A stretch of DNA of 64,000 nt from Actinomycetota bacterium. GTDB taxonomy: Bacteria; Actinomycetota; Geothermincolia; Geothermincolales; RBG-13-55-18. The notes under the pieces were generated by a model, which was not told the origin of the DNA, did not search any database, and saw only the letters and a program-made list of their open reading frames with translations. The position numbers and the translations under genes were made by a program. Below are positions 1 through 64,000 of this stretch, in pieces (the first letter of the stretch is position 1; each line of letters opens with the position of its first letter). The stretch spans positions 1-64,000 of the forward strand of contig JACIXC010000017.1 of NCBI GenBank assembly GCA_014360655.1, read 5' to 3'.

Positions 1-1
1 G

Positions 2-142
2 CTCAACGAGATCCTTTGCAGATGGAATTACGTGTACAATTACGTGAGACCACACCAGAGCCTGGGTTATCTCACCCCCATGGAGTTCCTGAAGGCGTGG
101 ATGGAGGAGAGCAAGGATAGGGATGGAGTGTTCACCATGTAG
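2..142 (+). CDS. Transposase C-terminal fragment (integrase core, IS3/IS481-like), cut by window start
   Basis: The last 46 codons of a transposase are visible before the TAG at 140-142. The peptide contains YNYVRPHQSLGYLTPMEFL, the usual end of a DDE integrase-core (rve) domain, where the RPHQSLGYLTP stretch surrounds the last catalytic acidic region. The 5' part lies outside the window, so it cannot be told whether the element is intact. No terminal inverted repeat was recognised in the 300 bases after the stop. The family call comes from the motif alone. Confidence 0.85.
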   Translation, partial: LNEILCRWNYVYNYVRPHQSLGYLTPMEFLKAWMEESKDRDGVFTM

Positions 143-473
143 TGAACCAGCACAGCCACTTTACAGCATGTAAACTCTCTGTTAATATCGAGGTGCTTCG
201 GGCTGCACCGGCACGTCACGATCCCTATCGCGGCTGCGCTCCACGGCGGTTCCGCGGTGGAGGACGGAAAAGGGAACACGCAAGGAACGGGGCGCACACC
301 GGCCGGTGGCTTTACGGGTTTTCACGCGCCGCATGCCCGTGTTCCTCCCGCGACGGCGGGGTGGAGGGAACACCGCGCGGCGCAGCTCCGGCCGCGGGCC
401 GCGGCGGGGAGTTCCCGGGTGCGGGCGTGTGTTTCTGGAAGCGGGTAGGAAGACCGATAAGGAGGGGGTTTGC

Positions 474-1835
474 ATGAACGAGTTGGTGGAGGTGGCCAAG
501 TACGTATGCGGGCTGAGCTACGATCAGCTCCCCCGCGAGGTGGTGGAGGCGGCCAAGCTGCCCATCATCGACTGCCTGGGGGTGACCGTCGCCGGGCTGG
601 AGGACGACTGCTCGCGCATCGCGGCGGACTGGGTGGCTTCCATGGCCTGCAAGGAGGAGGCGACGCTTTTCTACGAGTTCCGCAAGAGCGCGGCGGCATG
701 GGCCGCCCTTGCCAACGGCACCGCGGCGCATGCCCTGGATTACGACGACGTGAGCTTCCGCATGATGGGGCATCCCTCCGTCGCGCTGGTGCCGGCCATC
801 GTGGCGCTGGGAGAGGTCCTCGCGTCGTCGGGGAAGGACTGCCTCACGGCCTACGTGGCGGGCCTGGAGGTGGCGGCGAAGGTGGGGTCCACCCTGGGCG
901 GCAATGCCTACATGCTGGGGTGGCACCAGACCAGCACCCTGGGGGCCCTGGGAGCGGCCGCATCCTGCGGCAAGCTCCTCGGGCTGGACGAGGAGCAGAT
1001 GGCATACGCGCTGGGCATCGCCTGCTCGCTATCCAACGGCCTGCGCGCCAACTTCGGCACCATGACCAAGCCCCTGCACGCGGGGGTGGCGGCGATGAAC
1101 GGCGTCATGGCGGCCCAGCTGGCCTCGCGCGGCTTCACCTCCAACCCGGACGTCCTCTTCGGGGAGAACGGGTTCGCCCGCGCCTTCTCCTGCGACACGG
1201 AGCGGGCGGAGGAGCTGGCGAGGACCCTGGGAGAGCCCTACGAACTGCTCGACCCCGGCCTCTCCTACAAGCCGTACCCCTGCTGCCGCGGTCCCCAGGG
1301 GGCCATAGACGCGGCCCTGCTGGCGAGGGAGGAATGGAAAAAATTGGGAGAGGTGGACGCGGCCCAGATCGAGAAGCTTGAGTGCAGGGTCCCCGCCTGG
1401 CTGCGGGGGGTACTCATGTACCACGAGCCCAAGACGGGCACGGAGGGCAAGTTCAGCCTGGAGTTCTGTGTTTCCGCGGCCCTGCTGGAGGGCAAGGTCG
1501 GCATAGGACAGTTCCGCGACGAGGTGGTCACCGCCCCGCACATAGTCGAGGCCATAAGCCGCTTCGAGTGGAACGACCTCGAGGGGGACATCACCAGCCC
1601 CTTCGCCTCCGAGGTGGTGGTGCACCTGAAATCCGGTGAAAGGGTGGAGGGGAAGACCGAGAAGCCCCTGGGAGAGCCGGGGAACCCCATGAGCGACGAG
1701 CAGATATTCGACAAGTACCGCGAGTGCGTGGGGAACGTCATCGGGTTCCAGGTGGCGGAGGATACCCTCGGCATGTTGCGGCGGATGGAAGACCTGGACG
1801 ACGTCAACAGCCTCATGCAGGCCTACCGGGCCTGA
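474..1835 (+). CDS. MmgE/PrpD family protein (2-methylcitrate dehydratase-like)
   Basis: A 453-residue protein, normal for the MmgE/PrpD family, whose members dehydrate or isomerise polycarboxylic acids (2-methylcitrate dehydratase, cis-aconitate decarboxylase, iminodisuccinate epimerase). Family signatures are ANGTAAHALDYDD near residue 80, GHPSVALVPAIVALGE just after, and KPYPCCRGPQGAID near residue 265. The start at 474 is chosen because an AAGGAGGGGG Shine-Dalgarno (459-468) precedes it; the frame stays open upstream but that part is low-complexity and Arg/Gly-rich. The gene is monocistronic, with a strong terminator 20 bp downstream. The substrate is not predictable; no citrate synthase or methylisocitrate lyase is nearby, so a PrpD role in a methylcitrate cycle is unsupported. 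Confidence 0.85.
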   Translation: MNELVEVAKYVCGLSYDQLPREVVEAAKLPIIDCLGVTVAGLEDDCSRIAADWVASMACKEEATLFYEFRKSAAAWAALANGTAAHALDYDDVSFRMMGHPSVALVPAIVALGEVLASSGKDCLTAYVAGLEVAAKVGSTLGGNAYMLGWHQTSTLGALGAAASCGKLLGLDEEQMAYALGIACSLSNGLRANFGTMTKPLHAGVAAMNGVMAAQLASRGFTSNPDVLFGENGFARAFSCDTERAEELARTLGEPYELLDPGLSYKPYPCCRGPQGAIDAALLAREEWKKLGEVDAAQIEKLECRVPAWLRGVLMYHEPKTGTEGKFSLEFCVSAALLEGKVGIGQFRDEVVTAPHIVEAISRFEWNDLEGDITSPFASEVVVHLKSGERVEGKTEKPLGEPGNPMSDEQIFDKYRECVGNVIGFQVAEDTLGMLRRMEDLDDVNSLMQAYRA

Positions 1836-1854
1836 CCGCGACGGGACGCGACGA

Positions 1855-1892
1855 AGCCCGGACCACGCGCGTGATCCGGGCTCTCTCTTTCC
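1855..1892 (+). terminator. Rho-independent terminator after the MmgE/PrpD gene
   Basis: A nearly perfect hairpin spans 1855-1882: AGCCCGGA and CACGC pair with GCGTG and TCCGGGCT, with one C/A mismatch. It is followed by CTCTCTTTCC. It lies between the plus-strand MmgE/PrpD gene and the minus-strand mutase operon and could serve both. Confidence 0.65.
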
Positions 1893-2019
1893 TCCGTGCC
1901 CGGGCCGCGGCTTTGCCGTCCCGGCGGAGCGCTGCGGCCCTCCCGGCGGAGCGCGGCGGGGGGCGTAAAGCTGTCGCCGGACCGCGCCGCAACGGCCCCC
2001 TGCCCGCGACCCTACCGTT

Positions 2020-2445
2020 TCAGGCGGGCGCCTGCGACTCCCCCAGGCGCGAGCGGATGAACTCCGCGACCTGCGAGATGTAGGTGCCGGACACGAAGAC
2101 CTCCGCCACCCCCATCTCCTTGAGCTTGGGGATGTCCTCCTCGGGGATTATGCCGCCCACCAGCACCATCTTATCGCCGACGCCCTTCTCCTCGAGCAGG
2201 GACATGAGGCGGCGGACGATGCTCAGGTGGGCACCGGAGAGGATGGAGAGCCCGATGACGTCCACGTCCTCGTCCACGGCGGCGTTGGCGATCTCCTCCG
2301 GGGTACGGCGCAGCCCCGTGTAGATGACCTCGAACCCCTCGTCCTTGAGGCCGTAGGCGATGACCTTCGCCCCCTGGTCGTGGCCGTCCAGGCCGGGCTT
2401 GGCCACCAGGACCCGGATGACTTTCTTGCCCGTCGTCGTGCTCAT
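2020..2445 (-). CDS. Cobalamin-binding small subunit of an acyl-CoA mutase
   Basis: A 141-residue stand-alone B12-binding domain. It carries the base-off/His-on cobalamin motif ([13 protein letters not shown], i.e. DxHxxG) near the N-terminus, SILSGAH in the middle and [11 protein letters not shown] near the C-terminus, as in the small subunit or C-terminal domain of methylmalonyl-CoA mutase. Length is typical of split mutases. GAGGAGGTAGCC precedes the ATG. It is the last gene of a minus-strand operon whose first gene is the catalytic large subunit (4425-6194), so the two should form one holoenzyme. Unusually, a radical SAM gene separates the two subunits. The specific acyl-CoA substrate is uncertain (see the large subunit). 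Confidence 0.9.
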
Positions 2446-2562
2446 GGCTACCTCCTCGGCTCGCTTCGCCTCTGTTTCGCGTTCTCCACGTTAGCCTTCC
2501 TTATGCCTTCCTTATTTTACCTTCTCCGCTTCCGGTGGTCCCCGTTTCCCGCGATTTCCCGC

Positions 2563-4407
2563 CTATTCCCATATGGGCCGGCACTCCAGGAGCCGCACCC
2601 GCATGCCCGTCTCGCGGCCGATGTCCAGGTACGGACGCCCCGTGAGGTCACGTCCCCAGCGGCTGAGCTGGAAGGGGCTGGAGGGGATGACGACCAGGTC
2701 GGGACGCCGCCCCTCCGCCGCCGCGTACTCGCGCAGGTGGTCTATGAAGTCCTGCACCACGAGGAGGTCCCCCAGGATGATGTTCCCCCCGAAGTAGCGG
2801 TTCTCCGGGACGTCCAGGCGGAAGTCGACGTCTCCGGGTACGGCGGAAGGATGTTCCGCCAGGAGCTGCTCGAAGGTGGGACGCACCAGGCGCGAGGTGA
2901 GGAAGAGCACCGAGCGCGCCCCGCTGGCGGCGATCATGCCCCGCAGGTCCTCCAGGTACGAGCTCCTCAGGCCCGTGCCCATGAAGACCGCCCCGAGGTG
3001 GCTCGAGGTGCACGGCTCGTAGGGGTAGCGGTGATCCCCCGCGTGAAGACGCAGGCTCGCGCTCCCCCCGTTCCTCCTCACGGTCACGGAGATCAAGTCC
3101 TGCCCGCTTTGCTGGAAGAGGGTGAGCAGGTCGCGCGCCTGCGGCCGGTTCCTCACCCTGATGCCGTTCATCTCCAGGATGACGTCTCCCGCGCGCAGCC
3201 CGCCCCGGGCGGCGGGGGAGCCGGGCACCACGCCGGTAACCTCCGCGAGGTTCTTGCGGGAGCGGGTGAGGTTCTCCTCGTACATGGAGGGGCTCACCAC
3301 GATGGGGCAGGGGAGCTCGCGCCTCAGCTCCTGCACGCGGTGCACGGTCTCCTCCCATACCAGTTCGCTGTCGAAGAGGGGGCGGGGCGAGAAGAAGCGC
3401 GAGTACCCGGGGAGGTTCACCTGCACCAGGCGGGCGTGGTTGTCCGCCGCGTAGCGGCACGTCTCTCCCAGGTCCCGGAGCATCTCCTCCAGGGAGGGCT
3501 GCGGCCAGGCCACGACGGTCACCGCGTAGGGTATGCCCGCCGCCGCGAGCAGGGGGAGGGAGCGGATGGCCGTCTCCGGGCGCGGGTCCCGCATCAGGTA
3601 CGAGCGCCGCGCCGGGGAGGAGCTGTTGAGCGAGAGGTCCAGGGAGAGAGGGGCGAGCTCGGCCAGCGCCGAGACGACCTCGGTCGTGAGGTTGTCGCCG
3701 CTGGTGGAGAAGCGCAGGGGGCGGTCGCTCTTCTCCCGCAGGGCGCGCAGCAGCGGGAGGGCGTGCGGATGGGCGAGGACGTCGCGCGGTCCCCCGAAGC
3801 GGGGGAAGAGCCCCCGTCGCGCCCGCGGGTTGTAGTGGCGCAGCTGCTCTTCCAGGTATTTCCATTCAATGTCCGCTTCCCGCGCCGGTTGCGTGAGGGA
3901 GGGGAGGGAGCCCTTGTTGTAGCAGAATATGCAGTCGCAACGGCAGCGGGTGGCGGCGTGGTTGAGGATGTCGGCGGGGTCATCCACGGGTGCGTCCGCC
4001 CAGTCGGAGGGCCGGCGCAGCCGGAAGGCGTCCACCTCCACCGGCCTGCCCCCGCATTCCAGCTGCACCAGGGAGAGCAGGCTCTCGAGCTGGCGGGCCA
4101 GGAAGGCTATGCGCGGCTCGTAGAGGGAGACGTTGTCCATGTTCTCCAGGGCGGCGCCGCGGGCCGCGGGGAGGGGAGGAGCGGGTGTGCCGCGGCGCCG
4201 TCCGTCCTGCAGGCCGTGGCGCCCGCGCTCCGGTCCCAGGAGGCGGAAGCCGTCCACCTCCACCACCCGTTCCCCCTCCAGCGGAAGAGCGATGTCCAGG
4301 ATGTTGCGCAACTGCTCGCGCACCGTCTCCACGAACGGCTCGCGGCGCTCTGCGCGGGCGTCGCCGGGGGGACGCAGCGGGTAGCGGAAAAGGCTCTCCT
4401 CCTCCAT
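2563..4407 (-). CDS. Radical SAM protein with internal PDZ and C-terminal DUF512-like domain
   Basis: A 614-residue protein. Residues about 1-150 are an unrecognised region holding two similar segments (VEVDGFRLL near 49 and VEVDAFRLR near 123). A radical SAM cluster motif follows, CRCDCIFCYN, with Cys155, Cys159 and Cys162 as CX3CX2C. Next comes a TIM-barrel region, then a PDZ-like segment (VVPGSPAARGGLRAGDVILEMNG, near 400), then a C-terminal part with VPENRYFGGNIILGDLLVVQD, the hallmark of DUF512. Known DUF512 proteins usually have PDZ first, then radical SAM, then DUF512; here PDZ sits between. The ATG at 4407 is preferred over an upstream extension rich in Arg. It lies 17 bp downstream of the mutase large subunit and upstream of the B12 subunit, so it is co-transcribed with them. 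Its reaction is unknown. Confidence 0.75.
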   Translation of the reverse strand: MEEESLFRYPLRPPGDARAERREPFVETVREQLRNILDIALPLEGERVVEVDGFRLLGPERGRHGLQDGRRRGTPAPPLPAARGAALENMDNVSLYEPRIAFLARQLESLLSLVQLECGGRPVEVDAFRLRRPSDWADAPVDDPADILNHAATRCRCDCIFCYNKGSLPSLTQPAREADIEWKYLEEQLRHYNPRARRGLFPRFGGPRDVLAHPHALPLLRALREKSDRPLRFSTSGDNLTTEVVSALAELAPLSLDLSLNSSSPARRSYLMRDPRPETAIRSLPLLAAAGIPYAVTVVAWPQPSLEEMLRDLGETCRYAADNHARLVQVNLPGYSRFFSPRPLFDSELVWEETVHRVQELRRELPCPIVVSPSMYEENLTRSRKNLAEVTGVVPGSPAARGGLRAGDVILEMNGIRVRNRPQARDLLTLFQQSGQDLISVTVRRNGGSASLRLHAGDHRYPYEPCTSSHLGAVFMGTGLRSSYLEDLRGMIAASGARSVLFLTSRLVRPTFEQLLAEHPSAVPGDVDFRLDVPENRYFGGNIILGDLLVVQDFIDHLREYAAAEGRRPDLVVIPSSPFQLSRWGRDLTGRPYLDIGRETGMRVRLLECRPIWE

Positions 4408-4424
4408 GGCGGCGTGACCCCCGT

Positions 4425-6194
4425 TCAGAAGGGGGAGGGCGCCTGATACTCGCCGAACACCTCGCGCAGCACGTTGCAGACCTCGCCCTCGGTGACGTAT
4501 GCCTTGGCGCACTCGATGAGGTGGGGGATGAGGTTCTCCTCCTCCCTGGCCGCCAGGTCCTTGAGCTCCTTCAGGAGGCGGGCCACCTCCTTGTTGTCGC
4601 GGCTCTTCTTGAGCTCGGCCAGGCGCGCCTTCTGTTTCTCCTCCGCCTGCTCGCGCTTCTCCGGGTCGTAGGGGTTGGGCACCAGGCGGTTGGTGGTCAC
4701 CTCCAGCTCGCCCTCCCCGGTGAAGCAGTTGACCCCCACCACCAGGCGCTGTCCCGTCTCAACGGCCCGCTGCCGCTCGTAGGCGCTGCGGGAGACCTCC
4801 CGCTGCATGTAGCCGTTCTCGATGGCAGCAACGGCACCGCCCATCTTCTCTATCTTTTCCAGTTCCTCCCAGGCAGCGTTCTCGATCTCGTCGGTGAGGG
4901 CCTCCATGCAGTAGGAACCGGCGAACGGGTCCGTGTACTCGAGCAGCTTGGCCTCGCAGGTGATGATCCTTCCGGCGTCGGTGGCCAGCTGCATGGCCTC
5001 CATGCTCCACCCCAGGCCCAGCGGCTCGTCGTAGGGCGGGAAGGGCAGTGGCCGTCCGCCGGACATGACGCTGGCCACGGCGCCCAGCACCGCGCGGGTG
5101 AGGTTGTTCAGCGGTCGCTGCAGGGTGGTGGAGGAGGGCCCTATGTGGGCCCCCAGGACCTGGCGTATGCGCATGCTGCGCTCGTCTTTTGCCCCGAACC
5201 TCTCCTTGAGGATGCGGGCGTACATGCGGCGCGCCGCCCGCTGGAAGGCGATCTCCTTGAGGATCTCCATGCTGCCGCCGAAGGCGTTGAAGGTGAAGCG
5301 GGGCGCGAACTCGTCCACGTGCAGTCCGGCGTCTACCCCCACCTGCAGGTACTCCATGGCGATGGCCATGGAGAAGGCGAGGTCCTGCTCGCGGGTGGCG
5401 CCGGCCTCACGGATGTGGTAGCCGCCGATGCTGGTGATGTTCACGTTGGGCATGTGCCGGCATATGAAGAGCAGGCTGTCGCGGAACATGCGCAGCGCCG
5501 GCTTGGGCGGGAAGATATAGGTGCCCCTCGCCACGTACTCCTTGAGGATGTCGTTCTGGGGCGTGGCGCGCAGCTTCTCGAGGGGTATCCCCCTTTTCTC
5601 GGCCAGCGCCGCGTACATGGCGATGATGAAGTTGGCCGGCGCGTTGATGGTGAAGTTGGAGGCGATGCGGTCCAGGTTGAGGTCGCCCTGGTAGGGTTCG
5701 TAGATGATCTCGAAGTCGGCCAGGGTGTCCACACATACCCCCACCTTGCCCACCTCGCCCTCGACCAGGGGGTCGTCCGAGTCGTAGCCGCACTGCGTGG
5801 GGAGGTCGAAGGCGAGGTTGGGCCCTCCCCGGCCGCCCCGCTCGAGCATGCCCTTGTAGTAGTCGCGGGTGTCCTCGGGGGTCCCGTAACCGGAATAGAT
5901 GGCGGCGCGCGTCGGACCCGCGCCCGGGATCTGCCCCGTGCCTTCCCCGCTGCCGGCCATGTGGGCGAAGCGGGCAAGCCCCGCCAGGGGCTCTATGGCG
6001 AAGGTCCCGGCGGTGAAGGGGTAGGTTCCGGGGAAGCCCACCTTTTCCAGGAAATCGAAGTCCTCGATATCGAGGGGAGAGTAGAAACGGCTGCTCTCCG
6101 GCGTGCAGTAGGGAAATTTCTTGATGGTCTTGGCCAGGGGCCCTTCCTCCCAGGCCTTCTTCGCTTCCCGTATCTTCTCCAGGTCCTCTTTCAT
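4425..6194 (-). CDS. B12-dependent acyl-CoA mutase large subunit (methylmalonyl-CoA mutase family)
   Basis: A 589-residue catalytic subunit without its own B12 domain. It has AFDLPTQCGYDSDDPL, TINAPANFIIAMYAALAEK, ATPQNDILKEYVARGTYIFPP, GGYHIREAGAT and DEFAPRFTFN, all strongly diagnostic of the mutase TIM barrel. The stretch after GFPGTYPFTAG departs from methylmalonyl-CoA mutases: the usual MYRGRxWTMRQYAGFG segment, which lines the CoA and acyl tunnel, is replaced by a longer Gly/Ala-rich sequence ending TRAAIYSGYGTPEDT. This suggests a different acyl group. It partners the B12 subunit at 2020-2445. Neither the MeaB/ArgK GTPase chaperone nor methylmalonyl-CoA epimerase is in the window. I am sure of the family, not of the substrate. 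Confidence 0.85.
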   Translation of the reverse strand: MKEDLEKIREAKKAWEEGPLAKTIKKFPYCTPESSRFYSPLDIEDFDFLEKVGFPGTYPFTAGTFAIEPLAGLARFAHMAGSGEGTGQIPGAGPTRAAIYSGYGTPEDTRDYYKGMLERGGRGGPNLAFDLPTQCGYDSDDPLVEGEVGKVGVCVDTLADFEIIYEPYQGDLNLDRIASNFTINAPANFIIAMYAALAEKRGIPLEKLRATPQNDILKEYVARGTYIFPPKPALRMFRDSLLFICRHMPNVNITSIGGYHIREAGATREQDLAFSMAIAMEYLQVGVDAGLHVDEFAPRFTFNAFGGSMEILKEIAFQRAARRMYARILKERFGAKDERSMRIRQVLGAHIGPSSTTLQRPLNNLTRAVLGAVASVMSGGRPLPFPPYDEPLGLGWSMEAMQLATDAGRIITCEAKLLEYTDPFAGSYCMEALTDEIENAAWEELEKIEKMGGAVAAIENGYMQREVSRSAYERQRAVETGQRLVVGVNCFTGEGELEVTTNRLVPNPYDPEKREQAEEKQKARLAELKKSRDNKEVARLLKELKDLAAREEENLIPHLIECAKAYVTEGEVCNVLREVFGEYQAPSPF

Positions 6195-6790
6195 CTTCTC
6201 CCCCTTCCTCCCGGTTCATGAGCCTTGCTATGGTCTGCCGTGCGGCGCTTGGCTTCAAGAGGGGATCACGGCGAGTGGCTAAGACCCCGGACCCCGCCGC
6301 GGCCGCCGGCTTTGGACGGGATGCGCCTGCTTTCCGAAGCCTCGGGAAGAGTGCCGCAAGGGGCGACCTTCCCCTCAGCAGGAACCCTCGTTCTTCCGTG
6401 ACCCGCCGCACGCCCGCCCCGGGCGATCGATACGCTTACCGACAACGCGGCCTCAGGTGCCGTGGAGCGAGCTGTAAGCATCCGTGAAGCCATCATCGAC
6501 CATCCACGAAGCCATTATTGTTCCGTCGTGCGGGAGTCCGCAAGTCCTCATCGCTACTTATCAAATGCCGTTGAGTAACCGGATACTTTACCTTTCGCCC
6601 GGGTCTTCCTTCGCGCATCTGGCTTTTCATGCGCCTGTCGCCGCTTCCCGCCCGCCGTAATTCCGCCGCGGGATCGGGCGGCCGCGAAAGGGCCGGGAAC
6701 GCCACACATGTATACTCTAAGTAAAGTTAACGCATGGGAGGTGTTCCTGGCAAGTGCATCCTGCCGGCGCGGCCGAACGGCGGGGCGCCG
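6195..6790. other. Intergenic region, no gene recognised
   Basis: About 600 bases separate the mutase operon start from the end of the GMC operon; both run on the minus strand. The region must hold the mutase promoter, but no convincing pair of -35 and -10 boxes was found. AT-rich patches at 6540-6595 and 6708-6733 are the best candidates. The open frames here are short and Arg/Pro-rich. Confidence 0.5.
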
Positions 6791-7633
6791 TCAGTATACC
6801 CAGCCGGGGAAGGTGCAGACGTTGGCGGGCTCCCTGCCGCGGTACATCTCGATGCCCCTCCAGGGCTCCCCCAGTATGCCGTCGTGGATGGCCCAGGCGC
6901 GGCCGCGCACCGTCTTCTCCATGCCCGGCCGGCGGAAGGGGGTACTCCCGTCCAACCTCTCGTACAGCTCTCCTCCCGGCTGGAAGCCGGCATGGATCTC
7001 CTCCATCCTGCGCCGTCCACGGATGTAGTTGAACCCGTAGCTCTCGAAGATGATGGCGTTGTTGTAGGCCAGGGGCTCGGCTATGACCATGTCCTGCCCC
7101 ATGGCCGCCACGAAATCGCGCGCCAGGGGCACGAAGTCCCTGAAGACGCGCAGGCCCCTCCGCACCTGCCCGGGCGCCAGCCCCGCCTCCATGGCCCGGA
7201 TCTCCTCGGGGATGTTGCGGCGCACGGTGGCGAACTTGGTGCGCCGCCCCGCCTCGTCCACGTCGGTGTTGAAGCGGGGGCTGCGGGGGTCGTTGACGAT
7301 GAGGAAGTTGATGTCGATCTTGAAGAAGGCGGTGTCCTCGATCTCCAGGAAGAAGACGCAGTCCTGGTCGCCGGGATGCTCCCGCACCTCGATGATGGCG
7401 AAGGTGCCCCGCCGCGGGGCCTTCACCTCCACCACCCTCTCGCCCTCGCGGTTGGTGAAGGTCGCGCGGTCGATGCCCAGGAGGTCGTAGATCCGGGCGG
7501 GGACGAGGAGGGAATAGAGCCTCAGCTTGGTATCATCTTCCAGTTGGTTGAGGTCGTGGATGCTGTGGTGGTCGGCGTCGCCCACCAGGCGCCGGAATTC
7601 GCCCGCGAGGTCGAAGGAAGCGGCCTCCGCCAA
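6791..7633 (-). CDS. Conserved hypothetical protein of a GMC oxidoreductase operon
   Basis: A 280-residue soluble protein with no signal peptide, membrane segment or cofactor motif that I recognise. It starts with TTG, six bases after the stop of the GMC oxidoreductase, with GGGGGGTGA as ribosome site overlapping that stop. It is rich in aromatic and acidic residues in the middle (CVFFLEIEDTAFFKIDINFLIVNDPRSPRFNTDVDE) and has a GRRTKFATVRRNIPEEI segment. Tight coupling to the FAD enzyme and its small subunit suggests it serves the same pathway, perhaps as a further enzyme acting on the product. That is inference from position only. Confidence 0.7.
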   Translation of the reverse strand: MAEAASFDLAGEFRRLVGDADHHSIHDLNQLEDDTKLRLYSLLVPARIYDLLGIDRATFTNREGERVVEVKAPRRGTFAIIEVREHPGDQDCVFFLEIEDTAFFKIDINFLIVNDPRSPRFNTDVDEAGRRTKFATVRRNIPEEIRAMEAGLAPGQVRRGLRVFRDFVPLARDFVAAMGQDMVIAEPLAYNNAIIFESYGFNYIRGRRRMEEIHAGFQPGGELYERLDGSTPFRRPGMEKTVRGRAWAIHDGILGEPWRGIEMYRGREPANVCTFPGWVY

Positions 7634-7639
7634 GAGGCG

Positions 7640-9232
7640 TCACCCCCCCTTCGCCGCGCCGTCAGCCCGGGCGGCGCGCCGTTCCGCCTCTCGTGGTCCC
7701 GCCCCTCCCGCGCCGAGCTTCTCGTCGATGAAGCCGGCGCAGCGCATGGCCATGGCCATGATGGTCAGCTGCGGGTTCACCCCCGGGGAAGAGGGGAGAA
7801 CGCTGCCGTCGCAGACGTAGAGGTTCTCCACGTCCCAGGTCTCGCAGGTGTGCCTCACCACCGACCATTCGGGGTCGCCCCCCATGCGGCAGGTGCCCAG
7901 TGGGTGGTACGCGCTCATGCCGTAGAAGTCGGTGACCCGCACCCGGGACCTCTCCAGGTTCCGCAGGTCGCGCGGGCCCGTGAGCTCGTAATGGCCGGCG
8001 ATGGCGGTGAAGACCCTGCGGGCTCCCGCGGCGAACCATATCTCGGCCATGAGGACCACGGCCGCCTTCGCCTTCTCCACGTCCTGGCCGCGCAGCAGGT
8101 AGAAGATGTTGGGCCGGTACCCGGGACGTCCCGTGTCCTTCACCACGCCGCCGGAGACGCTCTCCGAGACCATGCCCCCGAAGATGCCCATGTTGGGATA
8201 TTTTACCATGAGACCCGCGCTGCGACGCCCGGCGAAAGGGAGGGAGAGCACGTGTATCTCCGGCGGGACGGTGCCCCCTTCCAGCATGATGCCCTCCCCC
8301 TGGAACTCGTCCACGTAGCATGCCTGCGGGATGCCCCGCGGCGGCCCCAGGACCTCGTCGAAGAGGGCCACGGCCTGGGTGCAGGGATGGACGGCCAGGT
8401 TCTTCCCCACCTGGCCGCTGGAGTTGGCCAGCCCCTGCCGCAGCAGCAGGTAAGGGGTGCAGATGGCGCCCGCGGCGAGCACCACCACCCGCGCCTCCAC
8501 TTCCAGCCTTCTCCCGTTGGGTTTCCCGGTGGCCTCATCGAGGAACTGGCAGGAAATGCCTACCGCCTTTCCGTCCCTCACCAGGATGCGCTCGGCGCGG
8601 CAGCCGGTGTAGACGTCCGCGCCGAAGGAGACGGCGTCGGGGATGAAGGTGACGTCCACGCTCTGCTTGGACCCGGAGGGGCAGCCGAAGACGCAGGAAC
8701 CGAAGCCCTCGCACTCCTTGGCGTTGCGCGGCAGCCAGCCGCACGAGAGGCCAAGCTTCTCCGCGCCGGAGAGGAAGGTGGTGGCCACCTTTCCCGCCAC
8801 CTCGGGGTCTGCGCGCTTCACGAAGAGGTATTCCTCCAGGTGCCCGTAGATGAGGTTGAGCTCCTCCTGCGTGATGTCGTCAAGGCCGTGGGTCATGCGC
8901 CATTTCTTGAGCACCGGGGGGTGCATGCGCAGGGCGGTCCCCGAGTTGACGGTGGTGGTGCCGCCCACCGTCTTCCCCAGGGGGAGGAGGATGAAGGGGA
9001 GGCCCATGGTCACCGTCTGGCCCGCGTCGCGGTACATGCGCATGTAAGCCTCGGCCGGCTTGAGGTTGAAGTCCTCGCGGGTAAAATGGGCGCCCTCCTC
9101 CACCACCAGCACCGCGTGTCCCGCCGAGGCGAGCTCGCGGGCCAGGGGGCCGCCGCCCGCGCCGGAGCCGACGATGGCCACGTCCACCGCGCGGCGCAGG
9201 TCCTGGCGGACATCGCGGGAGGGGATGATCAT
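7640..9232 (-). CDS. GMC-family FAD-dependent oxidoreductase (long-chain alcohol or sterol oxidase type)
   Basis: A 530-residue protein of the glucose-methanol-choline family, which oxidises alcohol groups with FAD. The dinucleotide fold is at the N-terminus (VDVAIVGSGAGGGPLARELASAGHAVLVVEEG). GKTVGGTTTVNSGTALR follows near residue 75, and the C-terminal signature is YHPLGTCRMGG with DGSVLPSSPGVNPQLTIMAMAMR. A cysteine-rich insert CEGFGSCVFGCPSGSKQS near residue 155 is typical of the fatty-alcohol and cholesterol oxidase branch. No secretion signal is visible. The ATG overlaps the stop of the upstream small subunit by ATGA, indicating translational coupling. With a gluconate-dehydrogenase-subunit-3-like partner it may pass electrons to a quinone or cytochrome rather than oxygen. 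The substrate is unknown. Confidence 0.88.
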   Translation of the reverse strand: MIIPSRDVRQDLRRAVDVAIVGSGAGGGPLARELASAGHAVLVVEEGAHFTREDFNLKPAEAYMRMYRDAGQTVTMGLPFILLPLGKTVGGTTTVNSGTALRMHPPVLKKWRMTHGLDDITQEELNLIYGHLEEYLFVKRADPEVAGKVATTFLSGAEKLGLSCGWLPRNAKECEGFGSCVFGCPSGSKQSVDVTFIPDAVSFGADVYTGCRAERILVRDGKAVGISCQFLDEATGKPNGRRLEVEARVVVLAAGAICTPYLLLRQGLANSSGQVGKNLAVHPCTQAVALFDEVLGPPRGIPQACYVDEFQGEGIMLEGGTVPPEIHVLSLPFAGRRSAGLMVKYPNMGIFGGMVSESVSGGVVKDTGRPGYRPNIFYLLRGQDVEKAKAAVVLMAEIWFAAGARRVFTAIAGHYELTGPRDLRNLERSRVRVTDFYGMSAYHPLGTCRMGGDPEWSVVRHTCETWDVENLYVCDGSVLPSSPGVNPQLTIMAMAMRCAGFIDEKLGAGGAGPREAERRAARADGAAKGG

Positions 9233-9684
9233 CCTTCCGCCTCCTCGCTCGCGCCCTCGCGCGGGGGCAGGGAGCGGTCGCGGCTCACCACCCGCAGCGA
9301 GGCTTCCTCCTTGAGGGCCCGGGGATCGAAGCCCAGCGGCACGGACACCTCGGGACGGCGGTAATACGAGGTGAGCACGGGAAGCGCGAGGATCGTGGCC
9401 GCGCCCCGCGGCAGGGGGTTGCGGGAGGAGAGGAGGCGGTTGAGGAGCTCCTCCCTGCGCGCGGGGTCCAGGCGGGTGAAGGTCCTGCCCTTCAGGAGCA
9501 GCGAGAGGAAGTTCAGGAAGGCGTAGGAGGCGCGGAAGGCGCCCGGCAGTTCCGGCGCCCCCGCGCGCAGGTATTCCTCGATGAAGGGCACCTGCTCGGC
9601 CGCCTCGGGAGGGGGCAGTCCTGCGGGGCGGCCCGTGAAGGCCTCGAGCAGCGCCCCCCACTGCTCGCGCGTCAGCGTTTTCAC
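9229..9684 (-). CDS. Small subunit of GMC dehydrogenase (gluconate 2-dehydrogenase subunit 3-like)
   Basis: A 151-residue helical protein directly upstream of, and overlapping by 4 bp with, the GMC oxidoreductase. GTG at 9684 is chosen because AAGGCGG lies seven bases before it; an ATG ten codons upstream has no such site. The layout, short small protein then GMC subunit, matches gluconate and fructose dehydrogenases, whose subunit 3 is needed for maturation or stability of the large subunit. Similarity is weak (LTREQWGALLEAFTGR at the N-terminus, a helical body). There is no Tat motif in the visible start, unlike many subunit 3 proteins. The assignment leans on context. Confidence 0.6.
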   Translation of the reverse strand: MKTLTREQWGALLEAFTGRPAGLPPPEAAEQVPFIEEYLRAGAPELPGAFRASYAFLNFLSLLLKGRTFTRLDPARREELLNRLLSSRNPLPRGAATILALPVLTSYYRRPEVSVPLGFDPRALKEEASLRVVSRDRSLPPREGASEEAEG

Positions 9685-10297
9685 GGCGACACCGCCTTTT
9701 TCTTGTGGCCACACCCGCCTTTCCCGCCTTTCCAGCCCTTTTCGGCCCGTGATGCCGTGGGTGCGACGTGTAGAAAATGGTTAGTACGCGAACGCTTGCT
9801 CATATCATCCTCCCTGCATGCGTGCTCACCATCACGCCCGCGGGCATGAAACGCGGAGCGCTCCCAAGGCGGCGCGGCCCGACGACACGGCAGCGGGTCG
9901 TCCCCGCCGCATCGGTGCGCCCGCCGCTCCCTCCCGTCACGTCGATATTATCATAATCACGGCCGGGGAGCGGACTCACGGCAGGGGAGCGGCCGACCGC
10001 GGTGTCCTTGCGGGTGGCGCCGTGCCGTGACGCCTTGTGGTTTGCGAGGCGGGGGAGCGCCGCAGGGGGAAAGGGGCCGGGTTTGAAAATATAATGGGTT
10101 GGGAAGGGTTGCACGTGTCGAGTCGTCGGGATGGCCCGGGCGCGACGTTCGGGCATGCCGGTGGGCACGCCGCCGGAGGGGGGAGGGGGAAGAACAGGAA
10201 ACAAAGGGGGAGGGGAAGGAGAGGGAAGGCAAGTGGGGACGCAAGGATCTGCCGATGATGCGCGGAGGTGATTCCCGGAGGCGGAGGAGGTGCTTCC
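9685..10297. other. Divergent intergenic region, no gene recognised
   Basis: About 610 bases lie between the minus-strand GMC operon and the plus-strand hydrolase. AT-rich islands at 9946-9957 (ATATTATCATAA) and a TATAAT at 10090-10095 may belong to divergent promoters. Neither has a good -35 box at normal spacing. The right half is strongly purine-rich (10180-10260). No coding-like frame was found. Confidence 0.45.
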
Positions 10298-11212
10298 ATG
10301 GCTGACGAGAGGAGAGAGAGCGGGGCTTTTACGAGGACCGACCACTATTTCAAGAGCAGGGGCAAGCGCTGCGCCGCATGGCTGTACCTGCCGCAGGGAG
10401 AGAAGAGGCCGCCTGTGGTGGTCATGGCCCACGGCTTCGGGGCGCAGCGTGACTTCGGACTCCCGGCTTACGCGGAAAGGTTCGCGGAGCGGGGGATGGC
10501 CGTCTTCCTCTTCGATTACCGCAACTTCGGGGCCAGCGAGGGCGAGCCGCGCAACCTGGTCAACCCCTGGCGCCACCTGCGTGACTGGAGGAGCGCGCTT
10601 GCCTGCGTGCGCTCCCTGAAGCAGGTGGACGGGAGTCGCGTGGCGCTGTGGGGTTCCTCGTACAGCGGGGGGCACGTGCTGGTGACGGCGGCGCGCGACG
10701 AGGGTGTGGCCGCCGTGTGCGCCCAGGTGCCCTTCGTGGACGGCGTTTCCTCCGCCCTTTACACGGGATTAAAACACGCCTTGCAGGCGACGGTGGCGTC
10801 CACGAGGGACATCCTGCGGGCCTTGACCCTCCGCGAGCCTTACCGGGTGCCCATCGTCTCCGACCCCGAGGTCTTCGGCATCATGAACACGCCGGAGAGC
10901 AAGCCCGGCTACCTCGCCCTGGTCCCCGAGGGGAGCGGCTGGAAGAACGAGTGCCCGGCGCGCGCCGTGCTCGAGCTTCTCCTGTACAGGCCCACCAGTA
11001 GGGCGCGGAAGGTGCAGTGCCCGGCCCTGGTGATCATGGGCGACAAGGACTCCCTCATCAGGCCGGCGGCGGTGGAGAGGGCCGCTTCCCGCATGCGCGA
11101 GGTTACCCTGGTCCATCTCCCGGTGGGGCATTTCGATGTCTACCACGGGGAGTGGTTCGAGAAGGTCGTCTCCATGCAGTCGGATTTCCTCTTGCGACAC
11201 CTCCGCCCGTAG
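10298..11212 (+). CDS. Alpha/beta hydrolase (dienelactone hydrolase / S15-like)
   Basis: A 304-residue cytoplasmic hydrolase. The oxyanion-hole motif MAHGFGAQRD is near residue 45. The nucleophile region is ALWGSSYSGGHVLV near residue 120, where serine lies in a GxSYxG-like context as in S15 peptidases and acyl hydrolases rather than a strict GxSxG. The acid and histidine are in IMGDKDSLIRP and LPVGHFDVYHGEW. GGAGGCGGAGGAGG precedes the ATG. The gene stands alone, 300 bp upstream of the TetR gene. Substrate unknown; an ester or thioester is plausible given the surrounding acyl-CoA genes. Confidence 0.8.
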   Translation: MADERRESGAFTRTDHYFKSRGKRCAAWLYLPQGEKRPPVVVMAHGFGAQRDFGLPAYAERFAERGMAVFLFDYRNFGASEGEPRNLVNPWRHLRDWRSALACVRSLKQVDGSRVALWGSSYSGGHVLVTAARDEGVAAVCAQVPFVDGVSSALYTGLKHALQATVASTRDILRALTLREPYRVPIVSDPEVFGIMNTPESKPGYLALVPEGSGWKNECPARAVLELLLYRPTSRARKVQCPALVIMGDKDSLIRPAAVERAASRMREVTLVHLPVGHFDVYHGEWFEKVVSMQSDFLLRHLRP

Positions 11213-11444
11213 GGCCGTCCACCGTCCACTCCCCGCCCGTGGAGCGGCGCATGGCGGAGGCGCCTTCCCGAAACGCGACATCGAAGAAGCGGCACGGGAT
11301 CGACCGTGATACGGGGTACCCGGTGATGGATGGCAGGAAAAGTGGATGGAAGTGGATGCAAAGGGGTGCCACGGGGCGGAAAACGGGCATTGTACGGGTC
11401 GAGAGTGGATAGGGATGGATAGAAGTGGAAGCTTTTGGTTGCGG

Positions 11445-11496
11445 TTGACCGGCCCGGCGGCAGCGACTAAGATATACACGGAATGACATGTCATTC
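11445..11496 (+). promoter_or_regulatory. Sigma-70-like promoter with 16-bp palindromic operator for the TetR gene
   Basis: TTGACC (11445-11450) and TAAGAT (11468-11473) are separated by exactly 17 bases. The perfect 16-bp palindrome GAATGACATGTCATTC (11481-11496) begins at the expected transcription start and ends 13 bases before the ATG of the TetR gene. Shape and sequence resemble TetR-family fatty-acid regulator sites (FadR/PsrA type, TGAATGA...TCATTCA). Autoregulation is the simplest reading. Confidence 0.75.
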
Positions 11497-11509
11497 AGTG
11501 GAGGGCCGG

Positions 11510-12118
11510 ATGGACACAGCCTTGGTGAAGAAGCGCAGGGAAGAGATCATCGACGCTGCGCTTCAGGTCTTCGGGGAGAAGGGCTACCATGCCGCGAAGA
11601 TAGAGGATATCGCCGCCGTTCTCGGCATCGGTCACGGCACCTTCTACCGCTATTTCAAGAACAAGCTGGACATCTTCAACCACGTCATGGAGTGGATACT
11701 TACCAACATTGCGGAACTGGTTGCGGGCGTCGATCCCTGGAAGCCGGAGACCCTGGGCGAATACCGCGAGCAGCTGGAGGAGATCGGCGACAGGATGTTC
11801 GACCTCTTCAAGAAAAACCCGCGGATAACGCCCATACTTTTTTACGAGGCACACGGCATAGACGACGCGGCGGTCCAGGAAAGGATCCGGGAGGCCTTCG
11901 ACCTTATAGGTAGGTACACGGCCATGTACTTTGAGAACGGCGTGGCCAAGGGATACCTGCGCAAGGACCTCCACATAAGGGAGACGGCGCTGGCGGTCAA
12001 CGCCGCCCTCTTCGAGGCCTGCCGCAGGGTGGTATCCTCGGACGACCCTGACCGCGACGTGGCGGTGTGGAAGGAGACCATCATCAACCTGATGCTGGAC
12101 GGTATCGTCGCGCGTTGA
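11510..12118 (+). CDS. TetR/AcrR family transcriptional regulator
   Basis: A 202-residue regulator. The N-terminal helix-turn-helix is REEIIDAALQVFGEKGYHAAKIEDIAAVLGIGHGTFYRYFKNKLDIF (residues 10-57), with a typical ligand-binding C-terminal part. The ATG at 11510 follows GGAGGG and lies just after a palindromic operator that overlaps the predicted transcription start, so it probably represses itself. The operator resembles those of acyl-CoA-sensing FadR/PsrA regulators, and the window is rich in acyl-CoA enzymes, so an acyl-CoA ligand is a reasonable guess. No second copy of the full palindrome was found in the window. Confidence 0.9.
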   Translation: MDTALVKKRREEIIDAALQVFGEKGYHAAKIEDIAAVLGIGHGTFYRYFKNKLDIFNHVMEWILTNIAELVAGVDPWKPETLGEYREQLEEIGDRMFDLFKKNPRITPILFYEAHGIDDAAVQERIREAFDLIGRYTAMYFENGVAKGYLRKDLHIRETALAVNAALFEACRRVVSSDDPDRDVAVWKETIINLMLDGIVAR

Positions 12119-12452
12119 GCGACGACGCGGTCCGCGTTGCGCGGCGGGGGGGCGGAATGCCGCGGCGGGGCCGCGTGTGTTGGGGCGACGAAGGGGTGAT
12201 GGCAGGGCGCGAGCAAGGCTTCTCGAAGCACCGTTGCGGTCGACGAAGCAGGGAAAGGCACGGGGTGTAGCGGGAGGAGGTGAGAAAAGCCGGATCGTGA
12301 TGAGGGCTTTCAGGGCCGGCCGCCGCCAGGCGCAAAGACGCGAGGCGCAGGGTTTGTGAGTCCTCCGCGGCGGCAGGGGATGACGTCGCGGAAGTCCGGG
12401 CAGGTCGGCCGTTGCGGATGAATGATAGGCTCGTCGTGGAAGGAGGTAGGAG
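12119..12452. other. Intergenic region, no gene recognised
   Basis: About 330 GC-rich bases lie between the TetR gene and the membrane protein. No promoter, terminator or coding-like frame is convincing, apart from the AAGGAGG ribosome site immediately before 12453. Confidence 0.4.
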
Positions 12453-13571
12453 ATGGTACAGGTCGATGTCTTCTGGAGTTACGGCATCGGCTCCAGCTTC
12501 GCCCTGGCCGCCTTCCGCCAGCTGCGCAGGCTGAAGGCGGAGAACGAGGTGCGTAGGTGGAAGCTGGGCTGGAAGAAGCAGCCGCAGCTGGAGGCCGGCA
12601 CGGAGGGCGCGGTGCCGGAGGCCGGGTCCGGGGGCCTGCAGGAGGCCCACGAGATGGCCTTCCAGGAACTGGTAAGCCAGCTCAAGGCCAACGGCTTCAA
12701 GCCGGGGGAGATGAAGGTCCAGGACCTGGGGAAGGCCCTCAAGGTGGTGAAGAAGTGGGCGGAGAAATACAGCGACGCCTTCAACAACGAGTACTTCCTC
12801 AAGAACCTGCTCTTCCTCTCCCTGCTTTTTGTGCCCTCGGGATCGGTGCTCCTGTGGTCCAACCCCAACTGGGAGACCATGCAGGTGGGCAGTTACGAGA
12901 CCATCCCCCAGTGGCTGGTGGGCATCTTCACCACCACCAACGTGACCCAGGGTATCCTCGGCTTCCTGGTGACCTACAACCTGCTCATGAAAGGTAAATA
13001 TTACCAGGCAGCCATGCAGACCGTCCTTGCCTACCTGGGATTCTTCTTCATCCTGGCCAACGGCTGGGACAACAAGGGTTACCAGCGCTTCTTCTCCAGG
13101 AACCGCGAGGCCTTCGAGGACTGGAAGTGGAGCAACATCTTCGGCTGGGCGGTCTCCGACGTGGCGGCCATACTCCTTGTCTACGGCGCCGCCTTCCTGC
13201 CCCTCATGTACTACTGGATCACCAAGTGGTTCATCGAGGGCGAGGAGCTGGAGAAGGGCAACGAGGGCGAGGTCGATATCTTCGAGGACCTGCCCAGGAC
13301 GATAAGGAAGTTCATCGAGATCAACGTGGGCATCTTCGGGGGGACCCTGCTTCCCGCGGTGATAGCCACCTTCCTCATCCATCACCTGGGTTGGGCCAAG
13401 GGGCTTTCCCTCACCGCGGGGATGACCGGGCTCCTCATCAGCAAGTGGGGGCTGGCAAACGTGCTCCTCAAGAGGATAATGGGCATCGAGTCGCTGGAGG
13501 ACGTCCCCGTGGAGGAGCTCGCGAGGCGGGCGCTGGAGGCGGAAAAGGAACTCGCACCCGCCACGGCCTGA
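12453..13571 (+). CDS. Multi-pass membrane protein of unknown function
   Basis: A 372-residue protein with a hydrophilic N-terminal third and about six membrane segments after residue 120 (NLLFLSLLFVPSGSVLLW, WLVGIFTTTNVTQGILGFLVTY, TVLAYLGFFFILANG, DVAAILLVYGAAFLPLMYYW, GGTLLPAVIATFLIHHL, LTAGMTGLLISKWGLANVLL). The N-terminal part begins with VFWSYGIGSSFALAAFRQLRRL, which could itself dip into the membrane. I do not recognise the family. GGAAGGAGGTAGGAG precedes the ATG. It stands alone and ends in a strong terminator, so the neighbours give no functional hint. Confidence 0.8.
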   Translation: MVQVDVFWSYGIGSSFALAAFRQLRRLKAENEVRRWKLGWKKQPQLEAGTEGAVPEAGSGGLQEAHEMAFQELVSQLKANGFKPGEMKVQDLGKALKVVKKWAEKYSDAFNNEYFLKNLLFLSLLFVPSGSVLLWSNPNWETMQVGSYETIPQWLVGIFTTTNVTQGILGFLVTYNLLMKGKYYQAAMQTVLAYLGFFFILANGWDNKGYQRFFSRNREAFEDWKWSNIFGWAVSDVAAILLVYGAAFLPLMYYWITKWFIEGEELEKGNEGEVDIFEDLPRTIRKFIEINVGIFGGTLLPAVIATFLIHHLGWAKGLSLTAGMTGLLISKWGLANVLLKRIMGIESLEDVPVEELARRALEAEKELAPATA

Positions 13572-13586
13572 TAACCTCGCCCGCAT

Positions 13587-13625
13587 GGCCGGCTCCGCTC
13601 GAGCACGGCGGGGCCGGCCCTTTTC
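13587..13625 (+). terminator. Rho-independent terminator after the membrane protein gene
   Basis: GGCCGGC and CCGC pair with GCGG and GCCGGCC across a short loop (13587-13619), followed directly by CTTTTCG. It lies 16 bases after the stop codon at 13571. Confidence 0.75.
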
Positions 13626-13808
13626 GCGCTATCCCGGGGTCGTTTCTCGGGGTCGCTTCTCAGGCGTTGCCCCCGGCGGCGGCTTGTGGACGGTTCCCGT
13701 GTGTTGGAAAATGCGGACAGGACGTTCGGGCACGAGAAGAGACTTGAACCCTGTGCCTGGCTCCTGTGCCTGTAGGGACGGAGAGGATAAAGCGGGGAGG
13801 TGTGGGCC

Positions 13809-14588
13809 ATGGCGGTGGAAGTGGAAAAGAACGGCAGGGTCTTCACGGTGATCATCAACCGCCCGGAGGTCAAGAACGCCATCGATTACCGGACTTCCCG
13901 GGAGCTGGCGGACGCCTTCCGCTCCTTCGAGGCGGACGAGAGCGCTTACGTGGCGGTGCTCTGGGGCGCGGGGGGGACCTTCTGCGCCGGCGCGGACCTC
14001 AAGGCCCTGGCCGCGAATCCACTCCAGGAAGCGTTGCGCCTGAACGAGGACATGGCGGAAGACGGACCCCTGGGGCCCACGCGCATGCTCCTCTCCAAGC
14101 CTGTGATCGCCGCCATCTCCGGTTACGCGGTGGCGGGCGGGCTGGAGCTGGCCATATGGTGCGACATCAGGGTAGCGGAGGAGGACGCGGTGCTGGGCAT
14201 CTTCGAGCGCCGCTTCGGGGTGCCGCTCATCGACGGGGGAACGCAGCGCCTGCCCCGCCTCATCGGCATGAGCCGCGCCCTGGACCTCATCCTGACGGGC
14301 CGGCCGGTGGGGGCGGAGGAGGCTCTGGCCATGGGGCTGGTGAACCGCGTGGTGCCCAGGGGGAAGGCGAGGGAGGAGGCGGAGAGGCTGGCCGCGGAGC
14401 TCGCCGCGTTCCCGCAGGTCTGCATGCGCAACGACCGCCTGGCCGTCTACCGGGGCATCGGCCTGGAGTTCCCCGCCGGCCTGGAGATGGAGTACCGCCT
14501 GGGCATGCAGACGCTGCAAAGCGGGGAGGCTGTGGAGGGAGCGACCCGCTTCTCCGGGGGCGAGGGCAAGCACGGCGAGTTCAAGTAG
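13809..14588 (+). CDS. Enoyl-CoA hydratase/isomerase (crotonase family)
   Basis: A 259-residue crotonase. The oxyanion-hole motifs are GAGGTFCAGADLKAL near residue 58 and SGYAVAGGLELAIWCD near residue 105. The segment FERRFGVPLIDGGTQRLPRLIG is characteristic of a bacterial EchA branch. In that branch the second catalytic glutamate of rat crotonase is replaced (here an Asp-Gly-Gly region), so hydratase activity should not be assumed. The ATG at 13809 is preferred over a GTG at 13800, because GGGGAGG lies eight bases upstream of it. The gene is monocistronic and converges with the SHMT-like gene. Confidence 0.88.
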   Translation: MAVEVEKNGRVFTVIINRPEVKNAIDYRTSRELADAFRSFEADESAYVAVLWGAGGTFCAGADLKALAANPLQEALRLNEDMAEDGPLGPTRMLLSKPVIAAISGYAVAGGLELAIWCDIRVAEEDAVLGIFERRFGVPLIDGGTQRLPRLIGMSRALDLILTGRPVGAEEALAMGLVNRVVPRGKAREEAERLAAELAAFPQVCMRNDRLAVYRGIGLEFPAGLEMEYRLGMQTLQSGEAVEGATRFSGGEGKHGEFK

Positions 14589-14768
14589 AATGCAAGAAAC
14601 CCCCGGCTTCCTCCCATGCGCCCTGCTCCGTTGCCTCGGCCTCCGGGTGCCTGAAGACGGATGGCGGGGGCGAAAGGGAACGCCTCCGGGCCTTCTTCCG
14701 GGTCCCGGGAAGGGCGATCGGGGCGTAAGTGGCAGGCGATTCACCTGGGGGAAACCCCGGGGAGGGGT

Positions 14769-16547
14769 TCAGGTGGGGGCGAAGCGGGCGGCCAGCTCCC
14801 TCACCTCGGAGGAAAGGTCGTCTCTCGCTCTTCCCCGGTATATGTCGACCATCCACCTTGCGATGGTATCCATCTCCCCGGGACCCATGCCCAGGTGAGT
14901 GACCTCGGCGGTGCCCAGCCTGCCCCAGGCATCGATGAAGATCCCTTTTTCTTCCAGTGAACGGCACAGCTTCGCGGCCTCCTTCCCCTCGAGATGCAAT
15001 AGCACCTGGTGGGAAGCTGTGAAACCGCGTTCGGAAAAGCGCACCGGCAGCCCCCTTTCATGCAGGGAAGCCGCCAGGGAGCGGGCGTTTTCCACCACGC
15101 GGCGACCGTAGTCCCTGTCCGCCAGCAATTCCTCCAGGGCGATTCCCAGCGCCGCGATGCGGTTCACGTGGGGATTGTCGACCAGGGCGATCCCCTCCTC
15201 GAGATCCAGCTCCAGGAACCTCCTCAGGGTCACCTCCAGGGCGCGGTCGTTGACGAGGATGACGCCTCCCTGGGGACCGAACATGGTCTTATGGGTGCTG
15301 CCCATGAGCACGTGTGCTCCCTCCCTCAGTGGGTCCTGGAACTCACCGCAGGCTATAAGGCCCAGGACATGGGAGGCGTCGTAGGCAAGTAGGCAGCCGT
15401 GGCCGGTTTTCTCCAGCCCCCGTCTTATCGCCGCCACCGGCTGGGGGAAGAGGAGAAAGGAAGCGCCAAGGAAGGCGACCCGGACACCCTCGCGCACCAG
15501 GACCTCGACAGTTTTCTCCACGTCCACGTCCAGGGTGTTGCTGTCGGTGGGGATCCAGACGCGGCGGCGGTGGAATTTCTCCACCCCGAAGGGGTAGCCG
15601 CCGGAGGAGAAGGGGATGGTGGCCACCGCATCACCTGGGGAGGTGAAGGCGAAGAGGACGGCGAGCACGCACATGTTGCCCGAGATCGGTGAGATCAGTG
15701 CGTGCTCCGCCGCAAAGACCTCTCTTGCCAGCTCCTCGGTGGCCTCCACCACCTGGGCGGCGAAGCGGGAGCCACCGTAACCCGTGGCAACGTAGCGCCC
15801 GGAGAGGTCGCTCGCGAGCGCCATGCGCGCCGCCATTGAGAGGCGGTTCTCCGAGGCCACCAGGTTGATCCCCTCCGCCCGCAGCCTCTCGCTTTCCGCG
15901 ACGAGGCACGCGACTTTCGCGGCCACGGGCGCCGTCACCCCCTCCGCCTCGCGGACCTCCAGGCTCTCCAGGGACTCCTCCATTTCCAGGAGGCGGGTTC
16001 CCAGGCGGGTGAGGGTCCCGTCTTTCCTGAGCCTGGAGGCCATGCCGCATGGTCCCCAGGCGCCGAGGGAACGGATCCTGGAGGAAGCGTCCATGAGAAT
16101 GCCGCGGAGCTGGTCTACCATGTCCTCGATCTCCTGGCAGGCCAGCACGAGGTCCGTGGCGTCTTCACCCCGGCGCCTGCGATCGCGCATGCCCAGGCGG
16201 CACACCGCGTACCTTTCCAGGAGTGAGAAGCAGATTGGCGGCAGGCGGTGGAAGCCGTGGGGCAAGCCGGAGAGCCTTTCCATTCCGGAAACCTCGCGCA
16301 TGCGGTCCCGTAAGGCGTCGTGGAGGTATCCATCCAGGTCGAGGCGGGTGCCGCGTTCGTGGCGGACCTCGTCGAAGATATGGGTAAGGGCGTCATTTAT
16401 ACGATCCAGGAGCCCTCCCGCGTAGAGCTCCACGGTCTCCTCGCGCAGCCTCTCCCTCGTCTTGAGCAGATGGTTGAGAAGCACGGTGGCGACGCTTCCG
16501 CCCCCGAGGAAGATGCTCAGTATGGCCACCAGCGTTTTCCAGTCCAT
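14769..16547 (-). CDS. Membrane-anchored serine hydroxymethyltransferase-like PLP enzyme with N-terminal helical domain
   Basis: A 592-residue protein, about 170 longer than a normal SHMT. Residues 5-27 form one transmembrane segment (LVAILSIFLGGGSVATVLLNHLL), followed by about 150 residues of charged helical sequence. From about residue 225 the SHMT fold is clear: GINLVASENRLS, YVATGYGGSRFAAQVVEATEELAREVF, ISPISGNMCVLAVLFAF, AYDASHVLGLIACGEF, and the PLP lysine in MGSTHKTMFGPQGGVIL. Canonical GlyA residues are only partly kept (YGGSRFAAQ instead of YPGRRYYGG), so it may act on another amino acid or aldehyde. GAGGCGGGG precedes the ATG. It is monocistronic. I know of no characterised SHMT with such an anchor; the fold is sure, the reaction is not. 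Confidence 0.8.
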   Translation of the reverse strand: MDWKTLVAILSIFLGGGSVATVLLNHLLKTRERLREETVELYAGGLLDRINDALTHIFDEVRHERGTRLDLDGYLHDALRDRMREVSGMERLSGLPHGFHRLPPICFSLLERYAVCRLGMRDRRRRGEDATDLVLACQEIEDMVDQLRGILMDASSRIRSLGAWGPCGMASRLRKDGTLTRLGTRLLEMEESLESLEVREAEGVTAPVAAKVACLVAESERLRAEGINLVASENRLSMAARMALASDLSGRYVATGYGGSRFAAQVVEATEELAREVFAAEHALISPISGNMCVLAVLFAFTSPGDAVATIPFSSGGYPFGVEKFHRRRVWIPTDSNTLDVDVEKTVEVLVREGVRVAFLGASFLLFPQPVAAIRRGLEKTGHGCLLAYDASHVLGLIACGEFQDPLREGAHVLMGSTHKTMFGPQGGVILVNDRALEVTLRRFLELDLEEGIALVDNPHVNRIAALGIALEELLADRDYGRRVVENARSLAASLHERGLPVRFSERGFTASHQVLLHLEGKEAAKLCRSLEEKGIFIDAWGRLGTAEVTHLGMGPGEMDTIARWMVDIYRGRARDDLSSEVRELAARFAPT

Positions 16548-16889
16548 TCCACCCCGCCTCCTTCTCCGACCGGGTTGAACGGGTGTGGCAGCCGTGGAAA
16601 ATCCCGCCGACGCGACTGAGGATCCTTGGACACGGCCCCTCTATCAATGTAAACCATCGCGGGGACACGGCGAAGACTCGTCCGCGTGGGAATAGCGTGA
16701 GAGGCAAGGGCCTGGGCCGTACCGGAAACAACGGAAAAGGATTCAACTTGAACACATATATGTCCGAAGGGTGCTATGCGAAAGTGCAGGCGGGGCAAGA
16801 AAGCGGTCCATCAAGGGATGAAGGGAACGGGAGGCCCGGTTGCCCGGGCCCCGGAACCGACCGCGGAAAGCTCGTTCAACGGCAAAGGC
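16548..16889. other. Intergenic region with a possible terminator for the rubrerythrin gene
   Basis: About 340 bases lie between the SHMT-like gene start and the rubrerythrin stop. A hairpin at 16833-16850 (GGCCCGG with CCGGGCC, four-base loop) lies downstream of rubrerythrin on the minus strand and is followed there by a pyrimidine-rich run. An AT-rich stretch at 16728-16761 could contain the SHMT-like promoter. No coding frame is apparent. Confidence 0.4.
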
Positions 16890-17381
16890 TCATTCAACGA
16901 GCTTGAACATCTTCTTGGGGGCGCCGCAGATGGGGCACTTGTCCGGGGCTTCCCCCTCCACGGTGTTGCCGCACACCTGGCAGACGAAGTAATCCACCTC
17001 CTCGTTCTTGCCCAGGTTCTCCAGTGCCTTCCGGTAGAGGCCGGCGTGTATCTCCTCCACGGCGTTGGCGTTGGCGAAGGACATGTAGGCGGCGTCGTTC
17101 CCCTCCGCCTTGGCCTCCTCCATCATCCTGGGGTACATGGAGCGGAACTCCGCCGTCTCCCCCTCGATGGCCTGGCGCAGGTTCTCCTCCGTGCTCCCGA
17201 TGCCCCCCATCACCCGCAGGTGGGCGTGGGCGTGCACCGTTTCCGCCTCCGCCGCGGCCCGGAAAAGCCTGGCCACCTGGGCGTAGCCCTCCTCGTCCGC
17301 CTTCTTGGCGAAGGCCAGGTACTTGCGATTGGCCTGGGACTCGCCGGCGAAGGCTTCCTTCAGGTTGTCCAGGGTGCTCAT
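16890..17381 (-). CDS. Rubrerythrin
   Basis: A 163-residue rubrerythrin, a cytoplasmic NAD(P)H-linked peroxidase of anaerobes. The N-terminal four-helix di-iron domain has the expected ligands in AGESQANRKYL, AEAETVHAHAHL, IEGETAEF and AVEEIHAGLY. The C-terminal rubredoxin-type FeS(Cys)4 site is CQVCG...CPICG (residues about 134-152). This is slightly shorter than classical rubrerythrins, with only 12 residues between the CxxC pairs. It is divergent from the ferritin gene 440 bp away, fitting a peroxide and iron defence pair. Electrons could come from the rubredoxin encoded at 57337. Confidence 0.93.
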   Translation of the reverse strand: MSTLDNLKEAFAGESQANRKYLAFAKKADEEGYAQVARLFRAAAEAETVHAHAHLRVMGGIGSTEENLRQAIEGETAEFRSMYPRMMEEAKAEGNDAAYMSFANANAVEEIHAGLYRKALENLGKNEEVDYFVCQVCGNTVEGEAPDKCPICGAPKKMFKLVE

Positions 17382-17822
17382 GTCATACCTCCTCGTTTTC
17401 CTTGCTCTGCCCTCATGCGGTTTGCGCCGCGTTTTTCCTGCCGGTAGTAAATATCTTATACCCGCGGACAGGGGAAATGATGCATGTCAGGCACGTTTCA
17501 CGGCGTTTGGTGGCGTTTCCCGCGACACCGGAACCCCCGGGGCGGACGGCTTCCCACGCCCCGGGCACGGGTAAGCCCACCTCACGCCTGCCGTCGCCTC
17601 GCCCTCAGCCGTGGGGCGATCCCGCGCGGGTCGCGGCCACCGCGTTCCCGCGGGTGAGCCGCCTCATGTTACGGCCATGGAGCGTAGGGTATAAAAGTAA
17701 AGGAGGCTCAAGTAAAGGGGCTCGGAAAAGGACAGGGCATGGGGACGAGTGAGGGTACAGGAATAGCTGCACAGGCATGAATGCGGGCGACGCCCGCCCG
17801 GGGAGAGAAAGGAGAAGTCAAG
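17382..17822. other. Divergent regulatory region between rubrerythrin and ferritin
   Basis: About 440 bases. On the minus strand an AT-rich box GGTATAAGATATTTACT (17447-17463) is a candidate rubrerythrin promoter. On the plus strand GGTATAAAAG (17689-17698) is a candidate ferritin -10 region. No clear PerR or Fur box was recognised. Confidence 0.4.
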
Positions 17823-18338
17823 ATGCTTTCCGAGAGGATGCAGGAGGCGCTCAACGACCAGATGAAGTGGGAATTCTACTCCGAGTTCCTCTACCTGGCT
17901 ATGGCCGGGTACTTCAAGTCGCGCAGCCTGGACGGCTTCGCGAACTGGATGATGGTCCAGGCGGAGGAGGAGAGGACCCACGCCATCATGTTCTTCAACT
18001 ACATCGCGGACGCGGGAGGCAGGCCGGAGATCCGCGCCTTTGACCAGATGGAGAACGAGTACCCCTCGGTGACGGAGGTCTTCCGAGCCACGGTGGAGCA
18101 CGAGAAGCTGGTCACACGGCGCATCAACGACCTCATGACCCTGGCCCTGGAGGAAAGGGACCACGCCACGGCGAGCTTCCTGGACTGGTTCGTGAAGGAG
18201 CAGGTGGAGGAGGTGGCCTCGCCGCAGAAGATCCTCGACCAGCTGGAGATGGTGAAGGAGGAAGGGCACGCGCTCATGATGCTCGACCGCGAGCTGGCCC
18301 AGAGGGTCTTCCGGCCCCCCGCCGCCGCGGCGGAATGA
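17823..18338 (+). CDS. Ferritin (non-heme, FtnA type)
   Basis: A 171-residue ferritin that oxidises and stores iron in a 24-mer shell. Ferroxidase ligands are visible in MKWEFYSEFLYLAMAGYF (the first Glu), QAEEERTHAIMFFNYI (Glu and His of the ExxH pair) and FVKEQVEEV (the C-terminal Glu). The ATG at 17823 is chosen because GGAGAAGTC precedes it and bacterial ferritins start this way; the frame is open 14 codons further upstream. Divergence from rubrerythrin suggests joint induction by oxidative stress or iron, but no operator was recognised. Confidence 0.92.
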   Translation: MLSERMQEALNDQMKWEFYSEFLYLAMAGYFKSRSLDGFANWMMVQAEEERTHAIMFFNYIADAGGRPEIRAFDQMENEYPSVTEVFRATVEHEKLVTRRINDLMTLALEERDHATASFLDWFVKEQVEEVASPQKILDQLEMVKEEGHALMMLDRELAQRVFRPPAAAAE

Positions 18339-18368
18339 GGGCTCGGGCCGGCGAACGGCACAACAACC

Positions 18369-18400
18369 CCATGTGGCTGGTCTTCCATGTGGCTGGTCTT
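18369..18400 (+). repeat. 16-bp tandem direct repeat
   Basis: The 16-base unit CCATGTGGCTGGTCTT occurs twice in immediate succession downstream of the ferritin gene. No coding or structural role is evident. Confidence 0.6.
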
Positions 18401-18504
18401 ACGACCACCCGCCGCTACGCCGGAATCGGGACACGTTCCGGAAAAGATGCCGTATCGTCGCGGTGGGCGCTCGAGGTCATAAAAAGGTCGGGAGACAGCC
18501 CCTC

Positions 18505-18578
18505 GGCCGGCTGGCGGAAGGGGTGATGGGCTGGTATAAATGGCCGGCTGGCGGAAGGGGTGCGGGGCTGGTATAAAT
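18505..18578 (+). repeat. 37-bp tandem duplication carrying TATAAAT
   Basis: Two adjacent 37-base copies (18505-18541 and 18542-18578) differ at two positions. Each ends in GGGCTGGTATAAAT, a -10-like element. They lie about 100 bases upstream of the B12-binding radical SAM gene and may be a duplicated promoter. No good -35 box was found. Confidence 0.7.
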
Positions 18579-18676
18579 AAGGGGTCGAAGGACGCATCCG
18601 CGGGAAACAGGTGACGCACATCGCGGCAAGGCACGCGGCAGGTGAGGAAAGCGACTTTCCGGGACACGAGGCCATA

Positions 18677-20149
18677 ATGAACGTACTTTTCGTCCACTCC
18701 GAGGAGGATGCCTTCTCGCCCGAAAAGCCCCTCCAGATCCAGGAACGCGTGCAGTTCGGGATCTCCTACATATCATCCGTGCTGAAGGGCGAGGGGCACC
18801 GCACCGGCCTGGTGGTCCTATGCCGCGAGACCCCCCATCTCCTGGACGAATACATAGAATCCTTCGACCCCGCAATGGTCTGTTTCACCTCCGTTTACGC
18901 CGAGTACCGTTTCCTTTCGCGGGTCATCGCGGAGACGAAGAGGAAGCACCCGGAGCTGTTTCTCGTCCTGGGAGGGGCGCACGCCTCGCTCGATCCCGAC
19001 GGCTGCATGAAGGAAACGCCGCTCGACGCGGTGTGCGTGGGCGAGGGAGAGTATCCCGCACTGGAGCTGGCGGAGCAGCTGGAGGCGGGGCGCTGGCCCT
19101 CCCACATCCCCAACCTCTACATAAGGCGCCCGAACGGCGAGGTGGAGAAGAACGCGCCACGGCCTTTCCTCGAGGACCTGGACTCCCTCCCCTTCCCCGA
19201 CCGGGAGATGTGGGAGCCGTGGGTCGCCGACCCCCACTCCCGCCCCTCGGTGCTGGTGGGAAGGGGTTGTCCCTTCCAGTGCACCTACTGCTGCAACCAC
19301 GCCTTCAGGAAGGCTGCGCCCGGCAGGTATGTGCGGGTGCGCAGCCCGCGCAACATCGTGGAGGAGCTCGTCGCCATGAAGGAGAAGAACCCGTACTTCG
19401 CCGAGGTCTACCTGGAGGTGGAGACCCTCGGGGCGAAGCAGGAATGGGCCCTGGAGCTCTGCGACGAGCTGAGGAAGCTGAACGGGAGACTGGAGGTCCC
19501 CCTGGCCTTCGGGGCCAACCTGAGGGTGACGCCCAACGCCGATTACGAGGACCTTTTCGCGGCCTTCGCGGAGAGCAACTTCCGCTTCGTCAACATCGGC
19601 CTGGAGTCGGGGAGCGAGAGGATACGCCGCGATGTCCTCAAGCGCATCTATTCCAACGAGGACATCGTGCGCACGGTGAGGACGGCCCGCAAGCACGGTC
19701 TGCAGGTGGGGACCTACAACCTCATCGGGTTGCCGGGGGAGACGCCGCGGGATTTCCGGGAGACGGTGCGGCTAAACAGGGTCTGCCAGCCGGACTGGTT
19801 CCTGCTGGCCGTGTTCTTCCCCTATCCCGGTACCGAGCTCTACGAGAGGTGCCGCGAGCAGGGGCTGCTGCGGCAGGAACCGGACCCCAGCCTGGAGAGG
19901 AGGAAGCCGGCTCTCAGCCTGCCGGATTTTCCCAAGTGGAGGGTGGCTCTCCTGCGGGCATGGTTCCCCTTCCTCATCTACCGCGGCTACCGGCCGCTCA
20001 AGGAATGCCTCTGGCTGGTGGCCATGGCCGTCCTCTATTCGCACCGCTTCATGATAAGGTTGCACCGCGCCCTGAGGAACGGGCGCCCCGGCGGGAAGAA
20101 GCTGGCCTGGCCCCGCCGTGACGGGAAGGCGGCGGTCGGGAGCCCGTGA
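18677..20149 (+). CDS. B12-binding-domain radical SAM protein
   Basis: A 490-residue protein of the cobalamin-dependent radical SAM class. Residues 1-150 form a Rossmann-like B12-binding domain (MNVLFVHSEEDAF..., FVLGGAHASLDPDG and VCVGEGEYPALELAE). The radical SAM motif is GRGCPFQCTYCC (CX3CX2C) near residue 200, followed by NIGLESGSERIRRDVLKRIY and GTYNLIGLPGETPRDF. The last 80 residues are basic with a hydrophobic stretch (WFPFLIYRGYRPLKECLWLVAMAVLY) that may touch the membrane. Such proteins methylate or rearrange unactivated carbons. The ATG at 18677 is chosen for similarity; the ribosome site is weak. The substrate cannot be predicted. Confidence 0.88.
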   Translation: MNVLFVHSEEDAFSPEKPLQIQERVQFGISYISSVLKGEGHRTGLVVLCRETPHLLDEYIESFDPAMVCFTSVYAEYRFLSRVIAETKRKHPELFLVLGGAHASLDPDGCMKETPLDAVCVGEGEYPALELAEQLEAGRWPSHIPNLYIRRPNGEVEKNAPRPFLEDLDSLPFPDREMWEPWVADPHSRPSVLVGRGCPFQCTYCCNHAFRKAAPGRYVRVRSPRNIVEELVAMKEKNPYFAEVYLEVETLGAKQEWALELCDELRKLNGRLEVPLAFGANLRVTPNADYEDLFAAFAESNFRFVNIGLESGSERIRRDVLKRIYSNEDIVRTVRTARKHGLQVGTYNLIGLPGETPRDFRETVRLNRVCQPDWFLLAVFFPYPGTELYERCREQGLLRQEPDPSLERRKPALSLPDFPKWRVALLRAWFPFLIYRGYRPLKECLWLVAMAVLYSHRFMIRLHRALRNGRPGGKKLAWPRRDGKAAVGSP

Positions 20150-20314
20150 GTCCGGAAGGGCATGAAAGCAAGGGGGCAGGGGCGGAGAAAGGAGCGGAAG
20201 CCGGGAGGGCAGAGGTGGGCGGGAGAAAACGGCGGCGGCAGAAGGGAAAGCATGAAGGGATAGTATAATAAGCGGCGAGAGGAAGCGCTGAGAGCGGGGA
20301 GGTGAGTAAGGGGG

Positions 20315-20644
20315 GTGCCGGAACACGTCCATCAGCCCATCGGGGAAGAAGTAAGAAGTATCGCTGGATACTATATGGTCCTCGAGGAGGCCGTGTTACA
20401 ATATAAGGGCCGCGAGGTCCTCTACCTGGTGGAGGCGGCCGCCGCCGACACCTCCTGCTGCGGCGGAGCGGGGATGGGATTCATCATGGTCCCCGGGTAC
20501 GTCGTCGACCTGCGGGGACGCAGGAACGAGGAGGGTCTCTGGGTCTCGCAGGTGGAGCGCGTCGACGACGCCGAGGAACGCAGGGAGATAACGGAAACCC
20601 TGAAGAAAAGACACCCCGGCTTTCAACAGATAATGTTCGCGTGA
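20315..20644 (+). CDS. Small hypothetical protein with a CCGG motif
   Basis: A 109-residue protein with no recognised family. It has a conserved-looking core EVLYLVEAAAADTSCCGGAGMGFIMVPGYVVD and an acidic C-terminal half. The GTG at 20315 follows GGGGAGGTGAG at good spacing; a -10-like TATAAT lies at 20264-20269 without a clear -35 box. It ends 73 bases before the HMG-CoA-synthase-like gene and may be co-transcribed with it. The paired cysteines could bind metal or be redox-active, but nothing more can be said. Confidence 0.6.
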   Translation: MPEHVHQPIGEEVRSIAGYYMVLEEAVLQYKGREVLYLVEAAAADTSCCGGAGMGFIMVPGYVVDLRGRRNEEGLWVSQVERVDDAEERREITETLKKRHPGFQQIMFA

Positions 20645-20717
20645 GTGCAAGCCGGGGTCTGGCGCGGCGCGAGTCGTTCTTTCCAGGCAGCAAGGCAAGA
20701 GGGAAGGGAGGAAAGAG

Positions 20718-22175
20718 ATGGTAGGCATCGGCTCCTTCGGCGGCTACGTCCCACGCTGGCGGCTGAACCGCATGCTCATCTTCGGGAGCATGGGCTGGCT
20801 GAACCCGGTGATCATCACCAACGCGCGGGGCGAGAAGGCCGTCGCCAATTTCGACGAGGACTCCGTCACCATGGCGGTAGCGGCCGGCATGGACTGCCTG
20901 CGCGGGGTGGACCGCGCGGACATCGACGCCGTGTACTTCGCCACCACCACCGCCCCTTACCGGGAGAGGCAGAACGCCAACATCGTGGCGGGCGCCCTGG
21001 GAGCGCGGGACGAGATCCGCACGGCGGACTTCGCGGGGTCGCTCAAGGCGGGCACCAGCGCCCTGCTCTCCGCCCTGGAGTTCGTGTCCTGCAACGGAGG
21101 CAAGGCGGTGGTGTGCGCCGCCGACAACCGGCTGGGGAAGATGGCCTCCACCCAGGAGATGGTCTTCGGCGACGCGGGAGCGTCCGTCATGGTATCCGAC
21201 CGGGACGTAGTAGCCGAGTACAAGGGCAGCTTCTCCGTGTCGCACGATTTCGTGGACAACCTGCGGGGCGCCAACACCAAGTACAACCGCATGTGGGAGG
21301 AGCGCTGGATAAGGGACATGGGCTACGCCAGGTTCATCCCCCAGGTGGTGCAGGGCCTGTGCGAGAAGTACGGTATCAGCCCGGCGGAGTTCGACAAGAT
21401 CGTCTATCCCTGCATCTACGGGGGCGCCCGCAAGAAGATAAACGGTCTTCTGCAGGCCGAGCCCGAGAAGGTGCAGGACGACATGCTGGCCACGGTGGGG
21501 GATTCCGGCAGCGCCCATCCACTGCTCATGCTGGCCGCGGCCCTGGAGAGCGCGCAGCCGGGGCAGAAGATCCTCCTGGTAAGTTACGGAAGCGGATGCG
21601 ACGCTCTCTGGTTCGAGGTCACGGACAACATCTCCAAGGTGCAGGACGGGCGAGGCGTGTCCCGCTGGCTGGCCAGGCGGGCCGACCTGGACAACTACCA
21701 GAAGTACCTGGTATGGAGGGGCATGGCCCCGGCCGAGACGGGCATACGCGGCGAGACGGACAAGGAGACGCGCTGGTCCCTGGTGTGGCGCGAGCACAAG
21801 ACCATCCTGGGGCTGTGGGGCGGCAGGTGCCGCAAGTGCGGCACGCAGCAGATCCCCGCGCAGCGCATCTGCATCAATCCCGACTGCCAGGCCATGGACG
21901 AGATGGACCCCGTCTACCTGGCGGACAAGGGGGGCAAGGTCTTCACCTACACCGGCGACATGCTGGCCGCGTCGGTGAGCCCACCGGCCGTTTACGGGAA
22001 CGTGGAGTTCAACGGCGGCGGCCGCATGCTCATGGACTTCACAGACTGCACAGTCGAGGACCTCTCCGTGGGCATGCCCGTGGAATTCAGCTTCCGCATC
22101 AAGTTCTACGACCCCAAGCGCGACATCACCAACTACTTCTGGAAAGCCGTCCCGGCAACGGGGGAGGTGAAGTGA
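20718..22175 (+). CDS. HMG-CoA synthase-like protein fused to a DUF35 zinc-ribbon/OB-fold domain
   Basis: A 485-residue protein. Residues 1-330 are a thiolase-superfamily condensing fold of the HMG-CoA synthase/KAS III type (MVGIGSFGGYVPRWRLNR, GDAGASVMVSDRD, NTKYNRMWEERWIRDMGYARF, GDSGSAHPLLMLAAALE, LLVSYGSGCDALWF). The C-terminus is a DUF35 module with zinc ribbon CRKCGTQQIPAQRICINPDC and an OB fold. The motif that holds the catalytic cysteine in active synthases (ACKAGT) reads GSLKAGT here, so the nucleophile is absent. The next gene, two bases downstream, is a thiolase with its cysteine. In archaea DUF35 bridges thiolase and HMG-CoA synthase, so this may be a scaffold partner of that thiolase rather than an HMG-CoA synthase. 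Confidence 0.82.
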   Translation: MVGIGSFGGYVPRWRLNRMLIFGSMGWLNPVIITNARGEKAVANFDEDSVTMAVAAGMDCLRGVDRADIDAVYFATTTAPYRERQNANIVAGALGARDEIRTADFAGSLKAGTSALLSALEFVSCNGGKAVVCAADNRLGKMASTQEMVFGDAGASVMVSDRDVVAEYKGSFSVSHDFVDNLRGANTKYNRMWEERWIRDMGYARFIPQVVQGLCEKYGISPAEFDKIVYPCIYGGARKKINGLLQAEPEKVQDDMLATVGDSGSAHPLLMLAAALESAQPGQKILLVSYGSGCDALWFEVTDNISKVQDGRGVSRWLARRADLDNYQKYLVWRGMAPAETGIRGETDKETRWSLVWREHKTILGLWGGRCRKCGTQQIPAQRICINPDCQAMDEMDPVYLADKGGKVFTYTGDMLAASVSPPAVYGNVEFNGGGRMLMDFTDCTVEDLSVGMPVEFSFRIKFYDPKRDITNYFWKAVPATGEVK

Positions 22176-22176
22176 G

Positions 22177-23382
22177 ATGGCCAAGGGAATCAGGGACAAG
22201 GTAGTCATCCTGGGCATGGGCTGCACCAGGTTCGGGGAGCGCTGGGACGCCGGCTCGGACGACCTCCTGGTGGAGTCCTTCACGGAAGCCCTGCAGGACG
22301 CGGGCATCGAGAAGAGGGACATCCAGGCGGCCTGGGTGGGCATCCACATCGACGAGGTGAACATCGGCAAGGGCGCCACCTATGCCAGCATGGCACTGCA
22401 CACGCCCTTCATCCCCTTCACCCGCGTTGACAACTTCTGCGCCTCGGGGACGGAGGCCTTCCGGGGAGCCGCCTACGCCGTGGCCTCCGGTGCCTGCGAG
22501 ATAGCGCTGGCCATCGGGGTGGAGAAGCTCAAGGACACCGGGTACGGGGGCCTCCCCGACAGCCCCGCCTTCGGACAGGAGGTGGTGATGCTGGGGCCCA
22601 ACGCCACCGCCCCCGGCATGTTCGCGCAGCTGGCCACGGCTTACGCGGCAAAGCACAAGATACCCATGGAGAGGCTGAAGGAGGCCATCACCCACGTCTC
22701 CTGGAAGAGCCACAAGAACGGTGCCAAGAACCCCCGCGCGCACCTGAGGCGGGAGGTCAGCAAGGAGCAGATCATGGGCGCTCCCATGGTGGCCTACCCG
22801 CTGGGCCTCTTCGACTGCTGCGGGGTGAGCGACGGGTCCGCGGCGGCCATCGTCTGCACCCCGGCGGTGGCCAAGAAGCTCAAGCCCAACGACCCCCTGG
22901 TCAAAGTCAAGGCCCTGCAGATCTCGGTGAGCTCGGGCGAGGAGGCCATGTTCAACCGCTGGGACGGCGCGAGCATCATCACCACCCGGACCGCCTCGAG
23001 CAGGGCCTACAAGGAAGCCGGCATCAAGAACCCCCGCGAGGAGATATCCATGATGGAGGTGCACGACTGCTTCTCCATAACCGAGCTGGTGACCATGGAA
23101 GACCTTGGTATCTCGGCTCCGGGCGGGGCGCCCGAGGATATCCTGAACGGTTTCTTCGACCTGGACGGGCAGATACCGTGTCAGCCCGACGGGGGCCTGA
23201 AGTGCTTCGGGCATCCCATCGGCGCCTCGGGGCTCCGCATGATCTTCGAGGTTTACAACCAGCTCCTGGGGCGCTGGCCGGAGGACCGGGCGGTGAAGAA
23301 CCCCAGGTTCGGGCTCACCCACAACCTGGGCGGCGTGCCCACCCAGAACGTCTGCTCGGTTGCCATCTTCGGCGTGGACTGA
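22177..23382 (+). CDS. Thiolase (SCP-2/lipid-transfer type acetyl-CoA acetyltransferase)
   Basis: A 401-residue thiolase with the acyl-accepting cysteine in RVDNFCASGTEAFRGAAYAV (near residue 89), the catalytic His in KCFGHPIGASGLRM (near 350) and a C-terminal THNLGGVPTQNVCSVAIFG. This branch resembles SCP-2 thiolases. GGGAGGTGA overlaps the end of the preceding gene, so translation is coupled to the HMG-CoA-synthase-like/DUF35 protein. The two probably form one complex that cleaves or forms a 3-oxoacyl-CoA or branched acyl-CoA. A strong terminator follows. Confidence 0.88.
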   Translation: MAKGIRDKVVILGMGCTRFGERWDAGSDDLLVESFTEALQDAGIEKRDIQAAWVGIHIDEVNIGKGATYASMALHTPFIPFTRVDNFCASGTEAFRGAAYAVASGACEIALAIGVEKLKDTGYGGLPDSPAFGQEVVMLGPNATAPGMFAQLATAYAAKHKIPMERLKEAITHVSWKSHKNGAKNPRAHLRREVSKEQIMGAPMVAYPLGLFDCCGVSDGSAAAIVCTPAVAKKLKPNDPLVKVKALQISVSSGEEAMFNRWDGASIITTRTASSRAYKEAGIKNPREEISMMEVHDCFSITELVTMEDLGISAPGGAPEDILNGFFDLDGQIPCQPDGGLKCFGHPIGASGLRMIFEVYNQLLGRWPEDRAVKNPRFGLTHNLGGVPTQNVCSVAIFGVD

Positions 23383-23438
23383 ACCGGGGCCTGGATAACC
23401 TGCGGCTTTGATGACCCGGTCGTACGGGGGAGCACTCA

Positions 23439-23485
23439 GCCCGGACCGGCCGAGACCAAGGGGTTGGTCCGGGCCTCCCCCTCCT
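23439..23485 (+). terminator. Rho-independent terminator after the thiolase gene
   Basis: GCCCGGACC (23439-23447) pairs perfectly with GGTCCGGGC (23466-23474), followed by CTCCCCCTCCTT. It lies between the convergent thiolase and enoyl-CoA hydratase genes. Confidence 0.6.
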
Positions 23486-23677
23486 TCCGGAGGCCGCTCA
23501 GGGAGCGCGGCAGGCTTTCGTTTCCGGGCATACATCCAACGCCTTGCCGTCGGTCCCGTACTGTTAAGGCGACCCTGTCGGGCGGCGCCTGGGGGCCGTT
23601 CCCCGCGCCCCGGCAAGGGATAACCCGTGACATGGTAGATGATTCCACCGAGGCGTGCTTCGCCCCAGAGCCGAGAC

Positions 23678-24472
23678 TCACTCGCCCCGGAATTCCGGCT
23701 CCCTTTTCTCCAGGAAGGCTTGCACCGCTTCCCGAAAGTCGCGGGTGGTCTCCGCCAGGAGGACCTGGTCGCTGTCCATGTGCATGACCGCCTCGTCCAG
23801 GGCGCCCACCAGGGCGTTCACGCTGCGCTTGATCATCTGCACGGCCACCGGGGCCCGGCGGGCATAGGACTCGGCCATCTCCAGCGCCCTCTCCAGGAGC
23901 TCGTCCGCGGGCGCCACCTCGTCCAGGAAGCCCCATCGCAGGAGGACCTCCGCGCCCAGCCTCTCCCCCGACATGAGCCAGCGCTTGGCCCTGGAAGGGC
24001 CTACCAGGTGGACGCACAGGGGGAGGCTCACCCAGCTCAGGGGGATGGCCAGGCTGCTCTCCGGGTATCCTACCCGGCAGTCGGCGGCTCCCATCCGGAG
24101 ATCCAGCGCGGAAGCGACGCAGGCGCCGCCTCCCGTGGCCGCCCCGTTCACGGCGGCGATGGTCACCTGGTCCATTCCCCGCAGGGCGCGGATCATGCGA
24201 GGACCAAGGTGGAAGAGGCGCTGGCGGAGGAGGAGCGGGGCCGTCACGGATTCCGCGTGTTCCGGGTCCCTCAGGTCGATACCCACGCAGAAGTGCCTGC
24301 CCGCCCCGGTGAAGACCACCACCCGGGTCTCCGTGTCCTCCCGGAAGGAGAGGGCGGCGTTCTCCAGCTCCCGCATCATCTCCACGCTGAGGGCGTTCCC
24401 GCTTTCCGGGCGGTTGAGGGTGACGACGGCCACGTGACCCCTTCGCTCCACCACCAGGTTTCGATATGACAC
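23678..24472 (-). CDS. Enoyl-CoA hydratase/isomerase (crotonase family)
   Basis: A 264-residue crotonase. Oxyanion-hole motifs are FTGAGRHFCVGIDLRD near residue 58 and AVNGAATGGGACVASALDLRMG near residue 110; the usual catalytic glutamates are not obvious in YPESSLAIPLSWVSLP, so isomerase or hydrolase activity is possible. The start is taken as GTG at 24472, eight bases after GGAGG; an ATG five codons upstream (24487) is an alternative. It is a single gene convergent with the thiolase operon. A role in the same acyl-CoA pathway is likely but unproven. Confidence 0.85.
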   Translation of the reverse strand: MSYRNLVVERRGHVAVVTLNRPESGNALSVEMMRELENAALSFREDTETRVVVFTGAGRHFCVGIDLRDPEHAESVTAPLLLRQRLFHLGPRMIRALRGMDQVTIAAVNGAATGGGACVASALDLRMGAADCRVGYPESSLAIPLSWVSLPLCVHLVGPSRAKRWLMSGERLGAEVLLRWGFLDEVAPADELLERALEMAESYARRAPVAVQMIKRSVNALVGALDEAVMHMDSDQVLLAETTRDFREAVQAFLEKREPEFRGE

Positions 24473-24729
24473 TGCCTCCACCTCCATTCCTGCTCCACGG
24501 GAAAGGACATGGACAGCAGAGATATACCATCCTTCCCGTGATCCTCACCCAGGGACGATGCTACGGCACCGAGTGGGATTCGACAAGGTCGGTGCCGTGC
24601 CGGGTTCCCGCGGCGTCGGGCAACACGGGCACCTGGGGGACGACGATGATGAACGCCCGCCCTGAGATACGAGGAGATCCGTCATGGAGGGAAGGAGGGT
24701 CCGTCATGGACGAGCAATGGGCTTTATCG

Positions 24730-26670
24730 TCAATCACCCTCAACGGAGCGGGAGATCAGCCTGCGGAGGCTCTCCACCATCTCCCGTAAGGCACGCTGCA
24801 GCCCCGCGAGGTCCTCTCCCTCGCGCACCGCGATATCCACATCCAGGTCGCCCTGCATGACGCGGCCGGCCGCCTCGGAGAGCTCCTCCACCGGCCGCGT
24901 GATGTTGCGCCGCAGCAGGAAGCCGAGGACCAGCAGGGAGAGGAGCACCAGGGCGACCAGGGAGACGGCGACGGTGGGTATGTAGCGTGCGGAGACCGCC
25001 TTCCGCTCGCCCTCGTAAAAATCCCTTATCTCGCCCACCTCCGCCCGTATCGACTTCACCCCCACGTATGCCTGCGTGAGCTGGGCGTAGGAGAAGACCT
25101 CGACGAAGATGATGTGCTCGCCCTCCAGCCCCAGTTCCGGGACGCCGTCTTCGAGGTAGAGGTATGGCGTCTCGTCGTCTATGGCCTCGAGCAGGTAGGA
25201 AGGGACCGGCCACTCGTAGATCATGGACTCGTCGTTGGAGACCACGACCGTGGACCCTCCCGGGATGCCCATGCCGGAGAGTATCACGAAGACCGCGTCC
25301 AGACCCAGCGCGCTGCGCTCCACCAGGTCGGCGCAGAACTGGTTGTAGAAGCGCTGGTAATCGGAGAACTGCTTGTTCACGATGAGCGAGTATTGCTCCT
25401 CGAGTGATAGCTCCCGCATCCCCTCCCGGACCAGCTTCTCGGTGATGACCGGGTCCAGCGTGTGCCGGATGAAGTCGGACTCGTTCACGAAATACGCGGA
25501 GATGCCGCGGATCATCTCGTCGGTGCCCTCGCTGACGAGGCCGTTCTGCCAGTGGTTGAAGATCGCGAAGCCGGCGAAACCGTAGGCGACGAACGCCACG
25601 ACGAGAAAGACCGTTATCAGGAGCAGCGTGCGCCATCTCCCTCCGGCCGCCCTGTCGCTCTCCCGCGCCTTCCCGCCCGGGACGGCGCCCGCGCCGGGCT
25701 TTGCGGCAAGCTCATCGAGGTGGCGGGAGTCCTCCTCCGCGAGGGGCAGGAGCAGCATCACCTTGAGGTTGGTGACCATGGTGTTGAAGGCCAGCTTGAG
25801 CCCGGTGAACTCCTCGCCGCGGCGCAGGGGCACCTGCACGTCGAGGTCGCCGGACATGACCTCGCTCGCCGCGCGCTGCAGCTCCTCTATGGGGCCGGTT
25901 ATCCTGCGACGGACCAGGAAGCTCATGAAGAGGTAGGCCAGGAACGACATGACCACGATGCCGATGACGCTCAGCAGGGCCAGGTTCACGTTCCCGTCGC
26001 CCCGCTTGTCGTCGCAGAAACGCTCGATGGCGGCGATCTCTGTATCCATGGGTTTCGCAGCGATGAAGCGCGCCGCGAGCCCCTTTCCGTTGAGGTCCAC
26101 TTCCTTGGTGACGACCAGGTTGCGCCCGTCGGAGTCCCTTCTGAACGCCTCGTCCGTCCAGAAGTAGGTATCGCCCGCCCCGGCCTCGCCCAGGAGCTCC
26201 GCCGGCAGCTCGGGGAGGTCCAGCGAACCGCTCGCCGCCACCACCACTGCCCGGGGGTTGGATGCCGATGGGGGCACCACCAGCACGGCGCCCTGCAGAC
26301 CAGAGAAGTCGGCTTCGACCAAGATGTCCAGCATCTTTTCCAGGTACTGCTGCCCCGCGGTGGCCTCGCCGCGCGCGGAGGCCTCGAGCAACGAAGGCAG
26401 GTCCATGCTCTCCAGCTTGTCCCGGCCCAGGCGGACGAGGAAGTCGATGGCGAAGTCCGCGTTCCCGCGCACCGTGTCCACGTGCATCTGGAGCAGCTTG
26501 TCCTTGTTCTTGCTCAGCAGGCGGCCGTGCGAGCCGCTGTATATGAAATAGGTCGCCAGCCCGGAGAGCACGAAGACGGCGACCAAGAGAAGGGTTACCT
26601 GGTAGAGGGTGCGGCTCCTCTTGCGCCGCAATCCCCGCGAGGTTTTCTTATCGCTTGCGCTTTCGGCCAT
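24730..26670 (-). CDS. Tandem sensor-HAMP membrane protein without output domain
   Basis: A 646-residue protein built as an internal duplication. Module 1: transmembrane segment at about 22-45, extracellular domain of about 180 residues, a second transmembrane segment (LLSVIGIVVMSFLAYLFMSFLV) and a HAMP domain (RRRITGPIEELQRAASEVMSGDLDVQVPLRRGEEF). A linker follows. Module 2 repeats the order: TLLLITVFLVVAFVAYGFAGFAIF, an extracellular domain, VSLVALVLLSLLVLGFLL and HAMP (RRNITRPVEELSEAAGRVMQGDLDVDI). It ends about 20 residues after the second HAMP with no kinase, cyclase or chemoreceptor domain. The following 240 bases hold no gene that could supply one. It may regulate a partner through HAMP pairing. 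Confidence 0.85.
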   Translation of the reverse strand: MAESASDKKTSRGLRRKRSRTLYQVTLLLVAVFVLSGLATYFIYSGSHGRLLSKNKDKLLQMHVDTVRGNADFAIDFLVRLGRDKLESMDLPSLLEASARGEATAGQQYLEKMLDILVEADFSGLQGAVLVVPPSASNPRAVVVAASGSLDLPELPAELLGEAGAGDTYFWTDEAFRRDSDGRNLVVTKEVDLNGKGLAARFIAAKPMDTEIAAIERFCDDKRGDGNVNLALLSVIGIVVMSFLAYLFMSFLVRRRITGPIEELQRAASEVMSGDLDVQVPLRRGEEFTGLKLAFNTMVTNLKVMLLLPLAEEDSRHLDELAAKPGAGAVPGGKARESDRAAGGRWRTLLLITVFLVVAFVAYGFAGFAIFNHWQNGLVSEGTDEMIRGISAYFVNESDFIRHTLDPVITEKLVREGMRELSLEEQYSLIVNKQFSDYQRFYNQFCADLVERSALGLDAVFVILSGMGIPGGSTVVVSNDESMIYEWPVPSYLLEAIDDETPYLYLEDGVPELGLEGEHIIFVEVFSYAQLTQAYVGVKSIRAEVGEIRDFYEGERKAVSARYIPTVAVSLVALVLLSLLVLGFLLRRNITRPVEELSEAAGRVMQGDLDVDIAVREGEDLAGLQRALREMVESLRRLISRSVEGD

Positions 26671-26806
26671 GCCTTTCCCTTGCTGCTTCGCGAAAATTCA
26701 TGCGCTCGGCATGCCAACGTTGTTCATAAGCTTATTTCGGACGCGGGCAGGATTTTCTTTATGACGGGGCCACCAGGGACCGGGAGGCACAGGGAAAGGA
26801 GTTTCA

Positions 26807-26835
26807 TTAACGCCGGGGAACGCATTGGATATAAT
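26807..26835 (+). promoter_or_regulatory. Sigma-70-like promoter for the selenoprotein gene
   Basis: TTAACG (26807-26812) and TATAAT (26830-26835) are spaced by 17 bases, 67 bases upstream of the ATG at 26903. The -10 box is a perfect match and the -35 matches at four of six positions. Confidence 0.55.
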
Positions 26836-26902
26836 AACTTTGCTTTTCGTGTTCCCGCATTTATGCGGGGAGGGCGATTGGAGAGAAGGAGAAGAACGTA
26901 GG

Positions 26903-27889
26903 ATGGACGAGCTGGTGAACCGGTGGATAGCCACGCTGGCACAGGTGCGCCTCATCCGCTACCTGAACTGAAACCAGGCCACTTTCGGTACCCTGGTAGG
27001 GTACCTGGGGTTCGCGGACAGGAGCGCCGTCAAGGCCGCCTGCCCCCTGGAGGGGGGAGCGGCGAGCGAGGGTTCCACCTGCGGGGTGGTGTCCGGGGGT
27101 TGCATGGCCCTGGCCCTGGGGCACCTGGCCGACCTGCTGGAGGGCGACGCCGCCAGGAAGGAAGCGCTCTACGGCCGCATGCGCGAATACGCCCTGTGGT
27201 TCGAGGAGAATTTCGGCAGCACGCTGTGCCGGGAGCGTTGCGGCGTGGATCTCACCAGGGTCGCCGGCTTCCTGGATTACATCCTCACCGGCAAGGTCTT
27301 CACCCGCTGCGTGGCACACGTGGGAAAGGCGGTCATGAAGCTCATCGAGATGGTCAACCGGCCCCTGCCGGAGGGCGAGGGAGCGGGAGATGCGTCACGG
27401 GTGGAGGGGGCGGAACCCGCCGGTAGGGCGGCCGGGTGCTGCGCGGCCGACGTCCTGCGGGGCATACGCGAGGCGACCGGGACAGGGAGCCTTTATCTGG
27501 AAATTTTATCCATATCGTTCGACGGGGGGATCGGGCTTTCCGGGGGCCTGTGTGGCGCCCTGGCTGGGGCTCTCCTGCCCCTGGGCGCGGTCTGGGGAAT
27601 AGACCCGAAAGAAGAGGGGATAGCCGGCACGGTGCGCGCCTTCCTGCGCGGACACTTCAACCTGTACACGGGAAAGGGGGAGCGTGAGCTCTGGGCGGTG
27701 GCCAACCCGCTGGTGCGGGAATTCCGCCGCAGGTTCGCATCGCTGGAGTGCAGGGATCTGACGGGGCGTTCCTTCGCGAGCGGGGTGGAGCTGGAGGCCT
27801 TCGTTGCAGCGTCCCCGCGCTGCGCCGAGGTGAAGGAGTGGTGCCGGGAAAAGGCCGTGGAGGCATTGAGGGACGTGGGGGAAGGGTGA
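26903..27889 (+). CDS. Two-domain C_GCAxxG_C_C family protein, probable selenoprotein (TGA at 26969-26971 read as Sec)
   Basis: One frame runs from ATG 26903 to TGA 27889, broken only by TGA at codon 23. Coding similarity continues on both sides: N-terminal RLIRYLN, then TGA, then NQATFGTLVGYLG. This matches the family's NC(A/S)QA segment, with TGA at the conserved cysteine. Domain 1 continues with EGSTCGVVSGGCMALALG, FGSTLCRERCGVDL and RCVAHVGKAV. Domain 2 (from about residue 175) repeats the pattern: GCCAADVLRGIREATG, GGLCGALAGALLPLG, FASLECRDLTG, PRCAEVKEWCREKA. Domain 2 has Cys180 where domain 1 has the TGA. A SECIS-like hairpin follows the TGA. These cysteine-rich proteins are thought to be redox-active; the substrate is unknown. 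The alternative, a stop mutation with restart at 27086, is less likely. Confidence 0.82.
26987..27005 (+). promoter_or_regulatory. Bacterial SECIS-like hairpin
   Basis: GGTACCCT-GGT-AGGGTACC forms a perfect 8-bp stem with a three-base loop starting with G. The loop begins 24 bases after the in-frame TGA (26969-26971). Distance, stem length and loop G fit known bacterial selenocysteine insertion elements, which lie inside the reading frame just after the UGA. Confidence 0.75.
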
Positions 27890-28043
27890 CGAGGGTGCGA
27901 GCGTTCGGACGAGCGGGGCCCGTACGGGCGCGGCCCGTAAGGGTTGGAGAAGAACGAAACGGGAGCAACGAAGCGCCGGAAGGCAGGCGGATCTCGCGCC
28001 GGCGGGGAGCGATAGGGCAGGAAACGGAGGATAAGGAGGAAAG

Positions 28044-29150
28044 ATGGCCGTAGCCATCATAAAGGCCGCCGGACCCGCAGAGGTGAAGAAAGCCCTGGAC
28101 CTCCTGGGGGGGATGGAGAGGTTCGTTTCCCCCGGAGAGAGGATAATGGTAAAACCCAACATATGCGCGGCAAAGGGCAGCGAGACGGGGACGGTCACCG
28201 ACCCGGAGCTGGTGGCCGAGGTGTGCCGCCTGGCAGCGGCGGCGGGGGCCGAGGTGGTGGTGGGAGAGAGCCCCATCCATCCCTTCCGCTCCTCGCGCGT
28301 CTTCCCCCGCGCCGGTTACGGGGATTTCCGGGAGCGCTACGGCTTCCCCCTCCTCGACCTGGACAGCCAGGAGAGGGTGGAGATACGCATCCCCCACGGG
28401 GTGGCGGTGAAGCAGGAGGTGGTGGCCAAACCCGTCCTGGAGTGCGACGGCATCATCAACATGCCCGTGCTCAAGACCCACCTCCAGACGGTGGTCTCTC
28501 TGGGGCTGAAGAACCTCAAGGGAGTGGTGCCGGGCAAGGACAAGCTCATCATCCACATCAACGGCCTGGACCAGGGCATCGTGGACCTCAACACGGTGAT
28601 CAGGTCGCGCCTGGTGGTGGTTGACGCCCTGGTGGGCATGGAAGGGAGCCTGGGGCCCACCAACGGGAAAGCGGTGAGGGTGGGAGCCATCGTGGCGGGG
28701 GACAACGTGGTGGAGGTGGACGCCGCCTGCGCCCGCATCATCGGCCTGGACCCGCGGGAGGTGGCCCACATACGCCTGGCAGCGGACAGGGGCCTCGGCC
28801 GCCTGGACGGTTTCGAGGTGCTGGGAGACGGCATCGAGGATGTGCGACGGCCCTTCGAGCTCCCCGCGCACCCGGACCTCAACCGCTTCATGATCAGCGG
28901 CGTCTTCCTGAAGATCTACGATTTCCTGCGCAGGCCCCTGGACCGCCTGCTGGGCCGCACCCTCAGCGGGCGCTTCGGCGAGGTGAGGCTGGACAGGGCC
29001 AGGTGCGACGGGTGCCGCATCTGCGTGAAGGCATGCCCGGTGGAGGCGGTCACCATGTCCGACGACCTGCCCGCCATCGACACCTCCCTCTGCATAGCCT
29101 GTTTCTGCTGCGCGGAGGCATGTCCCCGCGGGGCCCTCTCCCGGGCATAG
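28044..29150 (+). CDS. DUF362 protein with C-terminal 2[4Fe-4S] ferredoxin domain
   Basis: A 368-residue protein. Residues 1-280 are a DUF362 domain (MVKPNICAAKGSETGTVTDPELVAEV, NMPVLKTHLQTVVSLGLKNLKGVVPGKDK, LVVVDALVGMEGSLGPTNGKAV, VVEVDAACARIIGLDP). The C-terminus has two cluster motifs, CDGCRICVKACPVEAV and CIACFCCAEACPRGAL. DUF362-ferredoxin proteins are common in anaerobes; their reaction is unknown, and electron transfer is the only safe statement. AAGGAGG precedes the ATG. It lies just upstream of a methyltransferase gene (8-bp gap) and 150 bp after the selenoprotein gene, perhaps in one operon. Confidence 0.88.
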   Translation: MAVAIIKAAGPAEVKKALDLLGGMERFVSPGERIMVKPNICAAKGSETGTVTDPELVAEVCRLAAAAGAEVVVGESPIHPFRSSRVFPRAGYGDFRERYGFPLLDLDSQERVEIRIPHGVAVKQEVVAKPVLECDGIINMPVLKTHLQTVVSLGLKNLKGVVPGKDKLIIHINGLDQGIVDLNTVIRSRLVVVDALVGMEGSLGPTNGKAVRVGAIVAGDNVVEVDAACARIIGLDPREVAHIRLAADRGLGRLDGFEVLGDGIEDVRRPFELPAHPDLNRFMISGVFLKIYDFLRRPLDRLLGRTLSGRFGEVRLDRARCDGCRICVKACPVEAVTMSDDLPAIDTSLCIACFCCAEACPRGALSRA

Positions 29151-29158
29151 GAGAGAAG

Positions 29159-29908
29159 ATGAAGCTGACCAAGAAGGCGTACGCCGTCATCTACGAGAAG
29201 GAGGACGAGCACTGGTGGTTCGTGGGAAGGCGCAAGGTCCTCGGCGCCCTCCTCGACCGGCTGGACCTGCCCGATGAGACCCGCATCCTCGACGTGGGCT
29301 GCGGCACGGGCGGCAACTTCCCCTTCCTCGCCCGCTACGGCGTGGTGGAAGGGTGCGACTATTCCGAGGAGGCGGTGCGCTTCTGCCGCCTGCGGGGCGC
29401 GGCGCCGGTGCGGGAGGCCAGCATATACGAACTCCCCTACGAGGACGGCTCCTTCGACCTCGTGACCTGCCTGGACGTCATCGAGCACCTGCGGCTCGAC
29501 CTCCCGGCCTTCCGGGAACTGGCAAGGGTGCTCAGACCGGGAGGGCACCTCCTGGTCACGCTTCCGGCGAGGCCGGGTCTCTACAGCGATTTCGACTGCC
29601 TGGCCGGCCATCTGCGCCGCTACACCCTGGATGAGGCGCGGGAGCTGCTGCGGCGCAGCGGTTTCCGTCCCCTGCGCCTGACCTCGTACACCGTGCTCGT
29701 GCACCCGCTGGTCCGCTACTACATGCGGCGGGGCAACATCGTCGAGGGCAAGGGGAAATACACCTGGGGCATGGATACCGTCTTCCCGGCCACGCAGGGG
29801 CTGCTCCGCGCGCTCCTCGCGCTGGAGGCGCGCCTCATCTCCCGTTTCGACCTGCGGGGAGGGGCCTCGCTGGCGGTGCTGGCGCAGAAGGAACAGGCGG
29901 CGGCCTGA
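29159..29908 (+). CDS. Class I SAM-dependent methyltransferase
   Basis: A 249-residue methyltransferase with motif I ILDVGCGTGGNFPFLARYG near residue 45, VEGCDYSEEAVRFC as acidic loop, FDLVTCLDVIEHL as motif II/III and ELARVLRPGGHLLVTLPA after it. The N-terminus EKEDEHWWFVGRRKVL is typical of Methyltransf_11/UbiE-like enzymes that modify lipids or sugars. The ATG at 29159 has GAGAGAAG just upstream. It is translationally close to the DUF362 gene. The acceptor is unknown. Confidence 0.88.
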   Translation: MKLTKKAYAVIYEKEDEHWWFVGRRKVLGALLDRLDLPDETRILDVGCGTGGNFPFLARYGVVEGCDYSEEAVRFCRLRGAAPVREASIYELPYEDGSFDLVTCLDVIEHLRLDLPAFRELARVLRPGGHLLVTLPARPGLYSDFDCLAGHLRRYTLDEARELLRRSGFRPLRLTSYTVLVHPLVRYYMRRGNIVEGKGKYTWGMDTVFPATQGLLRALLALEARLISRFDLRGGASLAVLAQKEQAAA

Positions 29909-29937
29909 TAGCGCGCAAACGCGTGTCGCCCGCACCT

Positions 29938-29957
29938 GCGGGGCATGCCCGCTTTTT
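29938..29957 (+). terminator. Rho-independent terminator (possibly bidirectional)
   Basis: GCGGG (29938-29942) and CCCGC (29948-29952) flank a five-base loop and are followed by TTTTT (29953-29957). It terminates the methyltransferase transcript; the hairpin also lies just downstream of the convergent hydrolase gene. Confidence 0.75.
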
Positions 29958-29998
29958 CTCGATGTCCCCAGGGTCTTAACCGCCTGAGTTCACTTCAT

Positions 29999-31333
29999 TT
30001 ACCAGCGTGCGCAGAGTTTCTTCAGCCAGTCGCCGATGGCAGGGAAGACCTCCGTGGGGCCGTTGAGCCCCGCCACGAGGTCCACGTGGGCGGTGTTTGG
30101 GAAGCGCAGGAAGGAGTCCAGCCGGTGCCGGGCCTTGCCGAGGTAGAAGTTCTTGATGTCGTCGGGATGGGTGATGTCCACCGTGTTGTCCGCGATGACC
30201 AGGGCGGGCAGCGAGATGAGTCCCAGGTGGTCGCTGTAGTAATAATAGCCGTCCCCGGGGGCGGGTGCGGGGGGAACCGGCACCGTGGAATCGTCCACCC
30301 CGTTGTACCAGTCCTCGCGGAACCTCTTCGTGGCGTAGGCGGAGGAGAACTGCGCCACGGTGCGGGTGCTCATGCCGTCCACGGCGTATTTCAGGAAGTA
30401 GCGGTTCACCTCCGAGTGGATGTTGTTGGGGTTCGTGGAGAGCAGCAGGTTCAGGAACCCGAGGTCCGGCCAGTTGAGCAGCTGGCAGAAGAACCACAGG
30501 ACCCTGTACAACTGGTACGTGTTGTTCGCGAACATGTCGAGTATGGGGTTGAGCCACCTCAGGTTGAGATACCAGCGATCGCGCAGCACCTGGAAGATGA
30601 CGGGGTCGAAGGCGGCGTTCACGCCCGTCGTGCCCATGGGCCCGTCCAGCACCACCAGCCCCTTCAGTGACTGTCTGCCGCGGCCGGCGTTACGCTCCCT
30701 CACCAGGGCGGGGTCGGAGACCACGTGCGGGTCGGGTGCGTCCTCGTATCTGGCGCCCTGCAGGAAGATGTAGGCCATACTCGATCCCATACTGTGGCCG
30801 ATGTAGACGGGGTGCCTCCTGGTCACCTCGTAGACCTTCTCCACGGCGGCCGGCACGTCGTACACGCCCAGGTCGTCGATGGAATAACCCCCCATGCCGC
30901 CGCTGACGTAAGACCCCTTGCCCTCGCCGCGGTAGTTGACCAGCCACACGTCGTAACCCTGGTTCCAGAGGTAGTGGGCGAGGCTGTAATAGCGCATGGG
31001 GTCGCGCGCGATGTACGGGTCGCCCTGCGCCCAGGGAGCGAGGGTGGAGGGCAGCTTAACGTTGTATCTCTCGCCCGGCGGGGTGCACACGTCGAACTCG
31101 TTCATGTTGCTGAGAAGCCCGGGCATGAGGATGACGGGCTGCCTCCCCTTGCGGAAAGGCGCCTGCGGGTCCGGGCGGTAGCGTTTCAGGGCCAGGTCCA
31201 CCCCGTCGGCGGTACGCGCCGTGTAACGGTCGCTTTCCTGCGTTGCGCCCGCCAGGGAAGGCGGGGCGGCGGACAGGGCGAGCAGGAAGGCGACGACGAG
31301 AAAAGCGGTGATGTTCAGTGCGCTCTTCTTCAT
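29999..31333 (-). CDS. Secreted alpha/beta hydrolase
   Basis: A 444-residue exported hydrolase. It begins with a Sec-type signal peptide (MKKSALNITAFLVVAFLLALSAAPPSLAGA, likely cleaved after an Ala near residue 26). The oxyanion region is ILMPGLLSNMNEFDV and the nucleophile elbow is YIGHSMGSSMAY (GHSMG). The acid is probably in VIADNTVDITHP and the histidine in FPNTAHVDLVAG. It resembles lysosomal acid lipase and cholesterol esterase (NMNEFDV..., YDVWLVNYRGEGKGSYVSGG), so an esterase or lipase acting on extracellular lipids is plausible. GGGGGGATCACC precedes the ATG. Monocistronic. Confidence 0.85.
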   Translation of the reverse strand: MKKSALNITAFLVVAFLLALSAAPPSLAGATQESDRYTARTADGVDLALKRYRPDPQAPFRKGRQPVILMPGLLSNMNEFDVCTPPGERYNVKLPSTLAPWAQGDPYIARDPMRYYSLAHYLWNQGYDVWLVNYRGEGKGSYVSGGMGGYSIDDLGVYDVPAAVEKVYEVTRRHPVYIGHSMGSSMAYIFLQGARYEDAPDPHVVSDPALVRERNAGRGRQSLKGLVVLDGPMGTTGVNAAFDPVIFQVLRDRWYLNLRWLNPILDMFANNTYQLYRVLWFFCQLLNWPDLGFLNLLLSTNPNNIHSEVNRYFLKYAVDGMSTRTVAQFSSAYATKRFREDWYNGVDDSTVPVPPAPAPGDGYYYYSDHLGLISLPALVIADNTVDITHPDDIKNFYLGKARHRLDSFLRFPNTAHVDLVAGLNGPTEVFPAIGDWLKKLCARW

Positions 31334-31765
31334 GGTGATCCCCCCAAGATGCCGATAGCCTCGCGTTTTCAATCGTTTTTCCGTCGGGTGCCATCCCCCA
31401 ACCGCGGCGTCGGCAGAAGCCGGGCGCGAGGTGGTGAACATAAACCCCTACCTTAATATAGTGGCCCATCGCGCAGAGGACAAGGTGTCCCGGTGGGCGA
31501 GCTAGGCGATGCATCACGCGCCGGGCAGGTGGGAAGCCCCGTGTACGCTGGAGGATTACCCATGGCGTTGGCAAGCAAGAGGCGCAAGCGGGCACGATGC
31601 GCGCAAGAGTACAACGCAAGCACGTTGCTTATTTATATATAAAGTAGCGAGCTATAGTTAAGATATTTACAATCCCGCGCGAAAGTTATAGGATGTCATT
31701 GCTCGGCAGAAATCCCGCTAATGTGAACAGTCGGCGGCGGATTGTCCCTTGAGAAAGGAGGAGAT
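31334..31765. promoter_or_regulatory. AT-rich upstream region with a candidate promoter for the DUF35/thiolase operon
   Basis: About 430 bases of divergent space. The last 150 bases are unusually AT-rich (31620-31700). TTTACA (31666-31671) and TAGGAT (31689-31694) at 17-base spacing form a plausible promoter. ATGTCATT at 31693-31700, overlapping the expected start, matches one half of the palindrome in front of the TetR gene; the other half is absent. Confidence 0.5.
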
Positions 31766-32224
31766 ATGGGTGCAGCAGAGGAGACCTTCATCACGCCCGT
31801 GGTCCCCATGGACTTCACCTACAATTACCGCATCGGCCCCTACATGACGCGTTACCTGGAGGGTTTCAAGGAGAAGAAGATACTGGGTTCCAGGTGCCCG
31901 GGGTGCAAAAAGATCGCCGTCCCGCCGCGCAAGTACTGCGGGGTGTGCAACAAGGTCATGGAGGAGTTCGTGGAGCTTCCGCAGGAGGGGACGCTGGAAA
32001 ACTTCACCGTGGGGCACGTGGTCCTGGAGAAGGGCGCGCTGAAGCCGGCGGAGGCCCCCTACCTGCTGGGCCTCATCCGGCTGGATGGGAACGCCTCCCT
32101 CCTCCTGGCCAGGGTGGAAGGGCTCGATCCCGCGGAGGCGCGGCCGGGGTTGCGGGTGAAGGCGGTCTGGAAGGACGAGGTCGAGGGGGACTACGGCGAC
32201 CTCGACCATTTCACGCCGGCCTGA
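31766..32224 (+). CDS. DUF35 (zinc ribbon plus OB-fold) acyl-CoA-binding partner protein
   Basis: A 152-residue DUF35 protein. The rubredoxin-like zinc ribbon is RCPGCKKIAVPPRKYCGVC (residues about 42-60), followed by an OB fold (EGTLENFTVGHVV..., APYLLGLIRLDGNASLLLARVEG). Such proteins pair with thiolase-fold enzymes and help bind CoA. AAAGGAGGAGA precedes the ATG. It opens a four-gene operon of DUF35, two thiolase-like proteins and DUF35, with gaps of 13, 12 and 13 bases, which implies a multi-subunit complex. Confidence 0.88.
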   Translation: MGAAEETFITPVVPMDFTYNYRIGPYMTRYLEGFKEKKILGSRCPGCKKIAVPPRKYCGVCNKVMEEFVELPQEGTLENFTVGHVVLEKGALKPAEAPYLLGLIRLDGNASLLLARVEGLDPAEARPGLRVKAVWKDEVEGDYGDLDHFTPA

Positions 32225-32237
32225 GGGGGGTGAGGGC

Positions 32238-33383
32238 ATGGACAGGAAGGTAGCCATCGTGGGTTTCCGCGTGATGAGCGCCCCGGACCTGGTGACCACG
32301 CGCGAGCGCCTCGTCTTCGAGCTCACCCGGGGTCTCTTCGACGACCTGGGCATCGACCGCCTCGACGTGGACACCACCATCATCGACTCCAACGATTTCC
32401 TGGACGGGCGCACCATCTCCAACGTCTTCCTGGACGGGCCCGCCGGGGCCTACATGCGGGACGAGAGCAAGGTCGAGATGGACGGCGTAAACGCTTTGAT
32501 GTACGCGTGCATGCGCATCCTCTCGGGGCAATACCGCACGGCCATGGTGGTGGCGCTGGGGCTCACCGGAAGCCAGGTCAGCCCCTACCTGCACATCGAT
32601 TACACCCTGAGCGCCCACTATGACCGCCAGGTGAAGCTGCTCAACGAGCTCAGCGGCGCCGCCCTGCAGGCCCGCGCCTACCTGGCGAAGTACGGTTACG
32701 GCGAAGAGCTCCTGGACGAGGTGGCGGCACAGGCCCTGGCCAACGCCGCCCGCGACCCCTTCCAGGCCAGGCGCCTCTCCGGCGTGGACAGGGAGAAGGT
32801 AGCCGCCTCGGCCCATTATTACGAACCCCTGCGGGAGCTGCACTGCTACCCGCCCACCGACGGGGGGTGCGCCATGCTCCTCGCTTCCGCGGAACGGGCC
32901 CGGGAACTGACCGACAAGCCGGTGTGGATCCTGGGCATGGGACAGAGCATCGAGACGTTCTACATCGGCGAACGCGACCTCGCGGTGTCGCGCTCCACCT
33001 CCCAGGCGGCGGAAAGGGCGTACTCCATGGCGGGAATCAAGAACCCGAGGGCAGAAGTGGACCTGGCGGAGATCTCGGCTCTCTTCGCCCACCAGGAGCC
33101 CCTGCTGGCGGAGGCCATGGGACTCCTGGAGGAGGGCAAGGCGGAAGAGGCCTACCGCTCCGGGGACACGGGCATCTCGGGCAAGCTCCCCCTCAACCCC
33201 TCCGGGGGCGCCCTGGGCGGCCATCCCATCTGCGCCACGGGGCTCATGCGCGTGGCCGAGGCGGTACGGCAGCTGCGCGGTGAGGCCGGAGATAACCAGG
33301 TGGGAAAGGCGGAGGTCGCCGTGGCGCACGGTCAGGACGGCATATGCGCCCAGCAGAACGCCGTCCTCGTCCTGGGGGTATAG
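32238..33383 (+). CDS. Thiolase-fold protein lacking the catalytic cysteine (subunit 1)
   Basis: A 381-residue thiolase-superfamily protein (KVAIVGFRVMSAPD at the start, PLNPSGGALGGHPICATGLMRVAEA and VAHGQDGICAQQNAVLVLG near the end). The segment where active thiolases have CASG reads ESKVEMDGVNALMYA, so the acylated cysteine is missing, while the GHP histidine remains. It is short for the family. It lies between a DUF35 gene and a second Cys-less thiolase-like gene. Similar DUF35/thiolase-fold pairs include the Ltp2-type retro-aldolases of steroid side-chain breakdown, which do not use a thiolase cysteine. An aldolase or structural subunit is therefore possible. Confidence 0.8.
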   Translation: MDRKVAIVGFRVMSAPDLVTTRERLVFELTRGLFDDLGIDRLDVDTTIIDSNDFLDGRTISNVFLDGPAGAYMRDESKVEMDGVNALMYACMRILSGQYRTAMVVALGLTGSQVSPYLHIDYTLSAHYDRQVKLLNELSGAALQARAYLAKYGYGEELLDEVAAQALANAARDPFQARRLSGVDREKVAASAHYYEPLRELHCYPPTDGGCAMLLASAERARELTDKPVWILGMGQSIETFYIGERDLAVSRSTSQAAERAYSMAGIKNPRAEVDLAEISALFAHQEPLLAEAMGLLEEGKAEEAYRSGDTGISGKLPLNPSGGALGGHPICATGLMRVAEAVRQLRGEAGDNQVGKAEVAVAHGQDGICAQQNAVLVLGV

Positions 33384-33395
33384 GAGGTGATGGAG

Positions 33396-34628
33396 ATGCG
33401 TAACGTGGCGATCGTGGGCATCGGGTACACCCCCGTCTTCGTGAGCAAGCGGCGGGACGTGTGCATCCCGGAGATGATCTCCGAGGCGGTGGAGAACGCC
33501 TTTAAGGATTCCGGCCTCACCCCCACGGACATCGATGCCGTGGTATTCGGGAACATGCAGACCTTCGAGGGGGTGAACCTGCCCCACCTCTGGTCGGCGG
33601 ATTACATCGCCTCCCTGGGAAAGCCGGTGATGCGCATCGCCACCGGCGGGACCACGGGCATGTCCGCGTTCCACGCGGGATACTACCACATCGCCTCCGG
33701 GCTGCACGACGTGGTCATGGTGGTCACCTACGAGAAGCAGTCGGAGGGCGATTCGCAGGTGGGCCTCATGGGCATCATCACCCCGGAGATCATGGCCATG
33801 CTGGCCATGGGCATCGACGTAAGCGGCCAGAGCGGCATGGGGGCCATCGGGGGCGGCAGCGCGGGCGGCATCTCCTACCAGGCTTCCTCCTACCTGGCGC
33901 ACTCCGGTGCGGGTATCGAGCACATCGACGCCGTCGCCGCCATGGAGAGGCGCAACGCCGCCAAGAACCCCTACGCCCACCTCAAGGACCCCGAGGCCAC
34001 GGCGGAGAAGATCGCCCAGACACAACTGATATCCTACCCCATCCGCTTCGGACATATCTGTCCCACCTCCGACGGGGCCACCGTGTGCATCCTGGCCTCG
34101 GAGGAGAAGGCGGCCAAGCTGGTGGACAGGGCGGCCTGGGTATGGGCGGTGTCCAACTGCTGCAGCGACGCCACCACCGGGAACCTCATCGAGGGCATCA
34201 TCACCGATCCCGCGGAGCAGATGCCGGCGGTCATCGCCTCGCGACAGGCCTATGAGAGGGCCGGCATAGAGGATCCCAAGAAGGAGATAGACTACGTGGA
34301 GATCTACAACGGCTTCGCCCACCAGACCCTCATGTTCCTGGAAAAAGTCGGTATGTGCGAGGTGGGGGAGGCCCACAGGCTCCTGGAGAAGGGGGAGCTG
34401 GAGATGAGCGGCCGCCTGCCGGTGAACGCCTCCGGCGGTGTGGTGAGCACCAACGCCATCGGGACCTCGGCCATGAACCGGGTGACGGAGTGCGCCCTGC
34501 AGATCATGGGGAGGGCGGGCGAGCACCAGGTGGAGAAGGAGGTGCACAAGGCCCTGGCCCACGGCTGGGGAGGCCTCATGCAGTACGTGACCATCACCAT
34601 CCTGGCGGACAAGCCCAAGAAGCTATGA
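33396..34628 (+). CDS. Thiolase-fold protein lacking catalytic cysteine and histidine (subunit 2)
   Basis: A 410-residue SCP-2-thiolase-like protein (MRNVAIVGIGYTPVF, SGLHDVVMVVTYEKQSEGD, VNASGGVVSTNAIGTSAMNRV, LAHGWGGLMQYVTITIL). The nucleophile position reads RIATGGTTGMSAFHAG (no Cys), and the usual GHPxGA is TNAIGTSA (no His). The third ATG (33396) is chosen because AGGAGG lies eight bases before it. Sequence around YVEIYNGFAHQTLM retains the acidic loop of Ltp-type proteins. Together with its Cys-less neighbour and two DUF35 proteins it probably forms an alpha/beta complex that carries out C-C cleavage or formation without a cysteine. Confidence 0.82.
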   Translation: MRNVAIVGIGYTPVFVSKRRDVCIPEMISEAVENAFKDSGLTPTDIDAVVFGNMQTFEGVNLPHLWSADYIASLGKPVMRIATGGTTGMSAFHAGYYHIASGLHDVVMVVTYEKQSEGDSQVGLMGIITPEIMAMLAMGIDVSGQSGMGAIGGGSAGGISYQASSYLAHSGAGIEHIDAVAAMERRNAAKNPYAHLKDPEATAEKIAQTQLISYPIRFGHICPTSDGATVCILASEEKAAKLVDRAAWVWAVSNCCSDATTGNLIEGIITDPAEQMPAVIASRQAYERAGIEDPKKEIDYVEIYNGFAHQTLMFLEKVGMCEVGEAHRLLEKGELEMSGRLPVNASGGVVSTNAIGTSAMNRVTECALQIMGRAGEHQVEKEVHKALAHGWGGLMQYVTITILADKPKKL

Positions 34629-34641
34629 GGAGGTGAGGGGG

Positions 34642-35085
34642 ATGGAAGAGACCAGGATCGTCAACGCCACGTGGGACCTCTCCACGTTCAGGTTCCGCAT
34701 CGAGGGAAGCGGCCTTAAGCGCATGCTGGAGGCGATGAAGGAGGCCAGGCTGGTGGGCTCCCGGTGCGGCCGGTGCGGTACCGTTTACCTCCCGGCCAAC
34801 TTCTACTGCCGCAAGTGCCACGTGCCCGTCGAAGAGCCGGCGGAGGTCAGCGATCACGGTGAAGTGATGAGCTACACCATCGGATACGCGGACGTGCGCG
34901 GCAATCCCCTCGAAGTGCCGAACGTCTCCCTCATGGTCAAGCTGGACGGGAGCGACACCTGGATCATGGGCGTGGGCCAGGAGATGAAGCCCGAGGAAGT
35001 GCACATCGGTATGCGGGTCAAGGTCAAGTGGAGCGAGGAGAGGACGGGCTCACTCCAGGACATGCGGAGTTTCGTCCCCGAGTGA
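34642..35085 (+). CDS. DUF35 (zinc ribbon plus OB-fold) protein
   Basis: A 147-residue second DUF35 protein of the operon. The zinc ribbon is RCGRCGTVYLPANFYCRKC (about residues 38-56) and the OB fold includes GEVMSYTIGYADVRGN and NVSLMVKLDGSDTWIMGVG. GAGGAGGTGAGGGGG precedes the ATG at 34642. Each of the two thiolase-like proteins could have its own DUF35 partner, giving an alpha-beta-gamma-delta assembly. No terminator is obvious before the repeat region that follows. Confidence 0.88.
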   Translation: MEETRIVNATWDLSTFRFRIEGSGLKRMLEAMKEARLVGSRCGRCGTVYLPANFYCRKCHVPVEEPAEVSDHGEVMSYTIGYADVRGNPLEVPNVSLMVKLDGSDTWIMGVGQEMKPEEVHIGMRVKVKWSEERTGSLQDMRSFVPE

Positions 35086-35207
35086 CCCGGCGCGGGGATT
35101 CCGGCACGGTTGACCCGGAATGGGTGATCCGGCACGGGGGGGCAGGGAGGAGAGCGATGGGTGTCGAGGGAGGAGGCTACGCCCCCTCCCTTCACCTTCC
35201 CCTTTCC

Positions 35208-35326
35208 CTTCTTCCGGCCCGGGGCCTCAGGGTAACGGTCTCGCTCGGCGCCGCGTTCCTTTCTCGTAGATCCGAGGCCTTGGGAAAGGCGTCCTCGCTG
35301 CGACCGACCCTGTAGTTCCCCGGGCT
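35208..35326 (+). repeat. Structured GC-rich repeat, copy 1
   Basis: This 119-base unit is repeated almost identically at 35346-35464 (offset 138). Its ends pair: GCCCGGGG (35217-35224) with CCCCGGGC (35318-35325). Inside, AGGGT and CGGTC (35229-35240) pair with GACCG and ACCCT (35302-35311). The apical part is longer than in copy 4 (36478-36542). Confidence 0.8.
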
Positions 35327-35345
35327 TGGTGGTTGCGTATATGTG

Positions 35346-35464
35346 CTTCTTCCGGCCCGGGGCCTCAGGGTAACGGTCTCGCTCGGCGCCGCGTTCCTTT
35401 CTCGTAGATCCGAGGCCTTGGGAAAGGCGTCCTCGCTGCGACCGACCCTGTAGTTCCCCGGGCT
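35346..35464 (+). repeat. Structured GC-rich repeat, copy 2
   Basis: This is a near-identical direct repeat of 35208-35326, including outer and inner stems. It is separated from copy 1 by 19 bases. High identity points to recent duplication. Confidence 0.8.
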
Positions 35465-35517
35465 AGTTGGGTGGGAATATGAAGGCCGCTTGCGATGTCG
35501 CTCGCCCGACCCCGGAC

Positions 35518-35578
35518 CCGGCCCGGGTGGGTGGTCCAGTAAAGGCTCGCTGCGACCGACCCGGTCGTTCCCGGCCTT
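35518..35578 (+). repeat. Structured GC-rich repeat, degenerate copy 3
   Basis: The right half (CTCGCTGCGACCGACCC followed by GTTCCCGGCC) matches the repeat family, especially copy 4. The left half is diverged but still offers GGGTGGTC-like pairing to GACCGACCC. It is probably a decayed or shortened copy. Confidence 0.55.
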
Positions 35579-35656
35579 GCTGGGTGCGTATCCGTACTTC
35601 CTTCAGCGGCCAAGTGCCGACATGTACGGGCTCACCATCCATAGGCGGTAGGGTGC

Positions 35657-36421
35657 TTACAGAGGGAGGCGCTTATCCGCTTCGGGAAGGAGGACCTGGG
35701 CGCGCGGGATGTACATGCTCTGGATACTCCTGCCGGGGGCGATGTCGCGCAAGGTGCGGGAGACAGGGTGTTCGCCGAGGATAAGGGAGGCGGTACCGGG
35801 ACGGAAGCTCCTCCCCAGGGAGCTGGAGATCCCCTTCACGGAGGTGTAGAGCAAGTCGTCACCCTTAACCGAATAGGTGTTGAGGTCGAAGTAGGTCTTC
35901 ATCCTGGGTAGCGATTTTTTTACCCGCAGGGTGAGTATATGTTCCCCGTTCTCAACCAGCGCGCAGGTGACGTGCTCCTCGTCCTCGTCGAAGGTTATGT
36001 CGGCGAGGAACTTGGGATAACCCCAGATGTCGATGCCCGCGTGCAGGGCGGTCTCAGTGGTCACCGGGAGCTGCCATACGAAGGCCTCGTAGGAGAAGGA
36101 GACCGCCATGCGCATGGCCGGCAACAGGGGCGGGTTAAGGCGGGGCCGGTAGCGGACCGGGACGGCGACGGCCAGCTCCCTGTAGGGCCCGATGCTGGTG
36201 TCCCGGTAGTCGAAGGCCATGACCGCCAGCAGGCCCTTTCCGGGAAAGACCTCGGCCGGCACCAGCTTGGAGGTGGGGAGAAGCCCGCGCAGTTGCGGGG
36301 TGGGGGCGGCGAAGATGCCCGCCGCCGCAAAGACGTCACGGTAGATGATGGGGACTGCGCAGGTGCCTCCGGTTATCTCCACCTCGCGCTGCGCAACGTG
36401 CCCGAAGATATCTCCCTCCAT
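35657..36421 (-). CDS. Acetoacetate decarboxylase family protein
   Basis: A 254-residue protein of the ADC fold. The Schiff-base lysine motif is present as GIDIWGYPKFLADI (near residue 135), with the expected preceding YREL and following strands. Length fits acetoacetate decarboxylase, which turns acetoacetate into acetone and CO2; family members also act on other 2- or 3-oxo acids. GGAAAGGAGGAGCG precedes the ATG. The gene is bracketed by copies of the structured repeat (35208-35578 and 36478-36542), suggesting local rearrangement or mobilisation of this block. The catalytic Glu and Arg partners were not checked individually. Confidence 0.82.
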   Translation of the reverse strand: MEGDIFGHVAQREVEITGGTCAVPIIYRDVFAAAGIFAAPTPQLRGLLPTSKLVPAEVFPGKGLLAVMAFDYRDTSIGPYRELAVAVPVRYRPRLNPPLLPAMRMAVSFSYEAFVWQLPVTTETALHAGIDIWGYPKFLADITFDEDEEHVTCALVENGEHILTLRVKKSLPRMKTYFDLNTYSVKGDDLLYTSVKGISSSLGRSFRPGTASLILGEHPVSRTLRDIAPGRSIQSMYIPRAQVLLPEADKRLPL

Positions 36422-36477
36422 CGCTCCTCCTTTCCCCTGTTCGCGCCGTGTCCCTGCGTATCCGTCCTTCTTCCGAC

Positions 36478-36542
36478 GGCCGGGCCTCAGGGTAACGGTC
36501 TCGCTCGCAGGCTCGCTGCGACCGACCCGGTCGTTCCCGGCC
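36478..36542 (+). repeat. Structured GC-rich repeat, copy 4 (short form)
   Basis: GGCCGGG (36478-36484) pairs with CCCGGCC (36536-36542), and AGGGT plus CGGTC (36489-36500) with GACCG plus ACCC (36520-36528). The outer stem differs in sequence from copies 1 and 2 but keeps pairing, a covariation. The apical part is only 19 bases. Confidence 0.7.
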
Positions 36543-36702
36543 TCAGTCGTGTGCGTGTCCGTACCTGGGCGCTTGTGTACCCGGGAGAACGACCTTGGGC
36601 GTGACCGACGATAATATATTTTTCTTCCCCGTTTCGTTTGCGGCGTAAACCGGAGTGTCCGGGAGGGATCGTTTGCGGGGCGGGATCGTATCCGGGAAGG
36701 GA

Positions 36703-37494
36703 TCAGTACTTCATGAGACTGCCGACCCTGCGGGCGTGGTTTACTGCCAGGCGGAAGAGAAGAAGTCCCAGGGGAAGGAGCACCAGGTCGATGAGGGCCA
36801 GGGCCAGCAAGTCGTCGGCGAGGGCCGCGTAACCCTGGGCACGCAGCAGCGCTCCCCGTATCCCCTCAAGTGACCAGGTAATGGGCAGAAGGCGCGCCAG
36901 GGCCTGCAGCCATCCGGGCAGGACGGAGAGAGGATAGAAGACACCTCCCAGAAGGATGGAGAGGCTGCTCACGACCCAGTTCACAGGGTCGCCGCGCTTG
37001 AAGACTATGATGAAGCTGGCGGAGATTATCCCCAGGGCGGCATAGGCGGCGACGGTGAGGGCAAGCAGGATGAGGGCCGCTACAACGTTGGCGCCCGCGT
37101 AGCTCACACCGAAGGCCGCCCCCACGAGCAGGAAGGCGAAGACCGAAAGCGAGGTGAAGACGAAACGCCAAAGTGAGGAGGAGAGGACGATGGTGGTGAG
37201 GGATGTGGGCGTGGCGAGCATGGCTTCAAGGGTCCCCATCATCTGCTCCTCGCGCACGCTCTCGGCGAAGGAGCCCAGGCCGGCGCGCAGGTACATGGCC
37301 ATGGCCATCCCCACCAGCGCGAAGGAGAAGTAGTCGCCGGCGGAATCCCGCACCGTTTCCGGGTCGACGATCTTGCCCAGGAAGTAGAACACGGATATGG
37401 TCACGACAAGCCCCGCCAGGGAGAGGAAGAAGTTAAAGCGGTAGCTGATCTCGATGAGGAAGTCGCGCTTGAGGAAGGCGAGAGCCTTTCTCAT
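36703..37494 (-). CDS. ABC-2 type transporter permease
   Basis: A 263-residue membrane protein with six predicted segments, including NFFLSLAGLVVTISVFYFLG, FVFTSLSVFAFLLVGAAFGVSY, NVVAALILLALTVAAYAALGIISASF and LSILLGGVFYPLSVLP. The cytoplasmic SVREEQMMGTLEAMLATPTSL loop is the ABC-2 signature. It pairs with the ATPase encoded at 37612-38445, 117 bp upstream in the operon, to form an exporter. The substrate is unknown. The operon starts with the NrpR-like regulator, so expression may follow nitrogen status; that is inference. Confidence 0.88.
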   Translation of the reverse strand: MRKALAFLKRDFLIEISYRFNFFLSLAGLVVTISVFYFLGKIVDPETVRDSAGDYFSFALVGMAMAMYLRAGLGSFAESVREEQMMGTLEAMLATPTSLTTIVLSSSLWRFVFTSLSVFAFLLVGAAFGVSYAGANVVAALILLALTVAAYAALGIISASFIIVFKRGDPVNWVVSSLSILLGGVFYPLSVLPGWLQALARLLPITWSLEGIRGALLRAQGYAALADDLLALALIDLVLLPLGLLLFRLAVNHARRVGSLMKY

Positions 37495-37611
37495 GGCCCG
37501 GCCTCCCCGTGATCGGAGACGGAGTGGGCGGGCCGCATGGCGCGGGCAGGCCGCGGCACACTTAAAAGGCGGGGATAGAAACCGCCTCTGCCTGCAGCGG
37601 CCGGTCCGGGA

Positions 37612-38445
37612 TCACGCATAGCCCCTCCTGTAACCTTCCTCCTCTATTTCCATTTTATGGATAAAGATGTCTTCCAGGGCGGCGTCCGCGCCCAACTCCC
37701 TCCGTCCCTCCTCCAGGAGCCGGGAGAGAGGACCGGCGAAGAGGACATGTCCCCGGTGCAGGAGGACCACGTCCCGGCAGAGCCTTTCCGCCTCGCGCAT
37801 GTCCTGGGTGGCGAGGAGCACCGTCTTGCCCCTCCTTCCCGCCAGCTCCTCCCTTATGAAGCACTGAAGGGGCAGGGCGGCCTCGGGGGAGAGAGAGCGT
37901 GTCGGCTCGTCGAGCAGCAGGAGGTCCGGGTCGTGCAGGAGGGCGCGGGCCAGCGCCATCCTCTGGCGCATGCCCGCGGAGTGATCGGAGAAGGGCACGT
38001 CGAGGACCTCATCCAGCCCCAACAGCTCCGCCAGCTCGCGCGTGCGCTCGGCGGTGGCGCGCGCGCCCATCCCGTGCAGCGAGGCGAAGAATTCCAGGTT
38101 CTGCCTGCCGGTGAGCCTCCAGTAGAAACTGCGCTCCTCGCCGATGGCCATGCCCAGCCTGCCCCTGGTCTGCGTCCCCCCTCCGCCCGCGTCCTTTCCC
38201 CATACCAGCACGGACCCCGAGGTGGGGAGGAGCAGGCCCGCGGCGATCCTGATGAAGGTGGTCTTCCCGGCGCCGTTGCTTCCCAGAAGGCCGCAGACCG
38301 TCCCCCTCTCGACGGCGAAGCTCACCCCGTCCAGGGCGCGCACCACGCCCCTTTTCCAGGCCGGCAACAAGAGGGAGCGCATGCCCGCCCCGGGGCGCGG
38401 GTAGTCCTTCACCAGGTCGACCGCCTCAAGGGCCTTCCCGCTCAC
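37612..38445 (-). CDS. ABC transporter ATP-binding protein
   Basis: A 277-residue ATPase with Walker A GLLGSNGAGKTTFIR, a signature loop HSAGMRQRMALARALL (a variant of LSGGQ), Walker B LLLLDEPTRSLSPE and the switch LLATQDMREAERL, where Gln replaces the usual His. The GTG start follows GAGAGGGAGGAC. It is the partner of the ABC-2 permease downstream and lies 46 bp after the NrpR-like gene. An exporter role is likely. Confidence 0.9.
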   Translation of the reverse strand: MSGKALEAVDLVKDYPRPGAGMRSLLLPAWKRGVVRALDGVSFAVERGTVCGLLGSNGAGKTTFIRIAAGLLLPTSGSVLVWGKDAGGGGTQTRGRLGMAIGEERSFYWRLTGRQNLEFFASLHGMGARATAERTRELAELLGLDEVLDVPFSDHSAGMRQRMALARALLHDPDLLLLDEPTRSLSPEAALPLQCFIREELAGRRGKTVLLATQDMREAERLCRDVVLLHRGHVLFAGPLSRLLEEGRRELGADAALEDIFIHKMEIEEEGYRRGYA

Positions 38446-38491
38446 GTCCTCCCTCTCGTGTCGCAGCCGCCATCCTCAACGCTTCCGGCGC

Positions 38492-39487
38492 TCATATCCT
38501 CAGCCTGGAAAAAGGCACCAGTTGCTCGTATTCCACCAGGGCGGCCATGGCCTTGGAGTAGGTATCCACCCCCATTTCCTCCGCCGCGGCGGGAGGGTTG
38601 AGGCCTCCCGCCACGACCAGCCCCGCACGGTCCTTCCCCGCCGGGACCTCCAGGCACGGTTGACCCGGCTTTCCCAGCACCGCCATTCCCCCCAGGCCCG
38701 CGGCCCTCATCTTGGCGAGCAGACCGGCCACAACCTCGACGGCGCTCGCGGGGACCTGGCGGAAGGAGGCGCATACCCTGCCGTTGCCCACGGTGGCCGC
38801 GGCGTGCACCCCGGTCATCTTGCCCTTGATGAAGATCTCGATGGGGTCCAGGGTGGAGCCCGCGTAGCTGATGATCTCGGTGAAACGCCTCGGCGCCCCG
38901 TCCACGATCTCCAGCAACCCCCCGAAGGTGGATTCCACGGGTATCCCGTGCCGGAGGAGAACGGCGTTCAGGGTCACGCTGCACACCGTACCCCATCCCA
39001 CCATGCCTGCGGGCACTTCGACATCACCCACCTTCTCACCGGCTTCCGCGCGGATCACGAGGTCCGATAGACAGAGCCCGGCCGCGAAGGCGGGACGCAT
39101 GGCCTCCATGGCGCGCGTCTCCTGCTCCCGAGGGAGGAAGGTGACGTTGACCACCACCCTTCCCCGGCGGCCTTCCAGGTCGAAATGGGCGCGGCAGGCG
39201 AGGTCGTCTATGCGCGCGTTGACGAAACCCACGCGGTCTACCGCGAGCGCGCCCTCCACCTCCCGCTCCCCCTTTTCTGTGAGGAGGCGCCCGTTCCTTC
39301 CCACCAGGCGGGTGAAGCCGCGCTCGTCGAGGTGGAGCAGGTGATAGCGGACGGTCCTCTCGTTCAGCTCCACGCCGCGGCGGGCGAGTTCCTGGGAGAT
39401 TGAGCGTGCGCCAAGGGGCCGCCCCGCCTCCTGCAGGATCTCGAGTATGGCAAGGGTTTTCCTTTCAAGTGCCCTCTCGTGTCCCAT
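38492..39487 (-). CDS. NrpR-like nitrogen regulator (winged helix plus DUF128/NrpR domain)
   Basis: A 331-residue repressor-like protein. Residues 1-75 are a winged helix (LAILEILQEAGRPLGARSISQELARRGVELNERTVRYHLLHLDERGF) and the rest is one NrpR/DUF128 effector domain (VGFVNARIDDLACRAHFDLEGRRGRVVVNVTFL, GWGTVCSVTLNAVLLRHGIPVESTFGGLLEI, ISYAGSTLDPIEIFIKGKMT). In methanogens NrpR represses nitrogen genes and releases DNA when 2-oxoglutarate binds. Here it is divergent from a full glutamate synthase operon. Its own promoter overlaps a 35-nt perfect palindrome, so autoregulation and control of glutamate synthase are likely. The ATG at 39487 is chosen as closest to the winged helix; its ribosome site (AAGGA) is modest. 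Confidence 0.85.
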   Translation of the reverse strand: MGHERALERKTLAILEILQEAGRPLGARSISQELARRGVELNERTVRYHLLHLDERGFTRLVGRNGRLLTEKGEREVEGALAVDRVGFVNARIDDLACRAHFDLEGRRGRVVVNVTFLPREQETRAMEAMRPAFAAGLCLSDLVIRAEAGEKVGDVEVPAGMVGWGTVCSVTLNAVLLRHGIPVESTFGGLLEIVDGAPRRFTEIISYAGSTLDPIEIFIKGKMTGVHAAATVGNGRVCASFRQVPASAVEVVAGLLAKMRAAGLGGMAVLGKPGQPCLEVPAGKDRAGLVVAGGLNPPAAAEEMGVDTYSKAMAALVEYEQLVPFSRLRI

Positions 39488-39538
39488 AATCGGCAATCCT
39501 TTTCCGACAACCGGGCTTGACACGGCCTTATGATGGCT

Positions 39539-39573
39539 TAATATAGGCAATAGGTCACCTATTGCCTATATTA
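39539..39573. promoter_or_regulatory. 35-nt perfect palindrome, probable operator of the NrpR-like protein
   Basis: The arm TAATATAGGCAATAGGT (39539-39555), a central C, and its exact reverse complement (39557-39573) form a 17+1+17 palindrome. It overlaps the -10 box and start of the minus-strand promoter for the NrpR-like gene and lies 264 bases upstream of the divergent glutamate synthase operon. Confidence 0.8.
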
Positions 39574-39598
39574 TAGATCATTTCTGGCGGACGGTAAA
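39570..39598 (-). promoter_or_regulatory. Sigma-70-like promoter of the NrpR-like gene
   Basis: Read on the minus strand, TTTACC (39598-39593) and TATAAT (39575-39570) are separated by 17 bases. The -10 box is perfect and overlaps the right end of the 35-nt palindrome. Confidence 0.7.
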
Positions 39599-39836
39599 CA
39601 GCCGCCGGCGGAACGTGGCCGGAGGCGAATGACCGCTCGAAGTTATGGTCAGCGAGCGCGTTTATATTTATTATGTGTAGTTGGTTGGCGGGCGAGGGCC
39701 GGGCTTCTCCCGTTCAGCGCATCAACCTGGTGACGGCAAGTCTGTCGATGGACGGAGCCTGCTTTCTCCCGTAAGGGGTTTACGGCCCGCGAGGAGAGGA
39801 AAACATCGCGTTTTCCCGGGACGAGAGGTGAAGCCA

Positions 39837-40274
39837 GTGATCCGAATCGTGCCGAGAGAGGAATACTGCATAGGGTGCCGCCTCTGCGAGATACACTGCA
39901 TCGTGCAGCATTCCAAGAGCAAGAACATCATCAAGGCCTTCAAGCGGGAGCGGAGGCCGGTGAAGAGGGTGGAGGTGGAGGAGCACGGCCACGTTTCCTT
40001 CGCCCTGCAGTGCCGCCATTGCGAGGAGGCGCCCTGCATCACCGCCTGCCTCTCCGGGGCCATGCAGCGCGACAGGGCTTCCGGGGCGGTGGTCCACGAC
40101 CCCGAGCGCTGCGTCGGCTGCTGGACGTGCATCCTGGTGTGCCCCTACGGGGCCATACGCCGCGACGGCGAGGAGCGCAGGGTGGTGGGCAAGTGCGACC
40201 TCTGTCCCGACCTCGAGGTGCCCGCCTGCGTGGCCAACTGCCCCAACGAGGCCCTGGTGCTGGTCGAGGAGTAG
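39837..40274 (+). CDS. Ferredoxin-like 4Fe-4S protein of the glutamate synthase operon
   Basis: A 145-residue HycB/DMSO-reductase-B-type electron carrier with four cysteine groups: YCIGCRLCEIHC, CRHCEEAPCITAC, CVGCWTCILVCPYG and CDLCPDLEVPACVANCP, enough for up to four [4Fe-4S] clusters. GTG at 39837 is chosen because GAGAGGTGA lies just upstream; the frame extends 5' in Arg-rich noncoding-like sequence. It is the first gene of a five-gene set followed by an FAD oxidoreductase and the three domains of glutamate synthase, so it probably feeds electrons to the FMN/FeS subunit. Confidence 0.88.
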   Translation: MIRIVPREEYCIGCRLCEIHCIVQHSKSKNIIKAFKRERRPVKRVEVEEHGHVSFALQCRHCEEAPCITACLSGAMQRDRASGAVVHDPERCVGCWTCILVCPYGAIRRDGEERRVVGKCDLCPDLEVPACVANCPNEALVLVEE

Positions 40275-40277
40275 GCC

Positions 40278-41630
40278 ATGAAAAGTTACCGTTACGCCGT
40301 GATAGGGAACTCCGCCGCCGCGGTGAACGCCTGCGACGCCATACGCTCCCTCGACGGGGAGGGCTCCCTGGCCGTGTTCAGCGAGGAGAGGTACCGCTGC
40401 TACTCGCGGCCCCTCATCTCCTACCTGGTGGCGGGGGAGGTAAGCGCGCACGGCATGTACTACCGCCCCGCCAGGTATTACCAGAATATGGGAATAGATT
40501 TTCACGCGGGCGTAAAGGTGACCTCGCTCGACCCTGCCGGACACCTGCTGGTCACCCGGGAGGGAGAGAAGGTGAAGTGGCGCAAGCTCCTGCTGGCCAC
40601 GGGCTTCCGGCCTTTCATACCGCCCATCGAGGGCCTCGAGGAAGTCGACTACCTCACCTTTGTGGACTGGGACGATGCCAAGCGCATGCTGCGGCTCACC
40701 GCGAAGCCCGTAGCTTCACTGGTCATCGGTGCCGGGCTCATCGGCATGAAGGCCGCCGAGGCCCTGCACGCAAGGGGCAGCGCGGTGACGGTGGTGGAGA
40801 AGATGGAGCGAGTCCTTCCGCTGGCGCTGGACGAGAGGGCATCGGCCATGGTGTCCGAGCGCTGCCGGCGGGAGAACATCGGGATAATAACCGGGCAGAG
40901 CGTCTCCCGCCTGGAGCCGCGGGGCGGCCACCGCGGCAAGGCCGTGCTGGAGGACGGCTCGGAGGTGCCCTTTGACCTGCTGGTGGTGGCGGTGGGTGTG
41001 CGGCCGCGCGTGGAGCTGGCCGAGGAGGCCGGGCTCGAGTGCGCTGGCGGGGTGCTGGTGGATAAGCACCAGCGCACCTCCCACGAGGACGTCTTCGCCG
41101 CCGGCGACGCGGTCAAGGCCATGGACCTGGTGCGGGGCGAGCCGGCGGTCAACGCCCTCTGGCCCATCGCGGCCCTGCAGGGGAAGTACGCCGGGATGAA
41201 CATGGCCGGGCGGGAGGTCCCGTATCCCGGCGGCAACTCCATGAACGCGGTGGAGTTCTTCGGGCTGCCGGTGCTCTCCGCCGGGGTGGTGAACCCCCCA
41301 GATGCCACCTACGAGGTGATCACCCGGCAGGGGGACGACGGCGACTACCGCAAGGTGGTTCTGCGCGGCGACGTGCTGGTGGGCATGCTGGTCGCCGGTA
41401 ACATCGAGCGCGCCGGCATCCTCACCTCGCTCATCCAGGAGAGGGCCAACGTGAGGAGGGTGAAGGGCTTCCTACTCGAGGAGGGGTTCGGCCACATCCA
41501 CTTCCCGCGCTCCGTGAGGGAGGAACGCATAATCGAGGCCGTGGCCGGGTTGCCGAAGCCCGCCGGGGAGAAGGCCGGCGCTGGGAAGGGGAAGGCCAGG
41601 GCGGACAGAGGCAAGGGGAGGGCACGGTAA
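40278..41630 (+). CDS. FAD-dependent NAD(P)H oxidoreductase of the glutamate synthase operon
   Basis: A 450-residue pyridine-nucleotide-disulfide-type reductase (NirB or rubredoxin reductase-like). The FAD fold is YRYAVIGNSAAAVNACDAIR at the N-terminus, the NAD fold is SLVIGAGLIGMKAAEALHARG near residue 148, and the second FAD motif is TSHEDVFAAGDAV near 270. There is no CxxxxC redox disulfide. The C-terminal 25 residues are Lys/Arg/Ala/Gly-rich. It lies three bases after the FeS gene and two bases before the amidotransferase gene. It likely takes the place of the GltD small subunit, passing NAD(P)H electrons to glutamate synthase. Confidence 0.88.
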   Translation: MKSYRYAVIGNSAAAVNACDAIRSLDGEGSLAVFSEERYRCYSRPLISYLVAGEVSAHGMYYRPARYYQNMGIDFHAGVKVTSLDPAGHLLVTREGEKVKWRKLLLATGFRPFIPPIEGLEEVDYLTFVDWDDAKRMLRLTAKPVASLVIGAGLIGMKAAEALHARGSAVTVVEKMERVLPLALDERASAMVSERCRRENIGIITGQSVSRLEPRGGHRGKAVLEDGSEVPFDLLVVAVGVRPRVELAEEAGLECAGGVLVDKHQRTSHEDVFAAGDAVKAMDLVRGEPAVNALWPIAALQGKYAGMNMAGREVPYPGGNSMNAVEFFGLPVLSAGVVNPPDATYEVITRQGDDGDYRKVVLRGDVLVGMLVAGNIERAGILTSLIQERANVRRVKGFLLEEGFGHIHFPRSVREERIIEAVAGLPKPAGEKAGAGKGKARADRGKGRAR

Positions 41631-41631
41631 G

Positions 41632-42798
41632 ATGCTGAGGAACGAGATGCCGGGAAACGCTCGCCTGCGCGACGACAAGGATTTCTCCGCCTGCTCCATC
41701 TTCGGCATGATGAACTTGCGCGGGGAAAAGTTCAACGGCGAGCCGGTGATGACCGCCATCGCCAACATGAAGGAGAGGAGCAACGGCCTGGGGGGCGGCT
41801 TCGCCGCCTACGGCATCTACCCCCAGTACGCGGATCTCTACTGCTTCCAGTTGATGTACGACGACGGGGGCGCCAGGGAGGAGACGGAGGAATTTCTCAA
41901 GGAATCTTTCTCCGTGGAAGGGGCGGAGGTCATCCCCACCCGCGCCTGCGAGGGCGTGGAAGACCCGCCGCTTCTCTGGAGATATTTCCTGCAGCCGCGC
42001 GAGGCCCTGGTCTGCGAGGCGGCGGACGTCGACGATTTCGTGGTGCGCGCGGTCATGCACATCAACGTGCGCATAGACGGCGCCTTCGTCTTCTCCAGCG
42101 GCAAGAACATGGGGGTCTTCAAGGGGGTGGGTTTTCCCGAGGACATCGGGCGCTTCTTCCGCCTCGAGGAATACGAGGGGTATATATGGGTGGCCCACGG
42201 CAGGTTCCCCACCAACACCCAGGGATGGTGGGGCGGCGCCCATCCCTTCAACATCCTGGACTGGTCGGTGGTGCACAACGGGGAGATCTCCTCATACGGC
42301 ATAAACCGGCGCTACCTTGAGATGTTCGGGTACATCTGCACCCTGCACACCGACACGGAGGTCATCGCCTACGCCGTGGACCTCCTGGTGCGCCGCCACG
42401 GGCTTTCCGTGGAGGACACGGCCAGGGTGCTGGCCGCCCCCCTGTGGACGGAGATAGACCGCATGCCGGAACGGGAGAAGGAGCTGCACACCGCCCTGCG
42501 GCAGACCTACGGGTCCCTCCTGCTCAACGGGCCCTTCAGCGTCATCATCTCCAACCGCGGGCAGATGATCGGCCTCACGGACCGCATCCGCCTGCGGCCC
42601 CTGGTGGCGGGGCGCAACGGGGATTTCATGTACATATCCTCGGAGGAGGCTCCCATGCACCTGGTCGACGACACGCTGCGCGAAACCTGGATACCGCAGG
42701 GTGGAGTGCCCATCGTGGCAGAATTGGAAGAATATACCATGAAAGAAGAGGAGGAGGGCGCCAGGGTGCTCTCCCTGCGCGGCCCGGATCCCGCCTGA
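41632..42798 (+). CDS. Glutamate synthase glutamine amidotransferase subunit (class II GATase, split GltB)
   Basis: A 388-residue Ntn-type glutaminase domain. The nucleophile is probably Cys21 in DFSACSIFGMMN; the preceding 20 residues would have to be removed by autoprocessing, as in many GltB proteins. Other conserved parts are WVAHGRFPTNTQGWWGGAHPFN, VVHNGEISSYGINRRYLEMFG and LHTDTEVIAYAVDLL. It hydrolyses glutamine and hands ammonia to the FMN subunit encoded next. Separate genes for the GATase, FMN and GXGXG parts are the archaeal-type arrangement of glutamate synthase. Confidence 0.9.
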   Translation: MLRNEMPGNARLRDDKDFSACSIFGMMNLRGEKFNGEPVMTAIANMKERSNGLGGGFAAYGIYPQYADLYCFQLMYDDGGAREETEEFLKESFSVEGAEVIPTRACEGVEDPPLLWRYFLQPREALVCEAADVDDFVVRAVMHINVRIDGAFVFSSGKNMGVFKGVGFPEDIGRFFRLEEYEGYIWVAHGRFPTNTQGWWGGAHPFNILDWSVVHNGEISSYGINRRYLEMFGYICTLHTDTEVIAYAVDLLVRRHGLSVEDTARVLAAPLWTEIDRMPEREKELHTALRQTYGSLLLNGPFSVIISNRGQMIGLTDRIRLRPLVAGRNGDFMYISSEEAPMHLVDDTLRETWIPQGGVPIVAELEEYTMKEEEEGARVLSLRGPDPA

Positions 42799-42817
42799 AC
42801 GAACGGAGGTCGCTGGC

Positions 42818-44329
42818 TTGAAGAGCTATATCCTGCCGCAATATCTCGTCGAGCGCGACGATTACCGCTGCATCCGCTGCGAGGTCTGCGTGCGCCAGTG
42901 CGCCTTCGACGTGCACTGGTACGACGACGAGGAGGACGCCGTCTTCGCCGACGAGAGCAAGTGCGTGGGGTGCCTGCGCTGCGCCACCCTCTGCCCCACC
43001 AACGCCCTCGTGGTGCGGCACAACCCCACCGAGCACCCCCCCAACGCCAACTGGACCCGGGACGTCCTCCAGAACATCTACAAGCAGGCGGAGACGGGCG
43101 GGGTGCTGCTCACCGGCATGGGCTGCGACCGCGACTATCCCATCTACTGGGACCGCATCGTCCTCGACGCCAGCCAGGTGACCAACCCCTCCATAGACCC
43201 CTTGCGGGAACCCATGGAGCTGCGCACCTTCCTGGGCGCCAAGCCCGACTCCCTGCAGGTGGCGAGAAAGGGCGGGAGGCCGTCACTGCAGACGAAGATC
43301 ACGCCCCAGCTGCGCCTGGAGACCCCCATCATGTTCTCGGCCATCTCCTACGGGGCCATCAGCTTCAACGCCTGCGAGTCGCTGGCCCGCGCCGCGACCG
43401 AGATGGGTACCTATTACAACACCGGCGAGGGCGGGCTCCACAGGGACCTCTACAAGTACGGGGACCACACCATCTGCCAGGTGGCCTCGGGCCGCTTCGG
43501 GGTTCACGCCGATTACCTGGAGGTGGCGGCGGCGCTGGAGATAAAGATCGGGCAGGGGGCCAAGCCGGGCATAGGCGGCCACCTCCCGGGTGAGAAGGTC
43601 AGCGCGGAGATATCCCGCACGCGCATGATCCCCAAGGGGACGGACGCCCTCTCGCCGGCGCCACACCACGACATATATTCCATCGAGGACTTGGCCCAGC
43701 TCATCTACGCCCTGAAGGAGGCCACTCACTGGGAGAAACCGGTATCGGTTAAGATAGCCGCCGTGCACAACTCGGCGGCCATCGCCTCGGGCATGGTGAG
43801 GGCGGGGGCGGACATCATCGCCCTGGACGGCATCCGCGGCGGTACGGGGGCAGCCCCCACCATGATCCGTGACAACGTGGGCATCCCCATTGAGCTGGCA
43901 CTGGCCGCGGTGGACGACCGCCTGCGCCAGGAGGGAATACGCAACCGCGCCTCCATCGTGGTGGCGGGGGGCATCCGTTCTTCCGCCGACGTCATCAAGG
44001 CCATCGCCCTGGGGGCGGACGCGGTGTACATAGGGACGGCGGCACTGGTGGCCATGGGCTGCCACGTATGCCAGAAATGCTACACCGGCAAATGCAACTG
44101 GGGCATCGCGACGCAGGACCCCTATCTCTCGAAGCGCCTCAACCCGGAGGTGGGCGCGCGCAGGCTGGTCAACCTCCTCACCGCCTGGTCCCACGAGATC
44201 ATGGAGATGCTGGGGGGAATGGGCATCAACGCCATAGAGAGCCTGCGCGGCAACCGGCTGCGCCTGCGGGGAGTGGGACTCTCCCAGGAGGAGCTGGACA
44301 TCCTGGGCATCAAGCACGCCGGCGCCTGA
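42818..44329 (+). CDS. Glutamate synthase FMN/FeS catalytic subunit (split GltB, ferredoxin-domain type)
   Basis: A 503-residue subunit. N-terminal ferredoxin domain: CIRCEVCVRQC and CVGCLRCATLCP. The FMN barrel follows: ISYGAISFNACESLARAATEMG, GEGGLHRDLYKYG, QGAKPGIGGHLPGEKV, SVKIAAVHNSAAIASGMVRAGADIIALDGIRGGTGAAP and VAGGIRSSADVIKAIALGADAVYIGTAAL. The FeS cluster is CHVCQKCYTGKCNWGIATQDP. It converts 2-oxoglutarate and ammonia to glutamate. The TTG start is supported by GGAGG eight bases upstream. A short hairpin overlaps its stop codon, which may lower expression of the downstream GXGXG gene. Confidence 0.93.
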   Translation: MKSYILPQYLVERDDYRCIRCEVCVRQCAFDVHWYDDEEDAVFADESKCVGCLRCATLCPTNALVVRHNPTEHPPNANWTRDVLQNIYKQAETGGVLLTGMGCDRDYPIYWDRIVLDASQVTNPSIDPLREPMELRTFLGAKPDSLQVARKGGRPSLQTKITPQLRLETPIMFSAISYGAISFNACESLARAATEMGTYYNTGEGGLHRDLYKYGDHTICQVASGRFGVHADYLEVAAALEIKIGQGAKPGIGGHLPGEKVSAEISRTRMIPKGTDALSPAPHHDIYSIEDLAQLIYALKEATHWEKPVSVKIAAVHNSAAIASGMVRAGADIIALDGIRGGTGAAPTMIRDNVGIPIELALAAVDDRLRQEGIRNRASIVVAGGIRSSADVIKAIALGADAVYIGTAALVAMGCHVCQKCYTGKCNWGIATQDPYLSKRLNPEVGARRLVNLLTAWSHEIMEMLGGMGINAIESLRGNRLRLRGVGLSQEELDILGIKHAGA

Positions 44330-44345
44330 GAGCGCCCTTTTGTTA
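44321..44345 (+). terminator. Possible weak terminator at the end of the FMN subunit gene
   Basis: GGCGC (44321-44325) and GCGCC (44332-44336) can pair around a six-base loop containing the stop codon, followed by CTTTTGTT. With only five base pairs it may act as an attenuator rather than a full stop, since the next glutamate synthase gene lies 256 bp downstream. Confidence 0.4.
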
Positions 44346-44585
44346 CCGGGACCGAATGGCGTGGGGTTCACGTGGCTTTGCGGCGGACGGTGGGGCGAGC
44401 GCGGCAGCGGGGAGATGAAGAGCAGGCGGTCAGCGGAAGTAGCGGGCAAGGCCGCTCTTGCTCGCAACGCTTGAGGAACAAACGGCGCGCGCGTAAGGTC
44501 GAAGGTGAAAAGGGAAAACACGGAAAGCGAAGAAGAAAACAGAAAGAGCGGAAGGGAAGAGAGCAAGGACGAGGATGGTGAGGGG

Positions 44586-45383
44586 ATGAAGATCGAGGTC
44601 GATCACCACGCGGGCCTGCCCGGCGTTTTCGTGCGCGTCGACGGGAAGGTGAGGATAAACGCCCGCCAGCTCCACTACCGCGAGCTGAACAACATGATCA
44701 AGGGAGCGGCCGCGGAGGGCGCGGAGGAGATCGTGGTCGACAACGTCTACGGCCAGCGCTACATCGGCTCCGGAGTGCGCAGGGCGGTGAACATCACCGT
44801 GCACGGCGTGCCCGGGAACGACCTTGGCGCCTTCATGGACGGCCCGCGCATCACCGTGGACCGCAACGCCCAGGACGGGGTGGGGAACACCATGAACAAC
44901 GGGGTCATCGTGGTGCACGGGCGGGCCGGCGACATCGTGGCCATGGGCATGCGGGGCGGGAAGATCTTCATCCGGGACGGCGTGGGCTACCGGGCCGCCA
45001 TCCACATGAAGGAGTACCGCAAGTACCGCCCCGTGCTGGTCATCGGCGGCGAGACGCAGGATTTCCTCGGCGAGTACATGGCGGGAGGGCTCGTCATCGT
45101 CCTGGGCCTGGGAAATAAGGGAAAGGCGAGATTCGGAGCCCGTCATATAGGCACGGGGATGCACGGAGGGCTCATCTTCCTACGCGGGGAGGTGGAGGAG
45201 CACCAGCTGGGCAAGGAGGCGGCGGCCGTCCCGGCGGGCGATGAAGACAAGGCGCTGATAGAACCTTACGTGGAGGAATATGCGGGTTATTTCGGAGGGG
45301 ACCCCGGGGAGATACTGCGCTCCGATTTCCTCAAGATCCAAGCCAGGTCACACCGGCCTTTCGGCGGCCTCTACGCCTATTGA
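44586..45383 (+). CDS. Glutamate synthase GXGXG-domain subunit (split GltB C-terminal part)
   Basis: A 265-residue right-handed beta-helix (GXGXG) protein, equal to the C-terminal domain of GltB. Repeats are visible: IVVDNVYGQRYIGSGVRRAVNITVHGVPGNDLGAFMDG, VGNTMNNGVIVVHGRAGDIVAMGMRGGKIFIRDGVGYRAAIHM, GEYMAGGLVIVLG and IGTGMHGGLIFLRG. It scaffolds the ammonia tunnel between the GATase and FMN subunits. The ATG at 44586 is preferred to an open upstream stretch rich in Lys/Glu/Arg; GATGGTGAGGGG precedes it. It is separated from the rest of the operon by 256 bp of purine-rich sequence, an oddity for an obligate subunit. Confidence 0.9.
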   Translation: MKIEVDHHAGLPGVFVRVDGKVRINARQLHYRELNNMIKGAAAEGAEEIVVDNVYGQRYIGSGVRRAVNITVHGVPGNDLGAFMDGPRITVDRNAQDGVGNTMNNGVIVVHGRAGDIVAMGMRGGKIFIRDGVGYRAAIHMKEYRKYRPVLVIGGETQDFLGEYMAGGLVIVLGLGNKGKARFGARHIGTGMHGGLIFLRGEVEEHQLGKEAAAVPAGDEDKALIEPYVEEYAGYFGGDPGEILRSDFLKIQARSHRPFGGLYAY

Positions 45384-45821
45384 TCCCGGCCGGGAGGGAA
45401 GGTTTCGCACCGGGATCTCGTGCTTCCGATCACCCGATATCTCGTTACGTTCCACCTTCCTTGCGGACGGTGTCCGGGCGTGTTTCCTCCTGCGCGGCGT
45501 CAGCCGGTGAATGGAGATCCCCCGGGTGAAGAGTATCCCTCTCATCATGGTGCAAAGGGCAGAATGTCGGTAGAGGATGATTTTCGGCGTGGGACCGCCC
45601 CGCCGTACATGGCCGGAGCGCGAAAGCGGGAGGACGGGGTCGGCGAAAGAAGGGGGGTGGACGGCCGCTGACCGGAAGGCAGCCCCCCGATGGTTTATGA
45701 TAGTAGTATCTGTCAATGCGGGGATAAAGGTGCCGGAGGGCGTGTTTCTCCGCATATCATTGAGACGTGGCGGGCGCGGATCCGAAGTCGTGCTTGCGGA
45801 TTGCTTGGCGGCGGAGAGGAC
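45384..45821. other. Intergenic region, no gene recognised
   Basis: About 440 bases lie between the GXGXG subunit and the GlnR-like regulator. A TATGATAGTAGTATCTG stretch near 45694 may belong to the regulator's promoter. No half-site array like those before amtB and glnA was found here. Confidence 0.4.
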
Positions 45822-46478
45822 ATGGCAGGGATGAAAGTCTACCTGTTGTCCCCCGGGGAGAGGGGACGGTATTTTGCGGACATCCTCGGGAATGATTTCC
45901 ACCTGGTGATATATGACAAGACATCCGTCGATCGGGCCTCCCCCGGGGACGTGGTCCTTGTCGACCTCGCGGACCATGCGGGCGACTGGAAGGAGGAGAT
46001 GAACGCGCTGAGGGGTTCCCTGCAGGAAGGAGTGAAGATCCTCGGCGTGCTGCGCTACGAGCAGATGAGAAGGCTGGCGAAGGAGGACCCGCTGGACGAC
46101 TTCTTGCTCGAAGGATCGACGGGCGAGGAGTTAAAGGCGCGCGTCCGCCGCTTGTTGCCCGGGGAAGCGGGCGCCCCTGCGCGGGATGAGGGCCTGGTGA
46201 TAGACGAGGACCGCTACGAGGTGAGGGTTGACGGTTCCCCCGTGGAGCTCACCTACAAGGAGTTCGAGCTGCTGCGCTTCCTGGCCTCCCGGCCGGGAAA
46301 GGTCTTCACCCGCGAGGTGCTCCTGGAGCAGGTGTGGGGATACGATTACTTCGGCGGCTCGCGCACCGTGGACGTGCACGTGCGGCGCATCCGCGCAAAG
46401 ATCGAGCGGGAGGGCCATACCTACATCCGCACCGTGCGCGGCGTCGGCTATATCTTCGAACCGGGCGAGAATGCCTGA
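45822..46478 (+). CDS. GlnR-like OmpR-family response regulator (orphan)
   Basis: A 218-residue protein. The N-terminal receiver domain is degenerate: one Asp is kept in DVVLVDLADHAGD, but the acidic pair near the N-terminus and the conserved Thr/Ser and Lys are not evident. The C-terminal winged helix is complete (VELTYKEFELLRFLASRPGKVFTREVLLEQVWGYDYFGGSRTVDVHVRRIRAKIE...YIRTVRGVGYIF). No histidine kinase gene is adjacent. Actinobacterial GlnR has just such an atypical receiver and controls amtB, glnB and glnA by binding 11-nt-spaced half-sites; such arrays occur upstream of amtB and glnA here. The ATG at 45822 follows GGAGAG. The GlnR role is inferred from domain type, location and sites. 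Confidence 0.8.
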   Translation: MAGMKVYLLSPGERGRYFADILGNDFHLVIYDKTSVDRASPGDVVLVDLADHAGDWKEEMNALRGSLQEGVKILGVLRYEQMRRLAKEDPLDDFLLEGSTGEELKARVRRLLPGEAGAPARDEGLVIDEDRYEVRVDGSPVELTYKEFELLRFLASRPGKVFTREVLLEQVWGYDYFGGSRTVDVHVRRIRAKIEREGHTYIRTVRGVGYIFEPGENA

Positions 46479-46699
46479 TCCATGCCTGATCCACGATCCT
46501 CCCGTGGCCGGTCTCGCGCAAGATACCGGTGGATCATGAGAGGGAATGGCGCCTTTCTTCACGAGGGTAGACCCCGCAAGCCCGGGGACCCGGAAGGGTT
46601 GTAACGGTGTCGGACCAGGAGGATGCTCCCATCCGGCAAACCCTGCCCGTGTCCGGTTCCCCGCTTCTTGATGAGAGCCAGCTCCTTTCCCGTGAAGGG

Positions 46700-46902
46700 C
46701 AATATATCCGCGTATCCGCCGCATCCGCGGCCACCGATGCCGTTTTCCGGCTATAACGATCGGCCGGTTTGCCGCCGTCGAACCCGTTGGGATAACGAGA
46801 AGGGATGTAATAGGCGTCCAGTACCTGGGCCAGGCTTATCAGTTCCTCCGGAATCTCCATCGCCTCACCCGGAGCCCGCAGGATGGCGCTTGCCGCGTGT
46901 CC
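46700..46902 (-). pseudogene. HEPN-domain gene remnant
   Basis: On the minus strand the frame after a TAG at 46905-46903 reads GHAASAILRAPGEAM, EIPEELISLAQVLDAYYIPSRYPNGF and DGGKPADRYS. These match the second half of HEPN-domain proteins (toxins or nucleotide-binding partners of MNT nucleotidyltransferases), which end with YIPxRYPxxF...YY. The N-terminal half is missing and the C-terminal part soon loses similarity. No intact partner is nearby. It is most likely a decayed HEPN/MNT module. Confidence 0.5.
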
Positions 46903-47087
46903 CTAAACGGTGAGTTCATTTAAACCCCCTTACACCCGCTTCGTCGCGCCGGCGATCCTTGCGCCGGGGAGCAGGGAAGGAGACACGAGAGCCCGCGGGA
47001 CCGTCAGGCGACATGCTCATGCCGATAAAGCGCTATTCCTCTTCGCCGGGCCGGGCCGGCTTCCCGGCGGCGTGCGGGAGTCCCCGC

Positions 47088-47147
47088 TTAACGATACGGA
47101 AACAGGCCCTTAACGGAGCTTTAATGGGGCCGCAACAAGCGAGAAAC
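47088..47147 (+). promoter_or_regulatory. GlnR-type operator array upstream of amtB
   Basis: Six five-base half-sites recur with exactly six bases between them: TTAAC (47088), GAAAC (47099), TTAAC (47110), TTAAT (47121), GCAAC (47132) and GAAAC (47143). The period of 11 and the half-site sequences resemble the actinobacterial GlnR box. The array ends 127 bases before the amtB start. Confidence 0.75.
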
Positions 47148-47274
47148 GGTGAGACCCTAGACTGGTGACAGCGGACGATAAGGATGTGGCCTTGAAGGAA
47201 GGGTGGTAAAAGATGGTAAAGGAAACGGGATGTGAAGAGGTATTGACCGCGCGAAGGAGAGGAGGTGAGGGCTC

Positions 47275-48651
47275 TTGAGGCGATGGTTCCTCGTTCTTAT
47301 CCTGCTGGCTCTGATCATGGCGATCACCGCCGCACCCGCTTGCGCGCAGGAAGACAAGGAAGCCAAGCCGCCGCTGTTCATCCAGACCTCCCTGGATACG
47401 GTCTGGGTGCTGATCGCAGCGGCGCTGGTCTTCTTCATGCAGGCGGGGTTCTTTTTTCTGGAGGGCGGGCTGACCAGGGCCAAGAACGTCTCCAACGCCA
47501 TGCTCAAGGGGGTGATGGATTTCTGCCTGGGTGCGCTGGTCTTCTGGGCCGTCGGCTTCGCCTTCATGTTCGGCGCCGACAGGGGAGGCTTCATAGGTGC
47601 GCGAGGTTTCTTTTCCAACCTCGCGAACCCGGAATGGAACGGGCTTCCGCTTTATGCCTTCCTTCTCTTTCAGATCGCCTTCGCGGGGGCCGCGGCCACC
47701 ATCCTGGCGGGCGCGGTGTCGGAGCGCATTAAATTCTCCTCCTACTGCGTGGCGACGGTATGCATCACCGGGTTGATCTACCCCGTGGTCGGGCATTGGG
47801 TCTGGGCAGAGGGAGGATGGCTTTACCGGCTGGGCATGCTCGACTTCGCGGGTTCCGCGGTGGTGCATACCGTGGGAGGGGTATGCGCGCTGGTTGGCGC
47901 CTGGCTGGTGGGGCCACGGGTCGGGAAATATGGTCCAGATGGAAGGCCGAACGCCATACCGGGGCACAATATCCCCATGGCGGCTCTGGGCACCTTCATC
48001 CTCTGGCTCGGTTGGTACGGCTTCAACCCCGGCAGCACACTCAGCGCGACCCCGGCCATCGCCACAATCGCCATGACCACCACCCTGGCTGCTTCCGCCG
48101 GGGCCGCCGCGGCCATGTTCTTGACATGGATCCGGTACGGCAAACCCGACGTCAGCATGTCCTTCAACGGCGCTCTGGCGGGTCTGGTGGCCATAACCGC
48201 CGGGTGCGCTTATGTCAGCATGGCCAGCTCTGTGGCGATAGGCCTGGTGGCCGGCGTACTGGTCGTCTTCGCCGTCGAGTTCATAGACCGAAAGCTGAGA
48301 GTGGATGACCCCGTGGGCGCCATATCGGTCCACGCGGTCAACGGCATATGGGGGACCGTCGCCCTGGGCCTTTTCGCCCAGGCTTCCTACGGTGAGGCGA
48401 ACGGGGTGGCTGTCGTGAACGGGCTGTTCTTCGGGGGCGGCGTGGCCCAACTGGGCAAACAGCTGCTGGGCGTCTTATCCGTGTTGGCCTGGGCGGCGGT
48501 GGCGGCGGGGATCCTCTTCTTCATCCTCAAGAAAACCATCGGCATCCGAGTGTATGAAGAGGGACAGAAGATCGGGCTGGACGTGACCGAGCACAACCTG
48601 GAGGCATACCCGGATTTCCAGCCCACGACCTCCGAGAAGGGGGTGTTGTGA
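47275..48651 (+). CDS. amtB: Ammonium transporter (Amt/MEP family)
   Basis: A 458-residue Amt channel that takes up NH4+/NH3 across the membrane. It begins with a cleavable signal peptide (RRWFLVLILLALIMAITAAPACAQ) and has 11 predicted helices. Typical motifs are FFMQAGFFFLEGGLTRAKNVSNAMLKGVMDFC, GFAFMFG, FSSYCVATVCITGLIYPVVGHWVW, DFAGSAVVHTVGGVCALVGAWLVGPR and LGWYGFNPGST, including the pore histidine in SAVVHTVGG. The TTG start has GGAGGTGAGG at good spacing. The gene is followed directly by glnB, the usual partner that blocks the channel when nitrogen is plentiful. A six-unit GlnR-type array lies upstream. Confidence 0.95.
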   Translation: MRRWFLVLILLALIMAITAAPACAQEDKEAKPPLFIQTSLDTVWVLIAAALVFFMQAGFFFLEGGLTRAKNVSNAMLKGVMDFCLGALVFWAVGFAFMFGADRGGFIGARGFFSNLANPEWNGLPLYAFLLFQIAFAGAAATILAGAVSERIKFSSYCVATVCITGLIYPVVGHWVWAEGGWLYRLGMLDFAGSAVVHTVGGVCALVGAWLVGPRVGKYGPDGRPNAIPGHNIPMAALGTFILWLGWYGFNPGSTLSATPAIATIAMTTTLAASAGAAAAMFLTWIRYGKPDVSMSFNGALAGLVAITAGCAYVSMASSVAIGLVAGVLVVFAVEFIDRKLRVDDPVGAISVHAVNGIWGTVALGLFAQASYGEANGVAVVNGLFFGGGVAQLGKQLLGVLSVLAWAAVAAGILFFILKKTIGIRVYEEGQKIGLDVTEHNLEAYPDFQPTTSEKGVL

Positions 48652-48652
48652 G

Positions 48653-48991
48653 ATGAAAAAAGTGGAGGCCATCATCAGGCCGGAGCGGCTGGATCCGGTG
48701 ATGAAGGAGCTGCGCGATCTGGGTTACCCTGGCGTGACCATCACCGAGGTCAAGGGGCACGGCAAACAGAAGGGCGTGACCCATATGTGGAGGGGATCGG
48801 AGTACCGCGTGGAGTTCCTGCCCAAGCTCAAGCTGGAGGCGGTGGTGCTGGACGAGGACCTGCAAAGGGTGGTGTCCGCTGTGGTGCGCGCCGCCCGCAC
48901 CGGCAACATCGGCGACGGCAAGGTCTTCATCTACGAGGTGGCCGACGCGGTGCGGGTACGCACCGGCGAGACCGGTTTCAACGCGATTTAA
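48653..48991 (+). CDS. glnB: Nitrogen regulatory protein P-II
   Basis: A 112-residue PII protein (GlnB/GlnK). The start KKVEAIIRPERLDPVMKELRDLGYPGVTITEVKGHGKQKG and the end GKVFIYEVADAVRVRTGETGFNAI are canonical. The T-loop is THMWRGSEYRVEFLPKLKLEAVV, with the tyrosine that can be uridylylated or adenylylated present (RGSEY). It binds ATP/ADP and 2-oxoglutarate and controls AmtB by plugging its pore. The ATG lies two bases after the amtB stop. Its own last codons overlap the GlnR-type array upstream of glnA. Confidence 0.96.
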   Translation: MKKVEAIIRPERLDPVMKELRDLGYPGVTITEVKGHGKQKGVTHMWRGSEYRVEFLPKLKLEAVVLDEDLQRVVSAVVRAARTGNIGDGKVFIYEVADAVRVRTGETGFNAI

Positions 48992-49025
48992 CACGGATTT
49001 AACAGGCCGGAAAACGGTCAGAAAC
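48988..49025 (+). promoter_or_regulatory. GlnR-type operator array upstream of glnA
   Basis: Four five-base half-sites lie at an exact 11-base period: TTAAC (48988), TTAAC (48999), GAAAA (49010) and GAAAC (49021). The first overlaps the glnB stop codon. The array ends 80 bases before the glnA start. Sequences match those upstream of amtB. Confidence 0.75.
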
Positions 49026-49105
49026 AGGCTTGGGAGAGAATTGAAATGAGGGCACGGAAGAGATAAAACGCCGCAAAGGGCGGGAGGGAAAAAGGAGGAA
49101 AAGAG

Positions 49106-50437
49106 ATGACCGCCAAGGACAAGGAATACGTCCTGAAAACGGCGCGCGAGAACGACGTGCGCTTCATCCGCCTGTGGTTCACCGACATCCTGGGTTTTCT
49201 CAAGAGCTTCGCCATCACCATCGGCGAGCTGGAAGAGGCCCTGGAGGACGGCATGGGCTTCGACGGCTCGTCCATCGAGGGCTATGCCCGCATCGACGAG
49301 AGCGACATGATCGCCATGCCCGACCCATCCACCTTCGCCATCCTCCCATGGAGGCCGCGGGAGCACAACGCCGTGGGGCGCATGTTCTGCGATATCCTCC
49401 GGCCCGGCGGTGAGCCGTACGAGCGCGACCCCCGCTACATACTCAAGCGTAACCTGGCACGCGCGGCGGAGATGGGCTACACCTTCTACGTGGGCCCCGA
49501 ACTGGAGTACTTCTACTTCAGGTCTCCGCAGGCGCCGGAGGTGCTGGACCGCGGCGGTTACTTCGACCTCACCCCCATGGACGTGGCGAGCGACCTGCGA
49601 CGGGACACGGTCATCGCCCTGGAAGAACTTGGCATCGGCGTGGAATACAGCCACCACGAGGTGGGTCCCAGCCAGCACGAGATCGACATGCGCTACACGG
49701 ATGCGCTCACCATGGCCGACAACGCCATGACCTTCCGGCTGGTGGTGAAGGAGATCGCCCTCCTCAACGGCCTGCACGCCACCTTCATGCCCAAACCCCT
49801 CTTCGGGGAGAACGGCAGCGGCATGCATACCCACATGTCCCTCTTCCAGGGGGAGAGGAACGCCTTCTACGACCCGGGAGACGAGCACCACCTCTCTGAT
49901 GTCGCCAAGAAGTTCATCGCCGGCCTACTGCGCCACGCGCCGGAGATAACGCTGGTCTGCAACCAGTGGGTGAACTCCTACAAGCGGCTGGTGCCGGGTT
50001 ACGAGGCGCCCGTCTATCTCACCTGGGCGGTGCGCAACCGCTCCGACCTCATCCGCGTGCCGGAGTACAAGCCGGGGAAGGAGAAGGCCACCAGGATAGA
50101 GTTCCGCTCCCCCGACCCGGCGTGCAACCCCTACCTGGCATTCGCGTGCATGCTGGCCGCGGGGCTGGAGGGCGTCGTCAACGACTACGAGCTTCCTCCC
50201 ATGGTGGACCGCAACGTCTACGAGATGACGGAGGCGGAGAGGAGGGAGCTCAATATCGGCCAGCTGCCGGAGGACCTCTACGAGGCCATACAGTGCGCCG
50301 AAAGGAGCGAGCTCCTGCGCAAGACCCTGGGGGACCCCGTATTCGAGTCCCTCATCGAGAACAAGAAGATCGAGTGGGAGCGCTACCGCGCCCAGGTGAC
50401 CGAGTGGGAGCTGGGCCAGTACCTACCGGTGCTGTGA
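49106..50437 (+). CDS. glnA: Glutamine synthetase type I
   Basis: A 443-residue GSI that makes glutamine from glutamate, ammonia and ATP in the cytoplasm. Motifs: GMGFDGSSIEGYARIDESDM (near 50), the metal-binding EYSHHEVGPSQHEIDMRY, ATP-binding KPLFGENGSGMHTHMSLF, and VRNRSDLIRVPEY with IEFRSPDPACNPYLAFACML. The length fits the shorter GSI-alpha type, usually controlled by feedback and transcription rather than adenylylation. AAAGGAGGAAAAG precedes the ATG. It lies 114 bases after glnB with its own GlnR-type array, so it may be transcribed both from the amtB promoter and from its own. Confidence 0.96.
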   Translation: MTAKDKEYVLKTARENDVRFIRLWFTDILGFLKSFAITIGELEEALEDGMGFDGSSIEGYARIDESDMIAMPDPSTFAILPWRPREHNAVGRMFCDILRPGGEPYERDPRYILKRNLARAAEMGYTFYVGPELEYFYFRSPQAPEVLDRGGYFDLTPMDVASDLRRDTVIALEELGIGVEYSHHEVGPSQHEIDMRYTDALTMADNAMTFRLVVKEIALLNGLHATFMPKPLFGENGSGMHTHMSLFQGERNAFYDPGDEHHLSDVAKKFIAGLLRHAPEITLVCNQWVNSYKRLVPGYEAPVYLTWAVRNRSDLIRVPEYKPGKEKATRIEFRSPDPACNPYLAFACMLAAGLEGVVNDYELPPMVDRNVYEMTEAERRELNIGQLPEDLYEAIQCAERSELLRKTLGDPVFESLIENKKIEWERYRAQVTEWELGQYLPVL

Positions 50438-50511
50438 GGCCCGAAACGACCAGGGAAAGGACGATGCCGGGCGCGGATGTCGTTCGGATGCGCGGCGTGG
50501 GGGCTCGGGCG

Positions 50512-50541
50512 GACCCCGTGCATGGGGACCCCGTGCATGGG
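50512..50541 (+). repeat. 15-bp tandem direct repeat
   Basis: GACCCCGTGCATGGG occurs twice in succession between glnA and nadE. It contains the palindromic core GTGCAT/ATGCAC only in part, and no function is apparent. Confidence 0.6.
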
Positions 50542-50661
50542 AGAGTGCTCGCGGGGCTTTCCGGGTCCGGAGGCGGATATGTGGAAATAAATGGTTGAAG
50601 CCGCACGGCACGGACCTGGCAGGAACAGGTAGCACGAAGAGGCACCGGAGAGGTGGCGGGG

Positions 50662-52389
50662 ATGAGGATCGCGTTGGCGCAGATAAACTCCACCGTGGGG
50701 GACCTGGAGGGGAATAGCGCGCTCATCCTGCAAGCCCTGCGCGAGGCGGAGAGGATGGGGGCCGACCTGGTCTGCTTCCCCGAGCTCTCCCTCTGCGGAT
50801 ATCCCCCCGAGGACCTGCTGCTCAAGCGGGATTTCCTGCTCTGCTGCGCCCGCGCCCTGAACGGGCTGGCGCGGGAAGTGGGAGACACTCCTGCCCTTGT
50901 AGGCGTGCCGGAGCTCGGCGAGGACGTTTTCAATTCCGCCGCCCTCCTGCACCGCCGCAAGGTCGCCGCCACGTACCACAAGTGCTACCTCCCCAGTTAC
51001 GGCGTCTTCGACGAGAGCCGCTATTTTGCCCCCGGCAAGGAGGGACTGGTGGTGAGGGTGAGGGGCACGCGCGTCGGAATCACCATATGCGAGGACATAT
51101 GGCATCCCGGTGGCCCCATGGAATGGGAGGTCGCCTTCGGTGGAGCGGAGGTGGTGGTGAACATCTCCGCGTCGCCCTATCACCGCGGCAAACAGGGCAC
51201 ACGCGAGCGCCTGGTGCGGTCAAGGGCCGCTGATGCCATGGCCGTCGTGGCCTACGTCAACTGCGTGGGAGGGCAGGACGAGCTGGTCTTCGACGGCGGC
51301 TCGCTCGTCGTGCACCCCCGCCATGGGAGACTTGCCTCTTCTCCTCGTTTCCAGGAACACTTGCTGCTTCACGACCTGGATACGGCCGGGCTGTGGGCCG
51401 GGAGGATGTCCAGACCCCTGCACAGGTACGCGAGACAGGGCGCTCTCCCCGGGACGACGCGGGTCATCGAGCTGGACGGACAACGGGGTCCGTCCGCGGG
51501 GGAGTGCCCACCCCTGAATATACCGGATGAGGCGGCGGACATAGCGGAGGAAGAAGAGGAGGTGCTGCAGGCGCTGTTGTTGGGATTGCGCGATTACGTG
51601 CGCAAGAACGGCTTCCGGGAGGTGGTGATAGGGCTCTCAGGCGGCGTGGATTCCTCCCTGGTCGCCGCCCTGGCGGTCATGGCCCTGGGGAGGGATCGCG
51701 TGCACGGCATCTTCATGCCTTCCCGCCTCACCTCCGACCTTTCCCGGGAAGGAGTTGAAAGGCTGGTGGCCGCCCTGGGCATTGAGATGGAAGAATATCC
51801 CATAAAAGGCATCCTCGCTTCCTATGTCCGCGACGCGGGGACGTCGTTGCGGGGAGAAGGCGAGAGCGTGGCTGTGGAGAACCTGCAGGCGCGCATCCGG
51901 GGGAACATCCTCATGGGTATCTCCAACAGCCGGGGGTGGCTCGTGCTGGCCACCGGCAACAAGAGCGAGCTCTCCATGGGATACTGCACCCTTTACGGGG
52001 ACATGGCCGGTGGTTTCGCGCTCATCAAGGACCTGCTGAAGGGCGAGGTATATCGCCTTTGCAGACATGTCAACCAACGGGAGGGGAGGGAGATCATCCC
52101 CGCCGTGGTGCTGGAGCGGGAGCCTACGGCGGAACTGCGTGAGGCCCAGAGAGACAGCGACGCCCTTCCCCCGTACGAGCTGCTGGACCCCATCCTCGAG
52201 GATTACATAGAAAACGGGCTCACGGTGGAGGAGATGTCCGCCAGGGGGTACGAGCGCGCTCTCGTGGAAGAGGTGGTCCGGCGCGTGGACGCCAACGAGT
52301 ACAAGCGCCGGCAGGCCCCCGTGGGCATCAAGATCACCACGCGCGCCTTCGGCCGCGACTGGCGCCTCCCCATCTCCGTTCACCGTTGA
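50662..52389 (+). CDS. nadE: Glutamine-dependent NAD+ synthetase
   Basis: A 575-residue two-domain enzyme. Residues 1-265 are a nitrilase-type glutaminase: Glu in CFPELSLCGYPPED, Lys in TYHKCYLPSYGVFDESRYF and Cys in VGITICEDIWHPGG. Residues about 300-575 are the NAD synthetase: ATP pyrophosphatase loop VIGLSGGVDSSLVAALAVMAL and VLATGNKSELSMGYCTLYGDMAGGFALIKDLLK. It amidates nicotinate adenine dinucleotide using glutamine. The ATG at 50662 is preferred over a GTG three codons upstream, because GGAGAGG lies nine bases before it. Its place after glnA links NAD synthesis to glutamine supply. Confidence 0.95.
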   Translation: MRIALAQINSTVGDLEGNSALILQALREAERMGADLVCFPELSLCGYPPEDLLLKRDFLLCCARALNGLAREVGDTPALVGVPELGEDVFNSAALLHRRKVAATYHKCYLPSYGVFDESRYFAPGKEGLVVRVRGTRVGITICEDIWHPGGPMEWEVAFGGAEVVVNISASPYHRGKQGTRERLVRSRAADAMAVVAYVNCVGGQDELVFDGGSLVVHPRHGRLASSPRFQEHLLLHDLDTAGLWAGRMSRPLHRYARQGALPGTTRVIELDGQRGPSAGECPPLNIPDEAADIAEEEEEVLQALLLGLRDYVRKNGFREVVIGLSGGVDSSLVAALAVMALGRDRVHGIFMPSRLTSDLSREGVERLVAALGIEMEEYPIKGILASYVRDAGTSLRGEGESVAVENLQARIRGNILMGISNSRGWLVLATGNKSELSMGYCTLYGDMAGGFALIKDLLKGEVYRLCRHVNQREGREIIPAVVLEREPTAELREAQRDSDALPPYELLDPILEDYIENGLTVEEMSARGYERALVEEVVRRVDANEYKRRQAPVGIKITTRAFGRDWRLPISVHR

Positions 52390-52423
52390 CGCCAGAATCC
52401 CCGCATCCACGGCGGCGGCCGGG

Positions 52424-52453
52424 TTTACTCGCCTGCACGGTTGGAAATATAAT
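52424..52453 (+). promoter_or_regulatory. Sigma-70-like promoter for the small gene at 52511
   Basis: TTTACT (52424-52429) and TATAAT (52448-52453) are 18 bases apart, with the -10 box perfect. The gene starts 58 bases after the -10 box. Confidence 0.6.
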
Positions 52454-52510
52454 CGCCGTGTAGGTGGCGGACTGGCCAAGACGGAAGGCATAGGTCGGGG
52501 GGTCGATGAG

Positions 52511-52870
52511 ATGGCCATGGAGCATGACCTGGCGGAAGCCGAATCCTTCATCAAGGAAGGGCAAGCCCTCGCGGAGAAGTACAGGGCGTCCGATTTGCGT
52601 GATCTTGACGCGCCGGCATCCGACACCTCCCTGCTGATACTGTTCACCTCCTGGAGGGGAAGGGCGATGAGGTTCGTGCACCTGCAGACGGGCGCCCACA
52701 GCGAATCGTCACAGGCCTTCTCCAGGAACTGCGGGGCCGGGGGCAGCTACAGCGACATACTTGCCGGGATCAAGGAGCTGGAGAAGGTGAAGCAGGGCAT
52801 TCTCGACGGGGTCTTCGAGCGCAAAGGCGTCGAACTGTTCATCTTCCATCCCGGCGCGGAAAATCCCTGA
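52511..52870 (+). CDS. Hypothetical protein
   Basis: A 119-residue soluble protein of unknown family. It is helical at both ends with a central strand pair (TSLLILFTSWRGRAMRFVHLQTG and GVELFIFHPG). No cofactor motif, signal peptide or membrane segment is visible. A promoter lies 58-87 bases upstream and the ATG has a G-rich ribosome site. It stands alone after nadE. Confidence 0.65.
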   Translation: MAMEHDLAEAESFIKEGQALAEKYRASDLRDLDAPASDTSLLILFTSWRGRAMRFVHLQTGAHSESSQAFSRNCGAGGSYSDILAGIKELEKVKQGILDGVFERKGVELFIFHPGAENP

Positions 52871-53402
52871 TCCGGAAATATTTACGTAACATCGTCGCCT
52901 CTCCCATCTCGGACGTGGATGAATCCCCGCACGTCCGCCATTCACGCGGCACGCCCGCTCCGGCCATGCTGCGGCAAGGGTCCTTCTCCCGCATCCTTAC
53001 AGCGCGGAGACGGTCGCGAAGCGGAAAGAGACGAAAGGAGAGAGATTCCGGGCGGCCGGCGGCAGCACCGGTCTTCGCGGGAACCCGCGCTTCAGATGCG
53101 CTTGAGGAAATCCCCCAAGGCGTGAATGAATGCCTCGAGATCGACGGGTTCCTCCTGGAGGATCTCCCACGGCATATCGTCGTCCACGCTGAGGCGAGAA
53201 ACGGCGCTTCCAGGATATTTCTCGCCGTTTCGCGGCAGCTTTCGCGCGGCGATGACCGTACGGGCCACCGCGCTGCCGGACACGGGCGAAGCGCGGCGGG
53301 AAGAAGGGAGAGGCTTCGCGCGGCATCACCGTGTTCCATATCGGGCCACCGGTGGTCATTGCCGGGGGTGATATGACCACCCTTTTTTCGCGTGCGAGAG
53401 GA
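52871..53402. other. Intergenic region with one doubtful short frame
   Basis: About 530 bases lie between two small genes. The only frame with a protein-like composition is on the minus strand at 53092-53283 (63 residues, GTG start, ending MPWEILQEEPVDLEAFIHALGDFLKRI). It has no good ribosome site and no recognised family. It may be the 3' remnant of a lost gene. Confidence 0.3.
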
Positions 53403-53678
53403 CTACTTCCTGCGCACCGGGAACTGCAGCTCGGTTACCAGGTCCTCCTCCGACTTCACCGTGATGAGGTCGTTGTGGAAGACGGCCACTCCCGGCCCCA
53501 TGAGCTCGTACCCGTTCTCGGAGATCCAGCGCATGAGCTTGAAGAAGGAGTCCTGCACCCCGGAGTGCGGCCCCTTGTGCACCAGGAAGGCCACTTCCTG
53601 GGCGGGCACCGTTTTCACACCGGCCTCCCCCGTCTCCGCCATGCGCTTTATCTCCTCCGGCGGTTCCAGTGGTCTCAT
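53403..53678 (-). CDS. GyrI-like small-molecule-binding domain protein
   Basis: A 91-residue protein resembling the GyrI-like/AraC effector-binding (SHS2) fold. Diagnostic sequence: VKTVPAQEVAFLVHKGPHSGVQDSFFKLMRWISENGYELMGPGVAVFHND. Stand-alone versions bind hydrophobic small molecules or hydrolyse them; one side of the normally two-repeat domain seems to be present here. It is monocistronic, with GGAGGCAGC before the ATG. Ligand and partner are unknown. Confidence 0.72.
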   Translation of the reverse strand: MRPLEPPEEIKRMAETGEAGVKTVPAQEVAFLVHKGPHSGVQDSFFKLMRWISENGYELMGPGVAVFHNDLITVKSEEDLVTELQFPVRRK

Positions 53679-53935
53679 GCTGCCTCCTGTCTTTATGCGT
53701 GAGGTCTTTCCATAAACGTGTTTTCCCGTGCCGACATGATTATACGCATGTCAAGGGCATCATCGCTAAACCCTTCCCGCGTGACGGCACGCACGTCGCG
53801 GTACATGTACGACGCTTCCCGGATGCCGGTTGCCGACAGCGCGGCCGGCACGAAGCAAGCCCTCGCGTTTCAGCTTGGGCCTGACCGCGTCCTTTCCGCC
53901 CAAGCGCCGCACACAAGCGACGCAACTTTTCATGG

Positions 53936-54265
53936 TCAGGCGACGGGCCGATAGCCACTGACCGCGGTGAGCCGGTCGAAGAATTCGTTCACGTGCTTCT
54001 TGTTTCTCCCGTAGTCGAACCACTGGAGGACGAAGACGCACTTGCTGACGGCGTGGATGCTGCCGTCCTGGAAGATGGTGATGTTCATGCGTTCCCCGTA
54101 GGAGAGCAGGCTGAAGGGGAACCTGACCTCGACCTGGTAAGGGGAGTACGCGAAAGCCCTCCACCCCAGGTCGGCCAGCGCCCGGCTGACGGCAGAGGCA
54201 AGGTAGTCGTGGTGGACATTGTACCTGCGTACCTCCTCGTATGCGGCGGGTAGTCCGAAAGCCAT
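53936..54265 (-). CDS. Hypothetical protein
   Basis: A 109-residue soluble protein with no recognised family. It contains VRRYNVHHDYLASAVSRALADLGWRAFAYSPYQVEVRFPFSLLSYGERMNITIF and CVFVLQWFDYGRNKKHVNEFFDRL, an alpha/beta pattern without known motifs. GGGAGGTTAAAGAG lies just upstream of the ATG and contains the TAA of a possible preceding short gene, suggesting a two-gene transcript. Confidence 0.6.
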   Translation of the reverse strand: MAFGLPAAYEEVRRYNVHHDYLASAVSRALADLGWRAFAYSPYQVEVRFPFSLLSYGERMNITIFQDGSIHAVSKCVFVLQWFDYGRNKKHVNEFFDRLTAVSGYRPVA

Positions 54266-54273
54266 CTCTCTTT

Positions 54274-54495
54274 AACCTCCCTGTTTACGGAGCCTGCCGT
54301 CCTCGATGGTGACACCACCTGGCCCACGCGCTTCGCACATGCTACCAATTCTACAACCGACGTGCGCGTTCCGTCGCGGAGCGGGATTGAGGACCTGCCG
54401 AGCTCGAAGACGGCCTCGGTCACCTTTTCCTCGATCTCATCCATACCCTTCGCTTCGGAGACCAGACGTAGTGCCATGGTTCTCGGATCGAACAT
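54274..54495 (-). pseudogene. Possible frameshifted small gene upstream of 53936-54265
   Basis: From ATG at 54495 the minus strand encodes a protein-like MFDPRTMALRLVSEAKGMDEIEEKVTEAVFELGRSS. Near 54330 a second frame takes over with protein-like sequence MCEARGPGGVTIEDGRLRKQGG, ending in TAA beside the ribosome site of the next gene. Read together they suggest one small gene with a frameshift, or two overlapping short genes. I do not recognise either part. Confidence 0.3.
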
Positions 54496-54653
54496 TTAGG
54501 AGATCAATCCTTTCCTCTTGTCGAATTGGCCTGCTTTGCCAGGATGATAGGGTGGTCTCCCAACCTCTTTCAACCCGAAAAGCGCCTACCGGAACGATAC
54601 GGCATCGCTTGAGGGCCCTGTTGGCGGTTGCCGCAGGAGAATCCCGCCGTCCC

Positions 54654-55907
54654 CTATTTCAGGGACTCCAGGAAGGCCTCCAGGCGCGTGGCGACCTGGC
54701 CTTCCTGGTACTCGCGGTCGTCGATGCAGTCCCCGTCGATGATGAGGGTGGGAACACCCGCGCGCTGCAGGGCGCCCTTCGCCAGGGGGGCGCTCCCGCA
54801 GCTCTGGCGGCATCCCCAGTGGTTGTAATGGATGGCGCCGTCCACGCGGTACTCCCGGGCCAGGCGCACCAGGTGAGACACCCTTCTCTCCGCCGCTCCC
54901 ACCAGGAAATGACCGCCCAGCTTGCGGGCCAGCGATGGGAAAGGGTCCCGCGGGTCCATGGCCTCCCAGGTGGCGTGGGTGTATTCCTCGCAAACCAGGC
55001 GGGCGCCGTGTTTTTCCAGTATCTGGAATATAGTCTGGGAATACCAGGGTTTCAGGTGCATCCACATGATGCGCAGCCCGTTCTTTCCCCTGCACCCCCT
55101 CTCACGCAGCTCCTCGGCGAGGAGGCGGTAGAAATCCGCGCCCGCCTGCGACCCCAGGCACCCCGCGAGGACGCTGACGTTCCCCATGGCGTCCTTGCCG
55201 TCCAGGGTACAGTCGTCGCGCTTGCGCATCTCCTCCACCTCGCGCAGGTGGCGAAGGGCGCGGTTGGAGAGCTCCACCGCGGTGGAGAGCCCCTCCATCA
55301 TCTCCCTCTCCCTGCGACCGCTGAGGCCGGCCATGGCGCGCGCCGCCTCCGCCATGCGGCCGGCGAGCTCCTCCACGCCGCGTTCCCTGCCCGGCAGGGG
55401 TGCCTCCAGGACGAAGAGGGGAGCGCGGTAAAGGTCGCCCAGGAAGGCGAAGGAGAGGGGCGCGGAATCGCAGGGATAGTTGACGGCCAGCAGGAGGTCG
55501 GGTTCGGGGAGGAAGCCCTCCAGGGCGCAGCCCAGGAGGCAGCGGTGGTAGGAGCAGGCGTCGGACGGGAACTCCTCCTCCGCCGCGCGGTCTATGAAAC
55601 GCGGGGCCAGGCCGGCCGAGGCCGCCACGGCCGCCGCCATCTCCGGGTAAAAGGGTATGCATCCAGACCCGAGGACCAGCTCGCTCGGGGTGAGCAGGTT
55701 GCACCAGACCACGGGGGCGCGATGCAGGTAGGCGTCGCGGGTGGCGCGCAGGAAGTATGCCAGCGAGACGCGGTCCGCCTTCCACTGCGGCCGGTTGAGA
55801 GGGGAGAGGGCCAGCCCCTCCACCGTTTTCCAGAAGAGGCGGGAGCGGAAGGTGGCCGGCGAGAGCCGGTCCAGGTAACGCTCCTTTATCTGCTCGAGCA
55901 GCTCCAT
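54654..55907 (-). CDS. 2-hydroxyacyl-CoA dehydratase family subunit (HgdB/BcrB-like)
   Basis: A 417-residue subunit of the 2-hydroxyacyl-CoA dehydratase/benzoyl-CoA reductase superfamily. Features: VVWCNLLTPSELVLGSGCIPFYPEM near residue 70, SYHRCLLGCALEGFLPEPDLLLAVNYPCDSA near 120, and VDGAIHYNHWGCRQSCGSAPLAKGALQRAGVPTLIIDGDCIDDREYQEGQVATRLEAFLE at the end, with cysteines placed to bind a [4Fe-4S] cluster. It follows the partner subunit by nine bases. The ATP-dependent activator (HgdC/BcrA-D) that such enzymes need is not in this window. Substrate unknown; dehydration of a 2-hydroxyacyl-CoA or ring reduction are both possible. Confidence 0.87.
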   Translation of the reverse strand: MELLEQIKERYLDRLSPATFRSRLFWKTVEGLALSPLNRPQWKADRVSLAYFLRATRDAYLHRAPVVWCNLLTPSELVLGSGCIPFYPEMAAAVAASAGLAPRFIDRAAEEEFPSDACSYHRCLLGCALEGFLPEPDLLLAVNYPCDSAPLSFAFLGDLYRAPLFVLEAPLPGRERGVEELAGRMAEAARAMAGLSGRREREMMEGLSTAVELSNRALRHLREVEEMRKRDDCTLDGKDAMGNVSVLAGCLGSQAGADFYRLLAEELRERGCRGKNGLRIMWMHLKPWYSQTIFQILEKHGARLVCEEYTHATWEAMDPRDPFPSLARKLGGHFLVGAAERRVSHLVRLAREYRVDGAIHYNHWGCRQSCGSAPLAKGALQRAGVPTLIIDGDCIDDREYQEGQVATRLEAFLESLK

Positions 55908-55916
55908 GGCGACCTT

Positions 55917-56933
55917 TCAGGAGATCATTTCCAGGAAAGCCTCCACGCGGGTCAGCACCTGTCCCGCGTGCCCGTCGGCATAGTCGCTCTCCAGCCGCAG
56001 GACGGGTATCCCCTCGCGCTGCAGCATCTCCCGCGTGCGCGGGTATTCGTACAGGTATGAATCGCAGAACTTCAGGGAGGCATAGATGATGCCCCGCGCA
56101 CCCGCGCGGAGCGCGTTCTCCACCAGGGTGCGGTGGCGCCTCTCCCCGTCGAGCATGCGCGCGCAGTGAGGGCGCGCCAGGTAGGCGGCGGCCAGCGCTC
56201 CGAGGACCTCCCCCAGGCTTTCCCCTTCCGCCAGGGTGGGCGCCGCGAAGGCGCGGTCGCCGTTGCAGAGGTCGGCCCAGACCACCCGCGCCCCCGCCTC
56301 CTCCAGGAGGGAGACCATCCCCGCCGGGTTGAGGATGTTGCCCGTGAGAAGCACCGGCACCCCGCGACCGGCCCCGGGAGCGGTGGCGGCGGGCCCCCGC
56401 GTCGCCGCGGGGCTCGCGGCGTCTTGCGGCGCGGACTGGAAATGCCTGGCAAGGAGCAGCCTCTCCCCTCCGCCCGCCCCTTCCGCCGCGCGGATGTACT
56501 CCCGGCGCAGTTCCTCCCTCGCGCGGCAGGCGGCCTTTATCTCCGCGTGGCTTATCTCCCTCCCCCGCCACGAGCGCAGGGCTTCCAGCAGGTGGCGGTA
56601 TTCCCCGGCCAGCATGCGCTCGCCGCTCTTTCCCACGTTGCGGGGCAGGTCGAGGAGGAAGACGAAGCCGTCCGGGAAGAGGTCCTTCCAGGCGTCGTGG
56701 AGGCGGCGCATGCCGTCGCAGGAGTTGACGAAGACGGCATGATGCGGGCCCTCCTCCTGCATGGCCTGCGCCAGGCAGGACCGCACGTAGGGGCATATGG
56801 CAGGGTGCAGGAAGGCGTCGGAGTCGTCGATACGGTCGGGGTCTCCGAAGGAACGCACGGGCTTGAGGCCCGCTGCCGTCAAGAGCTCGAGGGGCGTATA
56901 GGCGCAGAACCAGGTTATGAGATCCTCGTCCAT
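55917..56933 (-). CDS. 2-hydroxyacyl-CoA dehydratase family subunit (second subunit)
   Basis: A 338-residue partner of the preceding entry, belonging to the same family but shorter. Features: ITWFCAYTPLELLTAAGLKPVRSFGD, AICPYVRSCLAQAMQEEGPHHAVFVNSCDGMRRLHDAWKDLF, GVPVLLTGNILNPAGMVSLLEEAGARVVWADLCNGDRAF and IIYASLKFCDSYLYEYPRTREMLQREGIPVLRLESDYADGHAGQVLTRVEAFLEM. Three conserved Cys (CPYVRSC, NSCDG, KFCDS) should bind an FeS cluster. The ATG at 56933 has GGTGAAGGGG just upstream and is preferred to an ATG 11 codons earlier. It is first in the two-gene operon. Confidence 0.87.
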   Translation of the reverse strand: MDEDLITWFCAYTPLELLTAAGLKPVRSFGDPDRIDDSDAFLHPAICPYVRSCLAQAMQEEGPHHAVFVNSCDGMRRLHDAWKDLFPDGFVFLLDLPRNVGKSGERMLAGEYRHLLEALRSWRGREISHAEIKAACRAREELRREYIRAAEGAGGGERLLLARHFQSAPQDAASPAATRGPAATAPGAGRGVPVLLTGNILNPAGMVSLLEEAGARVVWADLCNGDRAFAAPTLAEGESLGEVLGALAAAYLARPHCARMLDGERRHRTLVENALRAGARGIIYASLKFCDSYLYEYPRTREMLQREGIPVLRLESDYADGHAGQVLTRVEAFLEMIS

Positions 56934-57336
56934 AGCGACCCCTTCACCCTCCCCGTATCGTTTCACGCTATCACTTCCTCCGCTTACGCACTCCCGCGTA
57001 ACAGGATAACGTCATCCGCGTGGTCCCCGTCAGGCCGCCGCCCTCGACCGCGATCATCGTCTGTGGAGGTGCGCATGACCCCCGTCAATACGCCGTCTCC
57101 CGCGACGGTATAAAAATCGACTTGCGGGTATATTATATATGGCGCGCGGCCTGCATTGGTCGTGGTATCGCACGTAAGGACTGACCCGGTTGCGCAAGCG
57201 GTAAGGCCGGGCAACCTTCGCAGCCCTTGCCGCTGGTAGCTTGCCTGATGGGGGCATGTAATAAGGGAGAAAGCGGCGCGGGATGCTCGCCAAGCCGAAC
57301 GGCCACGGTAAAGGATTCGTGAAAAAGGAGGAGAGC
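56934..57336. other. Divergent intergenic region
   Basis: About 400 bases lie between the dehydratase operon and rubredoxin. A very AT-rich patch at 57108-57140 (TATAAAAATC and TATATTATATATGG) is the likely core of divergent promoters. No operator or RNA gene is recognised. Confidence 0.4.
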
Positions 57337-57495
57337 ATGGACAAGTACGAGTGCACCGTCTGCGGGTATATCTACGATCCGGACAAGGGAGATCCCGAGG
57401 GCGGCATCGAGCCCGGGACACCCTTCGAGGACCTTCCGGACGACTGGGTCTGCCCCCAGTGCGGCGCCGACAAGGACCTCTTCGAGAAAGTGTGA
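57337..57495 (+). CDS. Rubredoxin
   Basis: A 52-residue rubredoxin with the two iron-binding knuckles [19 protein letters not shown] and [14 protein letters not shown]. It is a one-electron carrier in the cytoplasm. AAAGGAGGAGAGC precedes the ATG at 57337. It is followed on the same strand by a flavodiiron protein that normally takes electrons from rubredoxin, and it could also serve the rubrerythrin at 16890-17381. Confidence 0.96.
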
Positions 57496-57820
57496 GCCTT
57501 CCTGCGTGCGGTGGGGGAAGGGGCGGGCAGGGAAAAGGAAGGACATGCCGTACCGCAACGGTGGGCGGGGAAAGGTGGATAAGGGACAGCAGGAAGGGGA
57601 AGAGGGGGAAGTCGGAAACAGGAAAAGGGGTGGACGGCGGAAAAGTAGCCGTGAAGAAAGGTGATCGAGGGGGAACCCCGCCACGCCACCGTGCGAAGGC
57701 CGGCCCGCGGAGGTTTCCCACCGTTTGGAAGCGAGGTAAGGCGCGGTGGGCCGGCGCGTGAAAGGTTGGGTTGGCAGATAATGGCACCTAAGGGCAAGAG
57801 TACGGAGACGGGAGGATAAC
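57496..57820. other. Purine-rich spacer between rubredoxin and flavodiiron genes
   Basis: About 325 bases with long G/A-rich runs on the plus strand (57500-57690). No gene, clear promoter or terminator was found. The two flanking genes may still be co-transcribed. Confidence 0.4.
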
Positions 57821-59005
57821 ATGCTTCCGGTAAAGATCGCGGAGGGGGTGCACTGGGTGGGCGCCCTCGACCCGCAGCTGCGCATCTTCGACATCATCAT
57901 GAAGGCGGACCACGGCACCACCTACAATTCGTATCTCCTCACCGGGGGGGACAAGGTGGCGGTGGTGGACGCGGTCAAGGCGCCCCACTACGATGAGTTC
58001 ATCGCCAACATACGTTCCCTGGTGGACCCGCGGGACATCGCCTACGTGGTGGTCAACCACACGGAGCCCGACCATTCCGGGTCCCTGGCGCGCCTGCTGG
58101 CGGAGGCGCCGGACGCTCGCGTGGTCTGCGACCGCCAGTGCCGCAATTTCGTCAAGAATATCCTGAACCGGGACGTGGACCCCCTGCTGGTGCAGGACGG
58201 GGACACCCTGGACCTGGGCAAGGGAGTGGAGCTCTCCTTCATCCACGCGCCCTTCCTGCACTGGCCGGATACCATGTTCACCTACCTGAAAAAGGAAGGG
58301 GTGCTCTTTACCTGTGATTTCCTGGGCGCGCACTACTGCGACGACCGCCTCTTCGACGACCTGGTGGACGACTATCTCCATGCCTTCGAGTACTACTACC
58401 TGGTCATCTTCCGACCCTTCAAGAAATACGTGCTGGAAGCGCTGGACAAGATCGGGGGCCTCGACATCAAGGTCATCGCGCCCAGCCACGGCCCCGTGCT
58501 GCGCTCGGACCCGCTGCGGTACGTGGAGAAATACAGGGAGTGGAGCTCGCAGCCGGTTCCCGAAGAGGACAAGAAGCTGCTGGTGTTCTACGCCAGCGCC
58601 TACGGCAACACCGCCATGCTGGCGGAGAAGATAGCCGAGGGGGCCCGGGCGGAAGGGGCGAAGGTGGCGGTGATGGACGTCGCCGCCACGGAGCTGGGCC
58701 TGATGATCGACCGCATCGAGGCCGCGGACGGCATCGCCGTGGGGTCCGCGACCATAAACGCGGATGCCGTGGAGCCGGTGTGGTACCTCCTCTCCCACCT
58801 GGCCACGCTCAACCTCAAGGGGAAGGTGGGAGCGTCCTTCGGGTCCTACGGCTGGAGTGGCGAGGCGCCCAAGCTCATAGCCGAGCGCCTCAAGGGCCTC
58901 AAGTTCAGGGTGGAGGAAGAGCCCCTGCGGGTCAACCTGGTGCCCACGGAGGACGACCTGGAGCAGGCAGTCGCGTTCGGCCGGCGCCTGGCCCGTTCAC
59001 TCTGA
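57821..59005 (+). CDS. Flavodiiron protein (FprA-type, oxygen or NO reductase)
   Basis: A 394-residue A-type flavoprotein. The N-terminal metallo-beta-lactamase-like di-iron domain has the ligand pattern HTEPDHSGSL (HxExD), the His near HAPFLHWPDTMF, the Asp in LFTCDFLGAHY and the His in VIAPSHGPVL. The C-terminal flavodoxin domain starts KKLLVFYASAYGNTAMLAEKIAEGA with the FMN phosphate loop. Such enzymes reduce O2 to water or NO to N2O using rubredoxin; the rubredoxin gene just upstream supports this. GACGGGAGG precedes the ATG. With rubrerythrin and ferritin it gives the cell oxygen protection suited to an anaerobe. Confidence 0.95.
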   Translation: MLPVKIAEGVHWVGALDPQLRIFDIIMKADHGTTYNSYLLTGGDKVAVVDAVKAPHYDEFIANIRSLVDPRDIAYVVVNHTEPDHSGSLARLLAEAPDARVVCDRQCRNFVKNILNRDVDPLLVQDGDTLDLGKGVELSFIHAPFLHWPDTMFTYLKKEGVLFTCDFLGAHYCDDRLFDDLVDDYLHAFEYYYLVIFRPFKKYVLEALDKIGGLDIKVIAPSHGPVLRSDPLRYVEKYREWSSQPVPEEDKKLLVFYASAYGNTAMLAEKIAEGARAEGAKVAVMDVAATELGLMIDRIEAADGIAVGSATINADAVEPVWYLLSHLATLNLKGKVGASFGSYGWSGEAPKLIAERLKGLKFRVEEEPLRVNLVPTEDDLEQAVAFGRRLARSL

Positions 59006-59040
59006 CCCGTGCCCGGAGCGCGCCGCCCGCGGAGCGCTCC

Positions 59041-59373
59041 TCACGAGCCGTGCACGGAACAGGTGACCCGGTCGCCGGAAAGGGTGTAGGTTCCCCCGGA
59101 GGGGCAGGCGGGCACGCTCTCCAGGTAGCCGGGGACCAGCTGCTGGATGGACGTCGGCGCCTTGCCCTCCATGGCCTTGTACTGCTGGGCGGCGGCGGCT
59201 ATGGCCCTGCGGTTGGCCGCGCAGGCCGCGGTTTCAGCCTGTCCCGCAGGCCCTCCACCGCTCCCGCCGTTGGCCTGGCCCCCTTGCGACGGCTGCGCGG
59301 ATTCCCCGCCGCAGCCGGCGATAACCACGGTCAGGAGCAGCGCCAGCAGAACCGGGATGAAGACCTTCCTCAT
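59041..59373 (-). CDS. Small lipoprotein with a pilin-like C-terminal domain
   Basis: A 110-residue lipoprotein. The signal MRKVFIPVLLALLLTVVIAGC ends in a lipobox (VIAGC), so it should be anchored to the outer face of the membrane through Cys21. A Gly/Gln/Ser-rich linker follows. The C-terminal part CAANRRAIAAAAQQYKAMEGKAPTSIQQLVPGYLESVPACPSGGTYTLSGDRVTCSVHG looks like the globular part of type II pseudopilins (ComGC/GspG-like) without their N-terminal helix. GAGGAGAAGAGC precedes the ATG. Function unknown. Confidence 0.78.
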   Translation of the reverse strand: MRKVFIPVLLALLLTVVIAGCGGESAQPSQGGQANGGSGGGPAGQAETAACAANRRAIAAAAQQYKAMEGKAPTSIQQLVPGYLESVPACPSGGTYTLSGDRVTCSVHGS

Positions 59374-59488
59374 GCTCTTCTCCTCGGCAGTCACATTCCG
59401 CCTGCAAGCAATCTATCGGCGTGGAGGCGGGCCGGCTTGACTTGCGGGTCGGCAGGTGCGGCGAGGGGCGGCCCCGCGTGTCGGGGGC

Positions 59489-59806
59489 TTATCCTTCCAG
59501 GCCGCTTTCCCTGTCGCGGATGGCGCGCACGATCATCTTCTTGGCCACGTGGTTTATGATGCTGGGAGGGTTTTCCAGCACGGCCGCCCTCCATTCGTCC
59601 AGCGGCCTGTCGGCTTCCTTGAAGGCCTCGTAGAGGGCATCCTGCAGCACAGCGAAGTTGGGCTCGATGTATATCTCGTAGATGTATTTCTGGGGCCCGG
59701 AAAGCTCCTCCACGTCCTTGGAGAGGACTTCCTGGAACTCCTGCTTGATGCGTTTGCCGCGGTTGCGCACGTAATATTCGTTGAGCACCTTGAGAAAATC
59801 AACCAC
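59489..59806 (-). CDS. Hypothetical protein
   Basis: A 105-residue, mostly helical, charged protein (VDFLKVLNEYYVRNRGKRIKQEFQEVLSKDVEELSGPQKYIYEIYIEPNFAVLQDALYEAFKEADRPLDEW). No family, cofactor motif or membrane segment is recognised. It lies alone between the lipoprotein gene and the tRNA. Composition and codon pattern look genuine. Confidence 0.65.
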   Translation of the reverse strand: MVDFLKVLNEYYVRNRGKRIKQEFQEVLSKDVEELSGPQKYIYEIYIEPNFAVLQDALYEAFKEADRPLDEWRAAVLENPPSIINHVAKKMIVRAIRDRESGLEG

Positions 59807-60135
59807 TTCTCCGCCCTCTTATCCTCGCCCTCTCACACGCCGAACGCGTCATGCATCCATGATATCCATCTCCGCGCCAAAATCAAGGAGGCTCGACCCG
59901 AACCGCGCCTCGCTTGCATCGATATCATGCAGCCGCTATTGCCATCGGTAAGCCCCGCGCGCGTCTTTAGAGCCCGGGCAAGCCGATGGGAAACTTTTAC
60001 AGCCATGGCCATGCAGGCCGCTCAGGCCGTCCGCCGTGTTCCCGCCGCGGCCCCGCGGGATGCGCCTGAAACCGGGCGCCGAACGGCGCGGCGGCGAATA
60101 ATAATGAAGCCCTCCGCTGAGGGCGTCGTGCGACC

Positions 60136-60210
60136 TGGTGGAGCCGATGGGATTTGAACCCACGACCTCTGCCGTGCGAAGGCAGCGCTCTCCCGCTGAG
60201 CTACGGCCCC
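60136..60210 (-). tRNA. tRNA-Ala (anticodon CGC)
   Basis: A complete cloverleaf reads on the minus strand from GGGGCCG to CGGCTCC plus ACCA. The anticodon stem CTGCC/GGCAG encloses loop TTCGCAC, giving anticodon CGC (codon GCG). The acceptor stem has the G3-U70 wobble pair that defines alanine tRNAs. The T-arm contains GGTTCAAATCC. The CCA end is encoded in the DNA. Confidence 0.95.
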
Positions 60211-60684
60211 TCGCATGTTGACCATTTTAACAGACTCGGCGCCCCTCTGCACCGGGACCGGGCGTCTCACGTGACACGGAAAGGCAGGCAGGCCCGAGCG
60301 CGATGCAGAGGGCTCTCCGGGGGCACGATGCGCGCCCCGCGGCGCCTCGCCGGGGTCATGCTCCCGTCGACCTGTCGATCATGTCGTGGAGGTTGACGGG
60401 TGACGGGCCGGGCGTCACCGGGAAAGGTTAGGGTATGATGGGAAAAGAGAAAGAGAGGGATAGGCAAGCCGGACCGTCGGGCTGGGAGATATGCCCAAGA
60501 GAGCACGACGGGCGGCAGTGAGATGCCGGGTAGTGGCGGGTTCGGCGCGCGGAGACCCGTGGCGCGCGGGGAGACCCACGGGCCGGCGGCGGGTGGGACG
60601 CTTGAGGGCGCGGCGCGCGCCGCCGGGACGCGCCACTGGCGTCGCCGGGCGGCGGAATCGGTCGGAGAGGAGGGAAACTCGAAG
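60211..60684. other. Intergenic region, no gene recognised
   Basis: About 470 bases lie between the tRNA and the metallophosphoesterase. The frame of the phosphoesterase is open upstream to 60523 but the extension is Arg/Gly/Ala-rich and lacks a ribosome site. No clear promoter was found. Confidence 0.4.
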
Positions 60685-61533
60685 GTGAGCCCGGGAAGGC
60701 ATCGCCGGCGAGGGCGCCTTTTTGTGGCGGTTCTCCTTGTCGCTTGCCTGCCGTGTGCGGGGCTGTTCTCCGCTTCTTGCAAGGGCGGTGGGCCGAGCGC
60801 GGGCGGAGCGGGGAACGGGAAAGGAGCCGGCGATGGAGGAGAAGTGCCGCGCAACCATTTCTCCTTCCTGTTGTGCGGGGATACCCACGCCCGCACCGAT
60901 CTCCTGGCGAAGATCGTGGCCCAGGCGAGGGAGGGGGAGTTCCTGATCATAGTGGGCGATATCTCCACCGGCAAGGGCGTGGAGGAGATGCGGGGGATGA
61001 AGGACTTCCTGGAGGGGACGGGGATCCCCTACCACGTCATCCCCGGGGACAACGACATGCCACGCGGGGACGTGTCCGCCTTCCGCACGGTTTTCGGGCC
61101 GGATTACTATTCCCTCGACGTGCATGGATGCCATATGGTCTTTCTCAACAACGCGGTCATCGGCGTGGGGTGCCCCCCGCAGGAGCTCGCCTGGCTGCGG
61201 GAGGACCTCGCGGGGGCGGCGGGTAAGCCGGTCATCGCCTTCGCCCACGTGCCCCCAGGGGCCCCGGTGGATATGGCCCGCAGCGGTTTCGTGGAGGAGG
61301 AATCGGAGAACAACCGCGAGATGAAGGAGCTCCTGGCGGCCGCCGGGACCCCGGTGATCTACTGCGGCCACATCCACGCCTACATGCTCTACAGCTCCGG
61401 GCCGCCACGCGTGGTGGTCACCGGGGGCGCGGGCGCCAGGCCGCACCTTTCGGAGGAGAGCGGCGGTTTCCACCATTTCCTGCGCGTCACCGTCTCCGGG
61501 GGGGAGGTCAGCGAGGAAGTGATCCCACTCTGA
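60685..61533 (+). CDS. Secreted metallophosphoesterase (calcineurin-like), probable lipoprotein
   Basis: A 282-residue calcineurin-fold protein. After a basic start, a signal segment (RLFVAVLLVACLPCAGLFSASC) ends in a lipobox-like FSASC, suggesting a membrane-anchored exported form. The metal-binding motifs are FLLCGDTHARTD, IIVGDISTGKG, VIPGDNDMPRGD, IAFAHVPPG and YCGHIHAYMLY, equal to the D-x-H, GD, GN(D)xx, H and GHxH set; the usual GNHD is GDND here. GTG at 60685 follows GGAGAGGAGGG. The substrate may be a phosphodiester, nucleotide or lipid head group. Confidence 0.85.
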   Translation: MSPGRHRRRGRLFVAVLLVACLPCAGLFSASCKGGGPSAGGAGNGKGAGDGGEVPRNHFSFLLCGDTHARTDLLAKIVAQAREGEFLIIVGDISTGKGVEEMRGMKDFLEGTGIPYHVIPGDNDMPRGDVSAFRTVFGPDYYSLDVHGCHMVFLNNAVIGVGCPPQELAWLREDLAGAAGKPVIAFAHVPPGAPVDMARSGFVEEESENNREMKELLAAAGTPVIYCGHIHAYMLYSSGPPRVVVTGGAGARPHLSEESGGFHHFLRVTVSGGEVSEEVIPL

Positions 61534-61582
61534 CCGCAGCCGGGGCACCGTGCCCGCGCATGGTCATCGCGCAGCGAGTCGC

Positions 61583-62302
61583 TCATGACACGCCGCCGTC
61601 GTCACCGGGGGTCCCTTCCCTCGCGGGCGACGGGGGTTTCCGCCAACAGGACAACGCCTCATCCACGGTATGGCGTTCGGTGTCCCGGTTCCTGATCAGT
61701 TTCCACTCGAAGAGCAACACCTTTTCCATCATGCCGGCGGGTACGCGCAGGAGCGCTTTCTCGCACAGCTCGCGCGCTTCGTCGAAGCGGCCGCATCTCC
61801 TTAAGACGTCGGTGATGAGAAGCTCGCTCTCGCCCGTTCTCCTGCAGGGGTTCCTTCGCTTCTTCCTCGCCTGCAGGAAGAGATCCGCTGCCCTCCCACG
61901 GCATTCCGCCGCCCCCCTGGCGTTCTCGTGGTCGTCCAGGACCCAGGCGGCGTAGAGGGCCGCCCATGCGGCGTCCAGGTCTTTGCCGGCGTTTTCCGCC
62001 AGCAGGGACCAGCAAAGGAAATCTCTGGCCAGGATGGGGTAGGAACGCTTGTTACGCAACTTCCGGTAGCGGTCGCCCTTTACCAGTTGGGCGGCGCCCT
62101 CGACCGCCTCCTCGATGGAGGGGGCGCAATAGCCGCAATGAGGGCATCTAAGCACCCAGGTGCTCATCGTGGAGCGCATCATCTCCGAAGGTCTCAGGTC
62201 GAGGTCGGGGCGACCAAAGGTATTGGTGGAATAGATCACCTCTTGAGGGCTCTTCTTACCGCAGAGGGCGCAGGTGTGCTTCTCGGGCGCGGTCACGGTC
62301 AT
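61583..62302 (-). CDS. DUF2225-like zinc-binding protein
   Basis: A 239-residue protein. The N-terminal zinc site is HTCALCGKKSPQEVIYSTNTFGRPDLDLRP...RCPHCGYCAPSIEEA, the pattern of DUF2225. The rest is a TPR-like helical region (AENAGKDLDAAWAALYAAWVLDDHENARGAAECRGRAADLFLQA, RRCGRFDEARELCEKALLRVP). Function unknown; family members occur in Firmicutes and Actinobacteria. The ATG at 62302 is chosen because it begins the family match; a GTG 15 codons upstream lies inside a repeated sequence (62312-62402). It is convergent with the phosphoesterase. Confidence 0.75.
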   Translation of the reverse strand: MTVTAPEKHTCALCGKKSPQEVIYSTNTFGRPDLDLRPSEMMRSTMSTWVLRCPHCGYCAPSIEEAVEGAAQLVKGDRYRKLRNKRSYPILARDFLCWSLLAENAGKDLDAAWAALYAAWVLDDHENARGAAECRGRAADLFLQARKKRRNPCRRTGESELLITDVLRRCGRFDEARELCEKALLRVPAGMMEKVLLFEWKLIRNRDTERHTVDEALSCWRKPPSPAREGTPGDDGGVS

Positions 62303-62311
62303 CTTATAACC

Positions 62312-62402
62312 CCCCTTTTCCCGCGAGTGGGGGTATGGTCGCCTCACCTACTTTCGTGAAGCTCGTTCCGAACCCCCCTTCCCGCGAGTGGGGGCATGAC
62401 CG
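62312..62402 (+). CRISPR. Two-copy CRISPR-like direct repeat (possible remnant or mini-array)
   Basis: Two 30-base repeats (62312-62341 and 62373-62402) match at 25 positions and are separated by 31 unique bases, so the period is exactly 61. The core CCCGCGAGTGGGGG-ATG--CG resembles type I-E repeats (CCCCGCG...CGGGGATGAACCG). No third copy at the expected place, no leader and no cas gene are visible. It may be a remnant, an orphan mini-array, or a chance duplication. Confidence 0.4.
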
Positions 62403-63153
62403 GGGAAACCCGGCCAGGTGGTGGGCTGATCGCCTGCCCCCACACCTCCAGGGGCGGGCAGTACGTGGAGTTATCCTCGCCAGCAAGATCCATCCCTCCT
62501 CTTCCTTAAAACGTGTGCCCCAAGACATGCGTCTCCTTAGGGGCGCGGGGTGATCGGCGCCGCCGGGGCGGGAGTCCGGCTGCGCCGGCGCATCTCCAAC
62601 GTCCCTGGCGCGGCGCCTTTCACCACCCCCTGAGCCTCTTCGCACGGCGTGGGGGCGCTTACACCGTGCCTCCAACCCGTCGTTACCGGGTTCGGACCAG
62701 GGGAAGTCCCTTTTGTTTCCGCCAGATCGTCCACATCCCTCCTCCAGCAGGTTCTTGCCCGCCGACCCGTCGGCCACATCGTTTTCCCACCCATGCGGCG
62801 CACCCGGGTGCGTTTTTATCGGATCCGAACCCTTCCCGGTCGATCCCTGCCAGTTGTTTTCCCGTCCATGTGGCGTACGCGCCGGCACGAAGGCCACCCC
62901 CGCCTCCTCGCGTCTCGAGTGCCGCCGTTCTTTCGCAAGGATACGCGTGTATATTAGATGAGATGTCCTGACAGGTGTATGGCAGTCCGTTTCGACCTTC
63001 TTCATTTTTTTGCCTCTTTCTTGAAAGCACGCCGGCCGTGTACCGGGCGAGGGGAAAGGGTAGGGATTCGGGCAACCGGTGACCTCGCGAGAAACCCCCT
63101 CGGGGCAAGCGCGTTTGTACGCCAGGCAGTGCTCCGGCCGGATGCAGGGCAGG
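62403..63153. other. Long noncoding stretch, no gene recognised
   Basis: About 750 bases lie between the repeat pair and the WYL gene. Two imperfect segments, GTTTTCCCACCCATGCGGCG (62781) and GTTTTCCCGTCCATGTGGCG (62856), are 75 bases apart. The minus-strand open frame through here is Gly/Arg/Pro-rich without family features. It may be decayed accessory DNA. Confidence 0.4.
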
Positions 63154-64000
63154 CTACCGGTAGCGTTGCACGATCCCCGTGGCCCGCTCCACGATCATCT
63201 CGCGGAGCTCGGGGGGCCGGAGCACTTCCGCCTCGCCGCCGAAGGACATGATCCACGAGCAGATCTCGGCCAGGCCGCTCACGCGGAAGGAGAGCACGGC
63301 GCTCCCGTCCTCGAGGTCGACGCAGCGCTGGCTGAAATGCCACAGGCACTCCTTCACGTAGGGCGCCGCCTGTGGGGTGAAGAGCACCTCCACATCCTGG
63401 AGCTCGCTCCCCCGCATCACCTGCCAGGCCTCGCCCATGTAATCCTGTATGCTGAAGTCCTCGGGCGGCTGGAAATCCTTCTCGAGGAGGGCGGCCTCGA
63501 GGATGCGGTCGACCTTGAATATCTTTATCTCCCCGCGCAGGTGGCAGAACCCCACCAGGTACCAGGCATTGCTGCGGAAGAGGAAGCCGTAGGGGTCCAC
63601 CTCGCGCTCGGTGACCTCTTCGCGGGAGAGGGAGTGGTAGGTCAAGCGCACGCTGCGGCTCTCCTCCACGCCCTTTTCCAGTGTTTCCAGTATGGGGAGC
63701 CGCTTGCCGTAATCCACGGTGGGTTCCCACGCCGGGGTGAAGTGCGAGGCCTCCCGGGTGACGGAGTCGCGGAGGCCGGGGGGGAGGACTGCGTAGATCT
63801 TCTCCATGGCGCTCTGCACCCCCCTCTGGAAGGGAGTGCCCTTCTGGCGGGAGAGGATCTCCGACCCCATGGCCAGGGAGAGCACCTCGTTGAGGTCCAG
63901 GTGTACCGGGGGAAGGAAGAACCCCTCGCTCACCCGGTAGCCCCTGTCGTAGTAGATGGGGATGCCGGCCAGCTTGAGCAGGTTGATGTCGCGGTAGACG
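63154..64000 (-). CDS. WYL-domain transcriptional regulator, 5' end outside the window
   Basis: At least 281 residues are visible and the frame stays open to the window edge. The first visible part, VYRDINLLKLAGIPIYYDRGYRVSEGFFLPPVHLDLNEV, is the end of an HTH_11-type domain and the linker typical of WYL regulators. The WYL core is PYGFLFRSNAWYLVGFCHLRGEIKIFKVDRI and the WCX extension ends LREMIVERATGIVQRY. These proteins sense nucleotides or other ligands and often sit near defence or DNA-damage genes. No target is identifiable here. Confidence 0.88.
   Translation of the reverse strand, partial: VYRDINLLKLAGIPIYYDRGYRVSEGFFLPPVHLDLNEVLSLAMGSEILSRQKGTPFQRGVQSAMEKIYAVLPPGLRDSVTREASHFTPAWEPTVDYGKRLPILETLEKGVEESRSVRLTYHSLSREEVTEREVDPYGFLFRSNAWYLVGFCHLRGEIKIFKVDRILEAALLEKDFQPPEDFSIQDYMGEAWQVMRGSELQDVEVLFTPQAAPYVKECLWHFSQRCVDLEDGSAVLSFRVSGLAEICSWIMSFGGEAEVLRPPELREMIVERATGIVQRYR

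Follow-up and report, generated by a model that had tools for sequence, protein, structure and literature searches.

A probable tandem C_GCAxxG_C_C selenoprotein with predicted selenocysteine in its first domain only

The gene at 26903–27889 of the window, by which the whole analysed stretch of 64,000 nucleotides is meant, very probably encodes a selenoprotein of 328 residues. Judged from sequence comparison, the UGA at its codon 23 would be read as selenocysteine (Sec). The insertion of Sec is very likely because of the exchange of UGA and Cys among homologues, the Sec machinery of the genome, the fit of a downstream hairpin to the bacterial SECIS (bSECIS) model, the reduced synonymous change in this hairpin, and the fossil hairpins retained by some of the Cys homologues. 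An earlier note on this DNA had proposed the same decoding and had named two observations that would count against it, a genome without selB and tRNA-Sec, and close relatives without similarity upstream of 27000. Its proposal is supported: the genome has both genes, and close relatives keep coding sequence upstream of 27000, with UGA or Cys at the codon. The features of the gene are as follows.

26903–27889 (+): predicted selenoprotein gene, 328 residues, tandem C_GCAxxG_C_C domains (two PF09719 matches; 20 frame-conserving homologues)
26807–26835 (+): predicted sigma-70-like promoter, TTAACG-17 nt-TATAAT (consensus scan)
26969–26971 (+): TGA codon 23, predicted selenocysteine at the first conserved Cys position of domain 1 (homologue columns, alignment with Cys180)
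26987–27005 (+): predicted bSECIS hairpin, 8-bp stem and GGU loop (folding, synonymous-codon tests, bSECIS limits)
26945–27370 (+): domain 1, with U23, C60, C67, C109 and C136 (invariant or near-invariant columns of the homologue and domain alignments)
27421–27886 (+): domain 2, with C180, C217, C283 and C307, Cys in place of Sec (Pfam, NCBIfam, alignments)

The gene and its two domains

The source genome (G000), that of an uncultured actinobacterium, has a size of 2.97 Mb and is 99.96% complete. The frame starts with the ATG at 26903 and ends with the TGA at 27887–27889, and the TGA at codon 23 is its sole internal break. The promoter-like site lies 67 nt upstream of the frame and has 10 of 12 consensus matches, where chance alone would give 0.1 sites of this kind in the region. 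The Pfam model PF09719 was matched in two stretches, one in each half of the protein, with 105 bits against a cut-off of 27 (E 2.9e-30). Re-reading agreed with the earlier note on the opening ATG, the single in-frame TGA, the stop codon, the presence of a promoter upstream and the duplicated C_GCAxxG_C_C architecture.

The four-Cys pattern of PF09719, including the C-G-A/V motif, is present in both halves as U23, C60, C109 and C136, and as C180, C217, C283 and C307. In the alignment of the domains, residue 23 shares a column with Cys180, previously given as its counterpart in the second half, and with the Cys that comes first among the conserved ones in single-domain relatives (NCAQA). By this alignment, the four Cys positions of the family are kept in each domain and the predicted Sec is found only at position one of domain 1. 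The AlphaFold model (pLDDT 88.9, pTM 0.89) is nearly all helical, and its helix pattern is repeated across the halves. No relative in the PDB was found by phmmer, by profile or by Foldseek with this model as the query; the matches to AvrBs3 and macromomycin were taken as spurious.

Decoding of codon 23

A tRNA-Sec gene with the anticodon UCA was found in the source genome (81.8 bits), and selB, selA, a yedF-like gene and selD lie near it on one contig. Therefore, all of selA, selB, selC and selD, whose search had been advised, are present. SelB scored above its family cut-off, and selA and selD were named from their own sequences. The selD gene has its own in-frame UGA (SGUAAKVGPEDL) and starts upstream of its called start, which independently supports the use of Sec by this genome. 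It is located at L009:150-1205 (+) on G000:C5 with the UGA at L009:210-212 (SGUAAK), and thus a start called at the GTG at 222 would be too late. In the window itself, a tRNA gene at 60139–60210 (-) is the sole Rfam match. The ribosome would meet the UGA at codon 23 while SelB with Sec-tRNA-Sec binds the hairpin 15 nt downstream, and Sec would be put in instead of termination; both machinery and signal are evident from the sequence.

The hairpin has a perfect 8-bp stem (GGTACCCT/AGGGTACC) closed by the loop GGT, and refolding gave the same 3-nt loop with G as had been described before. From the TGA, the distance is 15 nt to the start of the hairpin and 23 nt to the start of the loop. The published limits of bSECIS elements are a loop of 3–9 nt, a stem of 4–16 bp, a G in loop positions 1–2 and 16–37 nt from UGA to loop (PMC13188914). 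The 3-nt GGU loop, the 8 bp and the 23 nt are all within these limits. The stability of the 47-nt stretch was ordinary against dinucleotide shuffles (z -0.70). The evidence for an above-chance hairpin is comparative, and comes from the synonymous-codon shuffles, the suppressed synonymous change and the conserved exchange of UGA and Cys. In the f1 genes, the synonymous difference was 0.157 for codons 24–35, 0.488 for codons 2–22 and 0.506 for codons 36–140. The hairpin codons thus have about one third of the synonymous change of their flanks, which indicates that the RNA is more conserved than the protein alone would explain. Against synonymous versions of the same peptide, the real hairpin was in the best 0–5.4% for 11 of the 12 TGA genes, although such tests across homologues are not independent because the genes are related. 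It was no better than the synonymous versions in the TGA gene of G027 (fraction 0.353), and was ordinary in five distant Cys or Ala genes. In the f4 genomes, both the peptide and the stem are different (in G019, GTACCGTC-GTG-GACGGTAC), and a hairpin with a loop G is found at the matching place. The stem change from G019 to G020 is compensated, G-C to A-T.

The protein search covered 98 relatives, one of which is Candidatus Solincola quzhuomuensis, and gave 20 homologues in 19 of them, all of the same class (19 of its 31 genomes). The same 19 only were obtained from a profile search of 396 genomes of the phylum, and the 365 that do not belong to the class had no match. In the plasmids searched, the tandem protein had no homologue and only single-domain relatives of 28–43% identity were found. 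Codon 23 is TGA in 12 of the 20 homologues and Ala in one; the Cys that had been anticipated at this codon is found in the other seven. All 11 genomes with a TGA gene have tRNA-Sec. The only homologue-bearing genome without a tRNA-Sec match is G017 (82% complete), where codon 23 is Cys. Three Cys genes of genus g4 retain the hairpin, with 7 pairs in G004, the full stem in G010 and one further mismatch in G008. They look like recent Sec-to-Cys conversions with a fossil SECIS. In the protein tree, the g4 Cys genes sit beside TGA genes, and four changes of the codon-23 label are needed. Since this tree is unrooted, the proposed direction from Sec to Cys rests on the fossil hairpins.

Several related genes were observed besides. 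The orthologue of G002 (L030, G002:C48:41401-42297) has Ala in place of Sec or Cys (TSATYA) despite the presence of tRNA-Sec and SelB, and the redox site of its domain 1 may have been lost. A second, diverged tandem paralogue in G014 (L032 / L096, G014:C184:12087-13007) has UGA at the matching codon and a different neighbourhood. Single-domain C_GCAxxG_C_C genes of G014 (L066:1444-1869 (+)) and G012 (L070 (-)) have UGA at the first Cys (GYGUAEA) and are likely to be further selenoproteins; their downstream folds match the bSECIS model less clearly.

If the UGA were a true stop, translation would yield a leader peptide of 22 residues, and a shorter protein would start at a downstream GTG (e.g. 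27086); or else the gene would be a pseudogene. An open GTG-started frame of 267 aa is indeed present at 27086–27889. Standard gene calling would start there, so that a shortened protein would be annotated and the Sec would be missed. However, the UGA is kept at one codon in 12 homologues from several genera and two families, and the Cys homologues read straight through codon 23. Besides, the 22 codons upstream of it are constrained at the protein level (pN/pS 0.39), and the shortened form would lack the first Cys together with a portion of the domain. A true stop is therefore highly improbable.

That a selC-like tRNA-Cys and SelB would jointly decode the UGA as Cys, and not as Sec, is more improbable still. 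Among the tRNA genes of the source genome is a tRNA-Cys(GCA) whose variable arm is long and which the tRNA-Sec model scores at 59 bits, and a selC* tRNA-Cys with a proposed SelB* has been described in a review (PMC7609411). However, the anticodon of the selC-like tRNA-Cys is GCA and not UCA. The search for this tRNA gave nothing in G006, G013, G014, G019, G020 and G027, which have TGA genes, and G004, G008 and G016, where codon 23 is Cys, do have it, whereas the true tRNA-Sec accompanies every TGA gene. Decoding by this tRNA was rejected by its anticodon and its distribution. Reassignment of UGA in the code was also rejected, since most genes here still end in TGA (7 of 10 checked in the window). 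The tRNA-Cys(GCA) gene itself lies at L002:1501-1589 (-), G000:C5:58365-58457, and is above the Rfam tRNA-Sec cut-off. Long-arm tRNA-Cys-like genes were seen in 11 of the 29 genomes searched. The selC* tRNA-Cys was reported from Firmicutes, Thermodesulfobacteria, Nitrospirae and Proteobacteria, not from Actinomycetota (PMC7609411). The predicted acceptor stem of the tRNA-Cys in the source genome has 7 bp, and thus it may not be of the 8/4 type.

Gene neighbourhood and proposed role of residue 23

Two genes follow the predicted selenoprotein gene.

28044–29150 (+): first gene downstream, for a DUF362 protein with a 4Fe-4S domain (Pfam)
29156–29908 (+): SAM-dependent methyltransferase, conserved neighbour in the family (Pfam, synteny)

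The DUF362/4Fe-4S gene lies directly 3' of the selenoprotein gene in eight genomes (G000, G001, G003, G005, G007, G009, G011 and G013). The best NCBIfam match of the methyltransferase was the DVU_1556 family, below the cut-off. In family f1, the gene belongs to a cluster that is conserved and also encodes thiolases, OB-fold proteins, a radical-SAM protein and the methyltransferase; the selenoprotein-family gene and the methyltransferase gene are separated by a different gene in G004 and G006. Outside f1 the neighbours differ, and the genes of G019 and G027 adjoin a DsbH/DUF255 thioredoxin-like protein. From its position, the DUF362 ferredoxin-like protein could be an electron partner. The function of the gene is not firmly readable from its neighbourhood.

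The participation of Sec23 in a selenol/thiol pair of anaerobic redox chemistry is reasonably likely, and it is much less certain than the insertion of Sec. The redox role is suggested by the family name ('putative redox-active') and by the conservation of Cys and Sec; as no solved structure resembles the protein and it has no relative of established activity, we infer the chemistry of the Sec23 site from these. Sec23 would probably be the attacking or more reducing residue of the pair. Its partner would be a conserved Cys of domain 1, one of C60, C67, C109 and C136, and domain 2 may be a Cys-only partner or a regulatory half. It is unlikely, though far from negligible, that the inserted Sec23 is a ligand of a metal or an Fe-S cluster bound by the C_GCAxxG_C_C domain rather than a catalytic selenol. 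Four Cys are conserved in each domain, a 4Fe-4S protein is encoded next door, and a single-domain relative has a weak match, at E 4e-4 and well short of the cut-off, to the model of split-Soret cytochrome c. However, no PDB relative was found by sequence, profile or fold, and Sec replaces catalytic Cys more often than structural ligands. The split-Soret link was dropped, as the PDB profile search gave it no backing.

Comparison with known selenoproteins

The C-GCAxxG-C-C family is already among the listed selenoprotein families (PMC9312934, PMC13188914), and '(seleno)protein' is part of the name of NCBIfam TIGR01909. Therefore, the protein at 26903–27889 is not of a new type. The description 'new-type selenoprotein' in the earlier note holds for the selenoprotein, but not for the new type, given the listing of PF09719/TIGR01909 and the single-domain relatives with UGA. 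What appears to be new is the tandem arrangement of two domains of which the first alone has Sec; so far it is seen, and conserved, in one class. The earlier note had called a duplication with Sec in one half unusual; the tandem form was not found in the 365 genomes of the phylum outside the class. No description of it was met in the literature that could be searched, whose coverage was partial and leaves absence unproven.

By a narrow balance, we favour a class-restricted tandem selenoprotein whose roles were split by duplication, with a selenol in domain 1 and a thiol in domain 2, and whose Cys relatives record in their fossil SECIS a loss of Sec in progress. The protein would extend its selenoprotein family by a member with two domains, and offers a natural comparison of Sec and Cys at one site inside one chain. 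Orthologues with Sec and with Cys are closely related, and a leftover SECIS is present in three of those with Cys, which would make the conversion of Sec to Cys directly readable.

The Sec-containing SelD, which in this genome has an in-frame UGA of its own, shares the recoding machinery with the protein, but is an unrelated and long-known selenoprotein. The HUGP/GUXX-star fusion selenoprotein (NF045501) is a distant match of domain 1, with residue 23 at model position 24. However, the score is 53.3 bits against a cut-off of 325, and the present protein has two C_GCAxxG domains and no Sec-containing tail. The DVU_1555 family C-GCAxxG-C-C protein (NF045669) belongs to the same superfamily, and a DVU_1556-like methyltransferase is encoded near 26903–27889. 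It is single-domain, and the match of 46 bits is below its cut-off of 103, as is that of the methyltransferase below its own. The closest system is PF09719/TIGR01909 ('form 1' and 'form 2' in PMC13188914), which has the same domain, the four conserved Cys and known Sec members. In G014 and G012, a single-domain paralogue likewise has UGA at the first Cys. The table of PMC13188914 gives no motif with which the Sec sites of the published forms could be compared. The predicted selenoprotein differs in that the domain is doubled within a single chain and Sec is confined to the first copy.
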